From positions 1-64,000 of the forward strand of contig JAFURE010000031.1 in assembly GCA_017471985.1 (NCBI GenBank): a stretch of 64,000 nucleotides of DNA, written 5' to 3'. The notes beneath the pieces are model-generated. The model was not told the origin of the DNA and ran no database searches. It worked only from the letters and a program-made list of their open reading frames with translations. The position numbers were made by a program, and so were the translations under genes. Positions 1 through 64,000 of the stretch are shown piece after piece; positions within the stretch are counted from its first letter, which is position 1, and the number at the start of each line of letters is the position of its first letter. Source of the stretch: Akkermansia sp. GTDB taxonomy: Bacteria > Verrucomicrobiota > Verrucomicrobiia > Verrucomicrobiales > Akkermansiaceae.

Positions 1-68
1 AAATAGAGACAAAAATAGGTAACTTTAGCCTCAGGGATACGAAAAATGAAAAAAATAGCAAAAATACG

Positions 69-97
69 TTGCTCTGATTTCGAAAAAATGCTATTCT
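69..97 (+). promoter_or_regulatory. sigma70-like promoter for the PEP-CTERM esterase gene
   Basis: TTGCTC at 69-74, a 17-nt spacer, and TATTCT at 92-97. The predicted transcript would carry a leader of about 50 nt before the ATG at 153, longer than for most promoters in this window. The surrounding 1-152 region is AT-rich and contains no other recognisable gene. Confidence 0.45.
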
Positions 98-152
98 GCC
101 CCCGAACCAACAAAATCAACCACTAATTAGAAGTTCCCTAAAAAGTATCATC

Positions 153-3100
153 ATGAAAAGGACTCTTTTTCTGACCGCAGCACTCATCTGTTTGGCAAGC
201 AGAGCCAAGGCCGCCACCTACACCGACTTGACCGGTTCCTGGTGTGATAAAACAAATAATGTCATTTATGACGGCAAGGGCTACTTTGCGGTGGAGTCCG
301 TCGCCAACACGGCTGTAGACATCACCATCAACCTGGCTTCATTGGTGAGCTATGTGAATTCCAACGACTATACGGGGAGTAGCTACATGTTGCTGTGGGA
401 GAATAGTATACAGAACTACGGATTAGGCGACAATGCAGACAAAAGCACTGATACCGGCTCCCGCACGCCATACCTGAGCGGTTATACAACCGGTGCCTGG
501 AATGCCAACACCAACAACATATCCTACGATACGCTGAGCAACTATGCCGTGGGAGACTACGTAACCCTGAGCATAACCAACCACACAAGCAATGGTGTAG
601 CGGTAAAAGCCACCAATAGCGAGGGAGTAACAGATACGCTGTACTCAGCATCCGCGCTCAAATACGGCAGCATGAGCGGCGTCAGCGGCTACTATGTCAA
701 CCTGAACTATGTGACAGGGGTAACTCTCCATACGCCATCCACTTTGGATACGGCAACCTATGTGCCACCGGTAGACTATAGTGCCCCCTTTGTCAGCCAA
801 CGTACGGATGGCACCACGGTAGGCAGAGTCACCTTCCTTGGCGACTCTATCACCCATGGTGTTAATGACCAAAGCTACCGCTGGCAGTTATTCAAAACAT
901 TGACGGATAACGGCATTGAAAATGAAATAGCCGGGCCGAGGGAAGGCTATTATAACAGTAGTCCCGAGCATACAGAAGATGCCGGCAATAGCTACGGCGG
1001 TGCAAAGTTTGCCAATGTACATCTGGCACAGGCAAGTGGCCGTACGCACAACATCATCAGCGGCTCCAATTCCGGCATGACCGGTGTGAACTATGGCGGG
1101 CACTCCACCGCCTCTACTGCAAAAAACTACGACAGCAACACGTGGTTCTGCATGATGGGCACCAATGATATGCTCTCCGACGGCGGTGCGTCGACAACAG
1201 ACTATTGCAACAAGATGGCCAAGATGCTGGGTGGCACGGTGAGCTATGCAGAGGGGACAGGCTATACCTGGACTGCGGACAGCACCAACTGGGGCACCAT
1301 GGGCACCATCGTAGATGATGTTCACGGCGAGGGAGATACCTTCTACATGCTCTCCATTACCCCGTGGACCCAACATGCCAACAGCAATACAGAGAGTTAT
1401 CACTACGGCGCACAGGAGTTTAACCGTAATCTGGAGTTGTGGACCGACGCCTACAATAAAGCCCACGCCGGTAAAAATGTGGTATACGTCGATGTCACTC
1501 GTGGTATGATTGACAAAACGTCCGATGTTTCCTTTTACAGCCCGGGCGCTTTCTTCAATGCTCCCGGCAGTGACGGGCTCCACCCCAACGACCAGGGCTC
1601 TATCATTATAGCGGGTAACCTGGCACGCGCCATGGGAATCGGCGGGCGCACGGCAGGGTTGCAAAGACAAGATACCACCGGGTGGAGCGCTGCCCCCGTC
1701 AGCTCGCTCAGCGCCGGTAGTAGCCAACTTTGGGCAGCAAATGCCTTTACTATGGAAAACGGCTATAGTATAGACTTAAATGCAAACTTTGGGGACGGTG
1801 AGCAAAATGGATGGGCCACCACAGATACGCGGCTTGCCATCTCTCTGGGAGACGGTACCTACAGTGGCACGCTGAATGTGAGCGAGGGGTACATCTCCTG
1901 GGGGAGCGATGTGCTCTTCTGTTGGGATAACTCCACTCTGGCCAATGAAGGGAACCTGCGCGTAGCCTGGCACAACGGCAACTCTGCTGACAACGTATTG
2001 CAAGGCTATTACGTATGGCTGGGGGATATGCTCATCGGGCAAGGTCTGGAGGCTACTACCGACACAGGATTGAACGGCATTCTGCTCTCAGCCTACGGGG
2101 CGGACGCTGCTCTTAACACCCTGAGCTGGAGCAACACAGCTTATGCACCGTCTACCACCGGTACTGTCTCAACGGAGCACGCATATATAACCACGCAAGA
2201 CGCTGCGATTAGCACATTAATACCCAATAAGGCATATACTACATCCGGGGTGGATTTCACATCTGCCACTGTAACCAATGCCACAGAGGGGCAAGTGTTG
2301 GTCAGTACAGCAACGCCGGAAAGCAACACCTTTAAAATGAAATCCGCCGCAGGGTGGACCGCCCTGACCAGCGTCACCTACAGCGAAGATATTAACGTAC
2401 AAGTCACAGGAAAAACGGTTCACACCATTTTCGGGGCGAATGACACGGCTAAAGCCGGGCAGCTCACGCTGGAGATTGCTGAGGGTGCCTCCATTGGCGA
2501 TGGTTCCTACAGCAATAAAACTGCCGCCATTGCCGGCTCTTATAATGGCGGGCAGGCAGAGGCCTTCAACGTATATGTAGAGGGCGGCACTGTGGAGGGT
2601 GATATCGTGGGCGGGGCCGTACTTGGTAGCGGCCACATTGACAGCGTCAAAATAGTGGTCAACAATGGCACGATACAGGGTGGAATATACGGTGGCTCCA
2701 AAACTAGCGGCAGTGTTGACAATGCCCATATCGTCATCAACGGTGGTATTGTCATAAACGGAATCAATGCCGGCGGAACCGACGGCTCTGTAACCCACGC
2801 CCAAATTACTATCACCGGGGGTATGGTAACCGGAGATATCACCAGGGGCAATGCCCGGAATGCAGATGTTATCATACAGGGTAGTACTGCAAACATAATC
2901 GGTAATATAGAGGCAGACTCCCTTACCCTCTATAATGTCCGGAATAATATGGCCGCAAGTGTAAAATCCGCGAAAGATATTACCACCGCCGGCAATACCA
3001 ACACGGCTATTGCAGTGCAAAATGAAATTGAGCTCAACTCACTTCATTTAGGCGATACTACCACCTTAAGCGTGCTGAATACGACAGATACAGACAATAG

Positions 3101-3530
3101 CACCATAGAGGATGAAGCCACTATTACCGTAACAGAGCTGATTGTAGGAAGCGGGGTTACCCTTAATGCCAATTTACTCTTTACGCAAGAAGCCCTGTTA
3201 CGTATGGAGGGGATGTTAACCATGGGGAGCAGTATCACCCTGACAACAGGCATGACGCTTGATTTGGCTGATAGCATGCTTGACGGCTTATACAACGGAG
3301 AAATCATAACTCTGTTTACCGGGGTCGATGATCTGTCTGTAGACAACAATTCCATTGCAGCCGGGACTTTCATGAACGCTACAGATATATTCACCGGTTT
3401 GAACAGTGAGTATACCTACTACATGAGCTACGATGGCAGCAATGTGAGCCTGAGTATACCCGAGCCCACGACAGCTACGCTGAGCCTGCTGGCATTGGCT
3501 GCATTGGCAGCTCGCCGCCGTCGCAAATAA
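153..3530 (+). CDS. secreted SGNH/GDSL-type hydrolase with PEP-CTERM sorting tail
   Basis: Large exported protein (1125 aa). It starts with a signal peptide (basic MKR, then a hydrophobic stretch ending near Ala-Lys-Ala). An SGNH/GDSL hydrolase domain shows the Ser block FLGDSITHG at about residue 227, GTND near 335 and the His block DGLHPND near 474, so the catalytic triad looks intact and esterase or deacetylase activity on glycans or other esters is expected. The C-terminal half is Gly/Thr/Asn-rich with degenerate repeats around residues 800-950 (recurring GGxVxGDI-like turns), suggesting a beta-helix or adhesin-like stalk. It ends with a PEP motif near residue 1103, a Leu/Ala-rich helix and an Arg/Lys cluster: a PEP-CTERM signal recognised by an exosortase. 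The substrate cannot be deduced. Monocistronic. Confidence 0.85.
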   Translation: MKRTLFLTAALICLASRAKAATYTDLTGSWCDKTNNVIYDGKGYFAVESVANTAVDITINLASLVSYVNSNDYTGSSYMLLWENSIQNYGLGDNADKSTDTGSRTPYLSGYTTGAWNANTNNISYDTLSNYAVGDYVTLSITNHTSNGVAVKATNSEGVTDTLYSASALKYGSMSGVSGYYVNLNYVTGVTLHTPSTLDTATYVPPVDYSAPFVSQRTDGTTVGRVTFLGDSITHGVNDQSYRWQLFKTLTDNGIENEIAGPREGYYNSSPEHTEDAGNSYGGAKFANVHLAQASGRTHNIISGSNSGMTGVNYGGHSTASTAKNYDSNTWFCMMGTNDMLSDGGASTTDYCNKMAKMLGGTVSYAEGTGYTWTADSTNWGTMGTIVDDVHGEGDTFYMLSITPWTQHANSNTESYHYGAQEFNRNLELWTDAYNKAHAGKNVVYVDVTRGMIDKTSDVSFYSPGAFFNAPGSDGLHPNDQGSIIIAGNLARAMGIGGRTAGLQRQDTTGWSAAPVSSLSAGSSQLWAANAFTMENGYSIDLNANFGDGEQNGWATTDTRLAISLGDGTYSGTLNVSEGYISWGSDVLFCWDNSTLANEGNLRVAWHNGNSADNVLQGYYVWLGDMLIGQGLEATTDTGLNGILLSAYGADAALNTLSWSNTAYAPSTTGTVSTEHAYITTQDAAISTLIPNKAYTTSGVDFTSATVTNATEGQVLVSTATPESNTFKMKSAAGWTALTSVTYSEDINVQVTGKTVHTIFGANDTAKAGQLTLEIAEGASIGDGSYSNKTAAIAGSYNGGQAEAFNVYVEGGTVEGDIVGGAVLGSGHIDSVKIVVNNGTIQGGIYGGSKTSGSVDNAHIVINGGIVINGINAGGTDGSVTHAQITITGGMVTGDITRGNARNADVIIQGSTANIIGNIEADSLTLYNVRNNMAASVKSAKDITTAGNTNTAIAVQNEIELNSLHLGDTTTLSVLNTTDTDNSTIEDEATITVTELIVGSGVTLNANLLFTQEALLRMEGMLTMGSSITLTTGMTLDLADSMLDGLYNGEIITLFTGVDDLSVDNNSIAAGTFMNATDIFTGLNSEYTYYMSYDGSNVSLSIPEPTTATLSLLALAALAARRRRK

Positions 3531-3582
3531 AACACACATATATAAAATTGGAGCTTGTAGGTAAGGACTAATTATGAGTTAC

Positions 3583-3598
3583 GAAGGACTAGACCTTC
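3583..3598 (+). terminator. weak hairpin after the PEP-CTERM gene
   Basis: GAAGG at 3583-3587 pairs with CCTTC at 3594-3598 around a 6-nt loop, followed by a T-rich stretch (CTCAATTTTCC). A possible but weak Rho-independent terminator for the upstream plus-strand gene. Confidence 0.3.
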
Positions 3599-3643
3599 CT
3601 CAATTTTCCTAATTCTGCCAACGCGTCTGACATATATGTTTTT

Positions 3644-3673
3644 GAAAGCCGCTGCCATGCTGCAGAGGCTTTC
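3644..3673. terminator. hairpin between convergent genes
   Basis: GAAAGCC (3644-3650) pairs with GGCTTTC (3667-3673), and an inner CTGC/GCAG stem extends the structure around a 6-nt loop. It lies between convergent genes and probably helps terminate transcription, though no long U tract follows. Confidence 0.45.
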
Positions 3674-3748
3674 TTTCGGTCAGGCTACAGACTACGACAT
3701 TGGTCAGGACCGACGGAATGGTTACTGCGGCTATCACAATTGCAGGGT

Positions 3749-3785
3749 AAAAAAAGCAGGTCAACCGACTAATCGGCAGACCTGC
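3749..3785 (-). terminator. Rho-independent terminator of the 877-aa gene
   Basis: On the minus strand, GCAGGTC (3785-3779) pairs with GACCTGC (3762-3756), with an inner CCGA/TCGG stem, followed by seven U residues (plus-strand A run 3749-3755). It sits directly after the stop codon of the minus-strand gene at 3809. Confidence 0.85.
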
Positions 3786-3808
3786 AATGTTACAATATGC
3801 AAGGGGGC

Positions 3809-6442
3809 TTACTTCTGTGGCAAAGTCACAATAAAGAGCGGTGTGTAGGGGCGCTCAGGGGTACCGGCATAGGGAGCGATGGTACCATCCTTAATGAGGT
3901 AGAGCTTCTCCTCGCCCTCACGGCAACGCACGGGTTTACCCTCCGCATTGACATACCCGGCATACGTACAACGAGAGTCGGTAATAGCCATCACGGAATT
4001 AAGGATTTCGGCATAGTAGTCATGTGAAGCTACTTTATCAAAGAATTCCTTGAATGCTGCATCGTGCTTTGCATCGTGCATATTGAGCCAGCAGCCGGGA
4101 TAAAGTTTATACTTAGAAGTCAGCGCATCGAATTCGGCTATATCTTCCCGCATACTCTGAGAGAATGCCAGGCCGGATGAATAGGGATCCATCCCCTGCA
4201 CAAAACCGACAACAATATCAAACAGATAAGCACGGGCGTATGCAGGACATCCCGGGTCGTTATGAGCAGCAATGTTGCGCATCAATCGAGCCGGTGTGAC
4301 AGCGCCTTCTCTGAGGGCCTTCTGGTCGAAGCCCATGGCCTTGCGAGCACCGGACAGTTTGAGAACGATACCCGTATCGACTTCTGCCTTGGAAATCTTG
4401 CGAGCCTTCCCGTAAGGTTTTCTCTGGTCGTTGACAATTCGAATGGTACGAGCGCCCTTGTTAAGTGTGCCGGTCACAATGGTGGGGCCCATTTTCACGC
4501 TGTGCAGACCATCGCCCCACACATTGTACCGATTGGCAAAAACGCGTGACACAAACTTATCTACACCGGCAGGCTTACCGAGCAGATAAACACTCTGCCC
4601 ATCTGCATATATCCCCTTCACTGCCTGAAGGTGCGGCAGAATCTGCTCAGGGGCGAGCGGATGGCTATCGGCGGAGCGGAACTCCTTGAGCTGGTAGGCA
4701 TGCATGGCGTCATTCTCCTTGCCCATGAGGTCGCGGGCTTCCTGCGGAGTGAAGGCCTGGGGAACAGAGGCATAGCAATCGGAGCAAGCCTCGATGGCGG
4801 CGGCATAGCCCTGCATATCGGTGACCGTTTTGAGCGTGTTCGGCAGTTCAGCGAATGCGCGAGTCCTGTCGGCATAACCCAGCAGCTCATCGCGCAGTTC
4901 GGGGCGAAGCGGCAGGACCTCGGTGTAACGGTCGTAGGTGTCGACGGCTTCCTGGGCGATTTCAGGCTCCAGCGAGCGGCGGCTCATGCGGCGCAGCGCG
5001 GCAGCAGCTACATCCTGCATGGCACTGCGGACCTCAGCGGACTCCTGTTCCGTAATACTTAGCAGGGAGGTACAGGAAAGGAACTCCTCATGAAGGGCTT
5101 TGAGGGCCTCCAAATCCTCACCAACAGTGGGATGAAGGAAACGGTCGAGCACCCGGGGACGGATTTCAGCCAATCGCTCGTTGAACTTAGCCATGAGAGC
5201 GGTCGGCTCTTTGGCAGCCGAGGAGTTGAACTCAGCCTTGAGCTTATCCTCAATCCTGCGCACTTTGTCAACCAATACCAGACCGGAAGTCAGCTCAGCG
5301 GCGGTAACAGTCGGGCTGATGAGCTTTTCTGTAGCCTCGAACAGCTGGGGAGTGAGCTCCTTAATATCGTTCTGATAGCCATTGTGCACCTTAATCCAGG
5401 CATCGGCAGTTGCGAGAGCATCCTCATAACCGGAGTGCACAGCTTTGCAGAAAGTACGCATGGGGTCAATGCCCCCCACGAGCTGGGCTACGTCATGCAC
5501 ACGTTTTTCGGCCATCCCCTGCTCGATATCACTCTTCAGTGAGCTGCCTCTCATGTAGGCAAAGGCAAGAACGGCCAAGATAAGAAGAATCGTCGTAACG
5601 ACTACGCAGATGGACGAGCGAATAATCACCTTTCGCCTGTGCTGAGCCACGAGAATGGCGCGCACCTTTTTCTGCAACTTCTCAATCAGCGCAAGTAAGT
5701 CCACAGCCTCGGGAAGTTCCTTGAGTTCCTCTGTGCGCTTGTGATGTTCATGCAAGTCATGCTCACATCGGGACAACTCCTGGCGCAGAGTCACTTTTTT
5801 CTCAGTTGCATGGTAGGCGTCCAGCTGCTTATTGTACTCGGCACGGAGTTTCTGGAGCCGACAATAGCGGCACCAGTCCTCGTGCACGCGAGCAATGAGC
5901 GCGGTCTGCTCGGGGGTGAGGGTCAGGCGTTTCTCCTGAGCAAACATCTCAATACTCAGGGCAAGTTCCTCCCTGGCTTTCAGGTCGGTTGTCTCGCGCA
6001 TCTTGCAGAGTGCAGCCATCAGGGAGGACTGCCAGCGCTTGCGCTCGGCGGCATCCACCATGGCGGCGGCATCCCGATAGCCGACAAGATTTTCCAGCTC
6101 ACTTTCCTCGGCCATGCTGCGCAAGCGTGTGACCAGCTGAGTGACGTGTGCCAAACGCCCGGCTGCAAGAACTGCGGGCAATTGGGCAGCGGCAGTCTTG
6201 TACAGCTGCTTGCCGAGCTTGTGGGAAAGCGCATTGAGAGCTTCATCATAGGGGCTCTCTTTCAGGAGCTGCTGCACCATGTTGAAGCACTCCTCATCGC
6301 GCCCGGTGTCGAGCGAGCTTTTCAATTTACGATAGAGGGCCCGGCCAAAAGCGGATATTCCCTTAGGCTCCTGCAATTCAATAGGTTTTGCAGTTTCCTC
6401 CTCGGCAGGCACAAGTGATTTTTCTTCCTGTTCAGACGTCAT
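3809..6442 (-). CDS. membrane protein with coiled-coil half, unknown function
   Basis: 877 aa, not recognised. The first ~260 residues are charged, helical and partly coiled-coil (rich in Glu, Lys, Leu). A single hydrophobic segment lies near residues 277-297, preceded by a basic RRK cluster, so the N-terminal part is predicted cytoplasmic and the larger C-terminal part external. The remaining ~580 residues are again helical to about 590 and then become a mixed alpha/beta region with no motif I recognise. It lies 96 bp downstream of a 165-aa gene that overlaps a membrane Ser/Thr kinase, so it may be a substrate or partner of that kinase; this is inference from position only. A strong terminator follows. 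Confidence 0.6.
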   Translation of the reverse strand: MTSEQEEKSLVPAEEETAKPIELQEPKGISAFGRALYRKLKSSLDTGRDEECFNMVQQLLKESPYDEALNALSHKLGKQLYKTAAAQLPAVLAAGRLAHVTQLVTRLRSMAEESELENLVGYRDAAAMVDAAERKRWQSSLMAALCKMRETTDLKAREELALSIEMFAQEKRLTLTPEQTALIARVHEDWCRYCRLQKLRAEYNKQLDAYHATEKKVTLRQELSRCEHDLHEHHKRTEELKELPEAVDLLALIEKLQKKVRAILVAQHRRKVIIRSSICVVVTTILLILAVLAFAYMRGSSLKSDIEQGMAEKRVHDVAQLVGGIDPMRTFCKAVHSGYEDALATADAWIKVHNGYQNDIKELTPQLFEATEKLISPTVTAAELTSGLVLVDKVRRIEDKLKAEFNSSAAKEPTALMAKFNERLAEIRPRVLDRFLHPTVGEDLEALKALHEEFLSCTSLLSITEQESAEVRSAMQDVAAAALRRMSRRSLEPEIAQEAVDTYDRYTEVLPLRPELRDELLGYADRTRAFAELPNTLKTVTDMQGYAAAIEACSDCYASVPQAFTPQEARDLMGKENDAMHAYQLKEFRSADSHPLAPEQILPHLQAVKGIYADGQSVYLLGKPAGVDKFVSRVFANRYNVWGDGLHSVKMGPTIVTGTLNKGARTIRIVNDQRKPYGKARKISKAEVDTGIVLKLSGARKAMGFDQKALREGAVTPARLMRNIAAHNDPGCPAYARAYLFDIVVGFVQGMDPYSSGLAFSQSMREDIAEFDALTSKYKLYPGCWLNMHDAKHDAAFKEFFDKVASHDYYAEILNSVMAITDSRCTYAGYVNAEGKPVRCREGEEKLYLIKDGTIAPYAGTPERPYTPLFIVTLPQK

Positions 6443-6538
6443 GGCGGCAAGCTATGCTTAATGTGGACGGAGCATAGCACAAATCACCGCGTAAAACAAT
6501 CATTTTCCGTGTCAAAAAAAAAACGGAGAGCCTGTCAA

Positions 6539-7036
6539 TTATTCAAACCACAAAATACCGTCATTCATTTTCCGGAGGAAAAGACAGGTAAAAAAGGCCA
6601 AAGCACCTGCAAGTGGTAATTGGTCAGGCAACCCGGGGCTAAGGGAATCAATTCCCTTTCTATTGACGCTATACCCAATATCGAGCATTTCCACACGATA
6701 ATCGGTTCTGCCATAGTTCTTGGTTAATCCCAGGAACCCACGAGCCTGGGTCGATACGCGCTCAGTACGCCCATCCGGCATGCGCAGAGTAAAATAGGGC
6801 TGATTAAAAACAGTCAAGTCCAGATAGCAGACAACCGTACCATCGGCAGACGTGATAACCGGTTCGGGGGCAAACAGGCGTTTGAAAAAATTACCGGGAC
6901 AGTGACAGCAGTACAGCAGTTGGCCATCGGGGTCATACATTTTAAAATCGAAAGCATGAGTTCCCTTGCGACATGTGTAACCACCGGCAAAAGTTGCAGA
7001 AAACTTACAATCGCTCCCGAACAGAAACTCCATCAT
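6539..7036 (-). CDS. hypothetical protein translationally coupled to kinase
   Basis: 165 aa, starting at one of two adjacent Met codons. Its start overlaps the stop of the upstream kinase gene by 4 bp, so translation is probably coupled. No signal peptide or clear transmembrane segment; the sequence is mainly beta-type with aromatic residues, and the middle mentions a repeated turn pattern (PDGQLLYCC, PDGRTERVS) that could be a small beta-sandwich. No family recognised. The tight coupling suggests a role with the kinase. Confidence 0.55.
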   Translation of the reverse strand: MMEFLFGSDCKFSATFAGGYTCRKGTHAFDFKMYDPDGQLLYCCHCPGNFFKRLFAPEPVITSADGTVVCYLDLTVFNQPYFTLRMPDGRTERVSTQARGFLGLTKNYGRTDYRVEMLDIGYSVNRKGIDSLSPGLPDQLPLAGALAFFTCLFLRKMNDGILWFE

Positions 7037-8964
7037 AACTTCAATCTCGCTTTCCAGTCACGCATCATCACAGCAAAGGGGGCTTTCGATTCTTCATCGT
7101 TCCTGTACGGGTCGGTTACGACGGCGGCAGCGTAATCACCGGAAAGCAACAGGCACAGCGTGGCCAACTCATCGGCAAGATGCTTTTCGCCAAGGGTCGC
7201 GGCGGCCTGACGCACGCCGGAATCGGAGCACCCGGGAGAATAGATATGGGAACACCTGCGCGAAAGCATGGCAAAGGCAGCTTCGGCCACATCGCAGACT
7301 TCGAGCAGGACTACGGCTTCTTCTTTCTGCTCCGGGGTGGCATCATTCATCCCCTGTACTCGCTTAAGAGAAGTACGCACAGCGGCTATATTATGTGAGC
7401 GGAAAGCCTCTCGCGCCTGCTGAATACTGTTCTGAGCTGTATCTGGCGTGTTATGACAGGACGCTTCGAGCAGATGCTGAGCAAAAGCAGCATATTGAGC
7501 AGGAACAGAATCGAGCTGCTTGCGAGCAGTTGCCAGCAATTGTTCCGCTTCCGGGGCCCCGCTGCGGCTAAAATGAACACTCTGCAACAGCAACAGATAG
7601 GGATGCTCCGGCTGCTCATTGCTCTTTCTGAGCTGCTCAAGCAGATGGCGCCCGGCAGGCGAACCGGTGACGGCGGCAATTTGCTCTACACGGGTGCGGA
7701 AGTCAGGCTCAAGTTCCCGGTTCAGAAGTTCGGAAAGCGCGCGGACATGCCAGGCCGCCCAGACTGCCAGAGTAGGCTCCTGATTTTCAAGAATAAGCGA
7801 CTTTAACAAGGTCAGAGCTTTCTCATAATCGCCCTGAGCCAAGGCCGTTTCCACTTCCTGCAAGGGTGCGGAAATTACAAACTCGTAAGCCTGTACATAT
7901 TCCCGCTGAGGCTCCGGCACACACAGATAGGCGGTAATCCCGGCCGCCACTGACCCCAGCCCCAAAGTAGCGGCCCCATATTTCAACGCCTTAATAAGCA
8001 GGCTGCGGCGTCCCGAGGGGGTACTTACTTCATCCTCAGCTTTGAGAGCCGTCTGAACACAGCCCAGCTCAGCCAGCAATTCTGCGTAATTGGCCGGTCT
8101 GTCCTGCGGTTCATAGGCCGTCATGTGGTCCAGAAGGTCGCAGAGTGCTGCATTTGTACCGAAGGGCAATATATCCGCCGCGCTCGGCAGATTACGCTTG
8201 AACTGCAATAACTGTTGAGTAGAAGTTATCGGCTCGCTGAAATCACCCACACCGGTCAGCAGATAGCGCAGGGTCATACCCAGGGCGTACATGTCTGTGC
8301 GCGCATCTTCATCACGCCTTTCGAGAGTTTCGGGCGGCACATAGTAGGGTGTGGCCCATATAATCTCCTCGGTATCCTCCTCTGCCTTTCCGAGAGCAAG
8401 CCCAAAATCCAACACTTTGGCCTTCCCCTCATCGGTGATGATGATATTTCCGGGCTTCATATCGCGGTGCAACACCCCGGCCTGATGTGCGGCCTGCAAG
8501 CCCTTGACCGCCTGTATGGTATAATCAACAGCCTGTGCAGCACTCAGCGGACCGGATTCCTGAACATAGGTCTCGAGGTCACGACCGTTTATCAGCTCCA
8601 TTGCAATATAGAACTGATTGCGGGCATGCCCGGCAGAATAAACGGCCACCACGTTATCATGGCGCACCTTGGCCATCATGGCCGACTCATTCTCAAAACG
8701 GGCTATGCGTTCCGGCTGGTCACGGTAGGCGTCGTTGAGCAGCTTTATGGCCACACTGCGATTGAGCACTAAATCACGTGCCCGCAGCACAACGCTCATG
8801 CCGCCAATTCCCAGAATGCCCTCTACCCGACAGCCGGAAATCACCGTATGCACATACTCACTCGCGCTGCATTCCGGGCAAGATACCTGAGAATAAAAGC
8901 CGAGTGCTGAAATATCAAGCTGAGCACCACAGACCGGGCACTGCCAGATTTCAACATTGTTCAT
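7033..8964 (-). CDS. transmembrane Ser/Thr protein kinase (Hanks type) with zinc ribbon
   Basis: Start placed at MNNVEIW (8964) because the 14 extra upstream codons run into the terminator of the preceding gene. Residues 9-32 hold two CxxC pairs (CPVC, CPEC), a zinc ribbon. The kinase domain follows: glycine loop GxGG near 52-58, VAIK Lys near 73, HRDMKPGN near 165, DFG near 185 and a PPE variant of the APE motif, so catalytic residues are present. A hydrophobic helix lies near residues 325-347. The C-terminal ~300 residues are Ala/Leu-rich helices resembling degenerate TPRs. It likely phosphorylates Ser/Thr on cytoplasmic partners, with the TPR-like part outside the membrane. Followed in operon by two unknown genes. 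Confidence 0.88.
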   Translation of the reverse strand: MNNVEIWQCPVCGAQLDISALGFYSQVSCPECSASEYVHTVISGCRVEGILGIGGMSVVLRARDLVLNRSVAIKLLNDAYRDQPERIARFENESAMMAKVRHDNVVAVYSAGHARNQFYIAMELINGRDLETYVQESGPLSAAQAVDYTIQAVKGLQAAHQAGVLHRDMKPGNIIITDEGKAKVLDFGLALGKAEEDTEEIIWATPYYVPPETLERRDEDARTDMYALGMTLRYLLTGVGDFSEPITSTQQLLQFKRNLPSAADILPFGTNAALCDLLDHMTAYEPQDRPANYAELLAELGCVQTALKAEDEVSTPSGRRSLLIKALKYGAATLGLGSVAAGITAYLCVPEPQREYVQAYEFVISAPLQEVETALAQGDYEKALTLLKSLILENQEPTLAVWAAWHVRALSELLNRELEPDFRTRVEQIAAVTGSPAGRHLLEQLRKSNEQPEHPYLLLLQSVHFSRSGAPEAEQLLATARKQLDSVPAQYAAFAQHLLEASCHNTPDTAQNSIQQAREAFRSHNIAAVRTSLKRVQGMNDATPEQKEEAVVLLEVCDVAEAAFAMLSRRCSHIYSPGCSDSGVRQAAATLGEKHLADELATLCLLLSGDYAAAVVTDPYRNDEESKAPFAVMMRDWKARLKL

Positions 8965-8974
8965 GTGCTTACGT

Positions 8975-9018
8975 AAAAAATAAAGCCGGGCAGGCACGTT
9001 ACGCACACTACCCGGCTT
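8975..9018 (-). terminator. terminator of the ROK-like kinase gene
   Basis: On the minus strand AAGCCGGG (9018-9011) pairs with CCCGGCTT (8990-8983), followed by a TATTTTTT tract. It ends transcription from the ROK-like gene and lies just before the kinase start at 8964. Confidence 0.8.
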
Positions 9019-9033
9019 GTGTTAACTCTTAGT

Positions 9034-10431
9034 TCAGGCCAGCTGGGGCAGAGAAGCCGCGGCAACAGCCTGGCCGTGACGCTTGGTCTTCTCGTCGGGC
9101 ACGCAAAGGGTGATGGCAAGCTCGGGGAACTCGCCCTTCAGCACCTCATTGGCCTTGTCGATGATGAGCTGACCGCCATCGCCGGTAGCTACGCGACCGA
9201 GGAAGAGCAGATTGCGCAGTGCATAGAACTTGGAGAAGTAGGCGATGGTGTAACCGAACTCCACGCCGATAGTCTCGTAAATCTTGCGGGCACGGTCATC
9301 ACCCTCAGCCATAGCGGCCTGCACTTTCTTAAGCTGCTCGGGGTAAGGCATGGAACCGAAGTCGAAACCGGCACGGGGAGCCAGACGGGCAACAGCCTGC
9401 TGAGAGAAGTACATGGCGCCCACACCTTTATCCTTGGACCACTCGTCTACGCCGCCGTCTTCCTGATAGTCAACAGGTACGAAGGCAAGCTCATTGAGCC
9501 AGGGCATAATGTGCCCCTCGGGGTCCACATAACCGGCAGCCAGAGAGGTACCCATGGCAATGCCGAGCACGGCATCATCATTCATACCCATGGCACCGGC
9601 AAGAGCGGTAACCTCACCGTCGTTCACTACCTCGAAAGGAACTTCCTTACCCATGCGCTCGCTCCAGCGCTCCTTGAGCGTGCTGAACATAGGACGAATG
9701 ACGTTGGTGAAGTCCTCTGCGGAGATGCCACGGAAAAGAGAACCTACGCGGGGCTCGCTGTTCACGTATACGCCGGCGGCGGAACCACCGATAGCGTCCA
9801 CCTGCGGCAGGTGCTTGGCTGCACGCAGCAGGGAGTCATCCACACCCTCAAGCTGGTACATGGGGTCGGTCTGGTGGTAGGGATCCCACACAACCTCCTC
9901 GGAGTACACAACCTCACCGTTCACAACGGCAGCACACTTGCGGTCGGAACCACCAAGGTCGAAACCGATGCGATAGCCGTCCAGATTACGACCCAGGGAT
10001 ACGGATGTGGAGTTCTCGGCGGGGAGCTCGCAGGGGCAAGCCACCTTCACCACCTGAATGGGCTGGTCATAAATCTTCTTACCGATGAAATCCCAGTCGA
10101 ACTCACGGGCACCGCCTGCGCAGTAGGTAGCAGCGAGCATGTCGGCAATCTTGTCGGCACCGGCTACCATGATGGTGCAGCCGCCCTTCATCCAGAGCAG
10201 GAACTTAACGATTCGCTCGATGTACTGGTTGTTGAGAGCATCGTTCTCCTCGGAGGAAGGAAGAACCTTACCGCTCCAGCGGAAACAGGTACCATCCATA
10301 CGGGTGAGAGCGATATCGATAGCCTGAGAGGCGGGGTCGGCAGCGACCTTGTCCTCAAAAGCCTTGTTCCAGAGAACCGGAGCAACGAAGTCCGGGTCGA
10401 GCACGGGTGTGAATTTCGGTTGGATATTCAT
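9034..10431 (-). CDS. ROK-like / ASKHA-fold sugar kinase
   Basis: 465 aa, cytoplasmic. ASKHA (actin/hexokinase fold) signatures are visible: phosphate-1 loop GFDLGGSDRKCAAV near residue 154, GGSAAGVYVN, a catalytic-type Asp in VVNDGEVTALAGAMG, and phosphate-2-like GIAMGTSLAAGY. The family resembles ROK kinases and glucokinases but is longer, with a ~150-residue N-terminal extension, and the usual ROK zinc-binding cysteines are not apparent. It probably phosphorylates a hexose or hexose derivative with ATP; substrate unknown. It has its own promoter and terminator, so it is monocistronic. Confidence 0.7.
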   Translation of the reverse strand: MNIQPKFTPVLDPDFVAPVLWNKAFEDKVAADPASQAIDIALTRMDGTCFRWSGKVLPSSEENDALNNQYIERIVKFLLWMKGGCTIMVAGADKIADMLAATYCAGGAREFDWDFIGKKIYDQPIQVVKVACPCELPAENSTSVSLGRNLDGYRIGFDLGGSDRKCAAVVNGEVVYSEEVVWDPYHQTDPMYQLEGVDDSLLRAAKHLPQVDAIGGSAAGVYVNSEPRVGSLFRGISAEDFTNVIRPMFSTLKERWSERMGKEVPFEVVNDGEVTALAGAMGMNDDAVLGIAMGTSLAAGYVDPEGHIMPWLNELAFVPVDYQEDGGVDEWSKDKGVGAMYFSQQAVARLAPRAGFDFGSMPYPEQLKKVQAAMAEGDDRARKIYETIGVEFGYTIAYFSKFYALRNLLFLGRVATGDGGQLIIDKANEVLKGEFPELAITLCVPDEKTKRHGQAVAAASLPQLA

Positions 10432-10446
10432 AACGTTACTGAGTGT

Positions 10447-10475
10447 ATATTACCATGCCATCTGTCAGATGACAA
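10447..10475 (-). promoter_or_regulatory. promoter of the ROK-like kinase
   Basis: On the minus strand TTGTCA (10475-10470), a 17-nt spacer and TAATAT (10452-10447). The -10 box ends 15 nt before the ATG, so the leader would be only about 8 nt. Confidence 0.65.
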
Positions 10476-10512
10476 GCTAAAAAAGCGGTGGTGATAAAGA
10501 TTGGGGTTAAAA

Positions 10513-11877
10513 TCAGAATTCGCAGTTACGGGGTGTACGGGGATAAGGCAGAACATCGCGGATATTCTGCACGCCGGTCACGAACATAATAAGGCGCTCA
10601 AAACCAACACCGAACCCGGCATGAGGAACCGTGCCGTAGCGGCGCAGGTCGTTGTACCAGTAGTAGGCCTCGGCATCCATACCCAGACGTGCGATATTGC
10701 CCTCCAGCACATCCAATCGCTCCTCGCGCTGGCTGCCGCCGATAATCTCGCCAATACCGGGGACCAGCACATCCATAGCCGTCACAGTCTTCCCATCATC
10801 ATTCAGGCGCATGTAGAAAGGCTTGATTTCCTTGGGATAATTGTACACGATAACCGGGCACTTGAAGTGACGCTCGGTCAGGAATCGCTCGTGCTCACTC
10901 TGCAGGTCCATACCCCAGTACGGCGGGTATTCAAACTTCTCGCCACTGGCAAGCATGATATCGATTGCCTCGGTATACGAGCAGCGCACAAAGGGCTTGT
11001 TGCTCACCTCCTCCAGGCGGGCACGCAATCCCTTGTCCACAAACTTGCAGAAGAAATCAAAATCGCCGCTCTCATCGGCCAGCATCGTATCGGCAATGTG
11101 GCGGATGAAAGCCTCGGCCAAGTCCATGTCACCGTAAATATCGCAGAAAGCGACTTCGGGCTCAATCATCCAGAACTCGGCCGCATGGCGCGTGGTATTG
11201 CTGTTCTCAGCACGGAAAGTGGGGCCGAATGTGTAGATATTGCTCAGGGCACAGGCAAAGGTTTCACCCTCGAGCTGACCGGAGACGGTCAGACTGGCAG
11301 GCTTGCCGAAGAAGTCCTTCTCGTAGCTCTTATTCTCCGCCAGCGGGTCGAGGGTCGTGACATGGAACATCTCCCCTGCACCTTCACAATCGGAGGCCGT
11401 GATGATGGGGGTGTGAACCCAGATAAAATCGCGCTCCATGAAGAAGCGATGCACCGCGCGGGCAATGCGAGAGCGTGTACGGAAGATTGCGCCAAACAGA
11501 TTGGTGCGGGGGCGCAGGTGGGCAATCGTTCTCAGGAACTCAGGTGAGTGCCCCTTCTTCTGCAGAGGATAGCTCTCGGGCGAAGTACCGACCAGCTTAA
11601 TGGCTGTTGCCTGAATTTCCCATTTCTGCTTACCGGGGCTGGATACCAGGCGCCCCTCGACAGAAACAGAGGAACCGGTTGTCATCTTACCGATATCCTC
11701 GTAACCGGGAATACCGGCATCTGCAATCACCTGAATGGAGGCCAGACTTGTGCCGTCATTAACCTCAAGAAAAGAAAAGGCCTTAGAGTCGCGGCGGGTA
11801 CGCACCCACCCCTCTACCAGAATTGAATCCTGCTCGGCATCGCTTGCCAGAGCGTGTTTGACCAGAGTTCTGTTCAT
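10513..11877 (-). CDS. asnS: asparagine--tRNA ligase
   Basis: Class II aminoacyl-tRNA synthetase that charges tRNA-Asn in the cytoplasm. At 454 aa it has the usual length. An N-terminal OB-fold anticodon-binding domain ([20 protein letters not shown]) is followed by the catalytic core with motif 2 ([15 protein letters not shown], the AsnS pattern) and motif 3 ([12 protein letters not shown]). The [14 protein letters not shown] segment separates it from AspS. It lies 18 bp downstream of the Nudix-PPK2 gene and is probably the last gene of the operon beginning at 16,299. Confidence 0.96.
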
Positions 11878-11895
11878 GGCATCACTATATCACCA

Positions 11896-13005
11896 TCACC
11901 CCCGCATGGCGAGTATTTTTTCTGACTCAGCCAGCAATTTTTCAAGAGTTTCGACCAATATGTTGGTGATGACAAAGTCACGGTACCACTTTTTCTCGCA
12001 TGGCACGTAATAACAAGGCAACATGGTATCCGGCTCCTGGAAGGTACCACCAGGCGGGTGCAGGTGGAAATGCAGCAGGCGCACACCGCTGCCGGCCAGT
12101 TCCATCTCATGCTTGTCGATGAGCTCAGGGTCGAAGTTTCGGTCCTGCATACGACGGCACATCAGGCGGATTTCGCTGTCAGCAGGGTACTGCTGCAAAG
12201 CCACCATATCGTATTCCTCGGGCTGCCACTCGGGGCGGAAGGCTCGCGTGAGCAGCGGGTCGCAGCAGGATGCAATCCGCCGCAGGCAACTCTTTCGATT
12301 ACTGCCGGGAGAGCCACATATCAGCACCAGCATGCGAAGCGGCGGGGTCTTTTCCTTGCGGTACAGATAATCCAAGCGCCGCTGAGCATGCATCATGCGC
12401 ATGTTAAGCTCCTCCATGGTCGCCACCATTTCATCCTTGCCGCCGGCAAAGAAACTACGGTCCTCCGACGGAGGGTGGGGGCGGTCGGGTCGATAGCGGT
12501 AGGCGACCGCCATGTCCAGCATAGGCAGGTGCTTGTGCAGCGGCGTATTCCCTTTGGGCAGGAAATGCCCGAGCACACGCATGACAACCTCACGCTTAAA
12601 GGAGACAAACATCTCCGGCTTCACCTGAATGTAGGGGAGCCACACCACCTCCTCAAACTCTGAGCTGTATGTGCAATCAGTTTCGGGCTTCTCCTTGTTG
12701 CAAATCAAGAGGAACCAGGTCTGCTGCTGACCATCCCAGTCGTCGCTTTTGCGATTTTTTTCGCGGTAAAAGTACCTCAGACCACCCCAGCGGGCTGCAA
12801 TTGTGTAAGCAGTACGGGGCAAGCCGACCTCCTCCTCGACTTCACGCACAATAGCGTGCTCATAGGTTTCGCCGCTATGTACGCCGCCCTGAGGGAAATG
12901 CAGGTGCTTACTCTCCGGGCTTTTGCGGGCCAACAATAAGTTACCGGCAGAATCCATGATAACGGCAGCCACATTGAGCCGCCATCTGTAGGCATCATCA
13001 CTCAT
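11896..13005 (-). CDS. Nudix (RppH-like) hydrolase fused to degenerate PPK2-like domain
   Basis: 369 aa with two domains. Residues 1-155 are a Nudix hydrolase close to RppH/Ap4A hydrolases, with the Nudix box GGVHSGETYEHAIVREVEEE (G-x5-E-x7-RExxEE) intact and the RppH-like start YRWRLNVAAVIMDS; it should cleave 5' pyrophosphates from RNA or dinucleoside polyphosphates. Residues ~200-365 match polyphosphate kinase 2 in order: the pre-P-loop helix, a P-loop-like CGSPGSNRKS, the DPELIDKHEMELAGSGVRLL segment, and the closing KKWYRDFVITNILVETLEKL. The P-loop lacks the second Gly, the DRSWY catalytic segment and the lid module are missing, and the domain is short, so kinase activity is unlikely; it may bind polyphosphate or nucleotide. 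Overlaps the upstream gene by 4 bp. Confidence 0.8.
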   Translation of the reverse strand: MSDDAYRWRLNVAAVIMDSAGNLLLARKSPESKHLHFPQGGVHSGETYEHAIVREVEEEVGLPRTAYTIAARWGGLRYFYREKNRKSDDWDGQQQTWFLLICNKEKPETDCTYSSEFEEVVWLPYIQVKPEMFVSFKREVVMRVLGHFLPKGNTPLHKHLPMLDMAVAYRYRPDRPHPPSEDRSFFAGGKDEMVATMEELNMRMMHAQRRLDYLYRKEKTPPLRMLVLICGSPGSNRKSCLRRIASCCDPLLTRAFRPEWQPEEYDMVALQQYPADSEIRLMCRRMQDRNFDPELIDKHEMELAGSGVRLLHFHLHPPGGTFQEPDTMLPCYYVPCEKKWYRDFVITNILVETLEKLLAESEKILAMRG

Positions 13006-13766
13006 GAAACTGTCGGCTTTCTGCGTCCGTGGCTCTCGTCATTCCACGCCTCGGTGCAATATTTTGTGCGACAAAGCTCGGCTACCTCATCGGCAAAACC
13101 GGGCCAGGGTTCATCCCCCTGCACCTCTACAACCTGCGCTGCTAGTGCAGCAGCCAGTAACTGCGGCCAACCGTCAGAGGGCTCACATTCCTGAATCAAC
13201 CCCTGGTGCAACACAGCACCACGGTAACGGCGCTGACCGGCACCGGCTAATTTGTTGCCTGCGCTGTCCACGATATCACTGGCAACAGGGCTGGCCCAGC
13301 AGGCGCGGCCACCATCGGGAGCGTCCTCAATCAGCAGTTCACATTCTACACCACTGGCCTGCAGAGCTACGGCAAGTGCACCGTGAATCCACTTATAAAG
13401 CTTATCAGCCGGCGGGTAGATATTCCCCTCAATCGCAGGCAAAGTTACCGTGTAGGTATAGCCTTTCCGGTGATCAACGATACCACCTCCTGTCCAGCGG
13501 CGAATGTACTCGATTCCCTCACCGGGGAAAATGGAAGCCGCTACCGGGGTCGAATCGAAATAACCGAAACTGACCGCCGGTTTCGCCCAGCCGTATATGC
13601 GCAGCCAGGCTTCCGGGCGACGGCTGAGCAGCTCATCGGCCGCCATATTTTCATATCCCGTACGTGGTATCGGGTCACACCAAAGCCTGATGACCTGCGG
13701 AAGCAGAGCATCAGGCTGAGACTGTTGCATGTCAAAACTCATGCCTGTATTTACAATACGGTTCAA
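13002..13766 (-). CDS. lipoate--protein ligase A-like (BPL/LplA/LipB fold)
   Basis: 254 aa, cytoplasmic. It shows the LplA/LipB-fold signatures RRWTGGGIVDH (substrate-binding glycine loop) and NKLAGAGQRRYRGAVLHQG, including the conserved Lys of the NKxxGxxQ motif. The expected reaction is adenylation of lipoate or octanoate and transfer to a Lys of a lipoyl domain; no lipoyl-domain protein is encoded in this window, and biotin ligase-like or octanoyl transferase variants cannot be excluded. The start lies 1 bp from the end of the prepilin gene; internal Met codons at 13742 and 13730 are alternatives. Overlaps the Nudix gene start by 4 bp (ATGA). Confidence 0.75.
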   Translation of the reverse strand: MNRIVNTGMSFDMQQSQPDALLPQVIRLWCDPIPRTGYENMAADELLSRRPEAWLRIYGWAKPAVSFGYFDSTPVAASIFPGEGIEYIRRWTGGGIVDHRKGYTYTVTLPAIEGNIYPPADKLYKWIHGALAVALQASGVECELLIEDAPDGGRACWASPVASDIVDSAGNKLAGAGQRRYRGAVLHQGLIQECEPSDGWPQLLAAALAAQVVEVQGDEPWPGFADEVAELCRTKYCTEAWNDESHGRRKPTVS

Positions 13767-13767
13767 C

Positions 13768-14754
13768 TTACATAGGCTGTGGCATGAGCACGCTGCTGGT
13801 AAAGCAACGAGTGTAGGAACGGAAGAACTCCTCGGGCCTGGGTGCTCGGCGGCGCCCCTGTCGCACCTGCTCCACCAGATTCACGCCCTCAGCTGTCAGA
13901 ACGGTAATGGACATGGTAGCAGAAACCACACGAGCATTGCGATAAGTGGAAGAACCGGCCACAATACGGTCACCATATACCGAAATGGACTTGCTCATAC
14001 TGGCAGAGGAGGAGGAGATAACAGGAACGCTGATTGTCTCGTACCCCACACGTCCACTCTCGGCATCGGCTGAATCATTGACGTACTCGATGTTGAAAAT
14101 CAGGCTCAGCTCCAGGATATTCTCACACAGGAAGTTCTCCTTCTCATCCTTTTCGTAGGGAACATAGGCCTGTTCCAGACTATTCTGACACATCAGGTTA
14201 TCGTAGCTCTCGCGCGGAGGAATAATCTGACGATACAGAGAGAAAATGGGGAAAATGCCCTTTTCCTTATCACTGGCATCCACATTGAGCACCTGATCAC
14301 GATACATCAGACGGTAGCCGATGGCATTCACATCGCCCTGTGTCTCCATGTTGTGAGCACGAGCGTCGCGATAATTATTACGGAGAGAAGTGCTGCTGCT
14401 GACAGCCGGGTTACGGTCGGGAGCACAGGCAAAGAACACCATCTGCACGGAACGGGGAATCTTCAATCCCTTAGGCAGCTTACCGCCCTGGCGCTCCTGC
14501 TCTGTCTTGGCAAACATCCACTCGTAGCGGTTATTACCCTTCATCTGGAAAGACTCCAGATCACGAGCCATAATCTGCATGGCAACTCGGCCGCTGGTAC
14601 TGGTGCTAACGTCCTCACGCACCTTCTGCCACAGCGTGACGCCCTGATTTGTCAACTGCATGATAATCAGAACCAGACCGGCCGTAATGGCCATAGCCAC
14701 AATAAGTTCAATAAGCGTGAAACCGCGATATTTCTTGTAAGTATTCGTCTTCAT
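13768..14754 (-). CDS. prepilin-like protein (possible Verru_Chthon cassette C type)
   Basis: 328 aa. N-terminal type III prepilin signal: short basic leader, then GFTLIELIVAMAITAGLVLI with cleavage before Phe and Glu at +5. The large C-terminal domain is external after processing. GspJ-like size, third of three consecutive prepilin genes. Probably a minor pseudopilin of a type IV pilus or type II secretion-like machine. The size order of the trio recalls the Verru_Chthon cassette; this is from memory of the family and is tentative. Confidence 0.8.
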   Translation of the reverse strand: MKTNTYKKYRGFTLIELIVAMAITAGLVLIIMQLTNQGVTLWQKVREDVSTSTSGRVAMQIMARDLESFQMKGNNRYEWMFAKTEQERQGGKLPKGLKIPRSVQMVFFACAPDRNPAVSSSTSLRNNYRDARAHNMETQGDVNAIGYRLMYRDQVLNVDASDKEKGIFPIFSLYRQIIPPRESYDNLMCQNSLEQAYVPYEKDEKENFLCENILELSLIFNIEYVNDSADAESGRVGYETISVPVISSSSASMSKSISVYGDRIVAGSSTYRNARVVSATMSITVLTAEGVNLVEQVRQGRRRAPRPEEFFRSYTRCFTSSVLMPQPM

Positions 14755-14771
14755 GTACGGGAGAGAAAAGA

Positions 14772-15518
14772 TTAGCGGTGGAAAGACATATTAGCAGAGA
14801 AAAGCGGGCGGCCCATACGCTTCCAGTTTCTATCGCCATAACGAGCCGGGTTAGGCGGCGACATCTTGTAGAAGTCAGCTCGGTAGAAAACAGCTCCGCC
14901 GTACTGTTTTCCATTGTCTGATGTCGAGAAATAATCCTCGGGCTTGCTCGCCTCGGCAATCACACCGGGATTGGGGGAAAGCTTGAACTCACCATTGTGC
15001 TGGTCAACAAGCTGGCTCATCTTCACAACAAACACGGGGCCTACAGCATCCTTGATATCGTTCTTATGCAGACTGTCGTTCATCGGGCAGGCAATGGCAA
15101 CCAACTGGGAGTTCTGCCCGGGAACTGCTTTGGAGGCCTTTACGGGCGGATAAGTACCATCAGCTCGCGGTTGCTTGCTAGTGTCTGCTCTGTAAGAAAA
15201 GATGACAATGGATGTCGAAGGACGCTTGCTCTTCATAATCCAATAGAAGCCTTTATCGAAGGGGGTAAGGTACTTACCATCGGACGACACCTTATCACGG
15301 GCCCCAGCCCGCTCATTCGGGCGAATCGTACCCATCTCTGCACGCAGAATTCCGGTAATACGCTCAGCTTCCTGCTTGGTGAGAGCCTCCTGCACCAGGC
15401 CACGAGCCGGCACAAAGACAGTCAGGAATATTGACACCAGCACGCCGACCAGAGCAACAGCCAGCAATGTCTCCATCAACGTGAAACCGCCGCAGCGGCG
15501 CGTGATTTTATTCTTCAT
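14772..15518 (-). CDS. prepilin-like protein (possible Verru_Chthon cassette B type)
   Basis: 248 aa with a type III prepilin leader: basic residues, then GFTLMETLLAVALVGVLVSI (Glu at +5). The rest is a soluble domain with no recognised motif. Middle gene of the prepilin trio, separated by 17 bp from the next gene and 37 bp from the previous one. Role inferred as minor pseudopilin. No pilus ATPase, platform protein or prepilin peptidase is nearby, so these must be supplied elsewhere. Confidence 0.8.
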   Translation of the reverse strand: MKNKITRRCGGFTLMETLLAVALVGVLVSIFLTVFVPARGLVQEALTKQEAERITGILRAEMGTIRPNERAGARDKVSSDGKYLTPFDKGFYWIMKSKRPSTSIVIFSYRADTSKQPRADGTYPPVKASKAVPGQNSQLVAIACPMNDSLHKNDIKDAVGPVFVVKMSQLVDQHNGEFKLSPNPGVIAEASKPEDYFSTSDNGKQYGGAVFYRADFYKMSPPNPARYGDRNWKRMGRPLFSANMSFHR

Positions 15519-15555
15519 GTTTCAAGTGTAAGTGTAAGATTGGAAAGGACAGGCA

Positions 15556-16299
15556 TCAATTATCCTCGTATACCTGTCGGGTGGTGCGCAGCTGACCGAT
15601 GTCACCGGAGGGCCAGATTACAATACCCTTGGCTGCTGCCGGGCGACGCTGAGAGTCAAAATCTGTGGGAATAATGCCGTCCTTGGCACGATTACCGGTA
15701 CCGGGGCGCCCACTGATAACCACCAGACGCTGAGCGGGAGGAGAGTTAAGCGGGTCTGACTGAGGGGTGACATAACGCCCCTTCTCGTCGAACTCGATGT
15801 AGTAGACCGCGGTCTGTCCCTTACCGGCCAGACGGGTCACCTCCTGTCCAAGCATATCACCACCGGCGTGGTCCATCCACTTGAGCGTGGTGCTGTAGGT
15901 CGGGCTGAAGAACACACCGGTCGGCAGAGTGACACCGGCCGAGGTGGAAACCCACACACCATCGCCCTCCACATCCGTACCGTCATAGGTACCGCGGGTA
16001 TTCTCGTTCTTGCGCTTCATCTGTACGGTCATATAGCGCAAGTGACGCGTATTCATGGACTTATCCTTCTCATCCTTTGCGATGATAAGTCTGGTGTAGC
16101 AGTCATTTCCCTGAGCTGTAGCGCGAGCCTCGCGCACCATCGTCTCGAGCATATCGACACCGGAATCAAGACCACGACCTTTGCCGGCATCACGTAACAC
16201 ATTGGCAGACATGGTCATTAACAAACCAATGATTGCCATCACAACCAATAGCTCAATCAGGGTAAACCCCTTATTCTGCTTACTGAAGAACGTTTTCAT
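15556..16299 (-). CDS. prepilin-like protein (possible Verru_Chthon cassette D type)
   Basis: 247 aa, first gene of the operon. The leader MKTFFSKQNKG precedes FTLIELLVVMAIIGLLMTM, a textbook prepilin peptidase site with Glu at +5. The following region (GRGLDSGVDMLETMVREARATAQ) resembles the helix of GspH/FimT-type minor pseudopilins. A promoter lies 43 bp upstream and the leader contains a small hairpin. Confidence 0.82.
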   Translation of the reverse strand: MKTFFSKQNKGFTLIELLVVMAIIGLLMTMSANVLRDAGKGRGLDSGVDMLETMVREARATAQGNDCYTRLIIAKDEKDKSMNTRHLRYMTVQMKRKNENTRGTYDGTDVEGDGVWVSTSAGVTLPTGVFFSPTYSTTLKWMDHAGGDMLGQEVTRLAGKGQTAVYYIEFDEKGRYVTPQSDPLNSPPAQRLVVISGRPGTGNRAKDGIIPTDFDSQRRPAAAKGIVIWPSGDIGQLRTTRQVYEDN

Positions 16300-16316
16300 A
16301 AACTGCGAAAATTTAC

Positions 16317-16332
16317 CGTATTCAAAAATACG
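16317..16332 (-). promoter_or_regulatory. small hairpin in the prepilin operon leader
   Basis: CGTATT and AATACG form a 6-bp stem with a 4-nt loop in the predicted 5' leader, 17 nt before the start codon. It could modulate RNA stability or initiation; function unknown. Confidence 0.3.
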
Positions 16333-16341
16333 CCTTCACTA

Positions 16342-16370
16342 TTCATAGCAGATTTTGCCCCTCGCTTCAA
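16342..16370 (-). promoter_or_regulatory. promoter of the prepilin-lplA-nudix-asnS operon
   Basis: On the minus strand TTGAAG (16370-16365), a 17-nt spacer and TATGAA (16347-16342). Predicted leader about 36 nt. Confidence 0.5.
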
Positions 16371-16419
16371 CCATTTTTTTATTTTTCTTCACAAAAGACG
16401 GTCATTTTTAGTTTTTTGA

Positions 16420-16448
16420 TTGACCTTTTCAGGAAAATAGAGTACAGA
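16420..16448 (+). promoter_or_regulatory. promoter of uppP, near-leaderless
   Basis: TTGACC (16420-16425), 17-nt spacer, TACAGA (16443-16448). The -10 box ends 9 nt before the ATG at 16458. AGAAGG at 16446-16451 could instead serve as a ribosome binding site if transcription starts further upstream. Confidence 0.5.
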
Positions 16449-16457
16449 AGGCGCGTC

Positions 16458-17381
16458 ATGACGATAATAGACTCGATAATCCTCGGCATCGTGGAAGGGC
16501 TCACTGAGTACCTTCCTGTCAGTTCTACCGGGCACCTGATCATCACGCAGTACCTGCTTGGATTACCGGATTCTGATGCCATGAAAGCATTCCACATCTG
16601 CATACAGAGCGGAGCCATTATCGCCGTACTGGGACTATATTACGCCCGCGTGCGCGCCATGTTCACTGGCACCTTATCAGCCCTCAGGAATCTCCGTAAC
16701 GCAGACGCCACCGCTGAGGAGCGTTACCCGGCGGGAGCCCGCTTGCTGGTCAATATGATTGTTGCTTTCATTCCGGCCCTTGTATTGGGATTGATTTTCA
16801 ATGATTTCATTAAGAGCGTACTCTTCAACGCTCCAACCGTTACAACCACCTGGGCTCTCGGTGGTCTGGTTATCCTTCTTTACGTGCGTTCACGCAAGAA
16901 AAGCGGCAAAGGCTTTGAGGGCAAGTCGCTCGATGAACTCAGCTGGGTCGGCGCACTCAAGGTTGGTTTTATGCAGTGCATTGCCATGTGCCCGGGTGTG
17001 AGCCGCAGCCTGATGACCATGCTTGGTGGACTTTTCGCGGGTCTGAGCGTTGCTGCCGCAGTCGAGTTCAGTTTCCTGCTGGGACTCATCACTCTGGGAG
17101 CCGCCACTGTACACGACGCATGGAAGCACGGTGGCGAAATGATTACAACTCTTGGTTGGGTGCCGCTGCTTGTTGGTACTTTCACCGCCTGGATTAGTGC
17201 CGTTATTGCCGTGAAATGGATGGTCGGCTACCTGAACCGCCATAGTCTGGCCATTTTCGGATGGTACCGCATAGCAGCCGCCTGTGTCATGCTCGGGCTA
17301 ATCTATACCGGACTTCAGTTCGATTACGAAGAAGAAACTGCCCCCGAGCCTCAGCTGACTCAGCTTAGCGAAAAGCAATAA
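16458..17381 (+). CDS. uppP: undecaprenyl-diphosphatase (BacA/UppP family)
   Basis: Integral membrane phosphatase that recycles undecaprenyl pyrophosphate to the monophosphate carrier used for peptidoglycan and surface glycan export. The start MTIIDSIILGIVEGLTEYLP is the canonical family N terminus, so the ATG at 16458 is chosen over an upstream TTG. Family motifs are visible: EGLTEYLPVSSTGHL (catalytic Glu region) and PGVSRSLMTMLGG (the PGxSRS active-site motif). Length 307 aa and multiple hydrophobic helices fit. The C terminus has an acidic tail. Precedes lepB on the same strand with separate promoter-like sequence. Confidence 0.95.
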   Translation: MTIIDSIILGIVEGLTEYLPVSSTGHLIITQYLLGLPDSDAMKAFHICIQSGAIIAVLGLYYARVRAMFTGTLSALRNLRNADATAEERYPAGARLLVNMIVAFIPALVLGLIFNDFIKSVLFNAPTVTTTWALGGLVILLYVRSRKKSGKGFEGKSLDELSWVGALKVGFMQCIAMCPGVSRSLMTMLGGLFAGLSVAAAVEFSFLLGLITLGAATVHDAWKHGGEMITTLGWVPLLVGTFTAWISAVIAVKWMVGYLNRHSLAIFGWYRIAAACVMLGLIYTGLQFDYEEETAPEPQLTQLSEKQ

Positions 17382-17405
17382 AAATAACGATGGCGGACTT
17401 TATGC

Positions 17406-17434
17406 TTTTCATTCTGCCCCGATGTGGGTAGAAT
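17406..17434 (+). promoter_or_regulatory. possible promoter of lepB, near-leaderless
   Basis: TTTTCA (17406-17411), 17-nt spacer, TAGAAT (17429-17434), then exactly 10 nt to the ATG at 17445. The -35 box is poor, but the -10 to ATG spacing equals that seen at 60,181 and 63,690. Confidence 0.4.
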
Positions 17435-17444
17435 GGCAGAAAGC

Positions 17445-18665
17445 ATGAATCGACACATCCTCAGAATTGCAAATCTGCTTGCAGATAACCTGTTTGCCTG
17501 GTTCACCCCATCCTGGCGAAGAAAGGGCTGCGAGGCACGCAGTGCATTGATACGCTACTGCAATTACCACAGACCCCACATTTCAGACGAACGCAAGGAG
17601 CAGCTCTCTGCTGTGCAGGAACGATTGGAGAATGCTCTGCTCTTCTGGAAGAAGGAGGACACAATCGCAGCGACGAAAGATGTGGAAGGACTCAGCGAAA
17701 GCCTGAGGGGCTTTAAGCGAGGAGCCGTCATCGAAACTGTTGAATCGCTTTTCGTCATCATTGTGATTTTTCTGGGTATACGCACCTACTATGCCCAGCC
17801 GTTCCGCATCCCCACCGGTTCCATGCAGCCGTCACTCAACGGCATCACTATTAAACCACTGGCTGACAATGAAGAAATGCCCTCTGCCCCCGAGCGCCTG
17901 TGGAATGCTATAACGCTCGGCAGCAGTTACAGTGAAATCATTGCCAACAATGCCAAGAAAATTGTTGACCTGAGAACCGAGCGATATCTCTTCCTCTTTA
18001 CTCGTACTCGCATATACTTCAGTGACGGAAGTCAGGAAACCGTGCCCTGTGCCAGCGGAGCTGTGGCTGAATACCTCATGCAACAGGGCAAATTAGGCAG
18101 AATGCTCATGCCCGGTGAAGTCATTGTACGAGCACGCATGGATGCCGGCGATATGGTTGTCGTCAATCGCATGGCCTACCATTTCCGCCGCCCGGAATTG
18201 GGAGAAACCTTTGTGTTCGACACGCGCGGCATCAACACGAACGTACCGGCCGCCATGCCCGACCAGAGCAGCGCCAGCAATTACATCAAGCGACTTTGTG
18301 GTCTTCCCGGAGATACGGTCAGCATCGACGAGCCTAACCTTGTTGTCAACGGAAAAACAGCAACACAAGCAAAAGTGCGCGATGTATCCGCCTGCAAGCC
18401 GCCATACAATAGCACCGGTTACAATGCCATTAACCGTACAAGGGATGCCTCGGTGTATTATCAGGCGTACATGACAGAGGGCTCCTCGGTCTCTCTTAAA
18501 CAAAACGCCGACAATCCCAATCTCAACGAATACCTTGCTTTAGGCGACAATACGGTAAACTCCAAGGACTCCCGTTATTGGGGGCCTGTGCGCCAATTCA
18601 ATATACTCGGACCGGCTTTTCTTGCACTCTGGCCCTTCACCGAACACTGGGGATATGTAGAATAA
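17445..18665 (+). CDS. lepB: signal peptidase I with extra internal segment
   Basis: Cleaves signal peptides of exported proteins at the outer face of the membrane. Start set at MNRHILRIANLL (17445); GTG 17424 and ATG 17433 are alternatives but overlap the -10 box. A ~95-residue soluble N-terminal part precedes one membrane helix (ETVESLFVIIVIFLGIRTYYA). Catalytic Ser sits in PTGSMQPSL, catalytic Lys in SNYIKRLCGLPGD, and the final box GDNTVNSKDSRYWGPV is present. Between the Ser box and the next conserved box (AGDMVVVNRMAYHF) there is a segment of about 100 residues instead of the usual ~10-15. 406 aa. Confidence 0.92.
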   Translation: MNRHILRIANLLADNLFAWFTPSWRRKGCEARSALIRYCNYHRPHISDERKEQLSAVQERLENALLFWKKEDTIAATKDVEGLSESLRGFKRGAVIETVESLFVIIVIFLGIRTYYAQPFRIPTGSMQPSLNGITIKPLADNEEMPSAPERLWNAITLGSSYSEIIANNAKKIVDLRTERYLFLFTRTRIYFSDGSQETVPCASGAVAEYLMQQGKLGRMLMPGEVIVRARMDAGDMVVVNRMAYHFRRPELGETFVFDTRGINTNVPAAMPDQSSASNYIKRLCGLPGDTVSIDEPNLVVNGKTATQAKVRDVSACKPPYNSTGYNAINRTRDASVYYQAYMTEGSSVSLKQNADNPNLNEYLALGDNTVNSKDSRYWGPVRQFNILGPAFLALWPFTEHWGYVE

Positions 18666-18701
18666 TTTTTGTACAGACAAACTCTCACCTCTCTATCTGC
18701 T

Positions 18702-19613
18702 ATGTCTGAATCTGACTCTATCACTAAAAATGCGAAATCAAATCTGGCATTTACCCTCATGGATCTGCCTACGGAAAAGCGCATGCACATGGCCCAATTC
18801 TATGCTTTCTGCCGTATTGTCGATGATATCGTTGACGAACCCGGCATGACGGAAGAAGAACGCCACCTTGCTCTGGACCGCTGGACTGATATCATCTCAA
18901 TGAAGGTGACTGCAGCCCCCGGAATTGAAGAAGAAGTTCAAAAGCTCGTCAAAGATTTACAGCTCGATATCACCCCCATGCTTGAGCTGATTGCCGGGTG
19001 CCGTGGTGATATTTGCCCAGTACAACCGCAGAGCAGAGAAGAGCTACTGGCCTACGCTTACAAGGTTGCAGCCTGCGTTGGTATAACGAGTGCCACCGTC
19101 ATGGGCGCCTCGGATGCGGCCAGAGAATACGCCATTTCCCTGGGTTACGCCCTACAGCTTGTCAATATCCTGCGAGATGTTGCAGAAGATTGCCGAAAAT
19201 ATGGGCGATTCTATCTGCCTGCCGATGATATGCAACTCTTCGGTGTAACCCAGGATGACATACGCAATCAGCGCTACAATTACCGTATGCGCCAATTACT
19301 TGCCTATGAGGCTGCGCTTGCCGAAAAGTTTTTCGGAGATGCCGAAGCATATTATCAGCAACTCTCCGTGGAGGATCGGAATGCCCTTATTCCGGCGCAG
19401 GCCATGAGCCTGATTTACCACACTATCCTCACAAAAATGCAGGACGATGAATACAGAGTATTCGAACGCCGCTACAGCGTAAACAATTTCCGAAAATTGT
19501 GGTTCCTGCTTCGTGCAAGACTCGGTACGGTATCCATGCCCACCATGCCCAGCGTGGCAGACTGGGGGTTCTTTAAGAACAATTCCACCGAATCAAAAAA
19601 AGAAGACTCATAA
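18702..19613 (+). CDS. squalene/phytoene synthase family protein
   Basis: Trans-isoprenyl diphosphate synthase that condenses two C15 or C20 prenyl diphosphates head to head. Start at MSESDSI (18702). First Asp-rich motif FCRIVDDIVDE near residue 40, second motif NILRDVAEDCRKYGRFYLP near 160, both complete, so the enzyme should be active. Size (303 aa) fits HpnC/HpnD and CrtB. Which product it makes (presqualene diphosphate, hydroxysqualene or phytoene) cannot be told from one gene; no partner hpn or crt gene is in the window. It follows lepB by 36 bp and is probably co-transcribed. Confidence 0.88.
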   Translation: MSESDSITKNAKSNLAFTLMDLPTEKRMHMAQFYAFCRIVDDIVDEPGMTEEERHLALDRWTDIISMKVTAAPGIEEEVQKLVKDLQLDITPMLELIAGCRGDICPVQPQSREELLAYAYKVAACVGITSATVMGASDAAREYAISLGYALQLVNILRDVAEDCRKYGRFYLPADDMQLFGVTQDDIRNQRYNYRMRQLLAYEAALAEKFFGDAEAYYQQLSVEDRNALIPAQAMSLIYHTILTKMQDDEYRVFERRYSVNNFRKLWFLLRARLGTVSMPTMPSVADWGFFKNNSTESKKEDS

Positions 19614-19659
19614 ATCCTTATACCTAACTGAGAAAATGCCACTGTGCCGGCGAGAAAGC

Positions 19660-19688
19660 TTGACAAAGTAACAATCATAGTGCACAAT
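19660..19688 (+). promoter_or_regulatory. promoter of lipoprotein gene
   Basis: Perfect TTGACA (19660-19665), 17-nt spacer and CACAAT (19683-19688). Leader of about 40 nt, which contains a hairpin. Confidence 0.55.
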
Positions 19689-19692
19689 AACT

Positions 19693-19712
19693 CCTGCCTG
19701 ACCATAGGCAGG
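19693..19712 (+). promoter_or_regulatory. perfect 7-bp hairpin in the lipoprotein mRNA leader
   Basis: CCTGCCT (19693-19699) pairs perfectly with AGGCAGG (19706-19712) around GACCAT. It would lie at the very 5' end of the transcript, and could stabilise the RNA; the AGGCAGG arm is also purine-rich and about 23 nt before the ATG. Confidence 0.4.
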
Positions 19713-19735
19713 TGAGCATTACCTTCAGAATTGCT

Positions 19736-21037
19736 ATGAAAACGAGACTCATCCATAAAGCTCTGGCTACCGCAGCAGTCCTTATGATTTCGGCTTGCGA
19801 TGATCAGCCGGCAACTCCTACAACGACTGAGCCCGGTACCGAGGAATCAGCTCAGACAGCGCAAGTAACTACCGAGGATAATATAGCGCCCGGCGCAGAG
19901 GATATTTCCAAAGCCATTGCGCCCATGCTTGCTCCCTACACATGGTTGGAGATATCTCATGTTAGTTCTGAACTCACAACAACGGAAAGTGGCATACAAA
20001 GCCTGTCAGCCCAAATTCAATTGTCGGTAAAGGAGGACATGTATCGCAGAGAAAGCCCCCCTTCCGCATTTAATGAAGAGCGTAAAGCTATCAACGCCAG
20101 TGCTAACGCAGCAGTTCAGCCCAATTCTCTTTACCTCCTGCAGATAGGTGCACCCACAGAGAGCATAACCGAGGAAGATAGGAAATCACGCCCCCTGCCC
20201 GATAACCTCAAACAGCTTACCAACGAACTTCGTGATTTAGCTGAGTCAGAGGTCTACACCCTCGAAACGAAGGCAGGTACGCAGTACACTATAACTGCTA
20301 CTATGCGAGCCACAAAAGGGGAAAATGGCTGGGATATCACTGACGTTAGCCTACAGACGGCCAATTTACCTGCCCCGGATTGCGCAGTGCCTGCTGCAGC
20401 CATTCCTGAAGGGAGCGCAATCCTGACCCCAGAGTTTACTGAAGCTCGCAAACAGGAAATCAAAACAAAAATTGCTGCGTTCGAAGCAGCCGCCGCTCCC
20501 TACATAAAATCCCGTGAGGACGAGGCCAGAGCCGCATGGATGGAATACAAAGCCGCCACAGAAGAGAAAAATCGCAAAGCGGCAGAGGAAGCAACAGCCG
20601 CAGCTGCAGAAAAAGAACAGTGGATTAACTATTGCACAACAACCATTGCAGCCGGTAAATTATTCTCCGGCGAGTGGGTACGCGGCAACGACTTTGGTGA
20701 GGTAACACTCGAAATCTCAAAGGCTCGCAAATATGAAAACAGCATACAATTCCTAGGGCACCTGTACGACACACAGTTGCAGGAGGCTCGTATGGACATA
20801 TACGGACGCTGCGATTTCACCAAAAATGAAGACGGCACTTCCCGCGTAGACATTACCATCTATGACGGTATCTATGAAGAAGATAAGCCCACAGCCGAGG
20901 TGTACGATGCAAGCGACGGCATCATGCAGCTTACGCTCGACGCCAAGGGGAATCTCAGCGGTACCATGACCTGCGTATCCTGGAAAAATAACCCCGAGAA
21001 GGCCTTCAGAATCAGCCTTTCTCAGAAAAACAAGTAA
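19736..21037 (+). CDS. putative lipoprotein, unknown function
   Basis: 433 aa from ATG 19736, where the signal peptide MKTRLIHKALATAAVLMISAC ends in a lipobox Cys. A Thr/Glu/Pro-rich linker follows. Residues ~60-210 form a domain that discusses no known motif; residues ~240-300 are an Ala/Glu/Lys-rich helix (likely coiled coil); the last ~130 residues are beta-rich (GEWVRGNDFGEVTLEISKA, GTSRVDITIYDG), resembling a small lipocalin-like or immunoglobulin-like fold. Predicted to be anchored to the periplasmic face of a membrane. Not recognised. Own promoter and strong terminator. Confidence 0.65.
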   Translation: MKTRLIHKALATAAVLMISACDDQPATPTTTEPGTEESAQTAQVTTEDNIAPGAEDISKAIAPMLAPYTWLEISHVSSELTTTESGIQSLSAQIQLSVKEDMYRRESPPSAFNEERKAINASANAAVQPNSLYLLQIGAPTESITEEDRKSRPLPDNLKQLTNELRDLAESEVYTLETKAGTQYTITATMRATKGENGWDITDVSLQTANLPAPDCAVPAAAIPEGSAILTPEFTEARKQEIKTKIAAFEAAAAPYIKSREDEARAAWMEYKAATEEKNRKAAEEATAAAAEKEQWINYCTTTIAAGKLFSGEWVRGNDFGEVTLEISKARKYENSIQFLGHLYDTQLQEARMDIYGRCDFTKNEDGTSRVDITIYDGIYEEDKPTAEVYDASDGIMQLTLDAKGNLSGTMTCVSWKNNPEKAFRISLSQKNK

Positions 21038-21057
21038 CTTCTTTATTTTCAAACAAG

Positions 21058-21100
21058 AAGAACAGAGCGACGCGGTACAGTCCGTGTCGCTCCGTTCTTT
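21058..21100 (+). terminator. Rho-independent terminator after the lipoprotein gene
   Basis: Long stem: AAGAAC, GAGCGAC and CGG arms pair with CCG, GTCGCTC and GTTCTT with single mismatches, around a 6-nt loop, ending in TTT. Lies 20 bp after the stop codon. Confidence 0.85.
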
Positions 21101-21122
21101 ATGGAAAAGTCACAAAAAGAGA

Positions 21123-21151
21123 TTGCATTTCATCACGGAATACGGTAGAAT
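21123..21151 (+). promoter_or_regulatory. promoter of parB, near-leaderless
   Basis: TTGCAT (21123-21128), 17-nt spacer, TAGAAT (21146-21151). The -10 box overlaps the in-frame ATG at 21150, which argues for the next ATG at 21165 as the true start (13 nt after the -10 box). Confidence 0.6.
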
Positions 21152-21164
21152 GACGCCACGCATT

Positions 21165-22052
21165 ATGTCACGGCAAGCATTAGGCAAAGGTTTAGGCGCA
21201 CTTATCAGAAAAAACGAAGCACGCGCAGCTGCTGCTTCAGAAAACGCCATTGATGAGAGCAAGGTACTGCTGGTAAAGGTAGAGGATATTGAGCCATCCC
21301 CATTCCAGCCGCGCCGTACCTTCAATGATGAGCAGATTTCCGAACTGGCAGACTCCATTCGTGAGCGAGGTCTTGTTCAGCCGTTGGTTGTCCGTAAAGT
21401 CAACGGCAAATTTGAGCTTATTGCGGGAGAGCGTCGCCTGCGAGCCATGAAAAAGCTGGGCAAGCCCGAAGTGAAAGTGGTCATGATGGAAGCCACTGAT
21501 CGCGAAGTAGCTGAGCTTGCATTGATTGAAAACCTGCAACGCGAAGATCTCACCCCGCTGGAAGAAGCAGAACAATACAAACTGCTGCAGACCCGCTTCG
21601 GCATGAAGCAGGAGGTCATAGCTCAGCACGTAGGAAAATCCCGCGCAGTAGTGGCTAACATGGTTCGATTGCTGGATTTAGCCCCGACCTCCCGCGCACT
21701 CCTCGAGAGCGGAGAGCTCAGCGTCGGTCACGCCAAGGTATTGCTCCAACTCAAGGATGATGCCCAGCAATCAACTGCAGCAACTCGCGTAGTCAAGCAG
21801 GGACTTACCGTTCGGCAGACAGAGCAACTGGTAAAAGATATTCTCAATCCCGACCCGGGCAGAGCCCCGATTGTCGGCAAAACACTGCCGGCAGCATACG
21901 AATCCGTATGCCAGCAACTTTCGCACGATTTCGGTACCAGAGTCAATATATCTCTGAAAGGCAAAAGTAACGGCACTATTGAGATTTCCTACACCGGGCG
22001 AGACGAATTAGTGCGCATACTTCAACTCTTCGGCGTCAATGCTCCGCTGTAA
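21165..22052 (+). CDS. parB: chromosome-partitioning protein ParB (Noc/Spo0J family)
   Basis: CTP-dependent DNA clamp that loads at parS sites and acts with ParA and SMC in chromosome segregation. Start MSRQALGKGLGALI is the canonical ParB N terminus, used by ParA contact. The CTPase/ParB-N domain has FQPRRTF and the GERRLRAMKKLG motif, then ENLQREDLTPLEEA, a helix-turn-helix (QEVIAQHVGKSRAVVANMVRLLDL) and a C-terminal dimerisation region. 295 aa. No parA is adjacent, unlike the usual parAB order, and no parS-like 16-bp palindrome was spotted in the window. The 3' end overlaps the next gene by 14 bp. Confidence 0.94.
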   Translation: MSRQALGKGLGALIRKNEARAAAASENAIDESKVLLVKVEDIEPSPFQPRRTFNDEQISELADSIRERGLVQPLVVRKVNGKFELIAGERRLRAMKKLGKPEVKVVMMEATDREVAELALIENLQREDLTPLEEAEQYKLLQTRFGMKQEVIAQHVGKSRAVVANMVRLLDLAPTSRALLESGELSVGHAKVLLQLKDDAQQSTAATRVVKQGLTVRQTEQLVKDILNPDPGRAPIVGKTLPAAYESVCQQLSHDFGTRVNISLKGKSNGTIEISYTGRDELVRILQLFGVNAPL

Positions 22053-22974
22053 AGCCATACTGCTGCCGCTGATTGCCGTATTAATGAGCGCCTGCAAAGA
22101 AGACGCTGCAGCTCCGACGTCTGCCACAACCAGCACAGTTCCACAACTGACGTGGCAGGATACAAAGAACTACTGCGGAGCGAATGCATATCTTCATTGC
22201 GATGAATTGTGCAAACTGGGTCCCCGCCCCACAGGCTCTCAAGCCTACGCTAATCAGCTAGCGTATCTGACAGAGCAATTACAAAAATCCGGCTGGGTTG
22301 TTACGCCACGAGTATTTTCTCTTTCCAATGGGGCAATGATGACCAATCTTCATGCCACGTTCGGATCACCGACTGCAGAGCGCAGCCTGATTATCACCTG
22401 CCATATAGATACCAAAATCGGCATCGGCCCGAACTTTGTGGGTGCAGATGACGGAGCAAGTGCTGCTGCTGCTATGCTTGAGCTTGCACGCGTGCTGCCA
22501 GCAAAATCAGATTGCGCAGAAAAGATTGAACTTATCTTCTTTGACGGGGAGGAATCGTTTGCCCCACGCATGACTCCGACAGATGGGCTGTATGGCTCCC
22601 GATATGAGGTTATGCGCCGATGTAACGCGATGCCACGTTACCAGATTAACCTCGATATGGTTGGCGGGCGCAACAAAACCATAGCAGTCCCCTTAATCGA
22701 TACAAGCGAGGAATGGTTAGCCGAGTACGAAAAAGCTATCGAATCCCTCGGTTTTTCTTCCAGGCGATGGAATGTTCACCCCGGCTCCTACATGGATGAC
22801 CACACCCCGTTTGAGCAAGCCGGTGTAAAATCCATCAACCTGATATGTGATTTTACTAAAGGTGGCTGGTGGCACACCGAGAAGGACGACATGTCACGCA
22901 TTTGCCCACAATCACTGGAGGAAACAGGACTGATGGTTCTTCAGCTTATCTCTCAGATTTCGACAAAACTCTAA
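22039..22974 (+). CDS. M28-family lipoprotein, glutaminyl-peptide cyclotransferase-like
   Basis: 311 aa, overlapping the parB stop by 14 bp. The signal peptide ends in the lipobox LMSAC, so it is predicted to be a lipoprotein. The fold is a zinc-dependent M28 peptidase / glutaminyl cyclase: GPRPTGSQAYANQ, ITCHIDTK (His ligand region), GADDGASAAAAMLE (Asp ligand), FFDGEESF (catalytic and metal Glu), MDDHTPFEQAGV and WHTEKDDM near the C terminus. The DDHTPF and WHTEKDD patterns are those of glutaminyl cyclases that form N-terminal pyroglutamate, but aminopeptidase activity is possible. Ends 10 bp from convergent ptsI. Confidence 0.8.
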   Translation: MLRCKAILLPLIAVLMSACKEDAAAPTSATTSTVPQLTWQDTKNYCGANAYLHCDELCKLGPRPTGSQAYANQLAYLTEQLQKSGWVVTPRVFSLSNGAMMTNLHATFGSPTAERSLIITCHIDTKIGIGPNFVGADDGASAAAAMLELARVLPAKSDCAEKIELIFFDGEESFAPRMTPTDGLYGSRYEVMRRCNAMPRYQINLDMVGGRNKTIAVPLIDTSEEWLAEYEKAIESLGFSSRRWNVHPGSYMDDHTPFEQAGVKSINLICDFTKGGWWHTEKDDMSRICPQSLEETGLMVLQLISQISTKL

Positions 22975-22984
22975 CACCAAACCA

Positions 22985-24748
22985 TCAGGTAAAGAGGTCA
23001 GGGTAAGCTGCATGAGCCATCTCAACCGAGTAATTACGAATAGTGAAACTATCTTCTGCCTGCAACGCAAGCTCGGCCATCCGGCGACATTCTTCATAGT
23101 TCAGATGGCGGATTGCATACCGCACCAGCGGTAACAGGTGCGCCCCCACAGAGAGCTCAGACACACCAAGCCCTACCAGCAAGGGAACCAGATTGATGTC
23201 ACCACCCATTTCACCGCACACTGCTGTGGGTATGCCTGCAGAAATAGTGTGCCGCATCAGCCTGACCACACCGGGATGCGTGGGACGGAACATATTGGCC
23301 ACACGGAAGTTCACCCTATCCACCGCTATGGTATACTGAGTCAAATCATTTGTACCAATCGAGAAGAAATCAACATGGCGCGCAAGAACATCTGCCATCA
23401 TAGCTGCACTGGGCACCTCAATCATGATTCCAACACGCATATTCTCATCATATTGCTGTCCCTTGGCACGCAGCTCTGCTCTGCATTCATCTAGCAGGGA
23501 TTGTACATCCTTCACCTCGGTAATACCTGAAACCATGGGGAACATAATACCGACTTTACCATGAGCCGATGCTCGCAGAATAGCCCGAAGCTGCTCCTTG
23601 AAGATTTCCACCCGACTGAGGGATACACGAATTCCTCGCCAACCGAGGAAAGGATTATCCTCCTTCTCTTCCAGTACCTCAAAGGGCAACTTATCACCAC
23701 CGGAATCGAGCGTTCGGAAAATCACCTCCTCGGGAGAGCAACACTCAACCAAGTCGCGATAATGGCGGTACTGAGCTTCTTCATCGGGCAGACTACCACC
23801 CCCCAGCAGGAAAAACTCTGTCCTGTACAAACCTACGCCCTCGGCGCCGGCTCGTTGTATGGCACCATACTCGTGCGCAAACTCCACATTGGCAGCAAGT
23901 CGAATTCTACGGCCATCAGTTGTTACCGCCGGCAAGTCCTTCATCTCGATGAGGGCCTTGTATGCACACTCCTTTTCTGCCTGAAGTTCCCTGTAATGCT
24001 GAAGGGTCTCCTCTGTGGGATTAAGAATCAGCAAACCATTGTAACCATCCAATATTGCCTGACTTCCAACTCTGGACTCGATGACCAGATGTGCAACCCC
24101 CACCACTGCAGGCATGCCCAAAGAGCGGGCAAGAATGGCTGTGTGCGACACGGCAGAACCGGCCTCGGTAACAAAACCAAGCACCTTTTTCGGGTCTAAA
24201 TCAGCCGTATCGCTGGGGGCTAAATCATAAGCAGCTAATACACAGGGTTCATCACAATCACCACAAATCGGAGTTCGCTCCGACGGTGCCATATTTTTGA
24301 GCACCCGCTGCAGCACATCCTCAATATCAGCCACACGCGAGCGCAGGTATGCGTCATCGACATGACGCATCACCTCCATGAAGTTCTGAACAACAGCATA
24401 GTAAACGGCATCTATATTCTGCAAACGAGCCGGTACTTCCTTCCTGAGCCTGTTCAGAATCGTGCGATCACGCAAAAACAGTAAGTGGGCATCGAAGATA
24501 GCCGCCTCCTGAGCACCACTGAGGTGTTCTACTCTGGCACGCAGCGATTGCAGCTCCTCCTCTGTTCTGGCAAGAGCACTTTCAAACCGAGCCCACTCAC
24601 TTTCCAGCTCGGTCGGCAGAATGTTCCTGATAACAGGCGATGCGCAGCCTCGAGCCTCAACTCTCAATATCCCCATGGCAATACCCGGAGATACAGGCAT
24701 GCCCTTCAATCTGCGCTCAAATCCTTCCTGATACTTCAACATCTCCAA
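22985..24748 (-). CDS. ptsI: phosphoenolpyruvate--protein phosphotransferase (PTS enzyme I)
   Basis: Autophosphorylates with PEP and passes the phosphate to HPr. 587 aa, usual length. The phosphohistidine is in GSAVSHTAILARSLGMPAVVG near residue 195; the PEP-binding barrel shows GAEGVGLYRTEFFLL, LDSGGDKLPF, GWRGIRVSL, MFPMVSG, MIEVPSAA and SIGTNDLTQY. Encoded 40 bp downstream of HPr. No EII sugar permease is in the window, so the pair may serve remote EII genes or a regulatory PTS. Confidence 0.97.
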   Translation of the reverse strand: MEMLKYQEGFERRLKGMPVSPGIAMGILRVEARGCASPVIRNILPTELESEWARFESALARTEEELQSLRARVEHLSGAQEAAIFDAHLLFLRDRTILNRLRKEVPARLQNIDAVYYAVVQNFMEVMRHVDDAYLRSRVADIEDVLQRVLKNMAPSERTPICGDCDEPCVLAAYDLAPSDTADLDPKKVLGFVTEAGSAVSHTAILARSLGMPAVVGVAHLVIESRVGSQAILDGYNGLLILNPTEETLQHYRELQAEKECAYKALIEMKDLPAVTTDGRRIRLAANVEFAHEYGAIQRAGAEGVGLYRTEFFLLGGGSLPDEEAQYRHYRDLVECCSPEEVIFRTLDSGGDKLPFEVLEEKEDNPFLGWRGIRVSLSRVEIFKEQLRAILRASAHGKVGIMFPMVSGITEVKDVQSLLDECRAELRAKGQQYDENMRVGIMIEVPSAAMMADVLARHVDFFSIGTNDLTQYTIAVDRVNFRVANMFRPTHPGVVRLMRHTISAGIPTAVCGEMGGDINLVPLLVGLGVSELSVGAHLLPLVRYAIRHLNYEECRRMAELALQAEDSFTIRNYSVEMAHAAYPDLFT

Positions 24749-24788
24749 CCGTCTGAATATAAGAAAAGTGCTTCTACATTAGTCCGAT

Positions 24789-25055
24789 TTATTCCTCACC
24801 GAACTTCTTGCTGACCAGTTCCTCAAGTGCAGCCATGGCTTCAGCCTCATCGGCTCCGTCGGTCGTCACGGAAATATCGGCACCGCAGCCAACAGCAAGC
24901 ATCATCAATCCCATGATGCTCTTACCATCAACGGATTCATCATCCTTCTCCACTGTAACATCTGCCGCAAAGCGACTGGCAACACGAACAAACTGAGCGG
25001 CAGGTCGTGCATGAATACCAAGTTTATTGAGAATGGTGAGCTTTTTTGTTATCAT
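24789..25055 (-). CDS. ptsH: HPr phosphocarrier protein
   Basis: 88 aa, cytoplasmic. The phosphoacceptor His is in GIHARPAAQFV and the regulatory Ser in GKSIMGLMML, both conserved, so it can accept phosphate from enzyme I and potentially from an HPr kinase (none seen in the window). The C-terminal acidic tail is typical. Start ATG 25055. First gene of the ptsH-ptsI pair. Confidence 0.96.
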   Translation of the reverse strand: MITKKLTILNKLGIHARPAAQFVRVASRFAADVTVEKDDESVDGKSIMGLMMLAVGCGADISVTTDGADEAEAMAALEELVSKKFGEE

Positions 25056-25141
25056 ATCTTATAAAATTAATTACGGTTCACGCAGTAGTATACGCCAACG
25101 CGCTACTAATTTCCAGCTTTTTTTTCAGAAAAGAGTGAAGA

Positions 25142-26401
25142 TTATCTTCTTCGTAGCAATGCTGCGTATGCGCCATCGGCCTGTTCGATATGCGGAAGTG
25201 CCAGATAGTCGCGCACAAAGGTAAAATCCGGGTTCTGAGCAAGGAATGCATCCACCACAGCCCTATCTTCACATCTGTCGATAGAACAGGTCGAGTATAC
25301 CAGTCTACCTCCGGGACGTACAGCAGCCGCAGCGCAGGAAAGGATGCGAAGCTGAAGGAGCGACAAGCGTTCGAACTCGGTAGGTTGCAAGCGCCAGCGA
25401 GCATCAACTCGTCTCTGCAACACACCGCTATTACTGCAAGGCACATCAAGAAGTACAGCGTCAAATTTAGCCTGCCACTTCTGCGGGCAGGGCCGGGTCC
25501 AGTCGTGGCGCATAACTTCCACTTTCTCCCCCCCTGCTCTGAGCAAGTTTTCGCGCAACTGTGGCAAGCGATGTTCTTCTGCATCTGTTGCCAGCAATTC
25601 AATTTTCCCGAGTGTTGCTGCAATCATTGCAGCAGACTTACCACCGGGTGCTGCGCAGGCATCAAGTATACACTCACCGGGCTGAGGTGCAATCAACTGC
25701 ACACAGTAGCGAGTGGATGGATCTGCCACATAGACCTTACCATCCTTCAAATCAGCCATGGGCAGCCCCCCGGACAACCTGAACCACCCCGGTGCATGGG
25801 TAAGAGCTTGCCAATCCTCAGGCACATCGGGTGGATTCAGCGGATTGATTCGGGCATAAACCGGCGGAGTCTGGATATTCCACGCAAGCATGGCCTCAGC
25901 CTCCTCCTGCCCGAACTCGCTACACCAACGCTCAGCTAACCAATCCGGTACAGAATATCGCACACCGGGCGGGAGCTGCGGCAACTCTGCCATAAACTCA
26001 GCTCTGCGCCTTACGGCATTGCGCAATATCCCATTGATAAGTCCCCGCAGGCGTTTCGGCGCCATGGCCACAGTCTCGCCAACAGCAGCGTGGTCAGGTT
26101 TGTGCAGAACAAACAGCTGAGCCAGTCCCAGCAAGATGAGCCATCGGGCAGAATCCTCAAGATTCCCCTTGCGCAAACAGCCACAAAGATGTTCAAGCCA
26201 CCTCAAGTTTCGTAAAACTCCCAGCACCAGTGCCTGCACCAGTGAGCGATTGAGTGAGGTGAGTCCATCGCATTCACGGTTAATGAGGGTCTCGGCAAAC
26301 ACACCGCCACGCCCCCAGCGCTGCAGACAATTCCAGGCAATACGGCGAGGATTGTTATCTGACGCCTTAATATTCTCTGTTCGTTTCTGTTGGTCTGACA
26401 T
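25142..26401 (-). CDS. rsmB: RsmB/NOP2-family 16S rRNA (cytosine-C5) methyltransferase
   Basis: SAM-dependent RNA methyltransferase. 419 aa. The N-terminal NusB-like helical domain (PRRIAWNCLQRWGRGGVFAETLINRE) precedes the Rossmann domain with ILDACAAPGGKSAAMIA (SAM binding), LLDVPCSNSGVLQRR (motif IV Cys) and VYSTCSIDRCED (motif VI catalytic Cys). The NusB-like part favours RsmB (C967) over RsmF. Last gene of the cluster, 5 bp after the IMPase gene. Confidence 0.9.
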   Translation of the reverse strand: MSDQQKRTENIKASDNNPRRIAWNCLQRWGRGGVFAETLINRECDGLTSLNRSLVQALVLGVLRNLRWLEHLCGCLRKGNLEDSARWLILLGLAQLFVLHKPDHAAVGETVAMAPKRLRGLINGILRNAVRRRAEFMAELPQLPPGVRYSVPDWLAERWCSEFGQEEAEAMLAWNIQTPPVYARINPLNPPDVPEDWQALTHAPGWFRLSGGLPMADLKDGKVYVADPSTRYCVQLIAPQPGECILDACAAPGGKSAAMIAATLGKIELLATDAEEHRLPQLRENLLRAGGEKVEVMRHDWTRPCPQKWQAKFDAVLLDVPCSNSGVLQRRVDARWRLQPTEFERLSLLQLRILSCAAAAVRPGGRLVYSTCSIDRCEDRAVVDAFLAQNPDFTFVRDYLALPHIEQADGAYAALLRRR

Positions 26402-26406
26402 TGTGT

Positions 26407-27183
26407 TTACTCCGGTAATTGAAGAGCTGCATGTATGGGCAGCGCACCGTTCCAGGCGATAACTGAGCCGGTATGTGAGCTCTCGCCATCAGGCAAAAAT
26501 TCCAACCGCCCTCCGGCACACTCCAGAATAACACGAGCCGCAGCAAAATCCCACAAGTTAATACGATTTTCGATATAAGCATCGAATCGCCCGGCTGCTA
26601 TATAACAAATCGTCAATGCGGCCGTGCCCAATATCCGTATTTTACGCACCTGAGCAGAGATGTGAGCAAAACGGCGAATACCGTCCTCTCCGGAACCATC
26701 ATGTCGGCCATGCCCTATGAACACCACGGCCTCGGCCATACGCCGGCGGGAGGATACCTTCAGCTCGAGCCCATTTAATCGCGCTACAGAACCGGCTATA
26801 GCCGTATAGCACTCATCTCTCATCGGGTCATAGACGCAACCAAGAACGAGTTTTCCCTTAACCTGCAGAGCTATGCTTACGCAGAACAGGGGGATGCCGT
26901 AAAAATAATTCACAGTCCCATCTATCGGGTCAACAATCCACACAGCGTCAGCAGTCATCTGCCCGGTCTCTCCCTCTTCTCCCAGTACGGAGTATGAAGG
27001 GAAAGCGGCTCTGAGTCGTTCCGTAATGAGCAGCTGGGTATCCTTATCCAACTGCAGCTTCAAGTCGTGAGCCAACTCAGCATTCACAGTCTTGGGGGCG
27101 TCAAAGCTACGTCGCAGAAACTCGCCGGCAAAACGAGCGGCCTCTACAGCAACTTTAAGTTCTGCGCTATAATCCTCCGTCAT
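26407..27183 (-). CDS. inositol monophosphatase family phosphatase
   Basis: 258 aa, Mg-dependent phosphatase of the SuhB/CysQ type. Metal-binding motifs: LGEEG, WIVDPIDGTVNYFYGIP and the C-terminal INLWDFAAARVILECAGG. Substrate could be inositol phosphates, PAP or a sugar phosphate. Overlaps the stop of the GT51 gene by 4 bp and runs into rsmB after 5 bp, so it is embedded in the operon. Confidence 0.9.
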   Translation of the reverse strand: MTEDYSAELKVAVEAARFAGEFLRRSFDAPKTVNAELAHDLKLQLDKDTQLLITERLRAAFPSYSVLGEEGETGQMTADAVWIVDPIDGTVNYFYGIPLFCVSIALQVKGKLVLGCVYDPMRDECYTAIAGSVARLNGLELKVSSRRRMAEAVVFIGHGRHDGSGEDGIRRFAHISAQVRKIRILGTAALTICYIAAGRFDAYIENRINLWDFAAARVILECAGGRLEFLPDGESSHTGSVIAWNGALPIHAALQLPE

Positions 27184-29081
27184 GACTTTTTCTGCTGTTC
27201 TGCACGAGCCTTTAAGCGAGCACGTGCCGCTGTATGCAGCTCACTTGCCAAACAGTATGCTGCTTTCTTCATCAATCCGGTCATTCGACTGCCGGAGGGC
27301 ATGTCGGCCGGGTCATCAAATCCCATCCACACAAAAACCGCAATGCCTCGGTTATTGAATACCATGCACATGATACCATGGTTCTCAGGCAGTGTCTCAT
27401 TGAGCACAACAGGTTTCCCGTCCTCCACGATAAACGGCGGTATTCCAGCCACGGTTCCGGCGCCTTCGCGGCGAATATACTCGCCGTTTTCTACCGGTTC
27501 AAAAGCATACAGCACCCTGCCGCCGCGACTCCAGACCCGGTTCAGTACACTGAATCTGTAATTGCGTCCTTCGTTCTGAATATCGAAGAGTATGCGGGCA
27601 AGGTCTACGCGGCGCATCTTAAACATACCCCGGTACAGAGCCAGTTCGTCATCTCGACCGGGCAGTTCTATATCAAGACCGAGCTTATCATATGCAGCAC
27701 GTACTACATCATATCCCAGACTGCGACCGGTAACATCAGGTTTACGGGCAACAATATGCGTATCATCTCCACCGGGCAGACAGGCACACGAGTACAGGAA
27801 CGGAGCCATCGCATTGCCGGGCATACACATTTCTCCCCAGCGATCCCGGCCATCCACTGCACTGCGACCGGAAACCATGGCAAGCACACGACCCTTATTG
27901 TTGCGGCGGGAATCAACGACCATCACGCAGCATTGCAGCACATGCTGCATGTCATTCCCTGTTCCTCGAACCTTCATTTCTGCCGGGCGACGCACAGACT
28001 CATCGTAGAACTTGCGCAGGCGTTTTGCCTCGTCCTCGTTATCATTCAGATAGGGCAGCCACTCATCGGGTATATTACCAGGTTTCTCCACCGCAACAAG
28101 TGCCTTCTCCATGGAAATCTCCACCAGTTTCTGCAGCTCGATATCCAGATTGGTCACAACTGAAATACCTCCCACATGTTCCCCGAGCTCACCTCGCAGG
28201 TTATCCAACTCGCGGCGAGCCCACATGGTGGCATAGGAGACAACAGGTGTTTCATCCACATCGGACTTAACCAACACAATGGGTTCGTTCACAGCGCGGT
28301 CGTACTCCTCCTGGGTAATAAATTCCATTTCGAGCATGCGACCGAGGGTTTCCTTCTTCACCCCCATGGCGTTCTCCATGCTTGTTACCGGATTGCAAAG
28401 AGACGGAGCTCTCACGAGCCCGGCCAGAGTAGCACACTCCACAAGGTTAAGCTCAGACACCGGCTTACCGAAATACCGATGTGCCGCTGCCGCTACACCA
28501 TAACAATTCTGCCCGAAGTAGATACGGTTCAGATATTGAGTCAGAATGGTCTTTTTATCATATTGGCGCTCTATCCGCTGAGCCAACAGGGCCTCCAGCA
28601 ACTTACGGTCCAGCGTCTTTTCATTCATTTCGTAGACATTGCGGGTAAGCTGCATGGTTATGGTCGAGGCTCCCTGCTCGTAACTCATGGCAGCAACATT
28701 CCGCAAGAGCGACCTGAGGACGGAGGAATAAACAACCCCTCTATGCTCGAAAAATTTTTCATCCTCTCGAGCAATGAATGCATCCACCAAATCTTGCGGT
28801 AAGTCCTTCCACTCCACGACATTCAGAGCGCCTCCTGAAAGAGACGCCAGTGGTGTGTTGTCCGCAGCGTACAGCAGACTTTCGGAACTACCGTGGACAA
28901 CCCGGTTCAAATCATATTGCAAGGCACGGCAGGTATAGGTGATAAAAACAGTCAGGACTACCACCAATACAAAGAAAATCACAATACCTATGGCCAGTAG
29001 TTTTTTCTGACCAATACTCAGCATCCTGTACCAGCGCTTGCGCCGGTTCACCCCATGGGAATAAAACATGAAATGTCTCAA
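27180..29081 (-). CDS. GT51 peptidoglycan glycosyltransferase with inactive transpeptidase-like domain
   Basis: 633 aa, class A PBP architecture. A membrane helix at residues ~28-50 anchors the protein. The GT51 domain is intact: REDEKFFEHRGV (catalytic Glu), GASTITMQLTRN, KLLEALLAQRIE and the RIYFGQNCYGVAAAAHRYFGK segment, so it should polymerise lipid II. In the transpeptidase-like region the SxxK motif expected after LAMVSGR is replaced by PGNAMAPF (no Ser, no Lys), and neither SxN nor KTG can be found. It is therefore probably a glycosyltransferase with a non-catalytic C-terminal domain. Starts 0-1 bp after the TPR gene; overlaps the IMPase gene by 4 bp. Confidence 0.85.
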   Translation of the reverse strand: MRHFMFYSHGVNRRKRWYRMLSIGQKKLLAIGIVIFFVLVVVLTVFITYTCRALQYDLNRVVHGSSESLLYAADNTPLASLSGGALNVVEWKDLPQDLVDAFIAREDEKFFEHRGVVYSSVLRSLLRNVAAMSYEQGASTITMQLTRNVYEMNEKTLDRKLLEALLAQRIERQYDKKTILTQYLNRIYFGQNCYGVAAAAHRYFGKPVSELNLVECATLAGLVRAPSLCNPVTSMENAMGVKKETLGRMLEMEFITQEEYDRAVNEPIVLVKSDVDETPVVSYATMWARRELDNLRGELGEHVGGISVVTNLDIELQKLVEISMEKALVAVEKPGNIPDEWLPYLNDNEDEAKRLRKFYDESVRRPAEMKVRGTGNDMQHVLQCCVMVVDSRRNNKGRVLAMVSGRSAVDGRDRWGEMCMPGNAMAPFLYSCACLPGGDDTHIVARKPDVTGRSLGYDVVRAAYDKLGLDIELPGRDDELALYRGMFKMRRVDLARILFDIQNEGRNYRFSVLNRVWSRGGRVLYAFEPVENGEYIRREGAGTVAGIPPFIVEDGKPVVLNETLPENHGIMCMVFNNRGIAVFVWMGFDDPADMPSGSRMTGLMKKAAYCLASELHTAARARLKARAEQQKKS

Positions 29082-31568
29082 TTACTGTTTATCGTGCATA
29101 TCTACGAAAATGGCAGTATTGGCATCGGGCATCCAATTGGGGAACTCTTTCCTCAGAGCGTCCTCATACTGAGCCGCCTCGCCGGCACGAGAGCTGTGTC
29201 GCAACGCAGCTGCAACCTTGTATAGACCCAAAGGCTTAATTTCCTTATCGCTCACGACGTTAGCACTGCGTCCATAGTATTTTGCGGCCTCTGCAAAATT
29301 ACGCTCTGCATAGTACGAATCGCCCAACGTGATGTAAGTGGACGACTTCAGCGGACCGTCTACCCCCATCTCGATTGCTTTTTCGCAGATTTCACGAGCC
29401 TCTTGCGTGCGGAACATGCCAATGAGCAATTGAGCCTTATCGCGCATACCCTCAGCCTTGCGGTAGGGCTGCTCCTCCATCGATACATAATGCTCAGCGG
29501 CCTCCAGACCGCGCTCATACTGTCGCAGTTCCAGTCGGCTGCGAGCCAGGGTCTTCCATACAAGCGGTTCAACCGAGGGGCGTTCCTTCTGAGTTCCGTC
29601 TGCAGCTGTGTACTTTTCGCGCGGAGCACGATCCACAGCATCAGACAGGTATTTGTCAGCATCCAGATATTTCTTGTTCTGGTAGCACATCCAGCCGCAC
29701 CACAGCGGCACACCGGCCGGCAGAGCCTTGTACGAGGAGACATTGTTCCTCTCGAGCGTCTTAAGCGCTTTCAGCAGGTTATCAATATCCTTCAGTTTAA
29801 AGTAGCACTGCACCAGACAAAGATCAACCGATGAGGCATACTGGTCGGGGTTGATATTACGGGCCTCCTTGAAGTGCTCAATGGCCTCGGCGGGATTATT
29901 TTCCACCAAAGCTCGAGCTATGAGATAATGAGCTTCTGCAATAGCAGAGGGCTTCACTGCTCGCTTATCACATTTGATAAGCTCCTTATAGTAGTGAATC
30001 ATTTTAGCCGTATCCTTGGCGGCATTGGCTGCTTGTGCGGCCTGCTGTAAACACGACGGTACCGACTGAGAGTGAGGATATTCTTTGATTACCTTCTCAA
30101 AATCAGCAAGAGCAGCGGTTACGTTGTTCTGCCGCATATAGCACGCGCCTCGCAGGGCAATAGCCTCGGGCATATGAGCATCCTCGGGGAAACTCTTCAT
30201 ATACACATTGAGCACATCAATTGCCTTAATATCAGCGCCACCCACCTGTGCAGCACACCAGGCACGCTTATACATAGCATCACCCCGAATCTGAGCTGAC
30301 AGACTGCTGAGGTTGTCAAAATTAATGGCATCGTACTGCATGAGTGCCTCCTGAGCACTTGCCAGCACTATACGATCGGCATACATCAGTCGCACCAAAT
30401 CCACACAGGGTAACGTGGCGGTCTCGGTTCCGGGGCGACCATAGGATTTAAGGAATGCCATGGCATATTTAATAAACGATGCACTATCGAGCTGCTTCAG
30501 GCATATCAGACGGCGATAGGCGGCATCGGCAGCAAAGGGAGTACCGGGTTTGCAGGCCTCTGCTGCCGAGAACCAATTCGAGGCATCCTGATAGCGCTTG
30601 ATTTCCATGCACGACTGACCCACGATTAAGGCTCGCAGAGCTTCTTTTTCAGGGTCTTCGAGGGGAGTTCTATCACTCATGGCCAGTGTCACCACACCGT
30701 TGTAATCCCGATTACGGTAAAGATTCTGCAGTTTATGCATCAGCACCTCGCCTCTGTATTTCTCCATGCCGGCCATTCCTTCCAGACGGGAGTAGTAGCC
30801 ATGCGCCTCTTCAGCCTTTTTCAACTGAGTAGCCAGACGCGCAGCTTGTACAGTCGCCGTTCCCCGCATTGCCGCGTCGACATCGGGGCGTTGCAACAGG
30901 TCGCAGAAAAGCCTGTATGCCTCTTCATACTGTCGAGCCTCAGTCTTCATCTGCGCGAGTGCGTAAAGCGAGGCATTGATAATCACAGGATTCACCCCCT
31001 GAGCCGAACTCAGTTGCTTAAAGCAGGTCTCGGCCTCATTCTTCTGACCGAGCTGCAGGTACGCACGACCCAGTCGGAATGTGGCATCATTTCGCATGTC
31101 GGCACGCTTGCTTTCCTGCAAAGTAATGCGGAAATAATTACGGGCGCGCTCCCACAGGTTGCGGGATGCCGCCTGAGTTGCCAGATTATACGCAGCAGCT
31201 GCGGCAAATTCTCCTCCATTCTTACGGGCAGCAACTTGCTCGAGCACGGCATCGGCCCCGGCTCTATCACCGGCTTCCTCCAGACAGATAGCCTGCATGT
31301 AGTGCGCCTTAGCTACATTCCGGGATGAGGGGAACTCTTTCACAAACTCGCCGAACAGCGCAGCGGCTCGCGCCAGACTTGTGCGCCGAGACTGGTTATC
31401 CATACCGGGCTGTCGAGCCTGTTGATACAAGTGCTCAGCAATGGCATACGAATCTGCCTCGCGGTCTACAGTAAGAGCATCTTCATCCTCAGGCGCCTGC
31501 CCCACCACTACGGGTGCACTCAATAGGGCTACAGCCGTCAGACACATAAAGCTTTTATTCATCATCAT
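29082..31568 (-). CDS. exported TPR-repeat protein
   Basis: About 828 aa from the first of three consecutive Met codons (31568, 31565, 31562). Signal peptide SFMCLTAVALLSAPVVVGQA with cleavage after an Ala. The rest is built of many TPRs (for example FPSSRNVAKAHYMQAICLEEAGD, AFRLGRAYLQLGQKNEAETCF-type units), interrupted by acidic turns. It lies between exbBD and a peptidoglycan glycosyltransferase, recalling the TPR partners of Tol/ExbBD systems, and may scaffold envelope complexes in the periplasm. Function inferred from context only. Confidence 0.75.
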   Translation of the reverse strand: MMMNKSFMCLTAVALLSAPVVVGQAPEDEDALTVDREADSYAIAEHLYQQARQPGMDNQSRRTSLARAAALFGEFVKEFPSSRNVAKAHYMQAICLEEAGDRAGADAVLEQVAARKNGGEFAAAAAYNLATQAASRNLWERARNYFRITLQESKRADMRNDATFRLGRAYLQLGQKNEAETCFKQLSSAQGVNPVIINASLYALAQMKTEARQYEEAYRLFCDLLQRPDVDAAMRGTATVQAARLATQLKKAEEAHGYYSRLEGMAGMEKYRGEVLMHKLQNLYRNRDYNGVVTLAMSDRTPLEDPEKEALRALIVGQSCMEIKRYQDASNWFSAAEACKPGTPFAADAAYRRLICLKQLDSASFIKYAMAFLKSYGRPGTETATLPCVDLVRLMYADRIVLASAQEALMQYDAINFDNLSSLSAQIRGDAMYKRAWCAAQVGGADIKAIDVLNVYMKSFPEDAHMPEAIALRGACYMRQNNVTAALADFEKVIKEYPHSQSVPSCLQQAAQAANAAKDTAKMIHYYKELIKCDKRAVKPSAIAEAHYLIARALVENNPAEAIEHFKEARNINPDQYASSVDLCLVQCYFKLKDIDNLLKALKTLERNNVSSYKALPAGVPLWCGWMCYQNKKYLDADKYLSDAVDRAPREKYTAADGTQKERPSVEPLVWKTLARSRLELRQYERGLEAAEHYVSMEEQPYRKAEGMRDKAQLLIGMFRTQEAREICEKAIEMGVDGPLKSSTYITLGDSYYAERNFAEAAKYYGRSANVVSDKEIKPLGLYKVAAALRHSSRAGEAAQYEDALRKEFPNWMPDANTAIFVDMHDKQ

Positions 31569-31650
31569 CTTTATCTGGTAAGGGTTTAAACGGAGCTTCA
31601 CCCCGTGGCAAAGCTATCATGAATTTTATACGTTAAATGCCCCAAGGTCG

Positions 31651-32103
31651 CTATTCTGCGGCCTTGGGCGCGTCGGAAGACATGGGCATCTGCTTGGAGA
31701 AGCTGACATTGTACACACCCGCAGCTGTACAGGTAGAGATAACGTCAGCCACCTTCTGCCAGCGCATTTCGGCATCTCCACGAATACGCACCGGTTGATG
31801 TTCATTAACCAGCACCTGCTGACGCAGCAGGTTTTTGAGCTGTTCGAGGGTAAACTCCACGCGGTCAATTGTCACTACCAATTCACCATTTTCATTCTCT
31901 CGGGCATTGATAATCATTTCATCAATCGCGCGGGGCTCAGGCGTGGAGGAGTCGTAGGCTGTGGGCACCTTCACTTTAAGATCCTGCTCATTGAGAATGA
32001 ACTTCTGCGTCACCACAAAGAAGATGAGCAGCAAGAACACCACGTCTAGCATGGGTGCCAGCTGAAAGCCGATTGGCTCCGGAATCTTAGCATTGATTTT
32101 CAT
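31651..32103 (-). CDS. exbD: ExbD/TolR-family energy-transducing protein
   Basis: 150 aa. One N-terminal membrane helix with the conserved Asp (QLAPMLDVVFLLLIFFVV), then a periplasmic domain (ELVVTIDRVEFTLEQLKNLL, RIRGDAEMRWQKVADVISTCTAAGV) typical of ExbD/TolR. With ExbB it would use the proton gradient to drive an outer-membrane task. It starts 18 bp after exbB. A CCCAAGG/CCTTGGG hairpin overlaps its stop codon. Confidence 0.92.
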   Translation of the reverse strand: MKINAKIPEPIGFQLAPMLDVVFLLLIFFVVTQKFILNEQDLKVKVPTAYDSSTPEPRAIDEMIINARENENGELVVTIDRVEFTLEQLKNLLRQQVLVNEHQPVRIRGDAEMRWQKVADVISTCTAAGVYNVSFSKQMPMSSDAPKAAE

Positions 32104-32121
32104 GTATGCGACAGAGAGTTA

Positions 32122-32880
32122 TCAATACTCATCATCATCCATCTGCTCAGTTCGAGCACCTTTCTGAGTCACATTGCCGAAACGCTGCTCACGGTCAGCC
32201 TGTACAGCCAATACGGAAAGGATGTGAGTCACAGCCACCTCCATATCGGTAATGTGCTTCTGAATGCGGTTACGGAACACGGCGTAGGCAAGCATACAGG
32301 GAATGGCAAGCACCAGACCGCCGGCGGTCGTAATCATGGCTTCGGAAATACCGCTGGCCATCTGCATCTGCTTAACACCCTCAAAGTTACCCTGAGCCAT
32401 TTCCCAGAAGGTGGACATCATGCCGAGCACGGTACCCAGCAGACCAATCATGGGTGCAATGGAACCGATATCTGACAGCCAGTTAATCTGGCGGGTCAGA
32501 ATGTTGGCCTGACGGGTTGCCTCGGCCGAGGCCACTTCACGCACGGCGTCCATATTGGCTCGCAGGTTGCGCTGCATGAACATCACAATCACATGCACGG
32601 TGCGGGCAAAACTGGAACCGTCGCGCTCGCAGAGACTCAGCAGGCCACCATAGTCCTTTCGGCGAATGTAGGACTCAACGGAAAGCACAATATCGCGGGG
32701 CAATACCGCCGAGGCACGAGTGGTCCACAGACACACAAACACGGCCATCAAGGCAATGAACGAAAGCCCCAGCAAGCCGTACATCAACGGCCCACCTTTC
32801 TCGAAAATCTCTACAATTTCAAAACCTTGTGCGGATTCTGCCGTCTTTGCGGCCTCTGCTAATATGAACATCGCATGCAT
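32122..32880 (-). CDS. exbB: ExbB/TolQ-family proton channel protein
   Basis: 252 aa. Three membrane helices are visible: near residues 30-55 (LMYGLLGLSFIALMAVFVCLW), near 150-170 (SIAPMIGLLGTVLGMMSTF) and near 190-215 (TTAGGLVLAIPCMLAYAVF); the last two carry the conserved Thr and Gly pattern of MotA/TolQ/ExbB. Forms a proton-conducting stator with ExbD. First gene of the cluster, driven by a strong promoter. Confidence 0.93.
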   Translation of the reverse strand: MHAMFILAEAAKTAESAQGFEIVEIFEKGGPLMYGLLGLSFIALMAVFVCLWTTRASAVLPRDIVLSVESYIRRKDYGGLLSLCERDGSSFARTVHVIVMFMQRNLRANMDAVREVASAEATRQANILTRQINWLSDIGSIAPMIGLLGTVLGMMSTFWEMAQGNFEGVKQMQMASGISEAMITTAGGLVLAIPCMLAYAVFRNRIQKHITDMEVAVTHILSVLAVQADREQRFGNVTQKGARTEQMDDDEY

Positions 32881-32892
32881 AACTCTTGGGGA

Positions 32893-32920
32893 ATTATAAG
32901 GAAAGTTTTACTAATTTCAA
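32893..32920 (-). promoter_or_regulatory. promoter of exbB operon, near-leaderless
   Basis: On the minus strand TTGAAA (32920-32915), 16-nt spacer, perfect TATAAT (32898-32893), then 12 nt to the ATG at 32880. Confidence 0.75.
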
Positions 32921-32947
32921 GCCCATAAACTGTCTTTATGCGTTTTT

Positions 32948-33670
32948 TTACGGGGTAGTGAGCAGGTCATCGCGCACGGTGAAGTTGTAGGAAAAGAGGG
33001 TTCCCTTCTCTGCGAGGAAATAATGCCACCACTCCTTGCTGTAGTTGCGCATACCGGCTGCGGCCATGGCATCTCTGAGTTTCAGTCGGTTAGCCTGCTG
33101 TTTGGCGGTAATGAGCGGGCTAACGGTGGCAGATGACACATCGAGCAAATCATGGTGCCCGCCCATATCGAGTTCCTGACCGGTGCGCAGGTCCACCAAA
33201 GTGATATCCACGGCAATCCCCCAGCTGTGCTCGGAAATGGAGCCAATGTACTTACCGTCATATATCCCCTGCTTGGTGATATTCGGGTAAAAGCGCGCTT
33301 TCATGCTTTCATCCGCCGTGCGGGACCAGCGGCGGAAATCACGCATGGCGCCGGAAGGGCGATAGGCATCCCACACCAGCAGGCCGAGGCCCTCCTTTGC
33401 CAGAATATCAGCCGCTCGGCGGATAGCCTGAGCAGTGTCTTTGCGCAGAATGGCACGCTGTCCCTCGTACCCTGCAATGGGGCGCCCCACAAAATTATCG
33501 TACCCGCTGTATTTCAAATCCACGCGTACGGTGGGGGCAACGGTATCAAGATAGCAGAACTCAGCCGGCAGTGCCGGTGACGGGGTGACTGTAACCTGCT
33601 GACCAAGCGGTACACACTGTGTCAGGAGTGCCGCGATAGAACAGATAACGATAGATATGACTCTCTTCAT
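32948..33670 (-). CDS. VanX/DdpX-like D-alanyl-D-alanine dipeptidase, lipoprotein
   Basis: 240 aa zinc peptidase of family M15D. The signal peptide ends with the lipobox-like LTQC. Zinc motif SISEHSWGIAVDI (His and Asp ligands) and the C-terminal KEWWHYF (catalytic Glu and third ligand His) are intact. It would cleave D-Ala-D-Ala released from or attached to peptidoglycan precursors; as an exported form a role in wall recycling is more likely than vancomycin resistance, since no vanH, vanA or vanRS is present. A Shine-Dalgarno AGGAAA is visible. Last gene of the glgB operon. Confidence 0.85.
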   Translation of the reverse strand: MKRVISIVICSIAALLTQCVPLGQQVTVTPSPALPAEFCYLDTVAPTVRVDLKYSGYDNFVGRPIAGYEGQRAILRKDTAQAIRRAADILAKEGLGLLVWDAYRPSGAMRDFRRWSRTADESMKARFYPNITKQGIYDGKYIGSISEHSWGIAVDITLVDLRTGQELDMGGHHDLLDVSSATVSPLITAKQQANRLKLRDAMAAAGMRNYSKEWWHYFLAEKGTLFSYNFTVRDDLLTTP

Positions 33671-33677
33671 AAATTGA

Positions 33678-34415
33678 TTATTTCCTGTCGTAACGTTGCA
33701 GTAAGCCCAGCATCTGTTTCGATGCAGCCCAGCGCATGGGAGTTCCGCCGGCTATATCCTCATGGGTCGGGTCTGCCCCGGCTTCGAGCAGGATGCGCGC
33801 ACTCTCCATGGAATTGCCCTGTGCAGCATAAAACAGGGGGCTCCAGTCGTCGTACTCCAGCTCAAGCTCGGCACCGCACTCGTGCAGCAGATAGGCTACA
33901 ATCTCGTGCTCGTTGGCTAAGCACGCGCGACAGAGTGCCCTGCCGTCATGGGCCAGCAAATCAACGCCGGCGGCCCGTAGCTCGCGCAGGCAATCTAAGT
34001 GGCCATTCTCAATAACATGCTCAATATAGTCAGAGATATCTTTGATGGGCAGCACGTTATAGTCGCTCAACACGCGACGCATCAAGCGTGCATTCCCGGT
34101 CTCGCACAGAGCCCACAGCAGGTCGTTATCCCGTATCGTCGGGTCAGCTCCGGCATCCAGCAGCAGTTCCGTCACCTCGGGACGGCCGTCCTCTATAGCC
34201 TTGGTCAGAATAGGATACACCCAATCGCTCGACAGCACATCAGGGTTAGCGCCATCGGCAATGGCCTTCAGCAGCTCGGCGTCGTCTTTTTCATCATAAG
34301 CCAGCTGCAGCATTTCATCTGCCGGGGTGATTTCGTTACCATACTGCCGGCGCAGCTCCATACGACGGGCGCGGGCTCGCTCAAAAAATTCCGGCTCCTG
34401 TATATACCTGTTCAC
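33678..34415 (-). CDS. ankyrin-repeat protein
   Basis: 245 aa, no signal peptide. Several ankyrin repeats are visible (ELLKAIADGANPDVLS, VTELLLDAGADPTIRD, CLRELRAAGVDLLAHDG, WSPLFYAAQGNSMESARILLEAGADPTHED). Likely a cytoplasmic protein-binding scaffold. It starts directly at the stop of the GYF/DUF4190 gene and ends 7 bp before the VanX-like gene. Confidence 0.85.
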   Translation of the reverse strand: MNRYIQEPEFFERARARRMELRRQYGNEITPADEMLQLAYDEKDDAELLKAIADGANPDVLSSDWVYPILTKAIEDGRPEVTELLLDAGADPTIRDNDLLWALCETGNARLMRRVLSDYNVLPIKDISDYIEHVIENGHLDCLRELRAAGVDLLAHDGRALCRACLANEHEIVAYLLHECGAELELEYDDWSPLFYAAQGNSMESARILLEAGADPTHEDIAGGTPMRWAASKQMLGLLQRYDRK

Positions 34416-34865
34416 TCAGCTCAAAATGATTGCTGCGATAAAACCGAGAACAATAGCCACAATGGAGAAAATGAGTGAGGTACCCTCGGCTTGTTCCCCC
34501 TCGCGCTGCTTGTTCTGCTCAAAATAAACACTTGCTTTCCCGCTGAAGTACAGAGCAACCGCACCCAACGGCAGGCAGCACAATAGTCCGAGAATCCCCA
34601 GGCACAGCGTCAGACAACCGCTGTGAGCACGGCGGGCCGGAGCCTTATCAGCCTGCTGCGGCATATTTTTGGGCACACCCAGCACTGCCATCAGGTGATT
34701 AATGGGTAACCACTCCGCAGAGTCTTCCTCGCGGTATAACTGGTCGTAGCTCAGTGCACCGGCTTCTGCCCAGGTTCGAAGGATGGACTTTTCAAATGGT
34801 CCCGTCTCTACGCCGTCTTTTTTGAGGAAGTACTTCATTTCGGCACGGTTCGTCATCTCATCCAC
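34416..34865 (-). CDS. GYF_2 / DUF4190-type small membrane protein
   Basis: 149 aa. An N-terminal GYF_2-like domain (YFLKKDGVETGPFEKSIL...WLPINHL) precedes two membrane helices (GCLTLCLGILGLLCCLPLGAVALYF and SLIFSIVAIVLGFIAAIIL), the layout of DUF4190 proteins. Its first 13 bp overlap the glgB stop; an internal ATG at 34838, 14 bp after glgB, is an equally good start. Role unknown. Confidence 0.7.
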   Translation of the reverse strand: MDEMTNRAEMKYFLKKDGVETGPFEKSILRTWAEAGALSYDQLYREEDSAEWLPINHLMAVLGVPKNMPQQADKAPARRAHSGCLTLCLGILGLLCCLPLGAVALYFSGKASVYFEQNKQREGEQAEGTSLIFSIVAIVLGFIAAIILS

Positions 34866-36874
34866 CCGCCGCGGTAGGCTCTTGCCAGCACCATAACAGT
34901 ACGTGGCAGCAGGTACAGCGAGAGGTGCTGAGTTTTGTCGGTAAAGTGATTCACACTGCCATCCTGCCTGTCAAGCCCGCCGAATGCAGCTGCATCCGAA
35001 TCCAGCACGACTTTCCACTCACCGTGTGCGGGTGCCGGGAACTTGTAGTCCGGTATGGCCTGATCCGCGTTCCAGTTGAAGACAAATACCAGCCCTGCTC
35101 TCTCAAAGACCATGACCTGGTTCTTCTCATCCATATTGAGCGGGCGGGCGGGCGGAGCTGACAGTAAGTCGGTGCGCCTGGCAAGCTCAACCATGGCACA
35201 GTCGAAGGCATTCAGGTATCGGTAGCGCAGCAGTTCGTTGTCCACCAGCCCCCACTGGCGGCGGCAGTACTTGTAGGAATTGCCGTTACCCTCGCGTGGG
35301 AAATCTATCCACTCGGGGTGGCCGAACTCATTGCCCATGAAGTTGAGCCAGCCCTCACCGCCGGCAGCCAGTGTGGCCAGGCGAATCATCTTGTGCAGGG
35401 CCATACCGCGGTCTATCACCAGACTGGGGGTACTGCAGCTCATGTGGGTGTACATTTCGGCATCCATCAGGCGGAAGGCAATGGTCTTGTCCCCCACCAG
35501 CGCCTGGTCGTGGCTCTCGGCATAGGCGATATTGGGCTCGCCGTAGCGGCGGTTAATGAGGGTGTACCATATATCGCCCACACTCCATTCCTCATCCTTC
35601 TTCTCCTTAAGAATCTTAATCCAGTAATCGGGCAGCCCCATGGCCAAACGATGAGTGAAACCGAAACCACCTTCATCCACCGGGCGGCAGAGCCCGGGCA
35701 TGCCCGACATATCCTCAGCGATGGCAAAGGCACCGGGGCGAACCTGCTGCACGAGCGTGGCGGCAAGCTGCAGGTACACCACGGCGTCCACATTCACCTG
35801 CGTGTTGAAGTAACAGCCTAAGTCCGTAAAGGGCTCATGGCCGTGGTGCAGATAGAGCATGCTGGTCACGCCGTCGAAGCGGAAACCGTCGAAATGGTAC
35901 TCCTGCAACCACCAGCGCAGGTTGCTGAGCAGGAACTCTATCACCTCGGTGCGCCCGTAGTCGAACAAGCAGCTGTCCCAGTCGGGGTGGTAGGCATCTC
36001 GTTTGCCGGCATTGAAATACTGACCGCCCGAGCCATCGAAGTTGTTGAGCCCCTCGGCCACGTTCTTCACGGCGTGGGAGTGCACCACATCCAGCAGCAC
36101 GGCAATACCCAGACCGTGGGCGGTATCGATGAGATATTTCAGGTCATCAGGCGTACCGAAGCGATTGCAGGGCGCAAAGAACGAGGAGACATGGTAGCCG
36201 AACGAGCCATAGTACGGGTGCTCCTGAATGGCCATGAGCTGCACCACGTTGTAGCCCAGCTTTGCCACGCGAGGCAGCACGTTGTCGGCAAACTCGCGGT
36301 AGCTGTGTATGCGCTCTTCTTCACCGGCCATGCCGACGTGTGCCTCGTAGATAAAAGGCACTTTCACGGTGGATGGGTTCCAGCGCGTGTTCTTCCATTT
36401 GTAGCTCTCCGTCGGCGCCCAGATGACACCGCTGTAGTCAAATGTCGCCGGGTCCTGCACGGTATAGCGAATCCATGCCGGTATGCGATCCTTGCCCACA
36501 TTGTCAGCGCCGACCACATGCACCTTCACGCGCTGACCGTGCTGCAGGCTCCCGGCCGGCAAGCGCAGTTCCCACACGCCATCGCTGTTCTGCTGCATGG
36601 GGTGAGCTCCGCGATCCCAGCCGTTGAAATCGCCGATAAGATATAAGCCGCGCGCGCCCGGCGCCCATTCGCGGTATATCCACTCCCCGGTCGCGGCATC
36701 GCGATTGAAGCCCAGTCGCTCAAAGCCATTCGCACACTCCAGCAATGAGCCGTAGCGACGGCACAGGCTCTGCAGGCGCCCATCGTACAGGCGCATGCGG
36801 CCCTTTATCTCTCGCTCATACGGCGCCAGCCATCCATCGGCAAGCACCAACCCGGGTATTGGTGGTCTTCTCAT
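34853..36874 (-). CDS. glgB: 1,4-alpha-glucan branching enzyme, eukaryote-like GH13_8 type
   Basis: 673 aa, CBM48 plus GH13. Introduces alpha-1,6 branches in glycogen. CBM48: REWAPGARGLYLIGDFNGWD. Catalytic Asp in FDGFRFDGVTSMLYLHHG near residue 331, catalytic Glu in FAIAEDMSGMPG near 386, and AESHDQALVGDKT. These segments and the ~670-residue length match the eukaryotic/GH13_8 branch rather than the ~730-residue E. coli-like enzyme. No glgA, glgC or glgP lies nearby. First gene of a four-gene operon with the GYF, ankyrin and VanX-like genes. Confidence 0.92.
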   Translation of the reverse strand: MRRPPIPGLVLADGWLAPYEREIKGRMRLYDGRLQSLCRRYGSLLECANGFERLGFNRDAATGEWIYREWAPGARGLYLIGDFNGWDRGAHPMQQNSDGVWELRLPAGSLQHGQRVKVHVVGADNVGKDRIPAWIRYTVQDPATFDYSGVIWAPTESYKWKNTRWNPSTVKVPFIYEAHVGMAGEEERIHSYREFADNVLPRVAKLGYNVVQLMAIQEHPYYGSFGYHVSSFFAPCNRFGTPDDLKYLIDTAHGLGIAVLLDVVHSHAVKNVAEGLNNFDGSGGQYFNAGKRDAYHPDWDSCLFDYGRTEVIEFLLSNLRWWLQEYHFDGFRFDGVTSMLYLHHGHEPFTDLGCYFNTQVNVDAVVYLQLAATLVQQVRPGAFAIAEDMSGMPGLCRPVDEGGFGFTHRLAMGLPDYWIKILKEKKDEEWSVGDIWYTLINRRYGEPNIAYAESHDQALVGDKTIAFRLMDAEMYTHMSCSTPSLVIDRGMALHKMIRLATLAAGGEGWLNFMGNEFGHPEWIDFPREGNGNSYKYCRRQWGLVDNELLRYRYLNAFDCAMVELARRTDLLSAPPARPLNMDEKNQVMVFERAGLVFVFNWNADQAIPDYKFPAPAHGEWKVVLDSDAAAFGGLDRQDGSVNHFTDKTQHLSLYLLPRTVMVLARAYRGGWMR

Positions 36875-36882
36875 CGCCCACT

Positions 36883-36911
36883 ATTCTACTATATCCCTCC
36901 CAATTTTGCAA
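36883..36911 (-). promoter_or_regulatory. promoter of the glgB operon, leaderless spacing
   Basis: On the minus strand TTGCAA (36911-36906), 17-nt spacer, TAGAAT (36888-36883), then 8 nt to the ATG at 36874, so transcription should start at or next to the start codon. Confidence 0.65.
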
Positions 36912-36980
36912 GATTTTACACTCTTCGTGTCATTTTTACCAAAAAAAATCACCGTTTTTAGAATCTTTCTAATTTTTCTA

Positions 36981-37009
36981 TTGACAAATCCCTATTTTTC
37001 CGCTATATT
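36981..37009 (+). promoter_or_regulatory. strong sigma70-like promoter of rubrerythrin gene
   Basis: Perfect TTGACA (36981-36986), 17-nt spacer, TATATT (37004-37009), preceded by an A/T-rich stretch that could act as an UP element. The ~70-nt leader contains a CA-repeat tract (about 37033-37055). The strongest promoter in the window. Confidence 0.85.
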
Positions 37010-37084
37010 TTGCGTGTCACCTGCAAACAGGCAGACACACACAGCACACACACAGACAAACCAATTTAACTTACATACACAATC

Positions 37085-37630
37085 ATGAAGAAGTACCAGT
37101 GCACCATCTGCGGCGAAGTCATCGAGAGCGACACCATGCCTGAAGTATGCCCCGTATGCGGGGTTGACACCTTCATCGAAATCGAGGAGGGTGCCGAGAA
37201 GGTCTATGCCGACGAGCACCGCGTAGGCGTGGCCAAGGGTCTGGACCCCGAAATCGTACAGGGTCTGCGCGACAATTTTACCGGCGAATGCTGCGAGGTG
37301 GGCATGTACCTGGCCATGAGCCGTCAGGCCGAGCGAGAGGGGTATCCTGAGGTGGCCGAGGCGTTCCGCCGCTATGCCTTCGAGGAAGCCGAGCACGCCG
37401 CCAAGTTCGCCGAGCTGCTGGGCGAGGTACTCACCGACAGCACTGCTAAGAACGTGGCCATGCGCGCCGAGGCTGAGTTCGGTGCCTGCAACGGCAAGCT
37501 CATGATTGCCAAGCGCGCCAAGGAGCTCGGCTACGATGCCGTTCACGACACCGTGCACGAGATGTGCAAGGACGAGGCTCGCCACGGCAAGGGCTTCGAT
37601 GGCCTCCTCAAGCGCTACTTTTCCAAGTAA
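37085..37630 (+). CDS. reverse rubrerythrin (rubredoxin-ferritin-like), NADH peroxidase type
   Basis: 181 aa, cytoplasmic. N-terminal rubredoxin-type Fe site (YQCTICG... EVCPVCG, two CxxC pairs) followed by a ferritin-like four-helix domain with diiron ligands in the EEAEHAAKF and [11 protein letters not shown] helices. This reverse order of domains is the 'reverse rubrerythrin', which reduces H2O2 and protects anaerobes from oxidative stress. Strong promoter and terminator, monocistronic; a highly expressed gene is expected. Confidence 0.93.
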
Positions 37631-37658
37631 ACCAAATAGTAAGTAGAACCAGCATACG

Positions 37659-37701
37659 CAAAGAGCCGCAGTCAGCAATGACTGCGGTCTCTTTGTATTT
37701 T
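37659..37701 (+). terminator. Rho-independent terminator of the rubrerythrin gene
   Basis: CAAAGAG and CCGCAGTCA pair with TGACTGCGG and CTCTTTG around a GCAA tetraloop, followed by TATTTT. Very strong. Confidence 0.93.
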
Positions 37702-37815
37702 GGAATTTGAATTTTGGATTTTGGAAGAGGCCGAGTTCTGGCGCAAGGCATGAACGGCAGCAACAGCCTCGCTGCTCGCAGACAGCCGCCAAGCTCTATC
37801 CATTGTAGATTCAAA

Positions 37816-37844
37816 TTGACACTCTTTGCTTAACGTGCTATCAT
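37816..37844 (+). promoter_or_regulatory. promoter of the ankyrin gene, leaderless spacing
   Basis: Perfect TTGACA (37816-37821), 17-nt spacer, TATCAT (37839-37844), 7 nt to the ATG at 37852. Confidence 0.75.
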
Positions 37845-37851
37845 CCACGGC

Positions 37852-38922
37852 ATGAGCCGCAACAACGCAGAGAAAGCAAAAGAACTGAGCAAGGCACTGC
37901 ACGCCGGGAGTTATGTAAGGCTCAGTGAACTTCTTAATGACGGAGCTGATGCGAATTGCCCCCTACCCGAAATATCGGAACCCAATCTCGGCAATCGTCC
38001 CGGGGAAATGGTGCGCACGAACATGCGCCCGCTACATCTGGCGGCAGCTAACCGAAACACGAAGAATCGGCTCAAAAATATGAGCAAGCTCCTGGCTCAC
38101 GGAGCGGATGTCAATGCTGCGGATGATTTGGGGCTCACGCCGATGCACGATGCAGCCTCGGGCAATGAAACCGAGGCCGTGGAACTTCTACTGGCGGCCG
38201 GGGCTCGCGTCAATGTACAATCGCACTACGGGTTTACTCCCCTGCACTTTGCCGCTGAATATGCGGCCCCGGATATGGCAGAGTGGCTCATAAGCCACGG
38301 ATGTGATGTCAGCGCCGCCACGAAGGAAGGCGAAACCGCCCTGCACTTCGCAGCAATGACAGGTAACTGCGCGCTGGTAAGCAAACTGTTGCAGGCAGGT
38401 ACCGATGTGAATGCGCGCGAGATTGACGGCATCTCGCCCCTACACCGCGCAGCCTATTATAAATCCGCCCCGGATATAATCAAACTGTTGGCCGATGCCG
38501 GTGCCGACATCGATGCCGGCAATGAAAACGGAGCAACACCGCTCCACTTTGCCGCCATGGCCGGCTGGGGCGGTAATGCGCAAATGCTGCTCTCCCAGGG
38601 AGCAGATGCCAATGCGGCGGACAAGGTAGGCAGCACTCCACTCTTACGAGCCGTTATCTGCAAGGATAGAGCCACAGCACAAATCCTGCTCGATGCAGGG
38701 GCAACACTCTCCTTTCGGGGTGACAATGGTGAAAAGTTCTGCTATCTTGCCATAAAAAGCGGGAATGAAAGCATGTTACAACTGGCAGAAAAGGCCTGCC
38801 CGATTTTCAGGCCATTCCGCGAAGCCTACCTCCGTGTGAAGCAACAGAAAAAACGCCGGGCCATCTGGATAATACTCCTGTTACTGGCATTCATTGTCTA
38901 CTGTTGTCTACACCACGCGTGA
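37852..38922 (+). CDS. tail-anchored ankyrin-repeat protein
   Basis: 356 aa. About seven ankyrin repeats between residues 15 and 310 (for example LTPMHDAASGNETEAVELLLAAG, FTPLHFAAEYAAPDMAEWLISHG, ATPLHFAAMAGWGGNAQMLL). The C terminus has a basic KKRR, then a single hydrophobic helix (AIWIILLLLAFIVYCCL) and ends: a tail anchor holding the repeats in the cytoplasm. Likely a membrane-associated scaffold. Monocistronic. Confidence 0.88.
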   Translation: MSRNNAEKAKELSKALHAGSYVRLSELLNDGADANCPLPEISEPNLGNRPGEMVRTNMRPLHLAAANRNTKNRLKNMSKLLAHGADVNAADDLGLTPMHDAASGNETEAVELLLAAGARVNVQSHYGFTPLHFAAEYAAPDMAEWLISHGCDVSAATKEGETALHFAAMTGNCALVSKLLQAGTDVNAREIDGISPLHRAAYYKSAPDIIKLLADAGADIDAGNENGATPLHFAAMAGWGGNAQMLLSQGADANAADKVGSTPLLRAVICKDRATAQILLDAGATLSFRGDNGEKFCYLAIKSGNESMLQLAEKACPIFRPFREAYLRVKQQKKRRAIWIILLLLAFIVYCCLHHA

Positions 38923-38959
38923 TACCATGCTGATACGTTGCCCCGTCCATATTTGAAAG

Positions 38960-38976
38960 TCCCCACCATCCGGGGA
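38960..38976. terminator. short hairpin between convergent genes
   Basis: TCCCC (38960-38964) pairs with GGGGA (38972-38976) with a 7-nt loop, between the convergent ankyrin and Sel1 genes. Weak terminator candidate. Confidence 0.3.
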
Positions 38977-39022
38977 TTGCCTCACCCTGCATTTCCCATT
39001 ACAGCAGGAATACTGACGCCGC

Positions 39023-39892
39023 TCACTTTTTGCGGAGGGATTCCAGACGGGTGGCCCAGGCAGCGGCTTCCTCTTCATTGGCATCGGCGTCTTCGCTGTT
39101 GCGCAGCAGATTGATGAGCAAAGCAATTGCCTGAGGATTGTCCTGCCCGGCAGAAAGGCGGAGCATGGCCATGCCCTGTTGCGGGTCAGCCGGCACAGGG
39201 TCGCCGGAAAGGAGCATGAGGGCATATACCAACTGGGCTCGGGCATTACCGCCACGTGCGGCTCGGGAATACCATTGAGCCGCCCTCTGCATATCAGCCG
39301 CTACGCCGTGCTGCCCTTTGGCACATATATTGCCGAGGTCACAAGCAGCCTGGGCGGCCAGTTTGGGGGACGGGGCGGCGGCGGCTTTCTGTAGCAATTC
39401 AAGCCCCTTAGCCCTGTTCTCGGGCTGTTGCAGCAGAAGGTGAGACAGTCGATACTGAGCCTCGCCTATATTCGCATCGGCTGCTTTCTGCCAATGAGCC
39501 ATGGCTGCCTCCTTATCCGCGGGGCGCCCCAGGCCGTTGTAGAGAATGTGACCAAGGTAAAACTCTGCCTCGGCGCTGCCCTGAGCCGCGGCGCGCTTAA
39601 ACCAATCAAAGGCTTTCACCGGGTCAGCCTTCACCCCCTTGCCGCCCTCCAGATACACACCGCCGAGGTCGAGCTGAGCCTGTCGCCAGCCGCCCTCAGC
39701 CGCGCGGGTCAGCCACTGAAGCGCACCGGCGAAATCGGAGGCATCTCCCTCCACATTGGGTTTCAGCAATTCCTGAGCACGTGCGTACATCGCCTCAGGT
39801 GTAGACGGAGCAGCCTTCTCTGCATCACCACATGCAGAGAAGGCCACAGAAAGGATAACCGGCGCCAGCGCCCTGAAGTACTGAGTTCTCAT
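39023..39892 (-). CDS. Sel1-repeat lipoprotein
   Basis: 289 aa. Signal peptide ending in VAFSAC (lipobox). At least six Sel1-like repeats follow (ALQWLTRAAEGGWRQAQLDLGGVY, AFDWFKRAAAQGSAEAEFYLGHILYNGLG, AAQWYSRAARGGNARAQLVYAL). Predicted periplasmic protein-binding scaffold attached to a membrane. Starts 23 bp after malic enzyme and is probably co-transcribed. Confidence 0.85.
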   Translation of the reverse strand: MRTQYFRALAPVILSVAFSACGDAEKAAPSTPEAMYARAQELLKPNVEGDASDFAGALQWLTRAAEGGWRQAQLDLGGVYLEGGKGVKADPVKAFDWFKRAAAQGSAEAEFYLGHILYNGLGRPADKEAAMAHWQKAADANIGEAQYRLSHLLLQQPENRAKGLELLQKAAAAPSPKLAAQAACDLGNICAKGQHGVAADMQRAAQWYSRAARGGNARAQLVYALMLLSGDPVPADPQQGMAMLRLSAGQDNPQAIALLINLLRNSEDADANEEEAAAWATRLESLRKK

Positions 39893-39915
39893 GGCACTGA
39901 CGAGGGGTTGAAATA

Positions 39916-41229
39916 TCAGGCTTTATAGCTGTCCACCAGAGCGTGAGTACGCTCGTGCACCTTCTGCACACGGGCTTTCAGCTCAGCCTTGTAAGCCTCC
40001 TTATCGGGCATGGGACGGCGGGCAACGCCGGAGATAACTGCGGCCTCGGCAATGGCGGGGGCGAGGTACTCAATCATGCGCGGGTCGAAGGGCTTGGGAA
40101 TCACGTAATCGCGGCCGAACTTCAGCTCCACACCACCGTTGGCAGCAACTACCTCGGCGGGCACGTCCTCGCGGGCAAGGTCAGCCAGCGCGCGGGAAGC
40201 GGCAATCTTCATAGCCTCGTTAATGCAGGTGGCCCGCATGTCAAGAGCGGCACGGAACATGTAGGGGAAGCAGCTCACGTTGTTCACCTGGTTCGGCCAG
40301 TCACTGCGACCGGAACCCATGATGCAGTCGGGGCGGGCTGCTTTGGCCTCCTGATAGGTAATCTCGGGGTCAGGGTTGGCGCAGGCAAAGATGATGGGGT
40401 TGGGAGCCATGCTCTTGACCATCTCGGGCTTCAGCAGGCCCTTCTTGGAGAGCCCCAGGAAGATATCAGCCCCCTGCAGGGCCACCTCGAGCGTGCAGTC
40501 CTCGCTCTGGGCGAACATGGCCTTGGTGGGGTGCAGGTCCAGACGGCCGGTATGGATAAGCCCCTTGGAGTCAAACATGAAGATATTATCGCGGCGAATA
40601 CCCAGAGCCATGTAGAACTTGGCGCAGGCAATACCGGCAGCACCGGCACCGCAAACCACGCACTTCATGTCCTGCAGCAGACGGCCGGTCAGGTGAGCGG
40701 CATTCAGCAGAGCGGCGCCGGAGATAACGGCGGTACCGTGCTGATCGTCATGGAAAACGGGGATATTCATTTCCTCGCGCAGACGCTGCTCCACGATGAA
40801 ACACTCGGGGGCCTTGATGTCCTCCAGATTGATGGCGCCGAAAGTGGGCTCCATGGTCTTAATGACCTCAATCAGAGTCTCGGGCTTCTTGATATCAAGT
40901 TCGATATCAAAGACATCCACATCGGCGTAAATCTTAAACAGCAGACCTTTACCCTCCATCACAGGCTTGGAGGCATGGGCACCGATGTTACCCAGCCCCA
41001 GCACCGCAGTACCGTTGCTGATAACACCCACCAGGTTACCGCGGCCGGTATAGCTGGCAGATTTATCGGGATCTGCGGCAATCTCCATACAGGGCACGGC
41101 CACACCGGGAGAATAGGCAAGAGTCAGGTCATCAATGGTGAAGCAAGACTTGTTCGGCAGCACCTCCAGCTTGCCGGGGCGCGGCGTCTCGTGGTAATTC
41201 AGAGCTCTCTGGGCTAAATCAGTACTCAT
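39916..41229 (-). CDS. NAD(P)-dependent malic enzyme (short form)
   Basis: Oxidative decarboxylation of malate to pyruvate. Start at [10 protein letters not shown] (41229). Motifs: [12 protein letters not shown] (active-site Tyr region), [19 protein letters not shown] (metal/malate binding) and [16 protein letters not shown] (Rossmann NAD(P) site). 437 aa: it matches the N-terminal part of MaeB but lacks the C-terminal phosphotransacetylase-like domain, like many short bacterial malic enzymes. Confidence 0.94.
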
Positions 41230-41253
41230 GATAAAATGATGTGGTGAGCAGGT

Positions 41254-41281
41254 ATTATACACAACTTTACCCATAAATCAA
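41254..41281 (-). promoter_or_regulatory. promoter of malic enzyme gene
   Basis: On the minus strand TTGATT (41281-41276), 16-nt spacer, perfect TATAAT (41259-41254), then 24 nt to the ATG at 41229 (leader about 17 nt). Confidence 0.7.
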
Positions 41282-41313
41282 GCCCAGAGACTGACCGTAT
41301 GGATATTTTATAG

Positions 41314-44300
41314 TCAAACGCCCCCATTCCTGCTCATTAACGCGAGTTTAATTTCCTGAATACAGCCATCCATGTTTTCCTCTAGTTGGTAGACCCAAAA
41401 GCGAAGAACTTGCCAACCTGCACTGGTAATCTGTATATCTCTCCACAAATCATCTACCTTTCGCCCACCGGAAGCAGCAGTATGCCAACGCACACCGTCA
41501 ACTTCTATGTCAAGTTTTACAGAATCTGTGATAATGGCCATATCTAAACGGCGTTCACCAAGATGATATTGAGTCCGAGGCTTGATGCCATGATCCATCA
41601 AAGCATTATACAAGCGTTCTTCCCAAACAGAATCAAACTTCGGTTTATCATCTCGAACAGTTTTCAATCTAGGAAGGCCAGCCAACTTTCTTAACAAAAT
41701 TGAACTGCTCTCAGCACAGCGTTTTCTGTCACCTACCACCACTAAGCATGCACGAGCACGACTTACAGCAACATTATAAATATAACGATTACTATCTGAG
41801 GTTAAATACCACAACTGCGAGCTCTGGAGTTCTCCTGTATAAGATAGCATGAAAATAATCACATCTTTCTCCCCACCCTGAAACGCATTGACTGTATTAA
41901 CTATCAATTCTCCATTAAAGGCGTGTCTGTACTCATTTAAGCGCTCATCCAATAGATTAGCATACTTACGCAGAGGCGTAACTACGCCGACCGACCCTGT
42001 ATACCCATTACGGGCTAATTCAGCCACCCTTTGTACGACAGCCTCCATCTCTCTCTCGACAGAATCCGAAACATCTATCCAATCAACAGCTTGCTTAAGA
42101 CCTAATGCAGAAGGTGAAACCAATCGTTCCATTGCCGTGCATACATTCAGTCGGTTGTTATAGAATGCATCATTAAAATAATCGGCAATTCCCGGATGAC
42201 AACGATAATGATTTGTCAGCATAATGCGTTTTTCACCTATTACACTGTAAGCAGTCGACATACAATAATTGAACATCGAATACCGGACATCGCTTAAATG
42301 GTGATGCTGGAGCAAATATTCATTTCTAGCTTCCCTCATTGTAACGACCGGCGGGAACTGCTGGGGATCACCAACTATAATGGCCTTTTTGGCACGATAC
42401 AATGCCGGAATCATTGGAGGAACGTCGCACTGCGATGCCTCATCTATGATAACAGCATCAAAAACTGCAGGCAAACATGGAGCGGAACGAGTTAGAGATA
42501 ACAAAGTAGTAGCCCACGCAGGAGCAATGTTTAAAAAACTTTTAAACTCAATAACAGACTCGGCCACACGCTCCTGATTTACCCCTTGCGTCATCAACAA
42601 TTCATTTTGGTTTTTATAGGAATATTGGAGGTTTTTTAATTGTTTTTTCAACTCATCATCTTGAACGTAAGGTGCTACAGCGTCAGATAGAGAATATATC
42701 AAAGCTGTTTTAAGTTTCGAATTTATTGTCCCTACTTCATACTGTAGGCATTGAAGAGCCTCTTTCAGCGGAATTATCTTTTCACAAGTCTTTTTTAATA
42801 TAGACTTTTTCTCACACTGCTCGCGGTACTGCTTAATTTTTTCCAAAAAAAGATCAATTTCACTCTTAATGTACGACGAACGCAACGCACCATGAACCTT
42901 TGCAGGTACAATCTGAGCTAATTCGCGTCTGGCCTGAGCATCATTTTTAGCACCGCGTATTTTCCATAGAAATAAACTCCACAGATTACGCCATGTTTTA
43001 TCGGTCGGAGGTTCCCCCAAAAGTTTTATCAAACTCTTTAATTTTCTGGCACTGGGATACTGAACATCCTGCAATCGGTTATCGACACCGAGAAAGTGAC
43101 GCAAATATAAATCTAATTCCTCGATACGAGATTGTAAAATACTCAATTCAGTTTCTACATCATCTCGCCCGCACAATCCTTGTATAACTGCGCCCCACTT
43201 CTTATCCAATTCCATGGCGTCTTCAAAATGCCATTGATTTGCATATTTCCCGGCATGCTCTGCTTTTGCAATCAAAAGTTCAACATCCTTTTTAAACCAC
43301 TCGTCCGTTACCTTACCATCCGGAGTGGAACAAAAATTCACCAAATCCACGCTATATTCCTTCAACATAGAGGAACTGCGCTCAGCAATAGCATGTACAG
43401 CCTTGTGGTTACGGCTGGTAAATAATACTGATTGTTTACGCAAAACATGATTGGCAATAATATTAACCGCAACCTGAGATTTTCCGGTACCCGGAGGCCC
43501 GGTTACCAATGTCAGATTGTTATTGAGTGCATGCGTAACTGCTAATTGCTGTTCATCGTTAGTACCAATAAACGGAAATGCATAATGATGACTCTGAGAT
43601 TCATTCTTTAATACAGGCTCTCGAAAAACATACGCTAATGCTGTAGTATCAAGGATCTCATCAGGCTCTTGAGCAATATAGCGAAGTTCTCTGATTAATG
43701 TGCGGGAATACTGCAGATTTGTGCCCACAAACAGCGCAGCGCAATTACATGATTGACTACCTTTTTCAGACAGTCTTGGTAATACCCACTGTAAACTATC
43801 GGAGTCAAACATGCCGTGAGTGCATCCTCGGGCATAAGTCTCTAAATATGGTAAGGATCGTTGAACATCAATAAGTCCCTGATATTTATCATCATTATGT
43901 AGACAAGTCAACAATTTCAACAATGCCTTGTGCTCTTCAGGCTTAATGTGATACTCAAGCCAACTATGATTGATGTCAGCTTCATCGGTTCTCAACTTTA
44001 TGTACAGATTATTCAAATCGCTTCTCACATCGACCGGAATAAGCGCAATAGGTACATAATGTGTTTTTCCTTTGTGATAAAAAGCTTCAATTGGGTAGCC
44101 TATATATACATCCTCCTCATAGCTTTTTCTTGATAAAATTGTGTTAATTGCCACCTGATTATTTCTATTGATGGCAATAGCAAATTCCTGACATTTTTCA
44201 CCAAGCTCTTTTAGCCAGCCGTATGGCAAAACCGGCAAAAAATATTTTTTCCCGTAGTCTTCATTAAATAAATATTGCTGGCTCTTTTCTTGCAGCTTTA

Positions 44301-44637
44301 CACATTCAGCATAATAACCTACAATCTTGCGGAAAGTTCCCCATGGGTCAACATCTGCCCTAACAGGCTTTTCAACAACAATAGGTTCCGGAACATCATG
44401 AAACAAACGGCGTTCCTTCAATCCTTCGGGGGTTAAATCATAAGTTCCATAAACTGTACACTTAACCCAACCTTCGCTCATTAACAAGTCGAGCACGCTC
44501 TGCCCCCATTTCCCAGGGTTCACTGTCTCTAATAAAGACAAAACCCGATTATGAGGCATGGGAATACTCTCACCCGATGAATTCAGGCGCCATATAACCA
44601 AAGAGTACTTATTCTCATTTTCATTCTGAATCATCAT
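41314..44637 (-). CDS. SF1 (UPF1-like) helicase with C-terminal Vsr/DUF559-like nuclease
   Basis: About 1107 aa from ATG 44637; a TTG at 44649 abuts the preceding stop. An N-terminal ~350-residue region is unknown. The helicase core has Walker A GPPGTGKSQVA near residue 380, SRNHKAVHA, Walker B VIIDEASQCD near 730, VGDPQQFPPV (motif III), then NHYRCHPGIADYFND, VNAFQGGEKDVIIF and AVSRARACLVVVGD: the UPF1/AAA_11-AAA_12 type. The last ~100 residues carry a PD-(D/E)XK nuclease of the Vsr/DUF559 (MTES_1575) kind: WEERLYNAL, RRLDMAI, LDIEVDGVRWH and GWQVLRFW. Expected to unwind and cut nucleic acid; distal gene of the five-gene operon. Confidence 0.88.
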   Translation of the reverse strand: MMIQNENENKYSLVIWRLNSSGESIPMPHNRVLSLLETVNPGKWGQSVLDLLMSEGWVKCTVYGTYDLTPEGLKERRLFHDVPEPIVVEKPVRADVDPWGTFRKIVGYYAECVKLQEKSQQYLFNEDYGKKYFLPVLPYGWLKELGEKCQEFAIAINRNNQVAINTILSRKSYEEDVYIGYPIEAFYHKGKTHYVPIALIPVDVRSDLNNLYIKLRTDEADINHSWLEYHIKPEEHKALLKLLTCLHNDDKYQGLIDVQRSLPYLETYARGCTHGMFDSDSLQWVLPRLSEKGSQSCNCAALFVGTNLQYSRTLIRELRYIAQEPDEILDTTALAYVFREPVLKNESQSHHYAFPFIGTNDEQQLAVTHALNNNLTLVTGPPGTGKSQVAVNIIANHVLRKQSVLFTSRNHKAVHAIAERSSSMLKEYSVDLVNFCSTPDGKVTDEWFKKDVELLIAKAEHAGKYANQWHFEDAMELDKKWGAVIQGLCGRDDVETELSILQSRIEELDLYLRHFLGVDNRLQDVQYPSARKLKSLIKLLGEPPTDKTWRNLWSLFLWKIRGAKNDAQARRELAQIVPAKVHGALRSSYIKSEIDLFLEKIKQYREQCEKKSILKKTCEKIIPLKEALQCLQYEVGTINSKLKTALIYSLSDAVAPYVQDDELKKQLKNLQYSYKNQNELLMTQGVNQERVAESVIEFKSFLNIAPAWATTLLSLTRSAPCLPAVFDAVIIDEASQCDVPPMIPALYRAKKAIIVGDPQQFPPVVTMREARNEYLLQHHHLSDVRYSMFNYCMSTAYSVIGEKRIMLTNHYRCHPGIADYFNDAFYNNRLNVCTAMERLVSPSALGLKQAVDWIDVSDSVEREMEAVVQRVAELARNGYTGSVGVVTPLRKYANLLDERLNEYRHAFNGELIVNTVNAFQGGEKDVIIFMLSYTGELQSSQLWYLTSDSNRYIYNVAVSRARACLVVVGDRKRCAESSSILLRKLAGLPRLKTVRDDKPKFDSVWEERLYNALMDHGIKPRTQYHLGERRLDMAIITDSVKLDIEVDGVRWHTAASGGRKVDDLWRDIQITSAGWQVLRFWVYQLEENMDGCIQEIKLALMSRNGGV

Positions 44638-44649
44638 CGTTGTCAACAA

Positions 44650-47049
44650 TTAGTCATCTAACGTAGCAATTGCAACCAAATCATCTAATGAACCACTCCC
44701 TGTAATGAAATTCAATAAACTATCAGCCAATGCAGCTTGTTGAGGATTGTACAATTCTCTTTGAACCTTAGCATGTTTTTCTTTAATTCTGTTAGCGTTC
44801 TCTATTATAATATTTAAAATTTCCTCTGCATTTCTACGAACCGGTCCAGATATCAAAAACGTCTTATCGAATTTACGTCGAGTTAACATAAATAAAAGTG
44901 TCTTTAGCGCAGCAGTAAATAATTTGGGCTTATTATTAAAAAAATGTGAAAACAACATGGCCATCAAATGATCCATACACTGTTCACACTGGTGAGAATT
45001 AATGTACTTAAGCATATCATTATTTGAAACAAGTAGCCAATATAGCCCTCGATTCCACTCTTCCACACCCTTTATATCAATGATTGATTCTTTATTTTTA
45101 TCGGTTACAAATTCTTTATTCCGCCAATACTGTTTCAATACCTCTGAAGAATCTATAGACATCATCTTGCGATGAATAACCTTTGTATATGCTTCAAAAA
45201 AATTAGTCAATTCTTCGCAGGTGCGCAATAGATTAGCGCAAGCTGTCATCACATGTTTACTAATACTATTAACAGTCCCATCAGCGCACGTGTTAATTAT
45301 CTTCAACATATCACGTTTAACCACAGAAAACGCCTTAAAATCGCCCTGATACGTTCTTGATATCATAGCAAGAACGTTATACATATCCTTAATATTACCT
45401 CTTCGTTTGCATAACAAATAATCATCCACCATGTAATGAAATAAGGCATCAAATTTAAAAATAGCAGGACTAATTGGGTATCTATGATTCTCTGCGTAGC
45501 CAAACACATTCTTTCGATTCAAACGTTCAATACCTTCTGCTTTTGAATCAACAGGACTTAGCTTAGCAAATAAATCTTTATTTCGGTATAGGCGATTACG
45601 CATATAAGCTCTAACATCGGCCTCTACTTTTCTCCACAAGCGTTCATTAGCAACAACATCTGGCATATCCAAAGGATATGAATGTTTAATTTCAGCTCGA
45701 AGTTTGTTAACTGTTTTTTCTGGCTCAGTCCAAGCCATTTTCAATAGGTCTAATTCTACAGGAGCACCTAATTGAGATTCACCTTCAACTCTCACCTTAG
45801 CAATACCTTGCCCCGGTATAATTGATGGATATAATTTCAACGGCTCTTTTTTCTGAACACAACCTCCCTTAAATTGATAATTAAGTTCCTTCAGGCGAAC
45901 ATCATCCCCCTTTTCTTCTGACAATAAAAAGAACACATTATCCGTACCAGCCTTTATGAAACAATCTTCATTCATTGTACCTAGAATGACTTCACCACCA
46001 TTGCATCTTTCGTTGGCCGCAATAAGTTCCTTGGCATATATATTTTCTTGTTCTATATCCTGAACGACTATATACAAGCCGGTACACTCGTCAAAATACG
46101 TAGGCTTACCAGCCACGCGCCTTGCTACAAATATTGCAGCACCTTTGCTTAAACTGTCGCCATCCACATCGTCACGATACACCCCTTCCCATACACGCCC
46201 CTGATTATATGAAGCACCTATAGATAATACAGCATCGGCGTTCCAACAACTTCCGGGTAAACGAGTATACCTGATGACGGGTCGCTTTGAAAATCTCGTA
46301 ACAGAATACTCATTACTTTCCTTATCCCAAACGATATGATTACCAAAATCCCCATAGAATGTATAACGATAAAACTCGTTACCTGGAAAATATTTGGACG
46401 TAGGATTGAATTTTAACAATTCATGCGTGGGATATAAATCAGAGTGTCTATAAGCCTTTCGTTGAGGGACAAGAGTTCCATCGTCAGCTGCAACAATTTT
46501 AAGTATACTGATATCTTTATACGCTTGCTGTTCATCCAGAATATATACAGACATCTCCTCTTCAACCCCATTCTCACATAGGAACTCCATATTTCCTAAA
46601 CATGCAGCAACAGATCTCCACAACAGAGTCGTGGACTGACGAGGCAGCTCACAGTTACGAAGGATTTTTTCCTGATACTCAGCAGAAAAATTATCTGGTA
46701 TTAAAATAACATTCCGATCAGCCGGATTCTCTCTGTCAACATAGGTCGATGAATGCAAGGCCTTAAAAAAATATTCCAGCCGTATATCAGACTTTTCTTC
46801 ATCCTGAAAAAAATCTCTAACGAAATGAGCTCTTTTATAATCAAAAGAGCCATCTTCCTGCACAAAATCTCTCAAAATAGGTTTTTCACGTTCCTGAAGG
46901 TATGGGCGCTGATTACGACAAAGCTGCTCATCCGGCACAATAAGCACATCACTAATCAATACACGTTCCAGCAAATGATAGTTTTCGTCTTCAACCTCAT
47001 ACCGAGTACGAGTAAGAGCGCCTGTCAGATCATAAACATCTACTATCAT
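44650..47049 (-). CDS. degenerate Hsp70-like protein of the defence-type operon
   Basis: 799 aa, no signal peptide. The first ~350 residues follow Hsp70 nucleotide-binding-domain order: VILIPDNFSAEYQEKILRN (cf. the VPAYF segment) near 116, LWRSVAACLG (cf. NEPTAAALAYG), VYILDEQQAYKDISILKI near 170 in place of the DLGGGTFDVS loop, DAVLSIGASYNQGRVWEGV (cf. VGGSTRIP), and DGDSLSKGAAIFVARRVAG near 305 (cf. NPDEAVAxGAA). The glycine-rich phosphate loops are lost, so ATP hydrolysis is doubtful. Residues ~390-450 may be a substrate-binding-like beta domain and the rest is helical. Overlaps the DUF2357 gene by 4 bp and is followed directly by the helicase. Family assignment is my alignment by eye. Confidence 0.55.
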   Translation of the reverse strand: MIVDVYDLTGALTRTRYEVEDENYHLLERVLISDVLIVPDEQLCRNQRPYLQEREKPILRDFVQEDGSFDYKRAHFVRDFFQDEEKSDIRLEYFFKALHSSTYVDRENPADRNVILIPDNFSAEYQEKILRNCELPRQSTTLLWRSVAACLGNMEFLCENGVEEEMSVYILDEQQAYKDISILKIVAADDGTLVPQRKAYRHSDLYPTHELLKFNPTSKYFPGNEFYRYTFYGDFGNHIVWDKESNEYSVTRFSKRPVIRYTRLPGSCWNADAVLSIGASYNQGRVWEGVYRDDVDGDSLSKGAAIFVARRVAGKPTYFDECTGLYIVVQDIEQENIYAKELIAANERCNGGEVILGTMNEDCFIKAGTDNVFFLLSEEKGDDVRLKELNYQFKGGCVQKKEPLKLYPSIIPGQGIAKVRVEGESQLGAPVELDLLKMAWTEPEKTVNKLRAEIKHSYPLDMPDVVANERLWRKVEADVRAYMRNRLYRNKDLFAKLSPVDSKAEGIERLNRKNVFGYAENHRYPISPAIFKFDALFHYMVDDYLLCKRRGNIKDMYNVLAMISRTYQGDFKAFSVVKRDMLKIINTCADGTVNSISKHVMTACANLLRTCEELTNFFEAYTKVIHRKMMSIDSSEVLKQYWRNKEFVTDKNKESIIDIKGVEEWNRGLYWLLVSNNDMLKYINSHQCEQCMDHLMAMLFSHFFNNKPKLFTAALKTLLFMLTRRKFDKTFLISGPVRRNAEEILNIIIENANRIKEKHAKVQRELYNPQQAALADSLLNFITGSGSLDDLVAIATLDD

Positions 47050-48293
47050 ATTCCGATTTTTTGCAAGAATTCAGTTGATATTTCATCTATATCCTTCTCT
47101 GAATCTAATAACAAAACATTAGACTGAGCAGAAACACTGTTTTTCACTTCTGGAGAAAAGCTATAAACTACATAGAGAGTATTATCCAGAGGGATTTGAA
47201 CCCCACCCCTTATACATGAGGGTATATAAACCAATTTAATATCAGTCTTATTACCGCCCCTATTTCTGACTATAAGTTCTCCACAATCTTTAGAGACCCT
47301 CCAGTCAAGTAACCCTGTTGAGTTCTGATATATGTTAGAAAATAAAGGATTCACAAAAAATCGCCCTCTACGAGGAGCTATACTCACCCAATACGATGAA
47401 TCAAAAACAAGCCTGCCGGCCTCTAAACACAAACGCATGGATAACCAGCAACAAAAATATTCGCCGAACAATGCGTACCTATATGGCCAAACTATTTCTG
47501 CAATGCGAACATGAGTCAAAATCTGTCGATAGAGTACCCACATCTTATTGTACTTTGCATCATGCAAAAGTACATAATTAGGTCGAACATTACCCTTTAT
47601 TGCAGAAATTTCCTGAATATCAGGCGACTTCCACGCATTCTGCAATAGGCGATACAGTTTTTTAACATTCTTAATTCGCTCTGATGAAGGATATAGTTTC
47701 TCATACAACGCGATATAGCGCCTCGCCATTACTGAAGCCCTATATATAAAATCCTTCAGAACTCGATTTTCTAATGTGTTTTTTGTTTCCTTGCGGACAA
47801 CTGCCAACAATCTCTGGCGCTCCCCCCCCTTTTCAGCCGCAGTATATCCCGGTTGCCGAGCCAACCACCGCAAGCAATGGGAATCTATTTGCTGGACATT
47901 AGAAACCTGAACCATACTGCGCTCACGTCGCAGCACTTTTCTCATTGAAAGCATTAAAGACTCGAGTACGCCATAATCACGCTTGGCTATAATGGAAATC
48001 AACTGTTCAGGCGGTTCTGATTTTATGGGGCTTGTCAATTTTTCCGCCATTTCGTCAACGCTCAAACGTAATTCGCCACGTCTATTTTTTGCCCCTCGTT
48101 TATTCTTTCGGAATTCTGTTTCAGCTTCAAAACGCAGCTCCGTCATTTGCTCTACTATATCACAAATAAAGGCAGCTTCCTTATCCTCATTCTTTCCGGC
48201 AATATACTCCTTTAATACAAAAGTATCCACCATTTCAGGAACTCTTTCATCCCTGAAACTGCTTACAAGAAACGAATCAACACTATGTACCAT
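47046..48293 (-). CDS. DUF2357/McrC-like protein
   Basis: 415 aa, no signal peptide. Resembles DUF2357-containing McrC relatives: a helical N-terminal part, then TKNTLENRVLKDFIYRA near residue 174 (the family's ENRxxKxxI motif) and a central LFGEYFCCWLSMRLCLEAGRL (cf. xYExWCFxKL). McrC normally ends in a PD-(D/E)XK nuclease; I do not see an unambiguous D...ExK set here, so the nuclease may be lost or diverged and supplied by the helicase gene. Encoded 3 bp after the McrB-like ATPase, as mcrB-mcrC pairs are. Confidence 0.65.
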   Translation of the reverse strand: MVHSVDSFLVSSFRDERVPEMVDTFVLKEYIAGKNEDKEAAFICDIVEQMTELRFEAETEFRKNKRGAKNRRGELRLSVDEMAEKLTSPIKSEPPEQLISIIAKRDYGVLESLMLSMRKVLRRERSMVQVSNVQQIDSHCLRWLARQPGYTAAEKGGERQRLLAVVRKETKNTLENRVLKDFIYRASVMARRYIALYEKLYPSSERIKNVKKLYRLLQNAWKSPDIQEISAIKGNVRPNYVLLHDAKYNKMWVLYRQILTHVRIAEIVWPYRYALFGEYFCCWLSMRLCLEAGRLVFDSSYWVSIAPRRGRFFVNPLFSNIYQNSTGLLDWRVSKDCGELIVRNRGGNKTDIKLVYIPSCIRGGVQIPLDNTLYVVYSFSPEVKNSVSAQSNVLLLDSEKDIDEISTEFLQKIGI

Positions 48294-48296
48294 TTA

Positions 48297-50315
48297 TCAG
48301 GAATCTCGTTCAGTACCTTGCCACATGAAGAATTCCCTATCTTCCTTCGAACGCTTAAATGCATCTGACAACACATCATCACCAAGCTCGTCTACCCAGA
48401 TACCCAAGTGCTCTACTTCTGAAGAAACAAAGCTTTCGCTCAAGTCAAGTCCATTCAATCTGGGCATAATCTTCATTTCTAATTGATCAATCAATGCGTC
48501 CCTAGCACTACCGGGATATTGCAGGATATAAGCCTCTGTGGTATTCCACAAGCGATGTGCAAATGGGCGACCGATTCTGGCCAACATATCGTTGACTTCA
48601 GCTATTTTTTTCATTTCCACATCTACGGCATTGCGATTCGAATCATTCTGCCATTCCTGCCAAAAATCAAACGTCATTGCTCTATCTTTGAACAACTCAA
48701 AGAACGTAGCCTTCTTATCTTTCCTATCAGCAAATTCATTACCATTGACTTTTATCAAATTCTTCGGTCGTCCAAAACGAAGAACATTAGCACGATCTTT
48801 TACCTTATCAGACAGAGACTGAGTCGATTCATCTTCATTCATTGTACCGACAAACAAATTATGTCTGCCTACAAATATACGACGCAAAGCATCCGTGCCT
48901 CCCATAGCTCCACTTTCCAGTACTATTTCAGCTGCGCGACGTTTAGCTTCATTGGCCGGGTCCAAACCTCGACGAACCTCCAATTTACTTAACATATCGC
49001 TGAAGTAATATTCCACGCGAGCAAGGTTCATTTCATCCAGCAAAATGAGATTCATCCCAGGATTCTTGGGAGCTTTGTCCCTGTTATTATAACAATCGGT
49101 CTGCCAAAGCAAACGAGATAACTCAGTTGCTTTATATCGACCTTCCATATAATTATAGAAGCCCAACATATCCTGAGGACTATCCCAACGAGGCTGAACC
49201 GGAATTTGTAAGAAGTTCATACCGACTGCGTGAGCATAAAGTTCAGGCAACAAACTCTTGCCGGTTCCTGATATACCCGCAAGCACCACCATTGGAGAAT
49301 AATCGGCAACCTTCAAACTGGTATGAAAAGCCTTAATCAAGCGTGAGCTAAACTCAAAACCGCTTTCTTTAAGAGCACTTTCAAACTCACCCAACCACTC
49401 TTGCTGCCCATATTTCTTAGGATTAGAAATATTGATAATTTTAATCTCTCTGTCCAAATCCTCCCATTTTTTCGCTAATACATTCTCTTTCCCTGTATAA
49501 GAACTAAGCTCAAATTCAAGCTCAGAGACTTTAGCTTTCAGTGAATTTCTAGTCTTCTCCAAACTACTGATTGTTTCATTTAATTCTTTAATTTTTTCTT
49601 CAATTTTTGCTTTATTTTCTTCTGCTTTTGCTATATCTTTTTCGGCATTTTCTTTAGCTTCTCTAATTTCCTTTTCCACCTCATCCTTCCGGGCCTCACA
49701 TTCTGCAAGTCGTCTCTCAGCTTCACTACGCTGACCGTCAATCGAATTCAATTCCTGAGTCTTCTTTGTAATTTCTCGATCTAAACGAGCAACTTCAGTA
49801 TTAGCATCAGCAATAGCAGCATTTAGTTTAGCAACATCTTCTTGCAGTTGTTGAAATCTTCTTTCTTCCTCGATTCTTTGATTTTCTGTACTTTTACACA
49901 GCCAATAGCAAGAATCTAATTTAGACTGAGCCTCCTGCAATTGAGTATTGATATTCTGTAATTCCTGAACAGCATTATTATACTTCTTAGTAACGATATC
50001 CAAATCAGTCTGCGTTGCAGCTATCTGAATTTTGAGTGATTCAATTGTACCACGATTCTTTTCCAACCAATCTTTTGCGGCATCTGATTCACTTATAACA
50101 TTTCTCGCTTTCACTAATTCTGCTGATAACTCATTCAGTTCCTTGCGTGTTTGCTCCAGCGTTTGATGAGCTTCAGCAATTTGCCTCGCAAGTGATTCTT
50201 TAGTATCATAGTCCGGATTTAAATCAATCGCTCGGTGAAAAAGATATACTGCCACCCACAAAGAAAAGAGAACGATTAGGATTAGAACAGTGATGGTAAT
50301 ATAAAGACTTGTCAT
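48297..50315 (-). CDS. membrane-anchored coiled-coil McrB-like AAA+ ATPase
   Basis: 672 aa. One N-terminal membrane helix (residues 4-27, LYITITVLILIVLFSLWVAV) leads into a ~250-residue coiled coil (Glu/Lys/Ala heptads, 40-300). The AAA+ domain belongs to the McrB branch: Walker A LAGISGTGKSLLPE near 349, Walker B LILLDEMNLARVEYYFSDM near 427, and sensor-1 region VGTMNEDEST near 493, where McrB GTPases have MNTADRS; the missing Asp at that place makes nucleotide preference uncertain. The PRWDSPQDMLGFYN segment is typical of McrB relatives. Likely drives assembly with the DUF2357 protein at the membrane. 28 bp after the coiled-coil gene. Confidence 0.85.
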   Translation of the reverse strand: MTSLYITITVLILIVLFSLWVAVYLFHRAIDLNPDYDTKESLARQIAEAHQTLEQTRKELNELSAELVKARNVISESDAAKDWLEKNRGTIESLKIQIAATQTDLDIVTKKYNNAVQELQNINTQLQEAQSKLDSCYWLCKSTENQRIEEERRFQQLQEDVAKLNAAIADANTEVARLDREITKKTQELNSIDGQRSEAERRLAECEARKDEVEKEIREAKENAEKDIAKAEENKAKIEEKIKELNETISSLEKTRNSLKAKVSELEFELSSYTGKENVLAKKWEDLDREIKIINISNPKKYGQQEWLGEFESALKESGFEFSSRLIKAFHTSLKVADYSPMVVLAGISGTGKSLLPELYAHAVGMNFLQIPVQPRWDSPQDMLGFYNYMEGRYKATELSRLLWQTDCYNNRDKAPKNPGMNLILLDEMNLARVEYYFSDMLSKLEVRRGLDPANEAKRRAAEIVLESGAMGGTDALRRIFVGRHNLFVGTMNEDESTQSLSDKVKDRANVLRFGRPKNLIKVNGNEFADRKDKKATFFELFKDRAMTFDFWQEWQNDSNRNAVDVEMKKIAEVNDMLARIGRPFAHRLWNTTEAYILQYPGSARDALIDQLEMKIMPRLNGLDLSESFVSSEVEHLGIWVDELGDDVLSDAFKRSKEDREFFMWQGTERDS

Positions 50316-50343
50316 AAAAAATCAAAGATTTAATTTTATTCCA

Positions 50344-51573
50344 TTACTCAGTCGGTGATAAGTTGGTTTTAGCTTCTTCGATTTGAGCATTTAAGCGTTG
50401 CAGCTCTTCTTGTTTTTGTCTACATTGCGCATCAAGATCACCGACTTCGGCTTGCAGTCTAGTCTTTTTTTGTTCTAACTCGGCACATTCCTGCGACCTA
50501 GATGCTACATCTGCTTGTAAACGTTTCAATTCAGCGGAAGATTCAGCATTTTCTCGACTCAATTTTTCTTCTTCGGCTTTCTGAGATTCCAACTGCCGCT
50601 GACGTTCCTCTCGCAAAGACGCGAGGCCTTCAATCTCTACTTTAATGACGTCTCTTTGGCGAATATAATCAGCCAATTCACCAGATACTCTCTCAACTTC
50701 AGTCTTCTTAGCATTTAATGTTTCTTCAGCGGATTTACACGATTGCTGCAGGCTGGTCAAACGACTTTCGATTTCCCTCACTCGAGAACTGGCTCGAGAA
50801 TTACCCATTTCATCCAACTTTCTCTGCAACGAGGAGAGTTGATTCTGAACGGCTTCTCGCTCTTGACGCAATGTGCCTATTCTTTCTTGCAATTGAGTTT
50901 CTTCTTGCTTGCTTGCAGCCAATGAGCCCTGCACTTCACTTAATTCGCGCTGAGCATCAGCCAATGAATTCAGAGCTGTCGTTTTCTGTTCATTGGCGGA
51001 CTCAATGTCATTCTGCAGCGAAGTCAACCGATCCGTCTTCTTTGAACATTCTTCTGTTAACGACTCATTTTGTGAAGTTAATCTTTTTAGCTCCTCTTGT
51101 GCCGAATTAACCTGAGTGTTCAATGGTTCAAGCTTAGATTCAGTTTCAGACAATAATGTGGAAGCAGCCTCTAATGCTTGCTGTTTTTTTTGCAATTCTT
51201 CGTTCTTTTGAGAAATCGTCCCACTCATTTTGCTATCTTCCTCTTGCTTCTGTGCCAATTGAGCATTTAACTCTGACAAGCGATTTTCAATATTCTGTAA
51301 CTGTGACTTCTTGTTTTCAAGAACAGATACTTCAAGGCTCAACGCATCACACTTCTTATAATCATCTGAAAGACGTTCCTCTAAGTGTTCAATATCCTGC
51401 AGGCAACGCTCTTTCGCACTATTCCATTGGAGATAATCTACTAGCAGATATCCATACGCAGCACAAGAGAGGATTCCAACCACTGTTATGATACCACAGA
51501 CGACATACCAAAACAGTCGACTTCCAAATTTATCCTTAAGTTTATAGAAAAGTTTCATCATCCGGCAACGCAT
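50344..51573 (-). CDS. membrane-anchored coiled-coil protein, first gene of defence-type operon
   Basis: 409 aa from ATG 51573; the longer TTG-initiated frame (51618) covers the promoter and is rejected. A short basic N terminus is followed by a membrane helix (FWYVVCGIITVVGILSCAAYGYLLV, about residues 20-43) and then ~350 residues of nearly unbroken coiled coil. No other domain. It mirrors the architecture of the next gene's N terminus (membrane helix plus coiled coil), suggesting that the two proteins pair through their coiled coils. Confidence 0.8.
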   Translation of the reverse strand: MRCRMMKLFYKLKDKFGSRLFWYVVCGIITVVGILSCAAYGYLLVDYLQWNSAKERCLQDIEHLEERLSDDYKKCDALSLEVSVLENKKSQLQNIENRLSELNAQLAQKQEEDSKMSGTISQKNEELQKKQQALEAASTLLSETESKLEPLNTQVNSAQEELKRLTSQNESLTEECSKKTDRLTSLQNDIESANEQKTTALNSLADAQRELSEVQGSLAASKQEETQLQERIGTLRQEREAVQNQLSSLQRKLDEMGNSRASSRVREIESRLTSLQQSCKSAEETLNAKKTEVERVSGELADYIRQRDVIKVEIEGLASLREERQRQLESQKAEEEKLSRENAESSAELKRLQADVASRSQECAELEQKKTRLQAEVGDLDAQCRQKQEELQRLNAQIEEAKTNLSPTE

Positions 51574-51580
51574 TTCTTTG

Positions 51581-51608
51581 ATTCTATCCCACTGACTGAA
51601 TATGTCAA
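51581..51608 (-). promoter_or_regulatory. promoter of the five-gene defence-type operon, leaderless spacing
   Basis: On the minus strand TTGACA (51608-51603), 16-nt spacer, TAGAAT (51586-51581), then 7 nt to the ATG at 51573. No other good promoter was seen inside the operon, whose genes are 0-28 bp apart or overlap. Confidence 0.75.
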
Positions 51609-51712
51609 GAGTAAACAATAAGCCATCACCTCCTCTTCTCGCATAATTTGGTCATAACAAGACATCAAACTAGGCATTTCCGGGAAAAAACATAGTCTAT
51701 CCGATTTATCGC

Positions 51713-51741
51713 TTTACGCTGCGCAGATGAGTAGATATAAT
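51713..51741 (+). promoter_or_regulatory. promoter of the FtsK gamma gene, leaderless spacing
   Basis: TTTACG (51713-51718), 17-nt spacer, perfect TATAAT (51736-51741), then 6 nt to the ATG at 51748. It is divergent from the defence-type operon promoter about 105 bp away. Confidence 0.65.
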
Positions 51742-51747
51742 GGCTGT

Positions 51748-52128
51748 ATGCACAAACAAGGTCTGTTACGACGGTTGGAGAAATGCCAAGAGGTGCTGAA
51801 TGCCTGCATCACTACGTTGCTCAATGAGAGGGTTAGCAAAGAGGATATGGAGGAGGCTCTGCCGATTTGTGAGTTCTTGCTCCAGGCAGCGCGAGAGGAG
51901 CTCAATGCTACAGATGAAACAAGCTACGATGCGGATACGGAAGAGCTCTATGCCCGCAGTGTGGAATATGTAACGGTAACTCAGAAAGCGAGCTGCTCGC
52001 TGTTGCAGAAGAAATTCCGCATCGGTTACGGGAGGGCGGCTCGCATCATGGATATGATGGTGGAGCGCGAAGTCATTACGCCAGCAAGCAAAACAGGTCG
52101 CCACAAGGTGCTACCCCCTGTTGAATAA
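51748..52128 (+). CDS. stand-alone FtsK gamma-domain (winged-helix) protein
   Basis: 126 aa from ATG 51748 (the ATG at 51727 precedes the -10 box). The N-terminal ~55 residues are helical with no known motif. The C-terminal ~65 residues match the FtsK gamma domain that reads KOPS sequences: ELYARSVEYVTVTQKAS, SLLQKKFRIGYGRAARIMDMM and EREVITPASKTGRHKVL. The FtsK motor and membrane domains are absent. It may be a small DNA-binding regulator, perhaps of the divergent operon, or bind chromosomal KOPS sites. Ends 1 bp from the convergent dciA-like gene. Confidence 0.85.
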   Translation: MHKQGLLRRLEKCQEVLNACITTLLNERVSKEDMEEALPICEFLLQAAREELNATDETSYDADTEELYARSVEYVTVTQKASCSLLQKKFRIGYGRAARIMDMMVEREVITPASKTGRHKVLPPVE

Positions 52129-52129
52129 A

Positions 52130-52642
52130 TTACCCGTGCACAATCTGCACGCTCGCCACACAGCCCTCACCCAGCGTTTTGTTGAGGGCACGGATGATGG
52201 CGGCCTTCTGCCGCATGAGTTCAAAGCGAACGGCAGGATGCGAGGTACGGATGCGCGCCTGCTTGCGGGCAATGGAGAGGAGCTCCGCCTTTGTGGCAAG
52301 GAAAGGACCGACGGCTTTGCTCCAAGCATCGGCCAGAACTTCAGGGGCATGCTCCGCCACTGAAATGTCCATCTTGCTGACCAGCGAGGCCAGAACGGAT
52401 TCCATGGTGCGCACATTGGCGGCGGAGCTGAGCTGGGGCTGAACGCCGAAGAAATCCGAAAGCGCCTGCCCGCTCTCCCGCTCGGAGCGGCTCACATTGC
52501 GCACAGGGCGCACGGAGCCATCGGGGAACAATTCCTCATGGTACAGCCCGGCGGGCTCGCGCCGTTTGACAGGAGCCGGTTCTGCGGGGACAGGTTCTAC
52601 CGGAGTTGCTTTTCGCACCCGGCGGCGGGGAGCAGCAGCCAT
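52130..52642 (-). CDS. DciA-like (DUF721) protein
   Basis: 170 aa. A Pro/Arg/Lys-rich N-terminal stretch precedes a DUF721/DciA core: LADAWSKAVGPFLATKAELLSIARKQARIRTSHPAVRFEL and the closing LNKTLGEGCVASVQIVHG. DciA is the ancestral loader or assistant of the replicative helicase DnaB. The long disordered N terminus is unusual but common in the family. Placed after the ferredoxin terminator. Confidence 0.8.
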   Translation of the reverse strand: MAAAPRRRVRKATPVEPVPAEPAPVKRREPAGLYHEELFPDGSVRPVRNVSRSERESGQALSDFFGVQPQLSSAANVRTMESVLASLVSKMDISVAEHAPEVLADAWSKAVGPFLATKAELLSIARKQARIRTSHPAVRFELMRQKAAIIRALNKTLGEGCVASVQIVHG

Positions 52643-52648
52643 GAGAAG

Positions 52649-52685
52649 AAAAAAGCGGCCCGGGCGGTAGGTTCCGCCGGGGCCG
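52649..52685 (-). terminator. Rho-independent terminator of ferredoxin gene
   Basis: On the minus strand the arms CGGCCC and GGCGG pair with CCGCC and GGGCCG (52685-52656; one G-G mismatch, 6-nt loop), followed by CTTTTTT (plus A run 52649-52654). Confidence 0.85.
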
Positions 52686-52728
52686 ATTGATGGTTAAAAT
52701 GAGAGTATCGGGTATTCCCGGGCGGAGT

Positions 52729-52962
52729 TTACTCGCCGTCGTCACCGATGGAGTCGACGGGGCAACCGTCCTTAGCCTCGGTGCAAAGCTCGATTTCCTC
52801 ATCGGTCTCAGGCTGCTTGCAAACGTAGGAAACGCCCTCGTCTTCATCAGCAGCGAAGAAATCACCGGCTACCTCACGGCAAAGGCCACAGTCGATGCAG
52901 TTGCTGTCGACGTAGAACTTGCCGGGAACATTCTTTTCGTTTTTGGAGTCAATATCGGCCAT
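52729..52962 (-). CDS. single-cluster 4Fe-4S ferredoxin
   Basis: 77 aa from ATG 52962 (MADIDSKNEKN). Cluster ligands CIDCGLC and the distant C in KDGCPVDSI match Thermotoga-type monocluster ferredoxins. Strongly acidic C terminus. Soluble electron carrier. The upstream-extended frame to 53106 runs through the divergent gene's region and is rejected. Confidence 0.9.
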   Translation of the reverse strand: MADIDSKNEKNVPGKFYVDSNCIDCGLCREVAGDFFAADEDEGVSYVCKQPETDEEIELCTEAKDGCPVDSIGDDGE

Positions 52963-53065
52963 AATGTGTATGGGGCTTGGTTGCCCACCCCTATTTTTAC
53001 CATTTTTCTCAGGAATGCAATCTTTTTTTATTGCAACGGAGCAATTTTCGGTACAAAATGGGTGC

Positions 53066-53662
53066 ATGCAAGAGCAAAAAGCGGAAATAAAGACAGGACT
53101 TCTCAAAAAAATCGGGATTATGAACCTGATATGGTGGACGATGTTTGCGGGTCTGGTCGTGGTTGTACTGGCTGCGGTCGCCTATACCTACAGAAAAGTT
53201 CCGACTGCTCATTGGAGAGAAAGCGGAGATAAACTGCCCATGAGAGCGGTTGAGCTCTCCATAGAAGATTTCAAAGCGAGCTGGCATAATGCCAAGGGCA
53301 ATGCGCGACTGGAGTTGCGTACAAGCTACTACCCCAGCGCTAATATAACGCTCGGCAATGGAACAGGCAGCGGCATGCTGATGGTAAAGTTCGTTGACAA
53401 GAGACATGTGCAGCACGGTGCTGTTATCGTCGTTCCCTACAAAGACGGTCAGTTCGTTCCTCAAGATGACTTCAACCTCAAGGCTGAGGGGAAGACTGCA
53501 GAAGTGCTGCTGGAGGGCGGCTACAAAGACATCCAGGAATACCGACTGCACCAGCTCACTGAGGAAGAGCCTCTGTGGAGAGCTCAGCTTTTCCAGCGCC
53601 CGCTTGGAGCACAACAGACTTATTACCTTGGTTATACCACCATTTCACCCATTGCTGAATAA
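53066..53662 (+). CDS. membrane-anchored protein of unknown function, upstream of lnt
   Basis: 198 aa from ATG 53066 (MQEQKAEIKTG). One membrane helix (LIWWTMFAGLVVVVLAAVAYTY, residues ~20-42), then an external beta-rich domain with no recognised motif. Stop directly abuts the lnt start, so translation is probably coupled. A function in envelope lipoprotein maturation is possible from position only. A weak TTGCAA...TACAAA pair lies just upstream. Confidence 0.65.
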   Translation: MQEQKAEIKTGLLKKIGIMNLIWWTMFAGLVVVVLAAVAYTYRKVPTAHWRESGDKLPMRAVELSIEDFKASWHNAKGNARLELRTSYYPSANITLGNGTGSGMLMVKFVDKRHVQHGAVIVVPYKDGQFVPQDDFNLKAEGKTAEVLLEGGYKDIQEYRLHQLTEEEPLWRAQLFQRPLGAQQTYYLGYTTISPIAE

Positions 53663-55639
53663 ATGAGAAAAAACAACAGACCGGGAACTTACCAACAACT
53701 GCCTGAACCCGAACGAGCCACCCCTTGGTGGCACTGGCTGCTCAGCCCGGCCGGCGGTGTCGTCATGGCTCTGGCATTCCTGCCTTACGATATTTCTGAG
53801 CTGGTGTGGATAGCACTGCTGCCCCTGCTCTATGTTCTGTGGACAGGCCCCGCGAAATGGTGGCGGGGATTCCGACTGGGCTGGCTGTTCGGCATGGGCT
53901 ATTATTGCACGACCTTCTCGTGGATTACGGAAGTAGGCTACACCTTCAACATTCACCCCCTGCTCTTCATTGCGGCAGCGTTCATACCGCTGATGGCCGT
54001 ATATTCATGTCTGGTTGGTGCCTGGGCTGCCATTACTGCGACCCTGCTGCGCCCGACTCTTTCCCCCGGCCCCGTGGTGACAGATATGAAGTTTGAGCAA
54101 AAAAAGGCTATCTGGGCAAAATGGGCCTGGCATGATATCGCCACTACCCTGCGCTCGGCAGTCGGCTGCGCAGCTCTCTGGGTGTGCATTGAATGGCTGA
54201 GGGCCAACGGTACACTGGGCTTCAGCTGGAATAGTCTGGGTATGGCTCTCTACGATGGGCTGGCCTTTGCTCAATGGGCAGAGTTCGTGGGAACAGCCGC
54301 CCTCTCATTCCTACCGGTATTCACCACGGTGATCATTTACTGCGCAATGCGCCGCTGCTACCTGCACTTCAAGGGAGTCAGCAGAGCCGGGCGGCCGTGG
54401 GATTTTTACGCCACACTTATTGTAATTTTCATCTCCTTTTCCGTCGGACTTACCCTCAGCAGGCACAACTCACCGCTGAGCCTCATGAAGAAAGAGAGTA
54501 CCATGAAACTGCCGGTCATGGCAGTGCAGATAAACAAGGATCAGAGCGAGCACATTGCCGACAATTCACCCGATGTTCCCCGCTACCTGCGCGTACAGAA
54601 CGGCCTGTCCCAGTACGGCGTTTACCTGCGGGCCACTATGGCGGCATTTAATGAAATTCAGCAGGATACAGTACGTCTTGCCATGAAGCACCCTGAACTG
54701 GGTATCATTCAGCAGTTACCCGTCTGGGTGGTATGGCCCGAAAGTGCCATGGGCATGCCCATTTGGCGCAATACCGAGACCGGCAAGCTGCTCGGCGGCC
54801 ACATAGACCCCTTCACCACCAATGAGTTCTTTGGAGAGGAGGGCTTACCGATGGTCCGCAAACTCGTGCAGGAGATGGGCGGCCCGGCCTTCACTCTGTT
54901 CACAGGCGTGGATGAAGTGCTCCTGACCCCGGAGGGGGAGTACCTGTTCCCAAAGGGGCAATACAACTCCATGGCATGCATCCCCGGTGATTTTGACAGC
55001 ATACAAACCACAGCCAAGCAGCACCTCATGCCTTTCGGCGAGTACCTGCCGCTGGTGGATTCCATCAGCTGGATTGGTACTCTCTACTCCGAGATTACCG
55101 GCACCCAGGTCGGCGAAGGAATCAAACCCGGCAGCGGAGACAATCCCATTCCCATGACCATTCCCGGCACCGAGGAGAAAGTGGATGTTATCCCCGCTAT
55201 TTGCTACGAAGACACCGTGGGCAATCTGCTGACCAAGTATGTGCGCAAGGGGCCGCAAGTCATTGTGAACGTGAGCAATGACGCCTGGTTCCGCAACTCT
55301 GTGTGCGGTGCTCAACAGGCCAGAAATGCGGCATTCCGCTGCATTGAGCTGCGCCGCCCGATGGTGAGAGCTGCCAACCGTGGCGTGTGCTGCTCCATTG
55401 CCCCGAACGGAGCCTTCATTCATGCCTTGCTGAAGGGCGATGGCACCCCTCACCTGCCCGGGTACAGCTACGCCATTCTGCCGGTCGACCGCAATGCCGG
55501 CTTCACCCTCTATGCGCTACTGGGTGACTGGGCAGTACTGGCCTGTGCTCTGCTGGCACTGCTGACCATGAGCCCGCGACTCATGGAGAAGTTCGGGAGC
55601 AGAATGCGCGTTGGTCAATCCGGAAAGGCAATTTGTTGA
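53663..55639 (+). CDS. lnt: apolipoprotein N-acyltransferase
   Basis: Adds the third acyl chain to the lipoprotein N-terminal Cys in the inner membrane. 658 aa, longer than the ~510 of E. coli. Several N-terminal membrane helices precede the carbon-nitrogen hydrolase domain, with catalytic Glu in VWPESAMGMP, Lys in TAKQHLMPFGEYLPL and Cys in PAICYEDTVGNLL; all three are present. A last membrane helix is near the C terminus. The many lipobox proteins in the window are expected substrates. Confidence 0.94.
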   Translation: MRKNNRPGTYQQLPEPERATPWWHWLLSPAGGVVMALAFLPYDISELVWIALLPLLYVLWTGPAKWWRGFRLGWLFGMGYYCTTFSWITEVGYTFNIHPLLFIAAAFIPLMAVYSCLVGAWAAITATLLRPTLSPGPVVTDMKFEQKKAIWAKWAWHDIATTLRSAVGCAALWVCIEWLRANGTLGFSWNSLGMALYDGLAFAQWAEFVGTAALSFLPVFTTVIIYCAMRRCYLHFKGVSRAGRPWDFYATLIVIFISFSVGLTLSRHNSPLSLMKKESTMKLPVMAVQINKDQSEHIADNSPDVPRYLRVQNGLSQYGVYLRATMAAFNEIQQDTVRLAMKHPELGIIQQLPVWVVWPESAMGMPIWRNTETGKLLGGHIDPFTTNEFFGEEGLPMVRKLVQEMGGPAFTLFTGVDEVLLTPEGEYLFPKGQYNSMACIPGDFDSIQTTAKQHLMPFGEYLPLVDSISWIGTLYSEITGTQVGEGIKPGSGDNPIPMTIPGTEEKVDVIPAICYEDTVGNLLTKYVRKGPQVIVNVSNDAWFRNSVCGAQQARNAAFRCIELRRPMVRAANRGVCCSIAPNGAFIHALLKGDGTPHLPGYSYAILPVDRNAGFTLYALLGDWAVLACALLALLTMSPRLMEKFGSRMRVGQSGKAIC

Positions 55640-56498
55640 AATACAAGTTACAAGTTTCAATAGAAAAGTTGACAGGTTTCGCGGCTTACGCCGCAGGGCG
55701 ATTCAGCTATGCCTCGGCTGCTGCCCGCGCTTTAAAGCGCGGCCTGCCGCGGCGCCCCGTCTCGGCGTATCGCAGAGAAGCCGGAAGCAAGCGAGCGCAG
55801 CGAGACGCGAAGCCGGGGGCGTGAACGGTAGACCAAGCTACGCTGTATGCGACGCAGTCGCCATGCTCAACAACTTGTCCATCGTAATTTGTAACTTGCG
55901 AATCTCTAAAAATTAGACATTCCTTCCAGCGACTCGTCGCTCCCTCCGCAAATTGGTAATTCCCCGCAAGCGAAGCGAGCCTAACCCAGAGCCCGCTTTG
56001 CGGGCGACAGAACATTAGCCCCGGGGAAGCGAGCATAAGCGAGCGCACCCCGGGGAGGTAACGTAAAGAAATGTGAACCCCGCAGACTTGCGGGGTGACA
56101 GAGGGGCTTTGCTTAAGAATACACTGATGATGTGCACATTAACGCGTAACAATTATATAAAAATCGTATCCGGTTGTAACACGCTTTTCTGTCGCCCCGC
56201 ACGTCTGCGGGGCTCTGATTATTTTTTTCTCATTACCCAGAGCTGCGCGAGCTTCCGGCTTCTCTGCGATACGCCGAGACAGGGCACTCGCTTGCACTGG
56301 GCTAATACTCTATCGCCCGCACAAGTGCGGGCTTTTGAACTCCGCTCACCTTCGGTTCGCCATACAGCACGGCAAATTACTCTTTGGCGAGTTTTTAGAG
56401 ATGCCCAACTTGTCTATCCTTCCCCTGCAAGCTCCAATTGATCGGTCAAAATAGGTCTAAACCTCTCATTGTGCCAACACGTAAGCGGATTGTTCATA
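55640..56498. repeat. hairpin-rich intergenic region with 30-bp inverted repeat
   Basis: 859 bp between lnt and umuC without a credible gene. Perfect 30-bp arms, GTCTCGGCGTATCGCAGAGA... at 55759-55788 and its inverse at 56251-56280. Perfect hairpins: GCCCGC/GCGGGC (55991-56005), CCCCGGGG twice (56019-56026, 56048-56055), ACCCCGCA/TGCGGGGT (56077-56096), GCCCCGCA/TGCGGGGC (56194-56213) and GCCCGCAC/GTGCGGGC (56315-56332). An 11-bp inverted pair ATCTCTAAAAA occurs at 55902 and 56392. AGCGAG-type short repeats are scattered through it. It has the look of REP/MITE-like accumulation. The short ORFs here are considered spurious. Confidence 0.75.
56194..56228 (+). terminator. strong hairpin with T tract
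   Basis: GCCCCGCA (56194-56201) pairs with TGCGGGGC (56206-56213) around CGTC, followed by TCTGATTATTTTTTT. Looks like a Rho-independent terminator on the plus strand, possibly ending read-through from lnt or an unseen RNA. Confidence 0.6.
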
Positions 56499-57737
56499 TC
56501 ACCGCCGGGAGGTCTCGGGGATGTCCTCCCAGCGGGTGGTATAGCCGCGCGACACGAAGGAGCGGTGCCAGGGTTCGGAGGCACCGCGATTGGCAAAGTG
56601 GATATTGTGGCCGGCCTGCTGCAACTTGTCGAGCACGGCCATGAGCTTGCTGGGTGCCACATTAGGATGGTCGAAGGTCGGCTGCACGTGCTCAATCTTC
56701 TCAAGTCCGGTGAGCAGCACACCGACTTTCTTGTATTCAAAACCGTTGCGGTACAGATTTTCCAGCAGGGCTGTGGCATGAGCAGTCAGCACGCGGGTGT
56801 CATCCGTCGGGCACGGCAGAGCCACCCCCTGATTGGCGGCATAGAGATTCTGCGCATCCCTGTACCGCGAGGTACGCAACATCACATAGAGCGCTCCGGC
56901 CATCATACCTTCCTGTCGCAGAATACGCCCGGCTTTCTCGACAAATCGGCAGAGCGATTCCCGCAGCGTGGGCAAGTCACGCACATCCTCCTTCAGCGAG
57001 CGCGATACCATAATCTGCTGACGAACCGGTGGTTCCTCGGCATCCAGACAGGAGGTCCCGTTGAGCTCCAGCGCCAATCGCTCACCATGAACCCCGAAAT
57101 GCTTGCGGAGATACTGCAACCCACTGGCAGCCAGACCGGCAGCAGTACGAATTCCTAAAGCATGCATGCGGGGAGCCAAGCGGCGCCCCACTCCCCAGAT
57201 GTCGCCCACAGGCGTCTCTGCCAACAGAGCTTGCCACTGCTCGGGCGAACACAGAGCCAGCACACCATCGTACTGCGGGCAATGCTTGGCAGTCTCGTTC
57301 GCCAGTTTGCAGAGAGTTCGCGTGGGGGCAATCCCCACACTCACCGTCACGCCGGTACCGCGGCGAATGGCGGCACGCAATTCCCGGCAGAAGGGTTCCC
57401 AATCGCGCACATCATCCACATGGGCAAAAGCCTCATCAATACTGTACTGCTGAACGGTGGGGAGAGCTTCCTCCAGCAGCATCATAATGCGCTCAGACAG
57501 GTCAGCATAAAGCGGGAAATTGGCTGAGCACACCACGGCGTTGGCCGCCTCCAGCCGCTCGCGACATTTGAAATACGGCTCGCCCATGGCAATACCGAGA
57601 GCCTTGGCCTCGGCACTGCGCGACACAACACAGCCGTCATTATTCGACAGAACCACGAGCGGGCGCCGCCGCCAATCAGGACGGAACACCTGCTCGCAGC
57701 TTGCAAAGAAATTATTGCAGTCGAAGAGTAAATACAC
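56499..57737 (-). CDS. umuC: Y-family DNA polymerase, UmuC type
   Basis: 412 aa translesion polymerase. Motifs: LFDCNNFFASCEQVF (catalytic Asp), SNNDGCVVSRSAEAKALG, YSIDEAF (catalytic Asp-Glu), VGIAPTRTLCKLAN and the HhH region. The NNDGC and SRSAEAK patterns mark the UmuC rather than DinB branch. No umuD or SOS box was seen; it lies 7 bp after gatB, which is odd for a damage-inducible gene. Confidence 0.93.
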   Translation of the reverse strand: MYLLFDCNNFFASCEQVFRPDWRRRPLVVLSNNDGCVVSRSAEAKALGIAMGEPYFKCRERLEAANAVVCSANFPLYADLSERIMMLLEEALPTVQQYSIDEAFAHVDDVRDWEPFCRELRAAIRRGTGVTVSVGIAPTRTLCKLANETAKHCPQYDGVLALCSPEQWQALLAETPVGDIWGVGRRLAPRMHALGIRTAAGLAASGLQYLRKHFGVHGERLALELNGTSCLDAEEPPVRQQIMVSRSLKEDVRDLPTLRESLCRFVEKAGRILRQEGMMAGALYVMLRTSRYRDAQNLYAANQGVALPCPTDDTRVLTAHATALLENLYRNGFEYKKVGVLLTGLEKIEHVQPTFDHPNVAPSKLMAVLDKLQQAGHNIHFANRGASEPWHRSFVSRGYTTRWEDIPETSRR

Positions 57738-57744
57738 GCTCGTG

Positions 57745-59211
57745 TTACAGCCCGAGCTTTGCCATGAGAATCTCGGTGACGAGCTTGGGATTGGGCTTGG
57801 GGTTACTGTTCTTCATCACCTGCCCGGTCAGAGCATTGATGAGTTTCATGTTCCCATCCTTCACGCGGCCCACCAAATCGGGATTTTCGGCAATCACCTT
57901 CTCAACCAGAGCCTCGAGTGCGCCGCTGTCGGCCTTCTTGTAGCCCAGACTTGCAGCTGCTGCGGCGGCAGTCTGACCGGGGGTGTTCCACAGCACCTCC
58001 AGCACCTCGCGGGCCTGACTGACGGAGCAAATTCCCTCCTCCACCACATCCACCAGACCGGCAAGAGCAGCCGGGAGAACCGGGCAGTCCTCAATCACAC
58101 ATTCCTTCTCTGCCAGAACAGAGGGGAAAATGTTGATAAGCCAGTTGGCGACCTTGCGGGGTGCCTTGGTTGCGGCTGCCGCCGTCTCGAAATAGGCGCA
58201 GAGCTGAGCGTCGGCCACCAGAGTATTGGCATCGGCCACGGGCAGACCGTATGTGCTCATCAGGCGCTGCTGGCGTGCGTCGGGCAGCTCGGGCATTTCC
58301 TTCTGCATTTTCTCGACATACTCAGCCGTGTGTACAGGAATGAGGTCAGGGCAAGTGTGATAGCGGTAGTCATGGGCGTTCTCCTTGGTGCGCATCACGA
58401 TGCTCTCACCCAAGTCATCGTCCCAACGGCGGGTGGACTGCACCTGAGCAATACCGCGGTCCAGTTCATCGGCCTGACGGGCAATCTCGTATATCAGAGC
58501 GCGACGGGCGGCAGACATGGAGTTGATGTTCTTCATCTCTATCTTGGCCCCCAATTCTTTCTGACCCTTGGGACGGAGCGAGACGTTCACATCGCAGCGC
58601 ATCTGCCCCTTTTCCATATCGGCATCGGAAATACCGCCGCAGATAAGAATCTGCTGCAGGCTCTTCAGATAGGCGTATGTCTCATCGGGGCTGGTCAGAT
58701 CGGGGGCGGAAACAATCTCCATGAGCGGCGTACCACCACGATTGTAGTCCACGAGAGAATAGGAACCGTAGTGGGTCAGCTTAGCGGCGTCCTCCTCCAG
58801 GTGAATGTGGTCGAGCTTGACCGTACGAACAACGGCGCCCTCGGCCTTCACCTTGCTGTCAGCCGGGTAAGCCCAGGAATACAGCGGCACTTCACCGCCG
58901 ATGCAGAGCGGGAGGTCAAGCTGGCTGGTCTGGTAGTTCTTGGGCATGTCGGCGTAGAAGTAGTTCTTACGATCCCACTTGGAAACCGGGGGCATGCTGC
59001 AACCGAGCATCAGACCGGTGAGCACGGTGCGCTCAATGGCAAACTTGTTGAGAACAGGCAGCGCGCCGGGCATACCGAGACAGGTGGGGCACACGTTAGT
59101 GTTGGGCTCGTAGCCGAAACCGGCCTTGCAGGAGCAGAACATTTTGGTGGCAGTTTTAATCTGGCAGTGAACTTCCAGACCGATAGTTACCAGATAATCA
59201 GATACAGGCAT
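57745..59211 (-). CDS. gatB: Asp-tRNA(Asn)/Glu-tRNA(Gln) amidotransferase subunit B
   Basis: 488 aa. Kinase-like subunit of GatCAB, which converts Glu-tRNA-Gln to Gln-tRNA-Gln. Canonical start YLVTIGLEVHCQIKTATKMFC, zinc-type cysteines CSCKAG and CPTCLGMPG, and a C-terminal YqeY-like tail domain (KKADSGALEALVEKVIAENP, NALTGQVMKNSNPKPNP). gatA and gatC are not adjacent. The presence of asnS suggests the enzyme here serves mainly tRNA-Gln. Confidence 0.97.
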   Translation of the reverse strand: MPVSDYLVTIGLEVHCQIKTATKMFCSCKAGFGYEPNTNVCPTCLGMPGALPVLNKFAIERTVLTGLMLGCSMPPVSKWDRKNYFYADMPKNYQTSQLDLPLCIGGEVPLYSWAYPADSKVKAEGAVVRTVKLDHIHLEEDAAKLTHYGSYSLVDYNRGGTPLMEIVSAPDLTSPDETYAYLKSLQQILICGGISDADMEKGQMRCDVNVSLRPKGQKELGAKIEMKNINSMSAARRALIYEIARQADELDRGIAQVQSTRRWDDDLGESIVMRTKENAHDYRYHTCPDLIPVHTAEYVEKMQKEMPELPDARQQRLMSTYGLPVADANTLVADAQLCAYFETAAAATKAPRKVANWLINIFPSVLAEKECVIEDCPVLPAALAGLVDVVEEGICSVSQAREVLEVLWNTPGQTAAAAAASLGYKKADSGALEALVEKVIAENPDLVGRVKDGNMKLINALTGQVMKNSNPKPNPKLVTEILMAKLGL

Positions 59212-59240
59212 TGTATGCAGAGGAGTTAATGGATTGTGAT

Positions 59241-60170
59241 TCAGTTTGAAGTGGTTGCGTTTTCATGCAGTGCATCATCAAGGTCCGTGCGGAACGACTC
59301 GTCGAACACGTCACTGAACCAGGCGCTGTGCGTATTACCCAGACTCTCGTACACACCGTCGAGAGCGTCAGAAAAATTGTCAAATGCACTATCATCATAG
59401 CCCGGCAAGCCGGCTATGCGAACAATCTCGGTGCGAATGTCCCAGAGTAGTTGCTCCACCGGAGCGTAGGCCTCGCGCGCGGAGCGAACGGTCGAGGCAG
59501 CAAGCCCGCGATTCTGATGAGATTTCTGGGGAAGCAGAGCATTCAGCCTGACAGTAAGTTGCTTAAGGTTTGCAATCATGCGATTGGCTGTCTCGACATC
59601 CTGTACGGCCTGCAGTGTGGCCAGCAGAGCCTTGTCGGGCTCCACCAATCGGCGGTAGCGCACCAGCTCCTGGCGGGATTCGCTCTCGCTGAGCGGGGGC
59701 TTGGGTACAGCCAAATCCTCAACAATCTCCTCACCCACCAATCCGGCTTCGACCGCCCGATGGAATGTCTTTATCAGCCGGGGGGAACCATAGCACCCGG
59801 CACGGCACAAACTCTCGAACTCCATGCTCAAATCATCCAGAGCCTCGGCAATGCGGTAGTGCAGCATGTCCAGCGCCTCCAAATCCTGAGCCATACCGTC
59901 TTCACCCTGCAACATATCGCCAATCTGCTCCGCTTCGGTAATCAGACCATCAAACCGTTCGGCTACAGCATCGGCTCCTTTCCTGTCTACCACACCGGAA
60001 AGCAGGAACCACATGTCATTTGTCACGCGCAGAAGTTCCTGACCGGGGCTGCCTTTCATTTCAGTCTCAGCGGTCAGTTCCGACTTCACAGGAGCACCAT
60101 CATCTGCACCCGCCGGGAGATTCAATCCCAGCAGGAGAGCTGTGCTGACTGTAAAGAGAGGGAACTTCAT
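59241..60170 (-). CDS. exported helical protein, unknown function
   Basis: 309 aa with a cleavable signal peptide (MKFPLFTVSTALLLGLNLPAGA). The mature part is all-helical, Leu/Glu/Asp-rich, with no recognised motif; two Cys are present near the middle (LCRAGCYGS). Predicted periplasmic. First gene of a unit with gatB (29 bp) and umuC. Function not inferable. Confidence 0.65.
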   Translation of the reverse strand: MKFPLFTVSTALLLGLNLPAGADDGAPVKSELTAETEMKGSPGQELLRVTNDMWFLLSGVVDRKGADAVAERFDGLITEAEQIGDMLQGEDGMAQDLEALDMLHYRIAEALDDLSMEFESLCRAGCYGSPRLIKTFHRAVEAGLVGEEIVEDLAVPKPPLSESESRQELVRYRRLVEPDKALLATLQAVQDVETANRMIANLKQLTVRLNALLPQKSHQNRGLAASTVRSAREAYAPVEQLLWDIRTEIVRIAGLPGYDDSAFDNFSDALDGVYESLGNTHSAWFSDVFDESFRTDLDDALHENATTSN

Positions 60171-60180
60171 TGTCGCGGGT

Positions 60181-60208
60181 ATTATACTCCCTTTATCTGA
60201 TTTTTCAA
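60181..60208 (-). promoter_or_regulatory. promoter of the secreted protein-gatB-umuC unit, near-leaderless
   Basis: On the minus strand TTGAAA (60208-60203), 16-nt spacer, perfect TATAAT (60186-60181), then exactly 10 nt to the ATG at 60170. Confidence 0.75.
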
Positions 60209-60270
60209 GTCGCTATTCTGCCAACCGATGAAAAAGTCGCTTTTGCAGTCATTACCGACATGATTTTGAC

Positions 60271-60299
60271 TTGTCATGAGATAGAGATTGAGCTACAAT
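60271..60299 (+). promoter_or_regulatory. promoter of trpB
   Basis: TTGTCA (60271-60276), 17-nt spacer, TACAAT (60294-60299). Leader about 20 nt without a clear Shine-Dalgarno; no trp attenuator-like leader peptide seen. Confidence 0.6.
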
Positions 60300-60326
60300 C
60301 ACCGCACCGTCATCTATTTCAGTCTT

Positions 60327-61544
60327 ATGGATTTCAGAACATATCTCCGGCACCACCCGGACAAAAACGGTTTTTACGGACGCTTCGGCGGCGCCTATCT
60401 GCCCGCTGAGCTCGAGCCCGCTTTCAAGGAAATTACCGAAGCCTACAACAGCATTTGTCACTCGGCTCAATTCATCAACGAACTGCGCCGCATTCGCAAG
60501 CAATTCCAGGGACGCCCCACCCCGGTGTACCACTGCGAGCGACTTTCCCGCCTGAATGGAGGTGCGCAGATTTACCTTAAGCGTGAGGACCTTAACCACA
60601 CCGGTGCCCACAAGCTCAATCACTGCATGGGTGAAGGTCTGCTGGCCAAGTTCATGGGCAAAAAGAAGATTATTGCCGAAACAGGCGCCGGTCAGCACGG
60701 CGTGGCTCTGGCAACAGCTGCGGCCTATTTCGGTCTGGAGTGCGAAATCCACATGGGCGAGGTTGACATCGCCAAGCAGGCTCCCAACGTGACCCGCATG
60801 AAGATGCTGGGTGCCAATGTGGTATGCGTGAAGCACGGTCTGAAAACCCTGAAGGAGGCCGTAGACTCTGCTTTCGAAGCCTATCAGCGTGATTACAAGA
60901 CTGCTATCTACTGCATTGGTTCCGTACTGGGGCCGCACCCCTTCCCCATGATGGTTCGTGATTTCCAGATGGTGGTTGGTGCTGAAGCCCGCGAGCAGTT
61001 CCTCGAAATGACCGGTATTCTGCCCGATGTGGTATGCGCCTGCGTGGGCGGTGGTTCCAACGCTATGGGCATGTTCCCGGCCTTCCTCGATGACCCGGTG
61101 GACATTTACGGCATTGAACCCATGGGCAAGAGCGAGAAACTGGGCGACCACGCCGCTTCCATGAAGTTCGGCGAGGAGGGTATCATGCACGGCTTCAACA
61201 GTATTATGCTTAAGGGCGAGGATAACGAGCCCGCTCCTGTTTACTCCATTGCCAGTGGTCTCGATTACCCCTCAGTCGGCCCCGAGCACGCCTACCTGCG
61301 CGACATCGGCCGCGTGAAGTACGACGGAGTGTCGGACGAGGAGGCTGTCGATGCCTTCTTCAAGCTCAGCCGCTACGAGGGTATCATTCCCGCTCTCGAG
61401 AGCTCTCACGCCGTGGCATTTGCCATGCGCAAGGCCCGCGAGATGGGTACCGGTGCCATTCTGGCCAACTGCTCCGGTCGCGGCGACAAGGACGTGGACT
61501 ACATTGCCGAGCACTACGGCTACGGCGACCAATACAAGTTCTGA
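60327..61544 (+). CDS. trpB: tryptophan synthase beta chain
   Basis: PLP enzyme joining indole and serine to tryptophan. 405 aa from ATG 60327 (MDFRTYL). [12 protein letters not shown] start, PLP Lys in [19 protein letters not shown], and the phosphate loop [11 protein letters not shown] are all intact: the TrpB1 type that works with TrpA. No other trp gene is nearby, so the pathway genes are scattered in this genome. Monocistronic. Confidence 0.96.
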
Positions 61545-61561
61545 TTGCTGCGCAGTTAAGC

Positions 61562-61609
61562 TTCAACAGAAAACCCCGACCGAGTGAACGGTCGGGGTTT
61601 TCTGTTGAA
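61562..61609. terminator. bidirectional terminator with 21-bp perfect stem
   Basis: Arms at 61562-61582 and 61589-61609 are perfect inverse copies (21 bp) around AGTGAA; the centre is CCCCGACCG/CGGTCGGGG flanked by AAAA/TTTT, so it can terminate both trpB (+) and mrp (-). Confidence 0.95.
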
Positions 61610-61628
61610 TATATCGGGAGTGCTCGAC

Positions 61629-62711
61629 TTACTCGCCCAGCACACTGGCCAGCATGGAAGCCACCCCCTGGAATGCTGCAGACACCATGCTCTGGCCCGG
61701 GTCCTTGAGTGCCACAGGAGCGCCGTTGTCGCCGCAGGAGCGGGTTTCGATATCCAGAGGAATGCGCCCCAGCAGCGGCACGCCGAGTTTCTGAGCCTCG
61801 CGCTCACCGCCGCCCTCGCCGAAGATGTTGTAAATCAGACCATCGCTCGGGCATACGAAATAGCTCATATTCTCAATGATGCCGAGAATGGGAGTCTCGA
61901 CACGCTGGAACAGCCCCACAGCCTTGCGGGCATCGATGAGAGCCACCTCCTGCGGGGTCGTCACAACCACTACGCCGGAAAGGTCAACTGTCTGCACGAT
62001 GGTGAGCTGAATATCACCCGTACCCGGGGGCATATCCAGAATAAGGAAATCCAAGCCACCCCACTCCACATCGCGCAGGAACTGCTGCACATAGCGGGTA
62101 GCCAGAGGACCGCGCACAGCCACGGGTGAAGCCTCATCAATCATCAGGCCCATGGAAAGCAGCTTCACACCGTGAGCCTCGACCGGCAGGAACTGCTCCT
62201 TCTCCGAGCAGCCCGGGCGCTCCTTGGTACCGAACATCAGAGCCATCGAGGGGCCGTAAATGTCGAGGTCAAGCAGACCGGTTTTGTACCCCAGGCGTGA
62301 CAGAGCCACAGCCAGGTTGGCAGATACAGTACTCTTGCCCACACCACCCTTGCCGGAGGATACGGCAATCACGTGCTTAACCCCCGGCACGCTGGATTTC
62401 CAGTCGGCGGGGTCATCGTTGGAAGCCACACGGTTGCTCTTGGGGGCGTGGTGCTCAATATTGACATCGAGCTTCTTCACACCGGGCAATTCCTTCACCG
62501 TGGCCATCACATTCTCATAAATGAAGCGAGGCACATCGGCATTCTTACTCTCAATCAGCAGCTCAACAACAACGGCACCTTCAGGAGATACCGTAATATC
62601 CTTCACGAGACCGAAGGAAACGATATCGCGGCTGAAGCCGGGGTATTTAACCGTTGTGAGAGCGGCTCGAATAAGAGCCGGAGATAATTCAGGCTGACTC
62701 ATATCACTCAT
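61629..62711 (-). CDS. mrp: Mrp/ApbC-family iron-sulfur cluster carrier ATPase
   Basis: 360 aa. N-terminal MIP18/DUF59 domain (residues ~8-90), then a deviant Walker A ATPase SSGKGGVGKSTVSANLAVAL near 130, LDLDIYGPSM and ILDMPPGTGDIQL. In the C-terminal segment the usual CxxC for cluster binding reads CPSDG, with only the first Cys, so cluster bridging may differ. Moves Fe-S clusters to target proteins. 8 bp after terC. Confidence 0.93.
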   Translation of the reverse strand: MSDMSQPELSPALIRAALTTVKYPGFSRDIVSFGLVKDITVSPEGAVVVELLIESKNADVPRFIYENVMATVKELPGVKKLDVNIEHHAPKSNRVASNDDPADWKSSVPGVKHVIAVSSGKGGVGKSTVSANLAVALSRLGYKTGLLDLDIYGPSMALMFGTKERPGCSEKEQFLPVEAHGVKLLSMGLMIDEASPVAVRGPLATRYVQQFLRDVEWGGLDFLILDMPPGTGDIQLTIVQTVDLSGVVVVTTPQEVALIDARKAVGLFQRVETPILGIIENMSYFVCPSDGLIYNIFGEGGGEREAQKLGVPLLGRIPLDIETRSCGDNGAPVALKDPGQSMVSAAFQGVASMLASVLGE

Positions 62712-62719
62712 TTAGTTAA

Positions 62720-63589
62720 TTAGTTGTGTTTCTTAAAAAGTGTCCAGGGCATGATGATAGCATGCACGGTATTGGCGAATGCTGTACAGCAGGCACGGAA
62801 TACCCACACAAACGGGCGCATGACCTTATATACACTGTTGTACTTATCGTAGCAGATACTCAGAGCGAGAATGGCGGCAATAATGCCGAACTTGGGCCCC
62901 ACTGCCATGTGCCAGTGAATCCCCCACACGCTCTCCAGCACCAGGGAAAGCGTCATCACAAACCCTACAAAACCTACCAGCACGAAGGCAACGCTACCCA
63001 GCACCGGATAGTGCTTGATGATGCCGATGCACCAACCGGCCACAATTCGAAGGGCTGCAATACCAATGAACACACCCATACAGACCACCCAGATATGCAG
63101 CTCCACAGGAATACCCTGAGAACCTGCCACAACACCTACTGCTGCCACTACATTATCAAGGGAAAGCGATAAGTCCATCAGCTCAATGCTGCATATCGTG
63201 GCAAAAAGGCTCTTACCGACAAAATTCGCTGCATGCCCGGTAGCATTCTCCACCTTCTTCACGTACTTGAAGCGCAGGTGGTCACAGGCCAGATAAATCA
63301 GGTATACGGCACCAAACCATTTCACCCACACATTATCCATGAGCCAGGATACAAGAGCCAATGCTATACCACGGAACACATAAGCACCCACCAGCCCCCA
63401 GCGCAGAGCCTTCTTCTGCTGATCCTCGGGCAAGTGAGAAGCCATTGCGGCAATACCGAGAGCATTGTCCACGGAGAGAAGCCCCTCAATCAGCACCAAT
63501 ATACCGATAACCATGCCTGCATCCATCAGGAATGCAGACCAATTCTGAGAAATAAGCTCAAAGGCAGTCTGTAAATTTGCAATAGGCAT
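62720..63589 (-). CDS. TerC-family integral membrane protein
   Basis: 289 aa, about seven membrane helices. Conserved acidic TerC motifs: LIEGLLSVDNALGIAAM and ELMDLSLSLDNVVAAVGV. TerC/Alx proteins export Mn2+ or help metalate secreted proteins. No yybP-ykoY riboswitch-like structure could be recognised upstream, and the promoter spacing leaves no room for one. Confidence 0.9.
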   Translation of the reverse strand: MPIANLQTAFELISQNWSAFLMDAGMVIGILVLIEGLLSVDNALGIAAMASHLPEDQQKKALRWGLVGAYVFRGIALALVSWLMDNVWVKWFGAVYLIYLACDHLRFKYVKKVENATGHAANFVGKSLFATICSIELMDLSLSLDNVVAAVGVVAGSQGIPVELHIWVVCMGVFIGIAALRIVAGWCIGIIKHYPVLGSVAFVLVGFVGFVMTLSLVLESVWGIHWHMAVGPKFGIIAAILALSICYDKYNSVYKVMRPFVWVFRACCTAFANTVHAIIMPWTLFKKHN

Positions 63590-63595
63590 GTGCCG

Positions 63596-63624
63596 AGCCT
63601 ACCACATTCCCTCTTGAATTGCAA
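63596..63624 (-). promoter_or_regulatory. promoter of terC-mrp, leaderless spacing
   Basis: On the minus strand TTGCAA (63624-63619), 17-nt spacer, TAGGCT (63601-63596), then 6 nt to the ATG at 63589. Confidence 0.5.
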
Positions 63625-63666
63625 GCTTAACATCCGGTTATGCACACGATAATTTGTATTTCCCGC

Positions 63667-63695
63667 TTGCATGCAGCCCGTCTGTGTTCTATAAT
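63667..63695 (+). promoter_or_regulatory. promoter of the final gene, near-leaderless
   Basis: TTGCAT (63667-63672), 17-nt spacer, perfect TATAAT (63690-63695), then 10 nt to ATG 63706. The -10 box overlaps the in-frame ATG at 63694, which makes 63706 the likelier start. Confidence 0.7.
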
Positions 63696-63705
63696 GGCCA
63701 ATGTC

Positions 63706-64000
63706 ATGAAACGTATTCTCGTCACAGGCGGCACCGGCTTTATCGGCGCCAATCTCTGCCGCAGGCTTATTGAAGAGGGGCACCGTGTTATCTGCCTCGA
63801 CAACAACTATACCGGTTCGCTTTCCAATGTGGAGGAGCTGATTCCCCACCCCAATTTTACTTTTGTAGAGCACGATGTCATTGAACCCTGGGATTGTGAC
63901 GAAGAGCTTGACCGCATCTACAACCTCGCCTGCCCGGCATCGCCCCCTTTCTATCAGGGTGCCCGCTCCATCTTTACGACTAAAACCTGTGTACTCGGAG
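63706..64000 (+). CDS. NAD-dependent sugar epimerase/UDP-glucuronate decarboxylase (3' truncated by window)
   Basis: First 98 codons only; the gene continues past the window. The N terminus MKRILVTGGTGFIGANLCRR is the NAD-binding GxxGxxG of extended short-chain dehydrogenases. The segment DNNYTGSLSNVEEL and especially IYNLACPASPPFYQ with the following TTKT match UDP-glucuronic acid decarboxylase (UXS), which makes UDP-xylose for surface glycans. The rest of the active site (YxxxK) lies outside the window, so the call is provisional. Confidence 0.8.
   Translation, partial: MKRILVTGGTGFIGANLCRRLIEEGHRVICLDNNYTGSLSNVEELIPHPNFTFVEHDVIEPWDCDEELDRIYNLACPASPPFYQGARSIFTTKTCVLG

Follow-up and report, generated by a model that had tools for sequence, protein, structure and literature searches.

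A Type III-B CoCoNuT operon with two predicted membrane anchors, inserted between core genes of an Akkermansia genome

The inserted operon and its site

The DNA analysed here (the window, 64,000 nucleotides of contig JAFURE010000031.1 of a gut Akkermansia sp., assembly GCA_017471985.1) carries on its minus strand five genes that, according to the list of open reading frames, occupy positions 41314-51618. The genes are named below after the CoCoNuT components to which they correspond:

41275-52129, no strand: inserted segment, between dciA and the malic enzyme gene
41314-44649, minus strand: cnuH, 1111 aa
44650-47049, minus strand: cnuD, 799 aa
47046-48293, minus strand: cnuC, 415 aa
48297-50315, minus strand: cnuB, 672 aa
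50344-51618, minus strand: cnuA, 424 aa counted from a TTG; an ATG lies at 51573
51581-51608, minus strand: promoter-like site TTGACA-16-TAGAAT upstream of cnuA, a consensus match only
51727-52128, plus strand: FtsK-gamma mini-gene, encoded divergently from cnuA at one end of the insert; 133 aa, hardly more than an FtsK gamma domain; GC 0.51

The preliminary description of this DNA had reported five same-strand genes with almost no spacing and an AT-rich composition, and both observations hold. The junctions measure 28 bp (A/B), 3 bp (B/C), a 4-bp overlap (C/D) and 0 bp (D/H), and the island has a GC content of 0.399. The 10-kb flanks reach 0.562 and 0.566, and the window's 163 other 10.3-kb stretches span 0.509-0.567, none of them close to the island. 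Moreover, GC3 is 0.31-0.37 in the operon versus 0.70-0.71 in the flanking genes. Kinase/phosphatase (TerY-P) genes do not adjoin the operon. The single promoter that had also been described is only plausible: the sigma70-like site scores 11/12, but 39 such matches were counted versus 28 expected. As this site falls within the TTG-extended reading frame, the likely start of CnuA is the ATG at 51573 or a codon shortly after it.

The operon lies between core genes, outside any evident defence island. The distance between dciA and the malic enzyme gene is about 50-95 bp in three congeners versus 10.9 kb in the window, and three more Akkermansia MAGs keep the operon at other sites, for example beside groEL. 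CnuD homologues, some of them only partial or weak, were found in 2 of the 59 near relatives and, across the phylum, in 9 of 388 genomes. Such empty sites, alternative insertion sites and patchy presence indicate that the operon is accessory and mobile rather than housekeeping. It was probably acquired recently, by horizontal transfer. The core-genome housekeeping role considered in the preliminary description does not agree with this distribution, since the locus is scattered and relatives lack it at the syntenic site. Enrichment of defence genes around related loci is modest: type I methyltransferases, the most prominent, account for 4-5 of 99 neighbours, a count that stands without a control set.

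Other loci deserve mention on their own. On L102 (2329-14906), a 62-kb contig that IMG/VR lists as viral, a complete III-B operon has a tyrosine integrase and a DNA primase as neighbours, which further points to mobility. In one Akkermansia MAG (L023 and L015, on the same contig) cnuH is split by a frameshift into 791 and 329 aa, through either decay or an assembly error. A lone CnuD homologue of 918 aa was found between core genes (rpoN-like, purH-like and pnp-like; L018, 9758-12514), with no McrBC genes near it. The GC content of the FtsK-gamma mini-gene is intermediate between those of island and host, and a close homologue sits just beside full-length ftsK in two genomes (G002, G435). A role of this mini-gene as a regulator was considered and found unsupported, since the other Akkermansia copies of the operon were not seen to have it as a neighbour, and it probably lies outside the system.

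Gene products and assignment to Type III-B

All domain assignments of the preliminary description were supported, by Pfam for CnuB, CnuC and CnuH and by AF2 folds for CnuC and CnuD. CnuB combines a coiled coil with a McrB-type AAA+ domain (Pfam AAA_5; Walker A GISGTGKS, followed by LLDEMN) and shows the NxD motif (GTMNEDE in the window) that is present in 81 of 81 relatives. CnuC matches Pfam DUF2357 (1.3e-6), and its AF2 model (pLDDT 88) superimposes on McrC with Z 8.9 and 3.3 A over 140 residues, the whole chain giving 3.8e-4 in Foldseek. Its C-terminal part weakly matches a PD-(D/E)xK nuclease-like fold (Z 5-6), and no conserved catalytic D/E-x-K column was found among CnuC relatives; column conservation was used here because a D-ExK regular expression matched 23 of 56 by chance. 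The nuclease fold thus appears to be kept with its catalytic motif lost, as described for III-B. CnuD has no Pfam match, and its model (pLDDT 84) consists of an Hsp70 NBD/SBD (1-440) similar to DnaK (Foldseek 1.3e-6, VIA Z 14.1) and of HEAT/ARM repeats (468-790; Z about 12.6 to HEAT/ARM proteins). Its phosphate-binding motifs are degenerate, the GGGT-type motif being found in 0 of 51 sequences. Finally, CnuH is a UPF1/SMUBP-2-like SF1 helicase (Pfam AAA_11/AAA_12; matches to SEN1, UPF1 and SMUBP-2) in which a large helical insertion separates Walker A (384-391) from DEASQ (736-740), and it ends in a Vsr/DUF559-type nuclease (MTES_1575 and DUF559) with the motif RLD...EVDG...H. This motif is retained in 56 of 56 full-length relatives (55 by pattern, one by reading), and by its motifs it is the only intact nuclease of the system.

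Type III-B CoCoNuTs were defined computationally by Bell et al. in 2024 (PMC11090510). According to that work they comprise a separate coiled-coil protein (CnuA), a coiled coil joined to a McrB GTPase with the NxD motif (CnuB), a McrC with an inactive nuclease (CnuC), an Hsp70 with HEAT repeats encoded by its own gene (CnuD), and a UPF1-like helicase directly fused to Vsr (CnuH), without TerY-P and without HEPN; CnuH is described there with a wHTH (Sul7s-like) N-terminus and an OB fold in the helicase (PMC11090510). The features of the CoCoNuT class are all found in the window (NxD GTPase, long coiled coil, DUF2357 McrC partner and associated nuclease), and so are several of those of III-B, namely a separate CnuA, a separate CnuD with Hsp70 and HEAT parts, and the helicase-Vsr fusion with its helical insertion. 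In contrast with the paper (PMC11090510), where cnuH comes first and hosts are mainly Alphaproteobacteria, the order in the window is A-B-C-D-H with cnuH last, and the hosts seen here are Verrucomicrobiota and other phyla.

A scan with the GTPase profile, using one genome per species, recovered 202 relatives, and the 80 best of them were retrieved; most intact loci in this set comprise all five genes. The order H-A-B-C-D occurs in Alphaproteobacteria, Planctomycetota and Thermodesulfobacteriota, and A-B-C-D-H in Verrucomicrobiota and the lineage of the window, the same five genes being found in Verrucomicrobiota, Kiritimatiellota, Planctomycetota, Thermodesulfobacteriota and Pseudomonadota. 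In the maximum-likelihood tree of the GTPase, a III-B clade of 79 sequences (96/87) includes the window and the alphaproteobacterial H-A-B-C-D systems, among them that of a Rhizobium tropici plasmid (L126). Cyanobacterial III-C falls outside this clade and plasmid III-A further out; because the outgroup branches are long, conclusions are drawn from the inner structure of the tree only. Comparison rows were typed by gene content and taxon rather than by published III-B accessions, and III-A rows were recognised by their VWA, PP2C and kinase genes. The plasmid relatives required the GTPase domain as query, the search of plasmids with CnuD giving no match.

Altogether, composition, NxD motif, folds and GTPase tree identify the operon as a Type III-B CoCoNuT. 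The proposal that it was an undescribed system is accordingly ruled out: its gene content is that of published III-B and its GTPase groups with alphaproteobacterial III-B, so that it largely coincides with a named type of the same composition. The relation to CoCoNuTs suggested in the same description is borne out by motif, composition and tree alike, and the likely immune role proposed there is supported as a probable one. As regards other named systems, the PADLOC model PDC-M26A matches CnuB of III-A, III-B and III-C, and CnuH matches Mokosh and other anti-phage helicases; PADLOC models gave no convincing match to III-B CnuC or CnuD. PDC-M26, whose composition was not found in the literature searched, was rejected as a named match, as only its A model hits CnuB, that of III-A and III-C included. 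A search of PDB sequences with the GTPase profile gave no match at 0.001.

Among the related types, III-C of cyanobacteria (Synechocystis pSYSX, L123) shares with the window a CnuB with an N-terminal TM helix, CnuC and a separate CnuD-like protein, and differs in a PLD nuclease on a separate effector and in that no CnuA gene was seen. The III-A system of a Klebsiella plasmid (L124) also has a coiled-coil NxD GTPase, a UPF1-like helicase and an Hsp70 with HEAT repeats; on the other hand, it has TerY-P genes, a separate effector (HEPN in Bell et al.) and a CnuB without TM helix. With canonical McrBC the operon shares a McrB AAA+ protein and its McrC activator, which the CnuC model matches. Canonical McrBC, however, has an NxxD motif, a DNA-binding domain and an active McrC nuclease, and unlike the window it has no coil, TM helix, pseudo-Hsp70 or helicase-nuclease.

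Membrane helices, predicted topology and a candidate mechanism

Transmembrane calls throughout are based on hydropathy. CnuA has a hydrophobic helix at residues 35-53 of the TTG form (KD 2.26) and a coiled coil of about 370 residues, and CnuB an N-terminal helix at 8-26 (KD 2.79) with a coiled coil at about 40-290; by hydropathy, CnuC, CnuD and CnuH have none. The two membrane-anchored coiled-coil components of the preliminary description turn out to be conserved, an N-terminal TM helix being present in CnuA of 69 of 74 loci and in CnuB of 79 of 81, versus 69 of 303 background ORFs from the same loci; several loci without it are short fragments close to contig ends. The CnuB helix is also found in III-C (L123) and in Rhizobium III-B (L126), and is absent in the Types I-B, II and III-A compared (L134, L135, L136, L137, L124, L125, L127). 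In the main text, be it of the eLife article or of the preprint, Bell et al. do not mention such helices in CnuA or CnuB: the separate word 'membrane' is absent, and mentions of 'transmembrane' concern other proteins.

The charges flanking the helices point to opposite orientations. For CnuB, N-out/C-in is favoured in 64 versus 2 proteins, and for CnuA the net charge difference favours N-in/C-out in 54 versus 12, K+R counts alone favouring N-in weakly (2.4 vs 1.9, p 0.02). Moreover, cysteine is five times scarcer in the CnuA coil than in that of CnuB (0.96 versus 4.99 per 1000), with no Cys at all in 56 of 69 CnuA coils versus 20 of 69 CnuB coils, as expected of a periplasmic domain. The topologies are therefore predicted to be opposite, with the CnuA coil in the periplasm and the CnuB coil and GTPase in the cytoplasm. 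The orientation of CnuA is deduced from family-wide trends in charge and Cys content, and is less sure for the window copy, whose own coil has 6 Cys. In three relatives (L017, L025, L026) a zinc ribbon lies N-terminal to the CnuA helix, presumably on the cytoplasmic side. The conserved anchoring of CnuA and CnuB in III-B, with this opposite predicted topology, is new.

We consider it likely that the operon is a horizontally acquired III-B CoCoNuT whose products make up an immune system derived from McrBC and fixed to the inner membrane. The N-terminal helix of CnuB would hold this protein at the membrane, its coil and GTPase facing the cytoplasm, and CnuB would assemble into an AAA+ ring in which the McrC-like CnuC stimulates NTP hydrolysis. 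The helix of CnuA would provide a second anchor; with its coil probably in the periplasm, CnuA might be an envelope-side partner or scaffold, and the pseudo-Hsp70/HEAT protein CnuD might bind a foreign or aberrant target, be it RNA, a ribosome or a protein. Engagement of the target would then activate CnuH, whose fused Vsr-type nuclease would cut nucleic acid at the membrane. Complex formation, trigger, nucleic-acid target, CnuA topology and anti-phage activity are all inferred here. In the literature, a Type II CoCoNuT is among the cloned systems reported to give phage resistance to P. aeruginosa PAO1 (PMC12735699), and no experimental test of any III-B system was found.

Vsr/DUF559 folds are mostly those of DNA nucleases. 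The fold of CnuH, its PADLOC matches to anti-phage helicases, the McrBC core and a membrane position suited to DNA entry would all fit a Type IV-like restriction in which incoming, possibly modified, phage DNA is recognised at the membrane and cut by the helicase-Vsr protein. CnuB, however, is without a modified-base recognition domain, the catalytic motif of CnuC is not conserved and other CoCoNuT subtypes carry RNases (PMC11090510), which leaves this explanation doubtful. A slightly better case, still short of a preferred one, can be made for the cytoplasmic RNA surveillance published by Bell et al., in which CnuD would recognise aberrant or viral RNA and CnuH degrade it, the helices only localising a complex where the coils of CnuA and CnuB pair in the cytoplasm. 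The pseudo-Hsp70 fold of CnuD, the matches of CnuH to SEN1, UPF1 and SMUBP-2, the published model itself (PMC11090510) and the weakness of the K+R bias in CnuA are consistent with it. RNA targeting is an inference of those authors (PMC11090510), least firm for III-B because it is without HEPN, and a cytoplasmic CnuA coil is at odds with the net charge difference, with the Cys depletion and with the zinc ribbons preceding the CnuA helix in three relatives. Membrane anchors and an Hsp70-like protein could also suggest a housekeeping or envelope-maintenance operon with no link to defence; we regard this as very improbable given the foreign GC and the integrase neighbour of L102, and it was rejected on account of the patchy presence of CnuD homologues and the empty sites.

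Within the membrane-anchored immune system favoured here, a more speculative extension, which we judge rather unlikely, would make CnuA a periplasmic coiled-coil antenna spanning the inner membrane and coupling envelope events to the CnuB ring and the helicase-nuclease. Phage adsorption, DNA entry and conjugation are tentative candidates for such events. If true, this would give McrBC-type systems a way of sensing across the envelope that is not known for them. Within the large McrBC family, III-B CoCoNuTs form a branch known from prediction; with conserved helices on both CnuA and CnuB, the working model for them would no longer be a soluble complex for RNA surveillance but one located at the membrane.

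A derived lineage with a reduced CnuC

An Ig-like beta-sandwich has been described at the N-terminus of III-B CnuC, although not as a type-defining criterion (PMC11090510). This region is absent in the window, whose CnuC model has no N-terminal beta-sandwich, and in the sub-lineage to which it belongs, a branch of 15 rows in the GTPase tree (100/99). CnuC of the window is shorter by about 45-70 residues after residue 15 than that of III-B relatives, a feature common to the sub-lineage. Nested in it, a branch of 6 rows (100/94: L025, L028, L030, L031, L032, L034) has CnuC fused to CnuD. The fused CnuC parts cover about positions 107-374 of the 540 of the profile, mostly 110-346, so the C-terminal nuclease-like domain is missing as well. 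The wider host range of III-B and this derived, CnuC-reduced lineage are both new.

In the lineage of the window, CnuC domains were lost step by step, up to a fusion that resembles III-A; the CnuC-CnuD fusion of III-A is like that of the Kiritimatiellota branch. The III-A architecture would have been reached inside III-B, unless domains were exchanged. The fusion supports a physical partnership between CnuC and CnuD.
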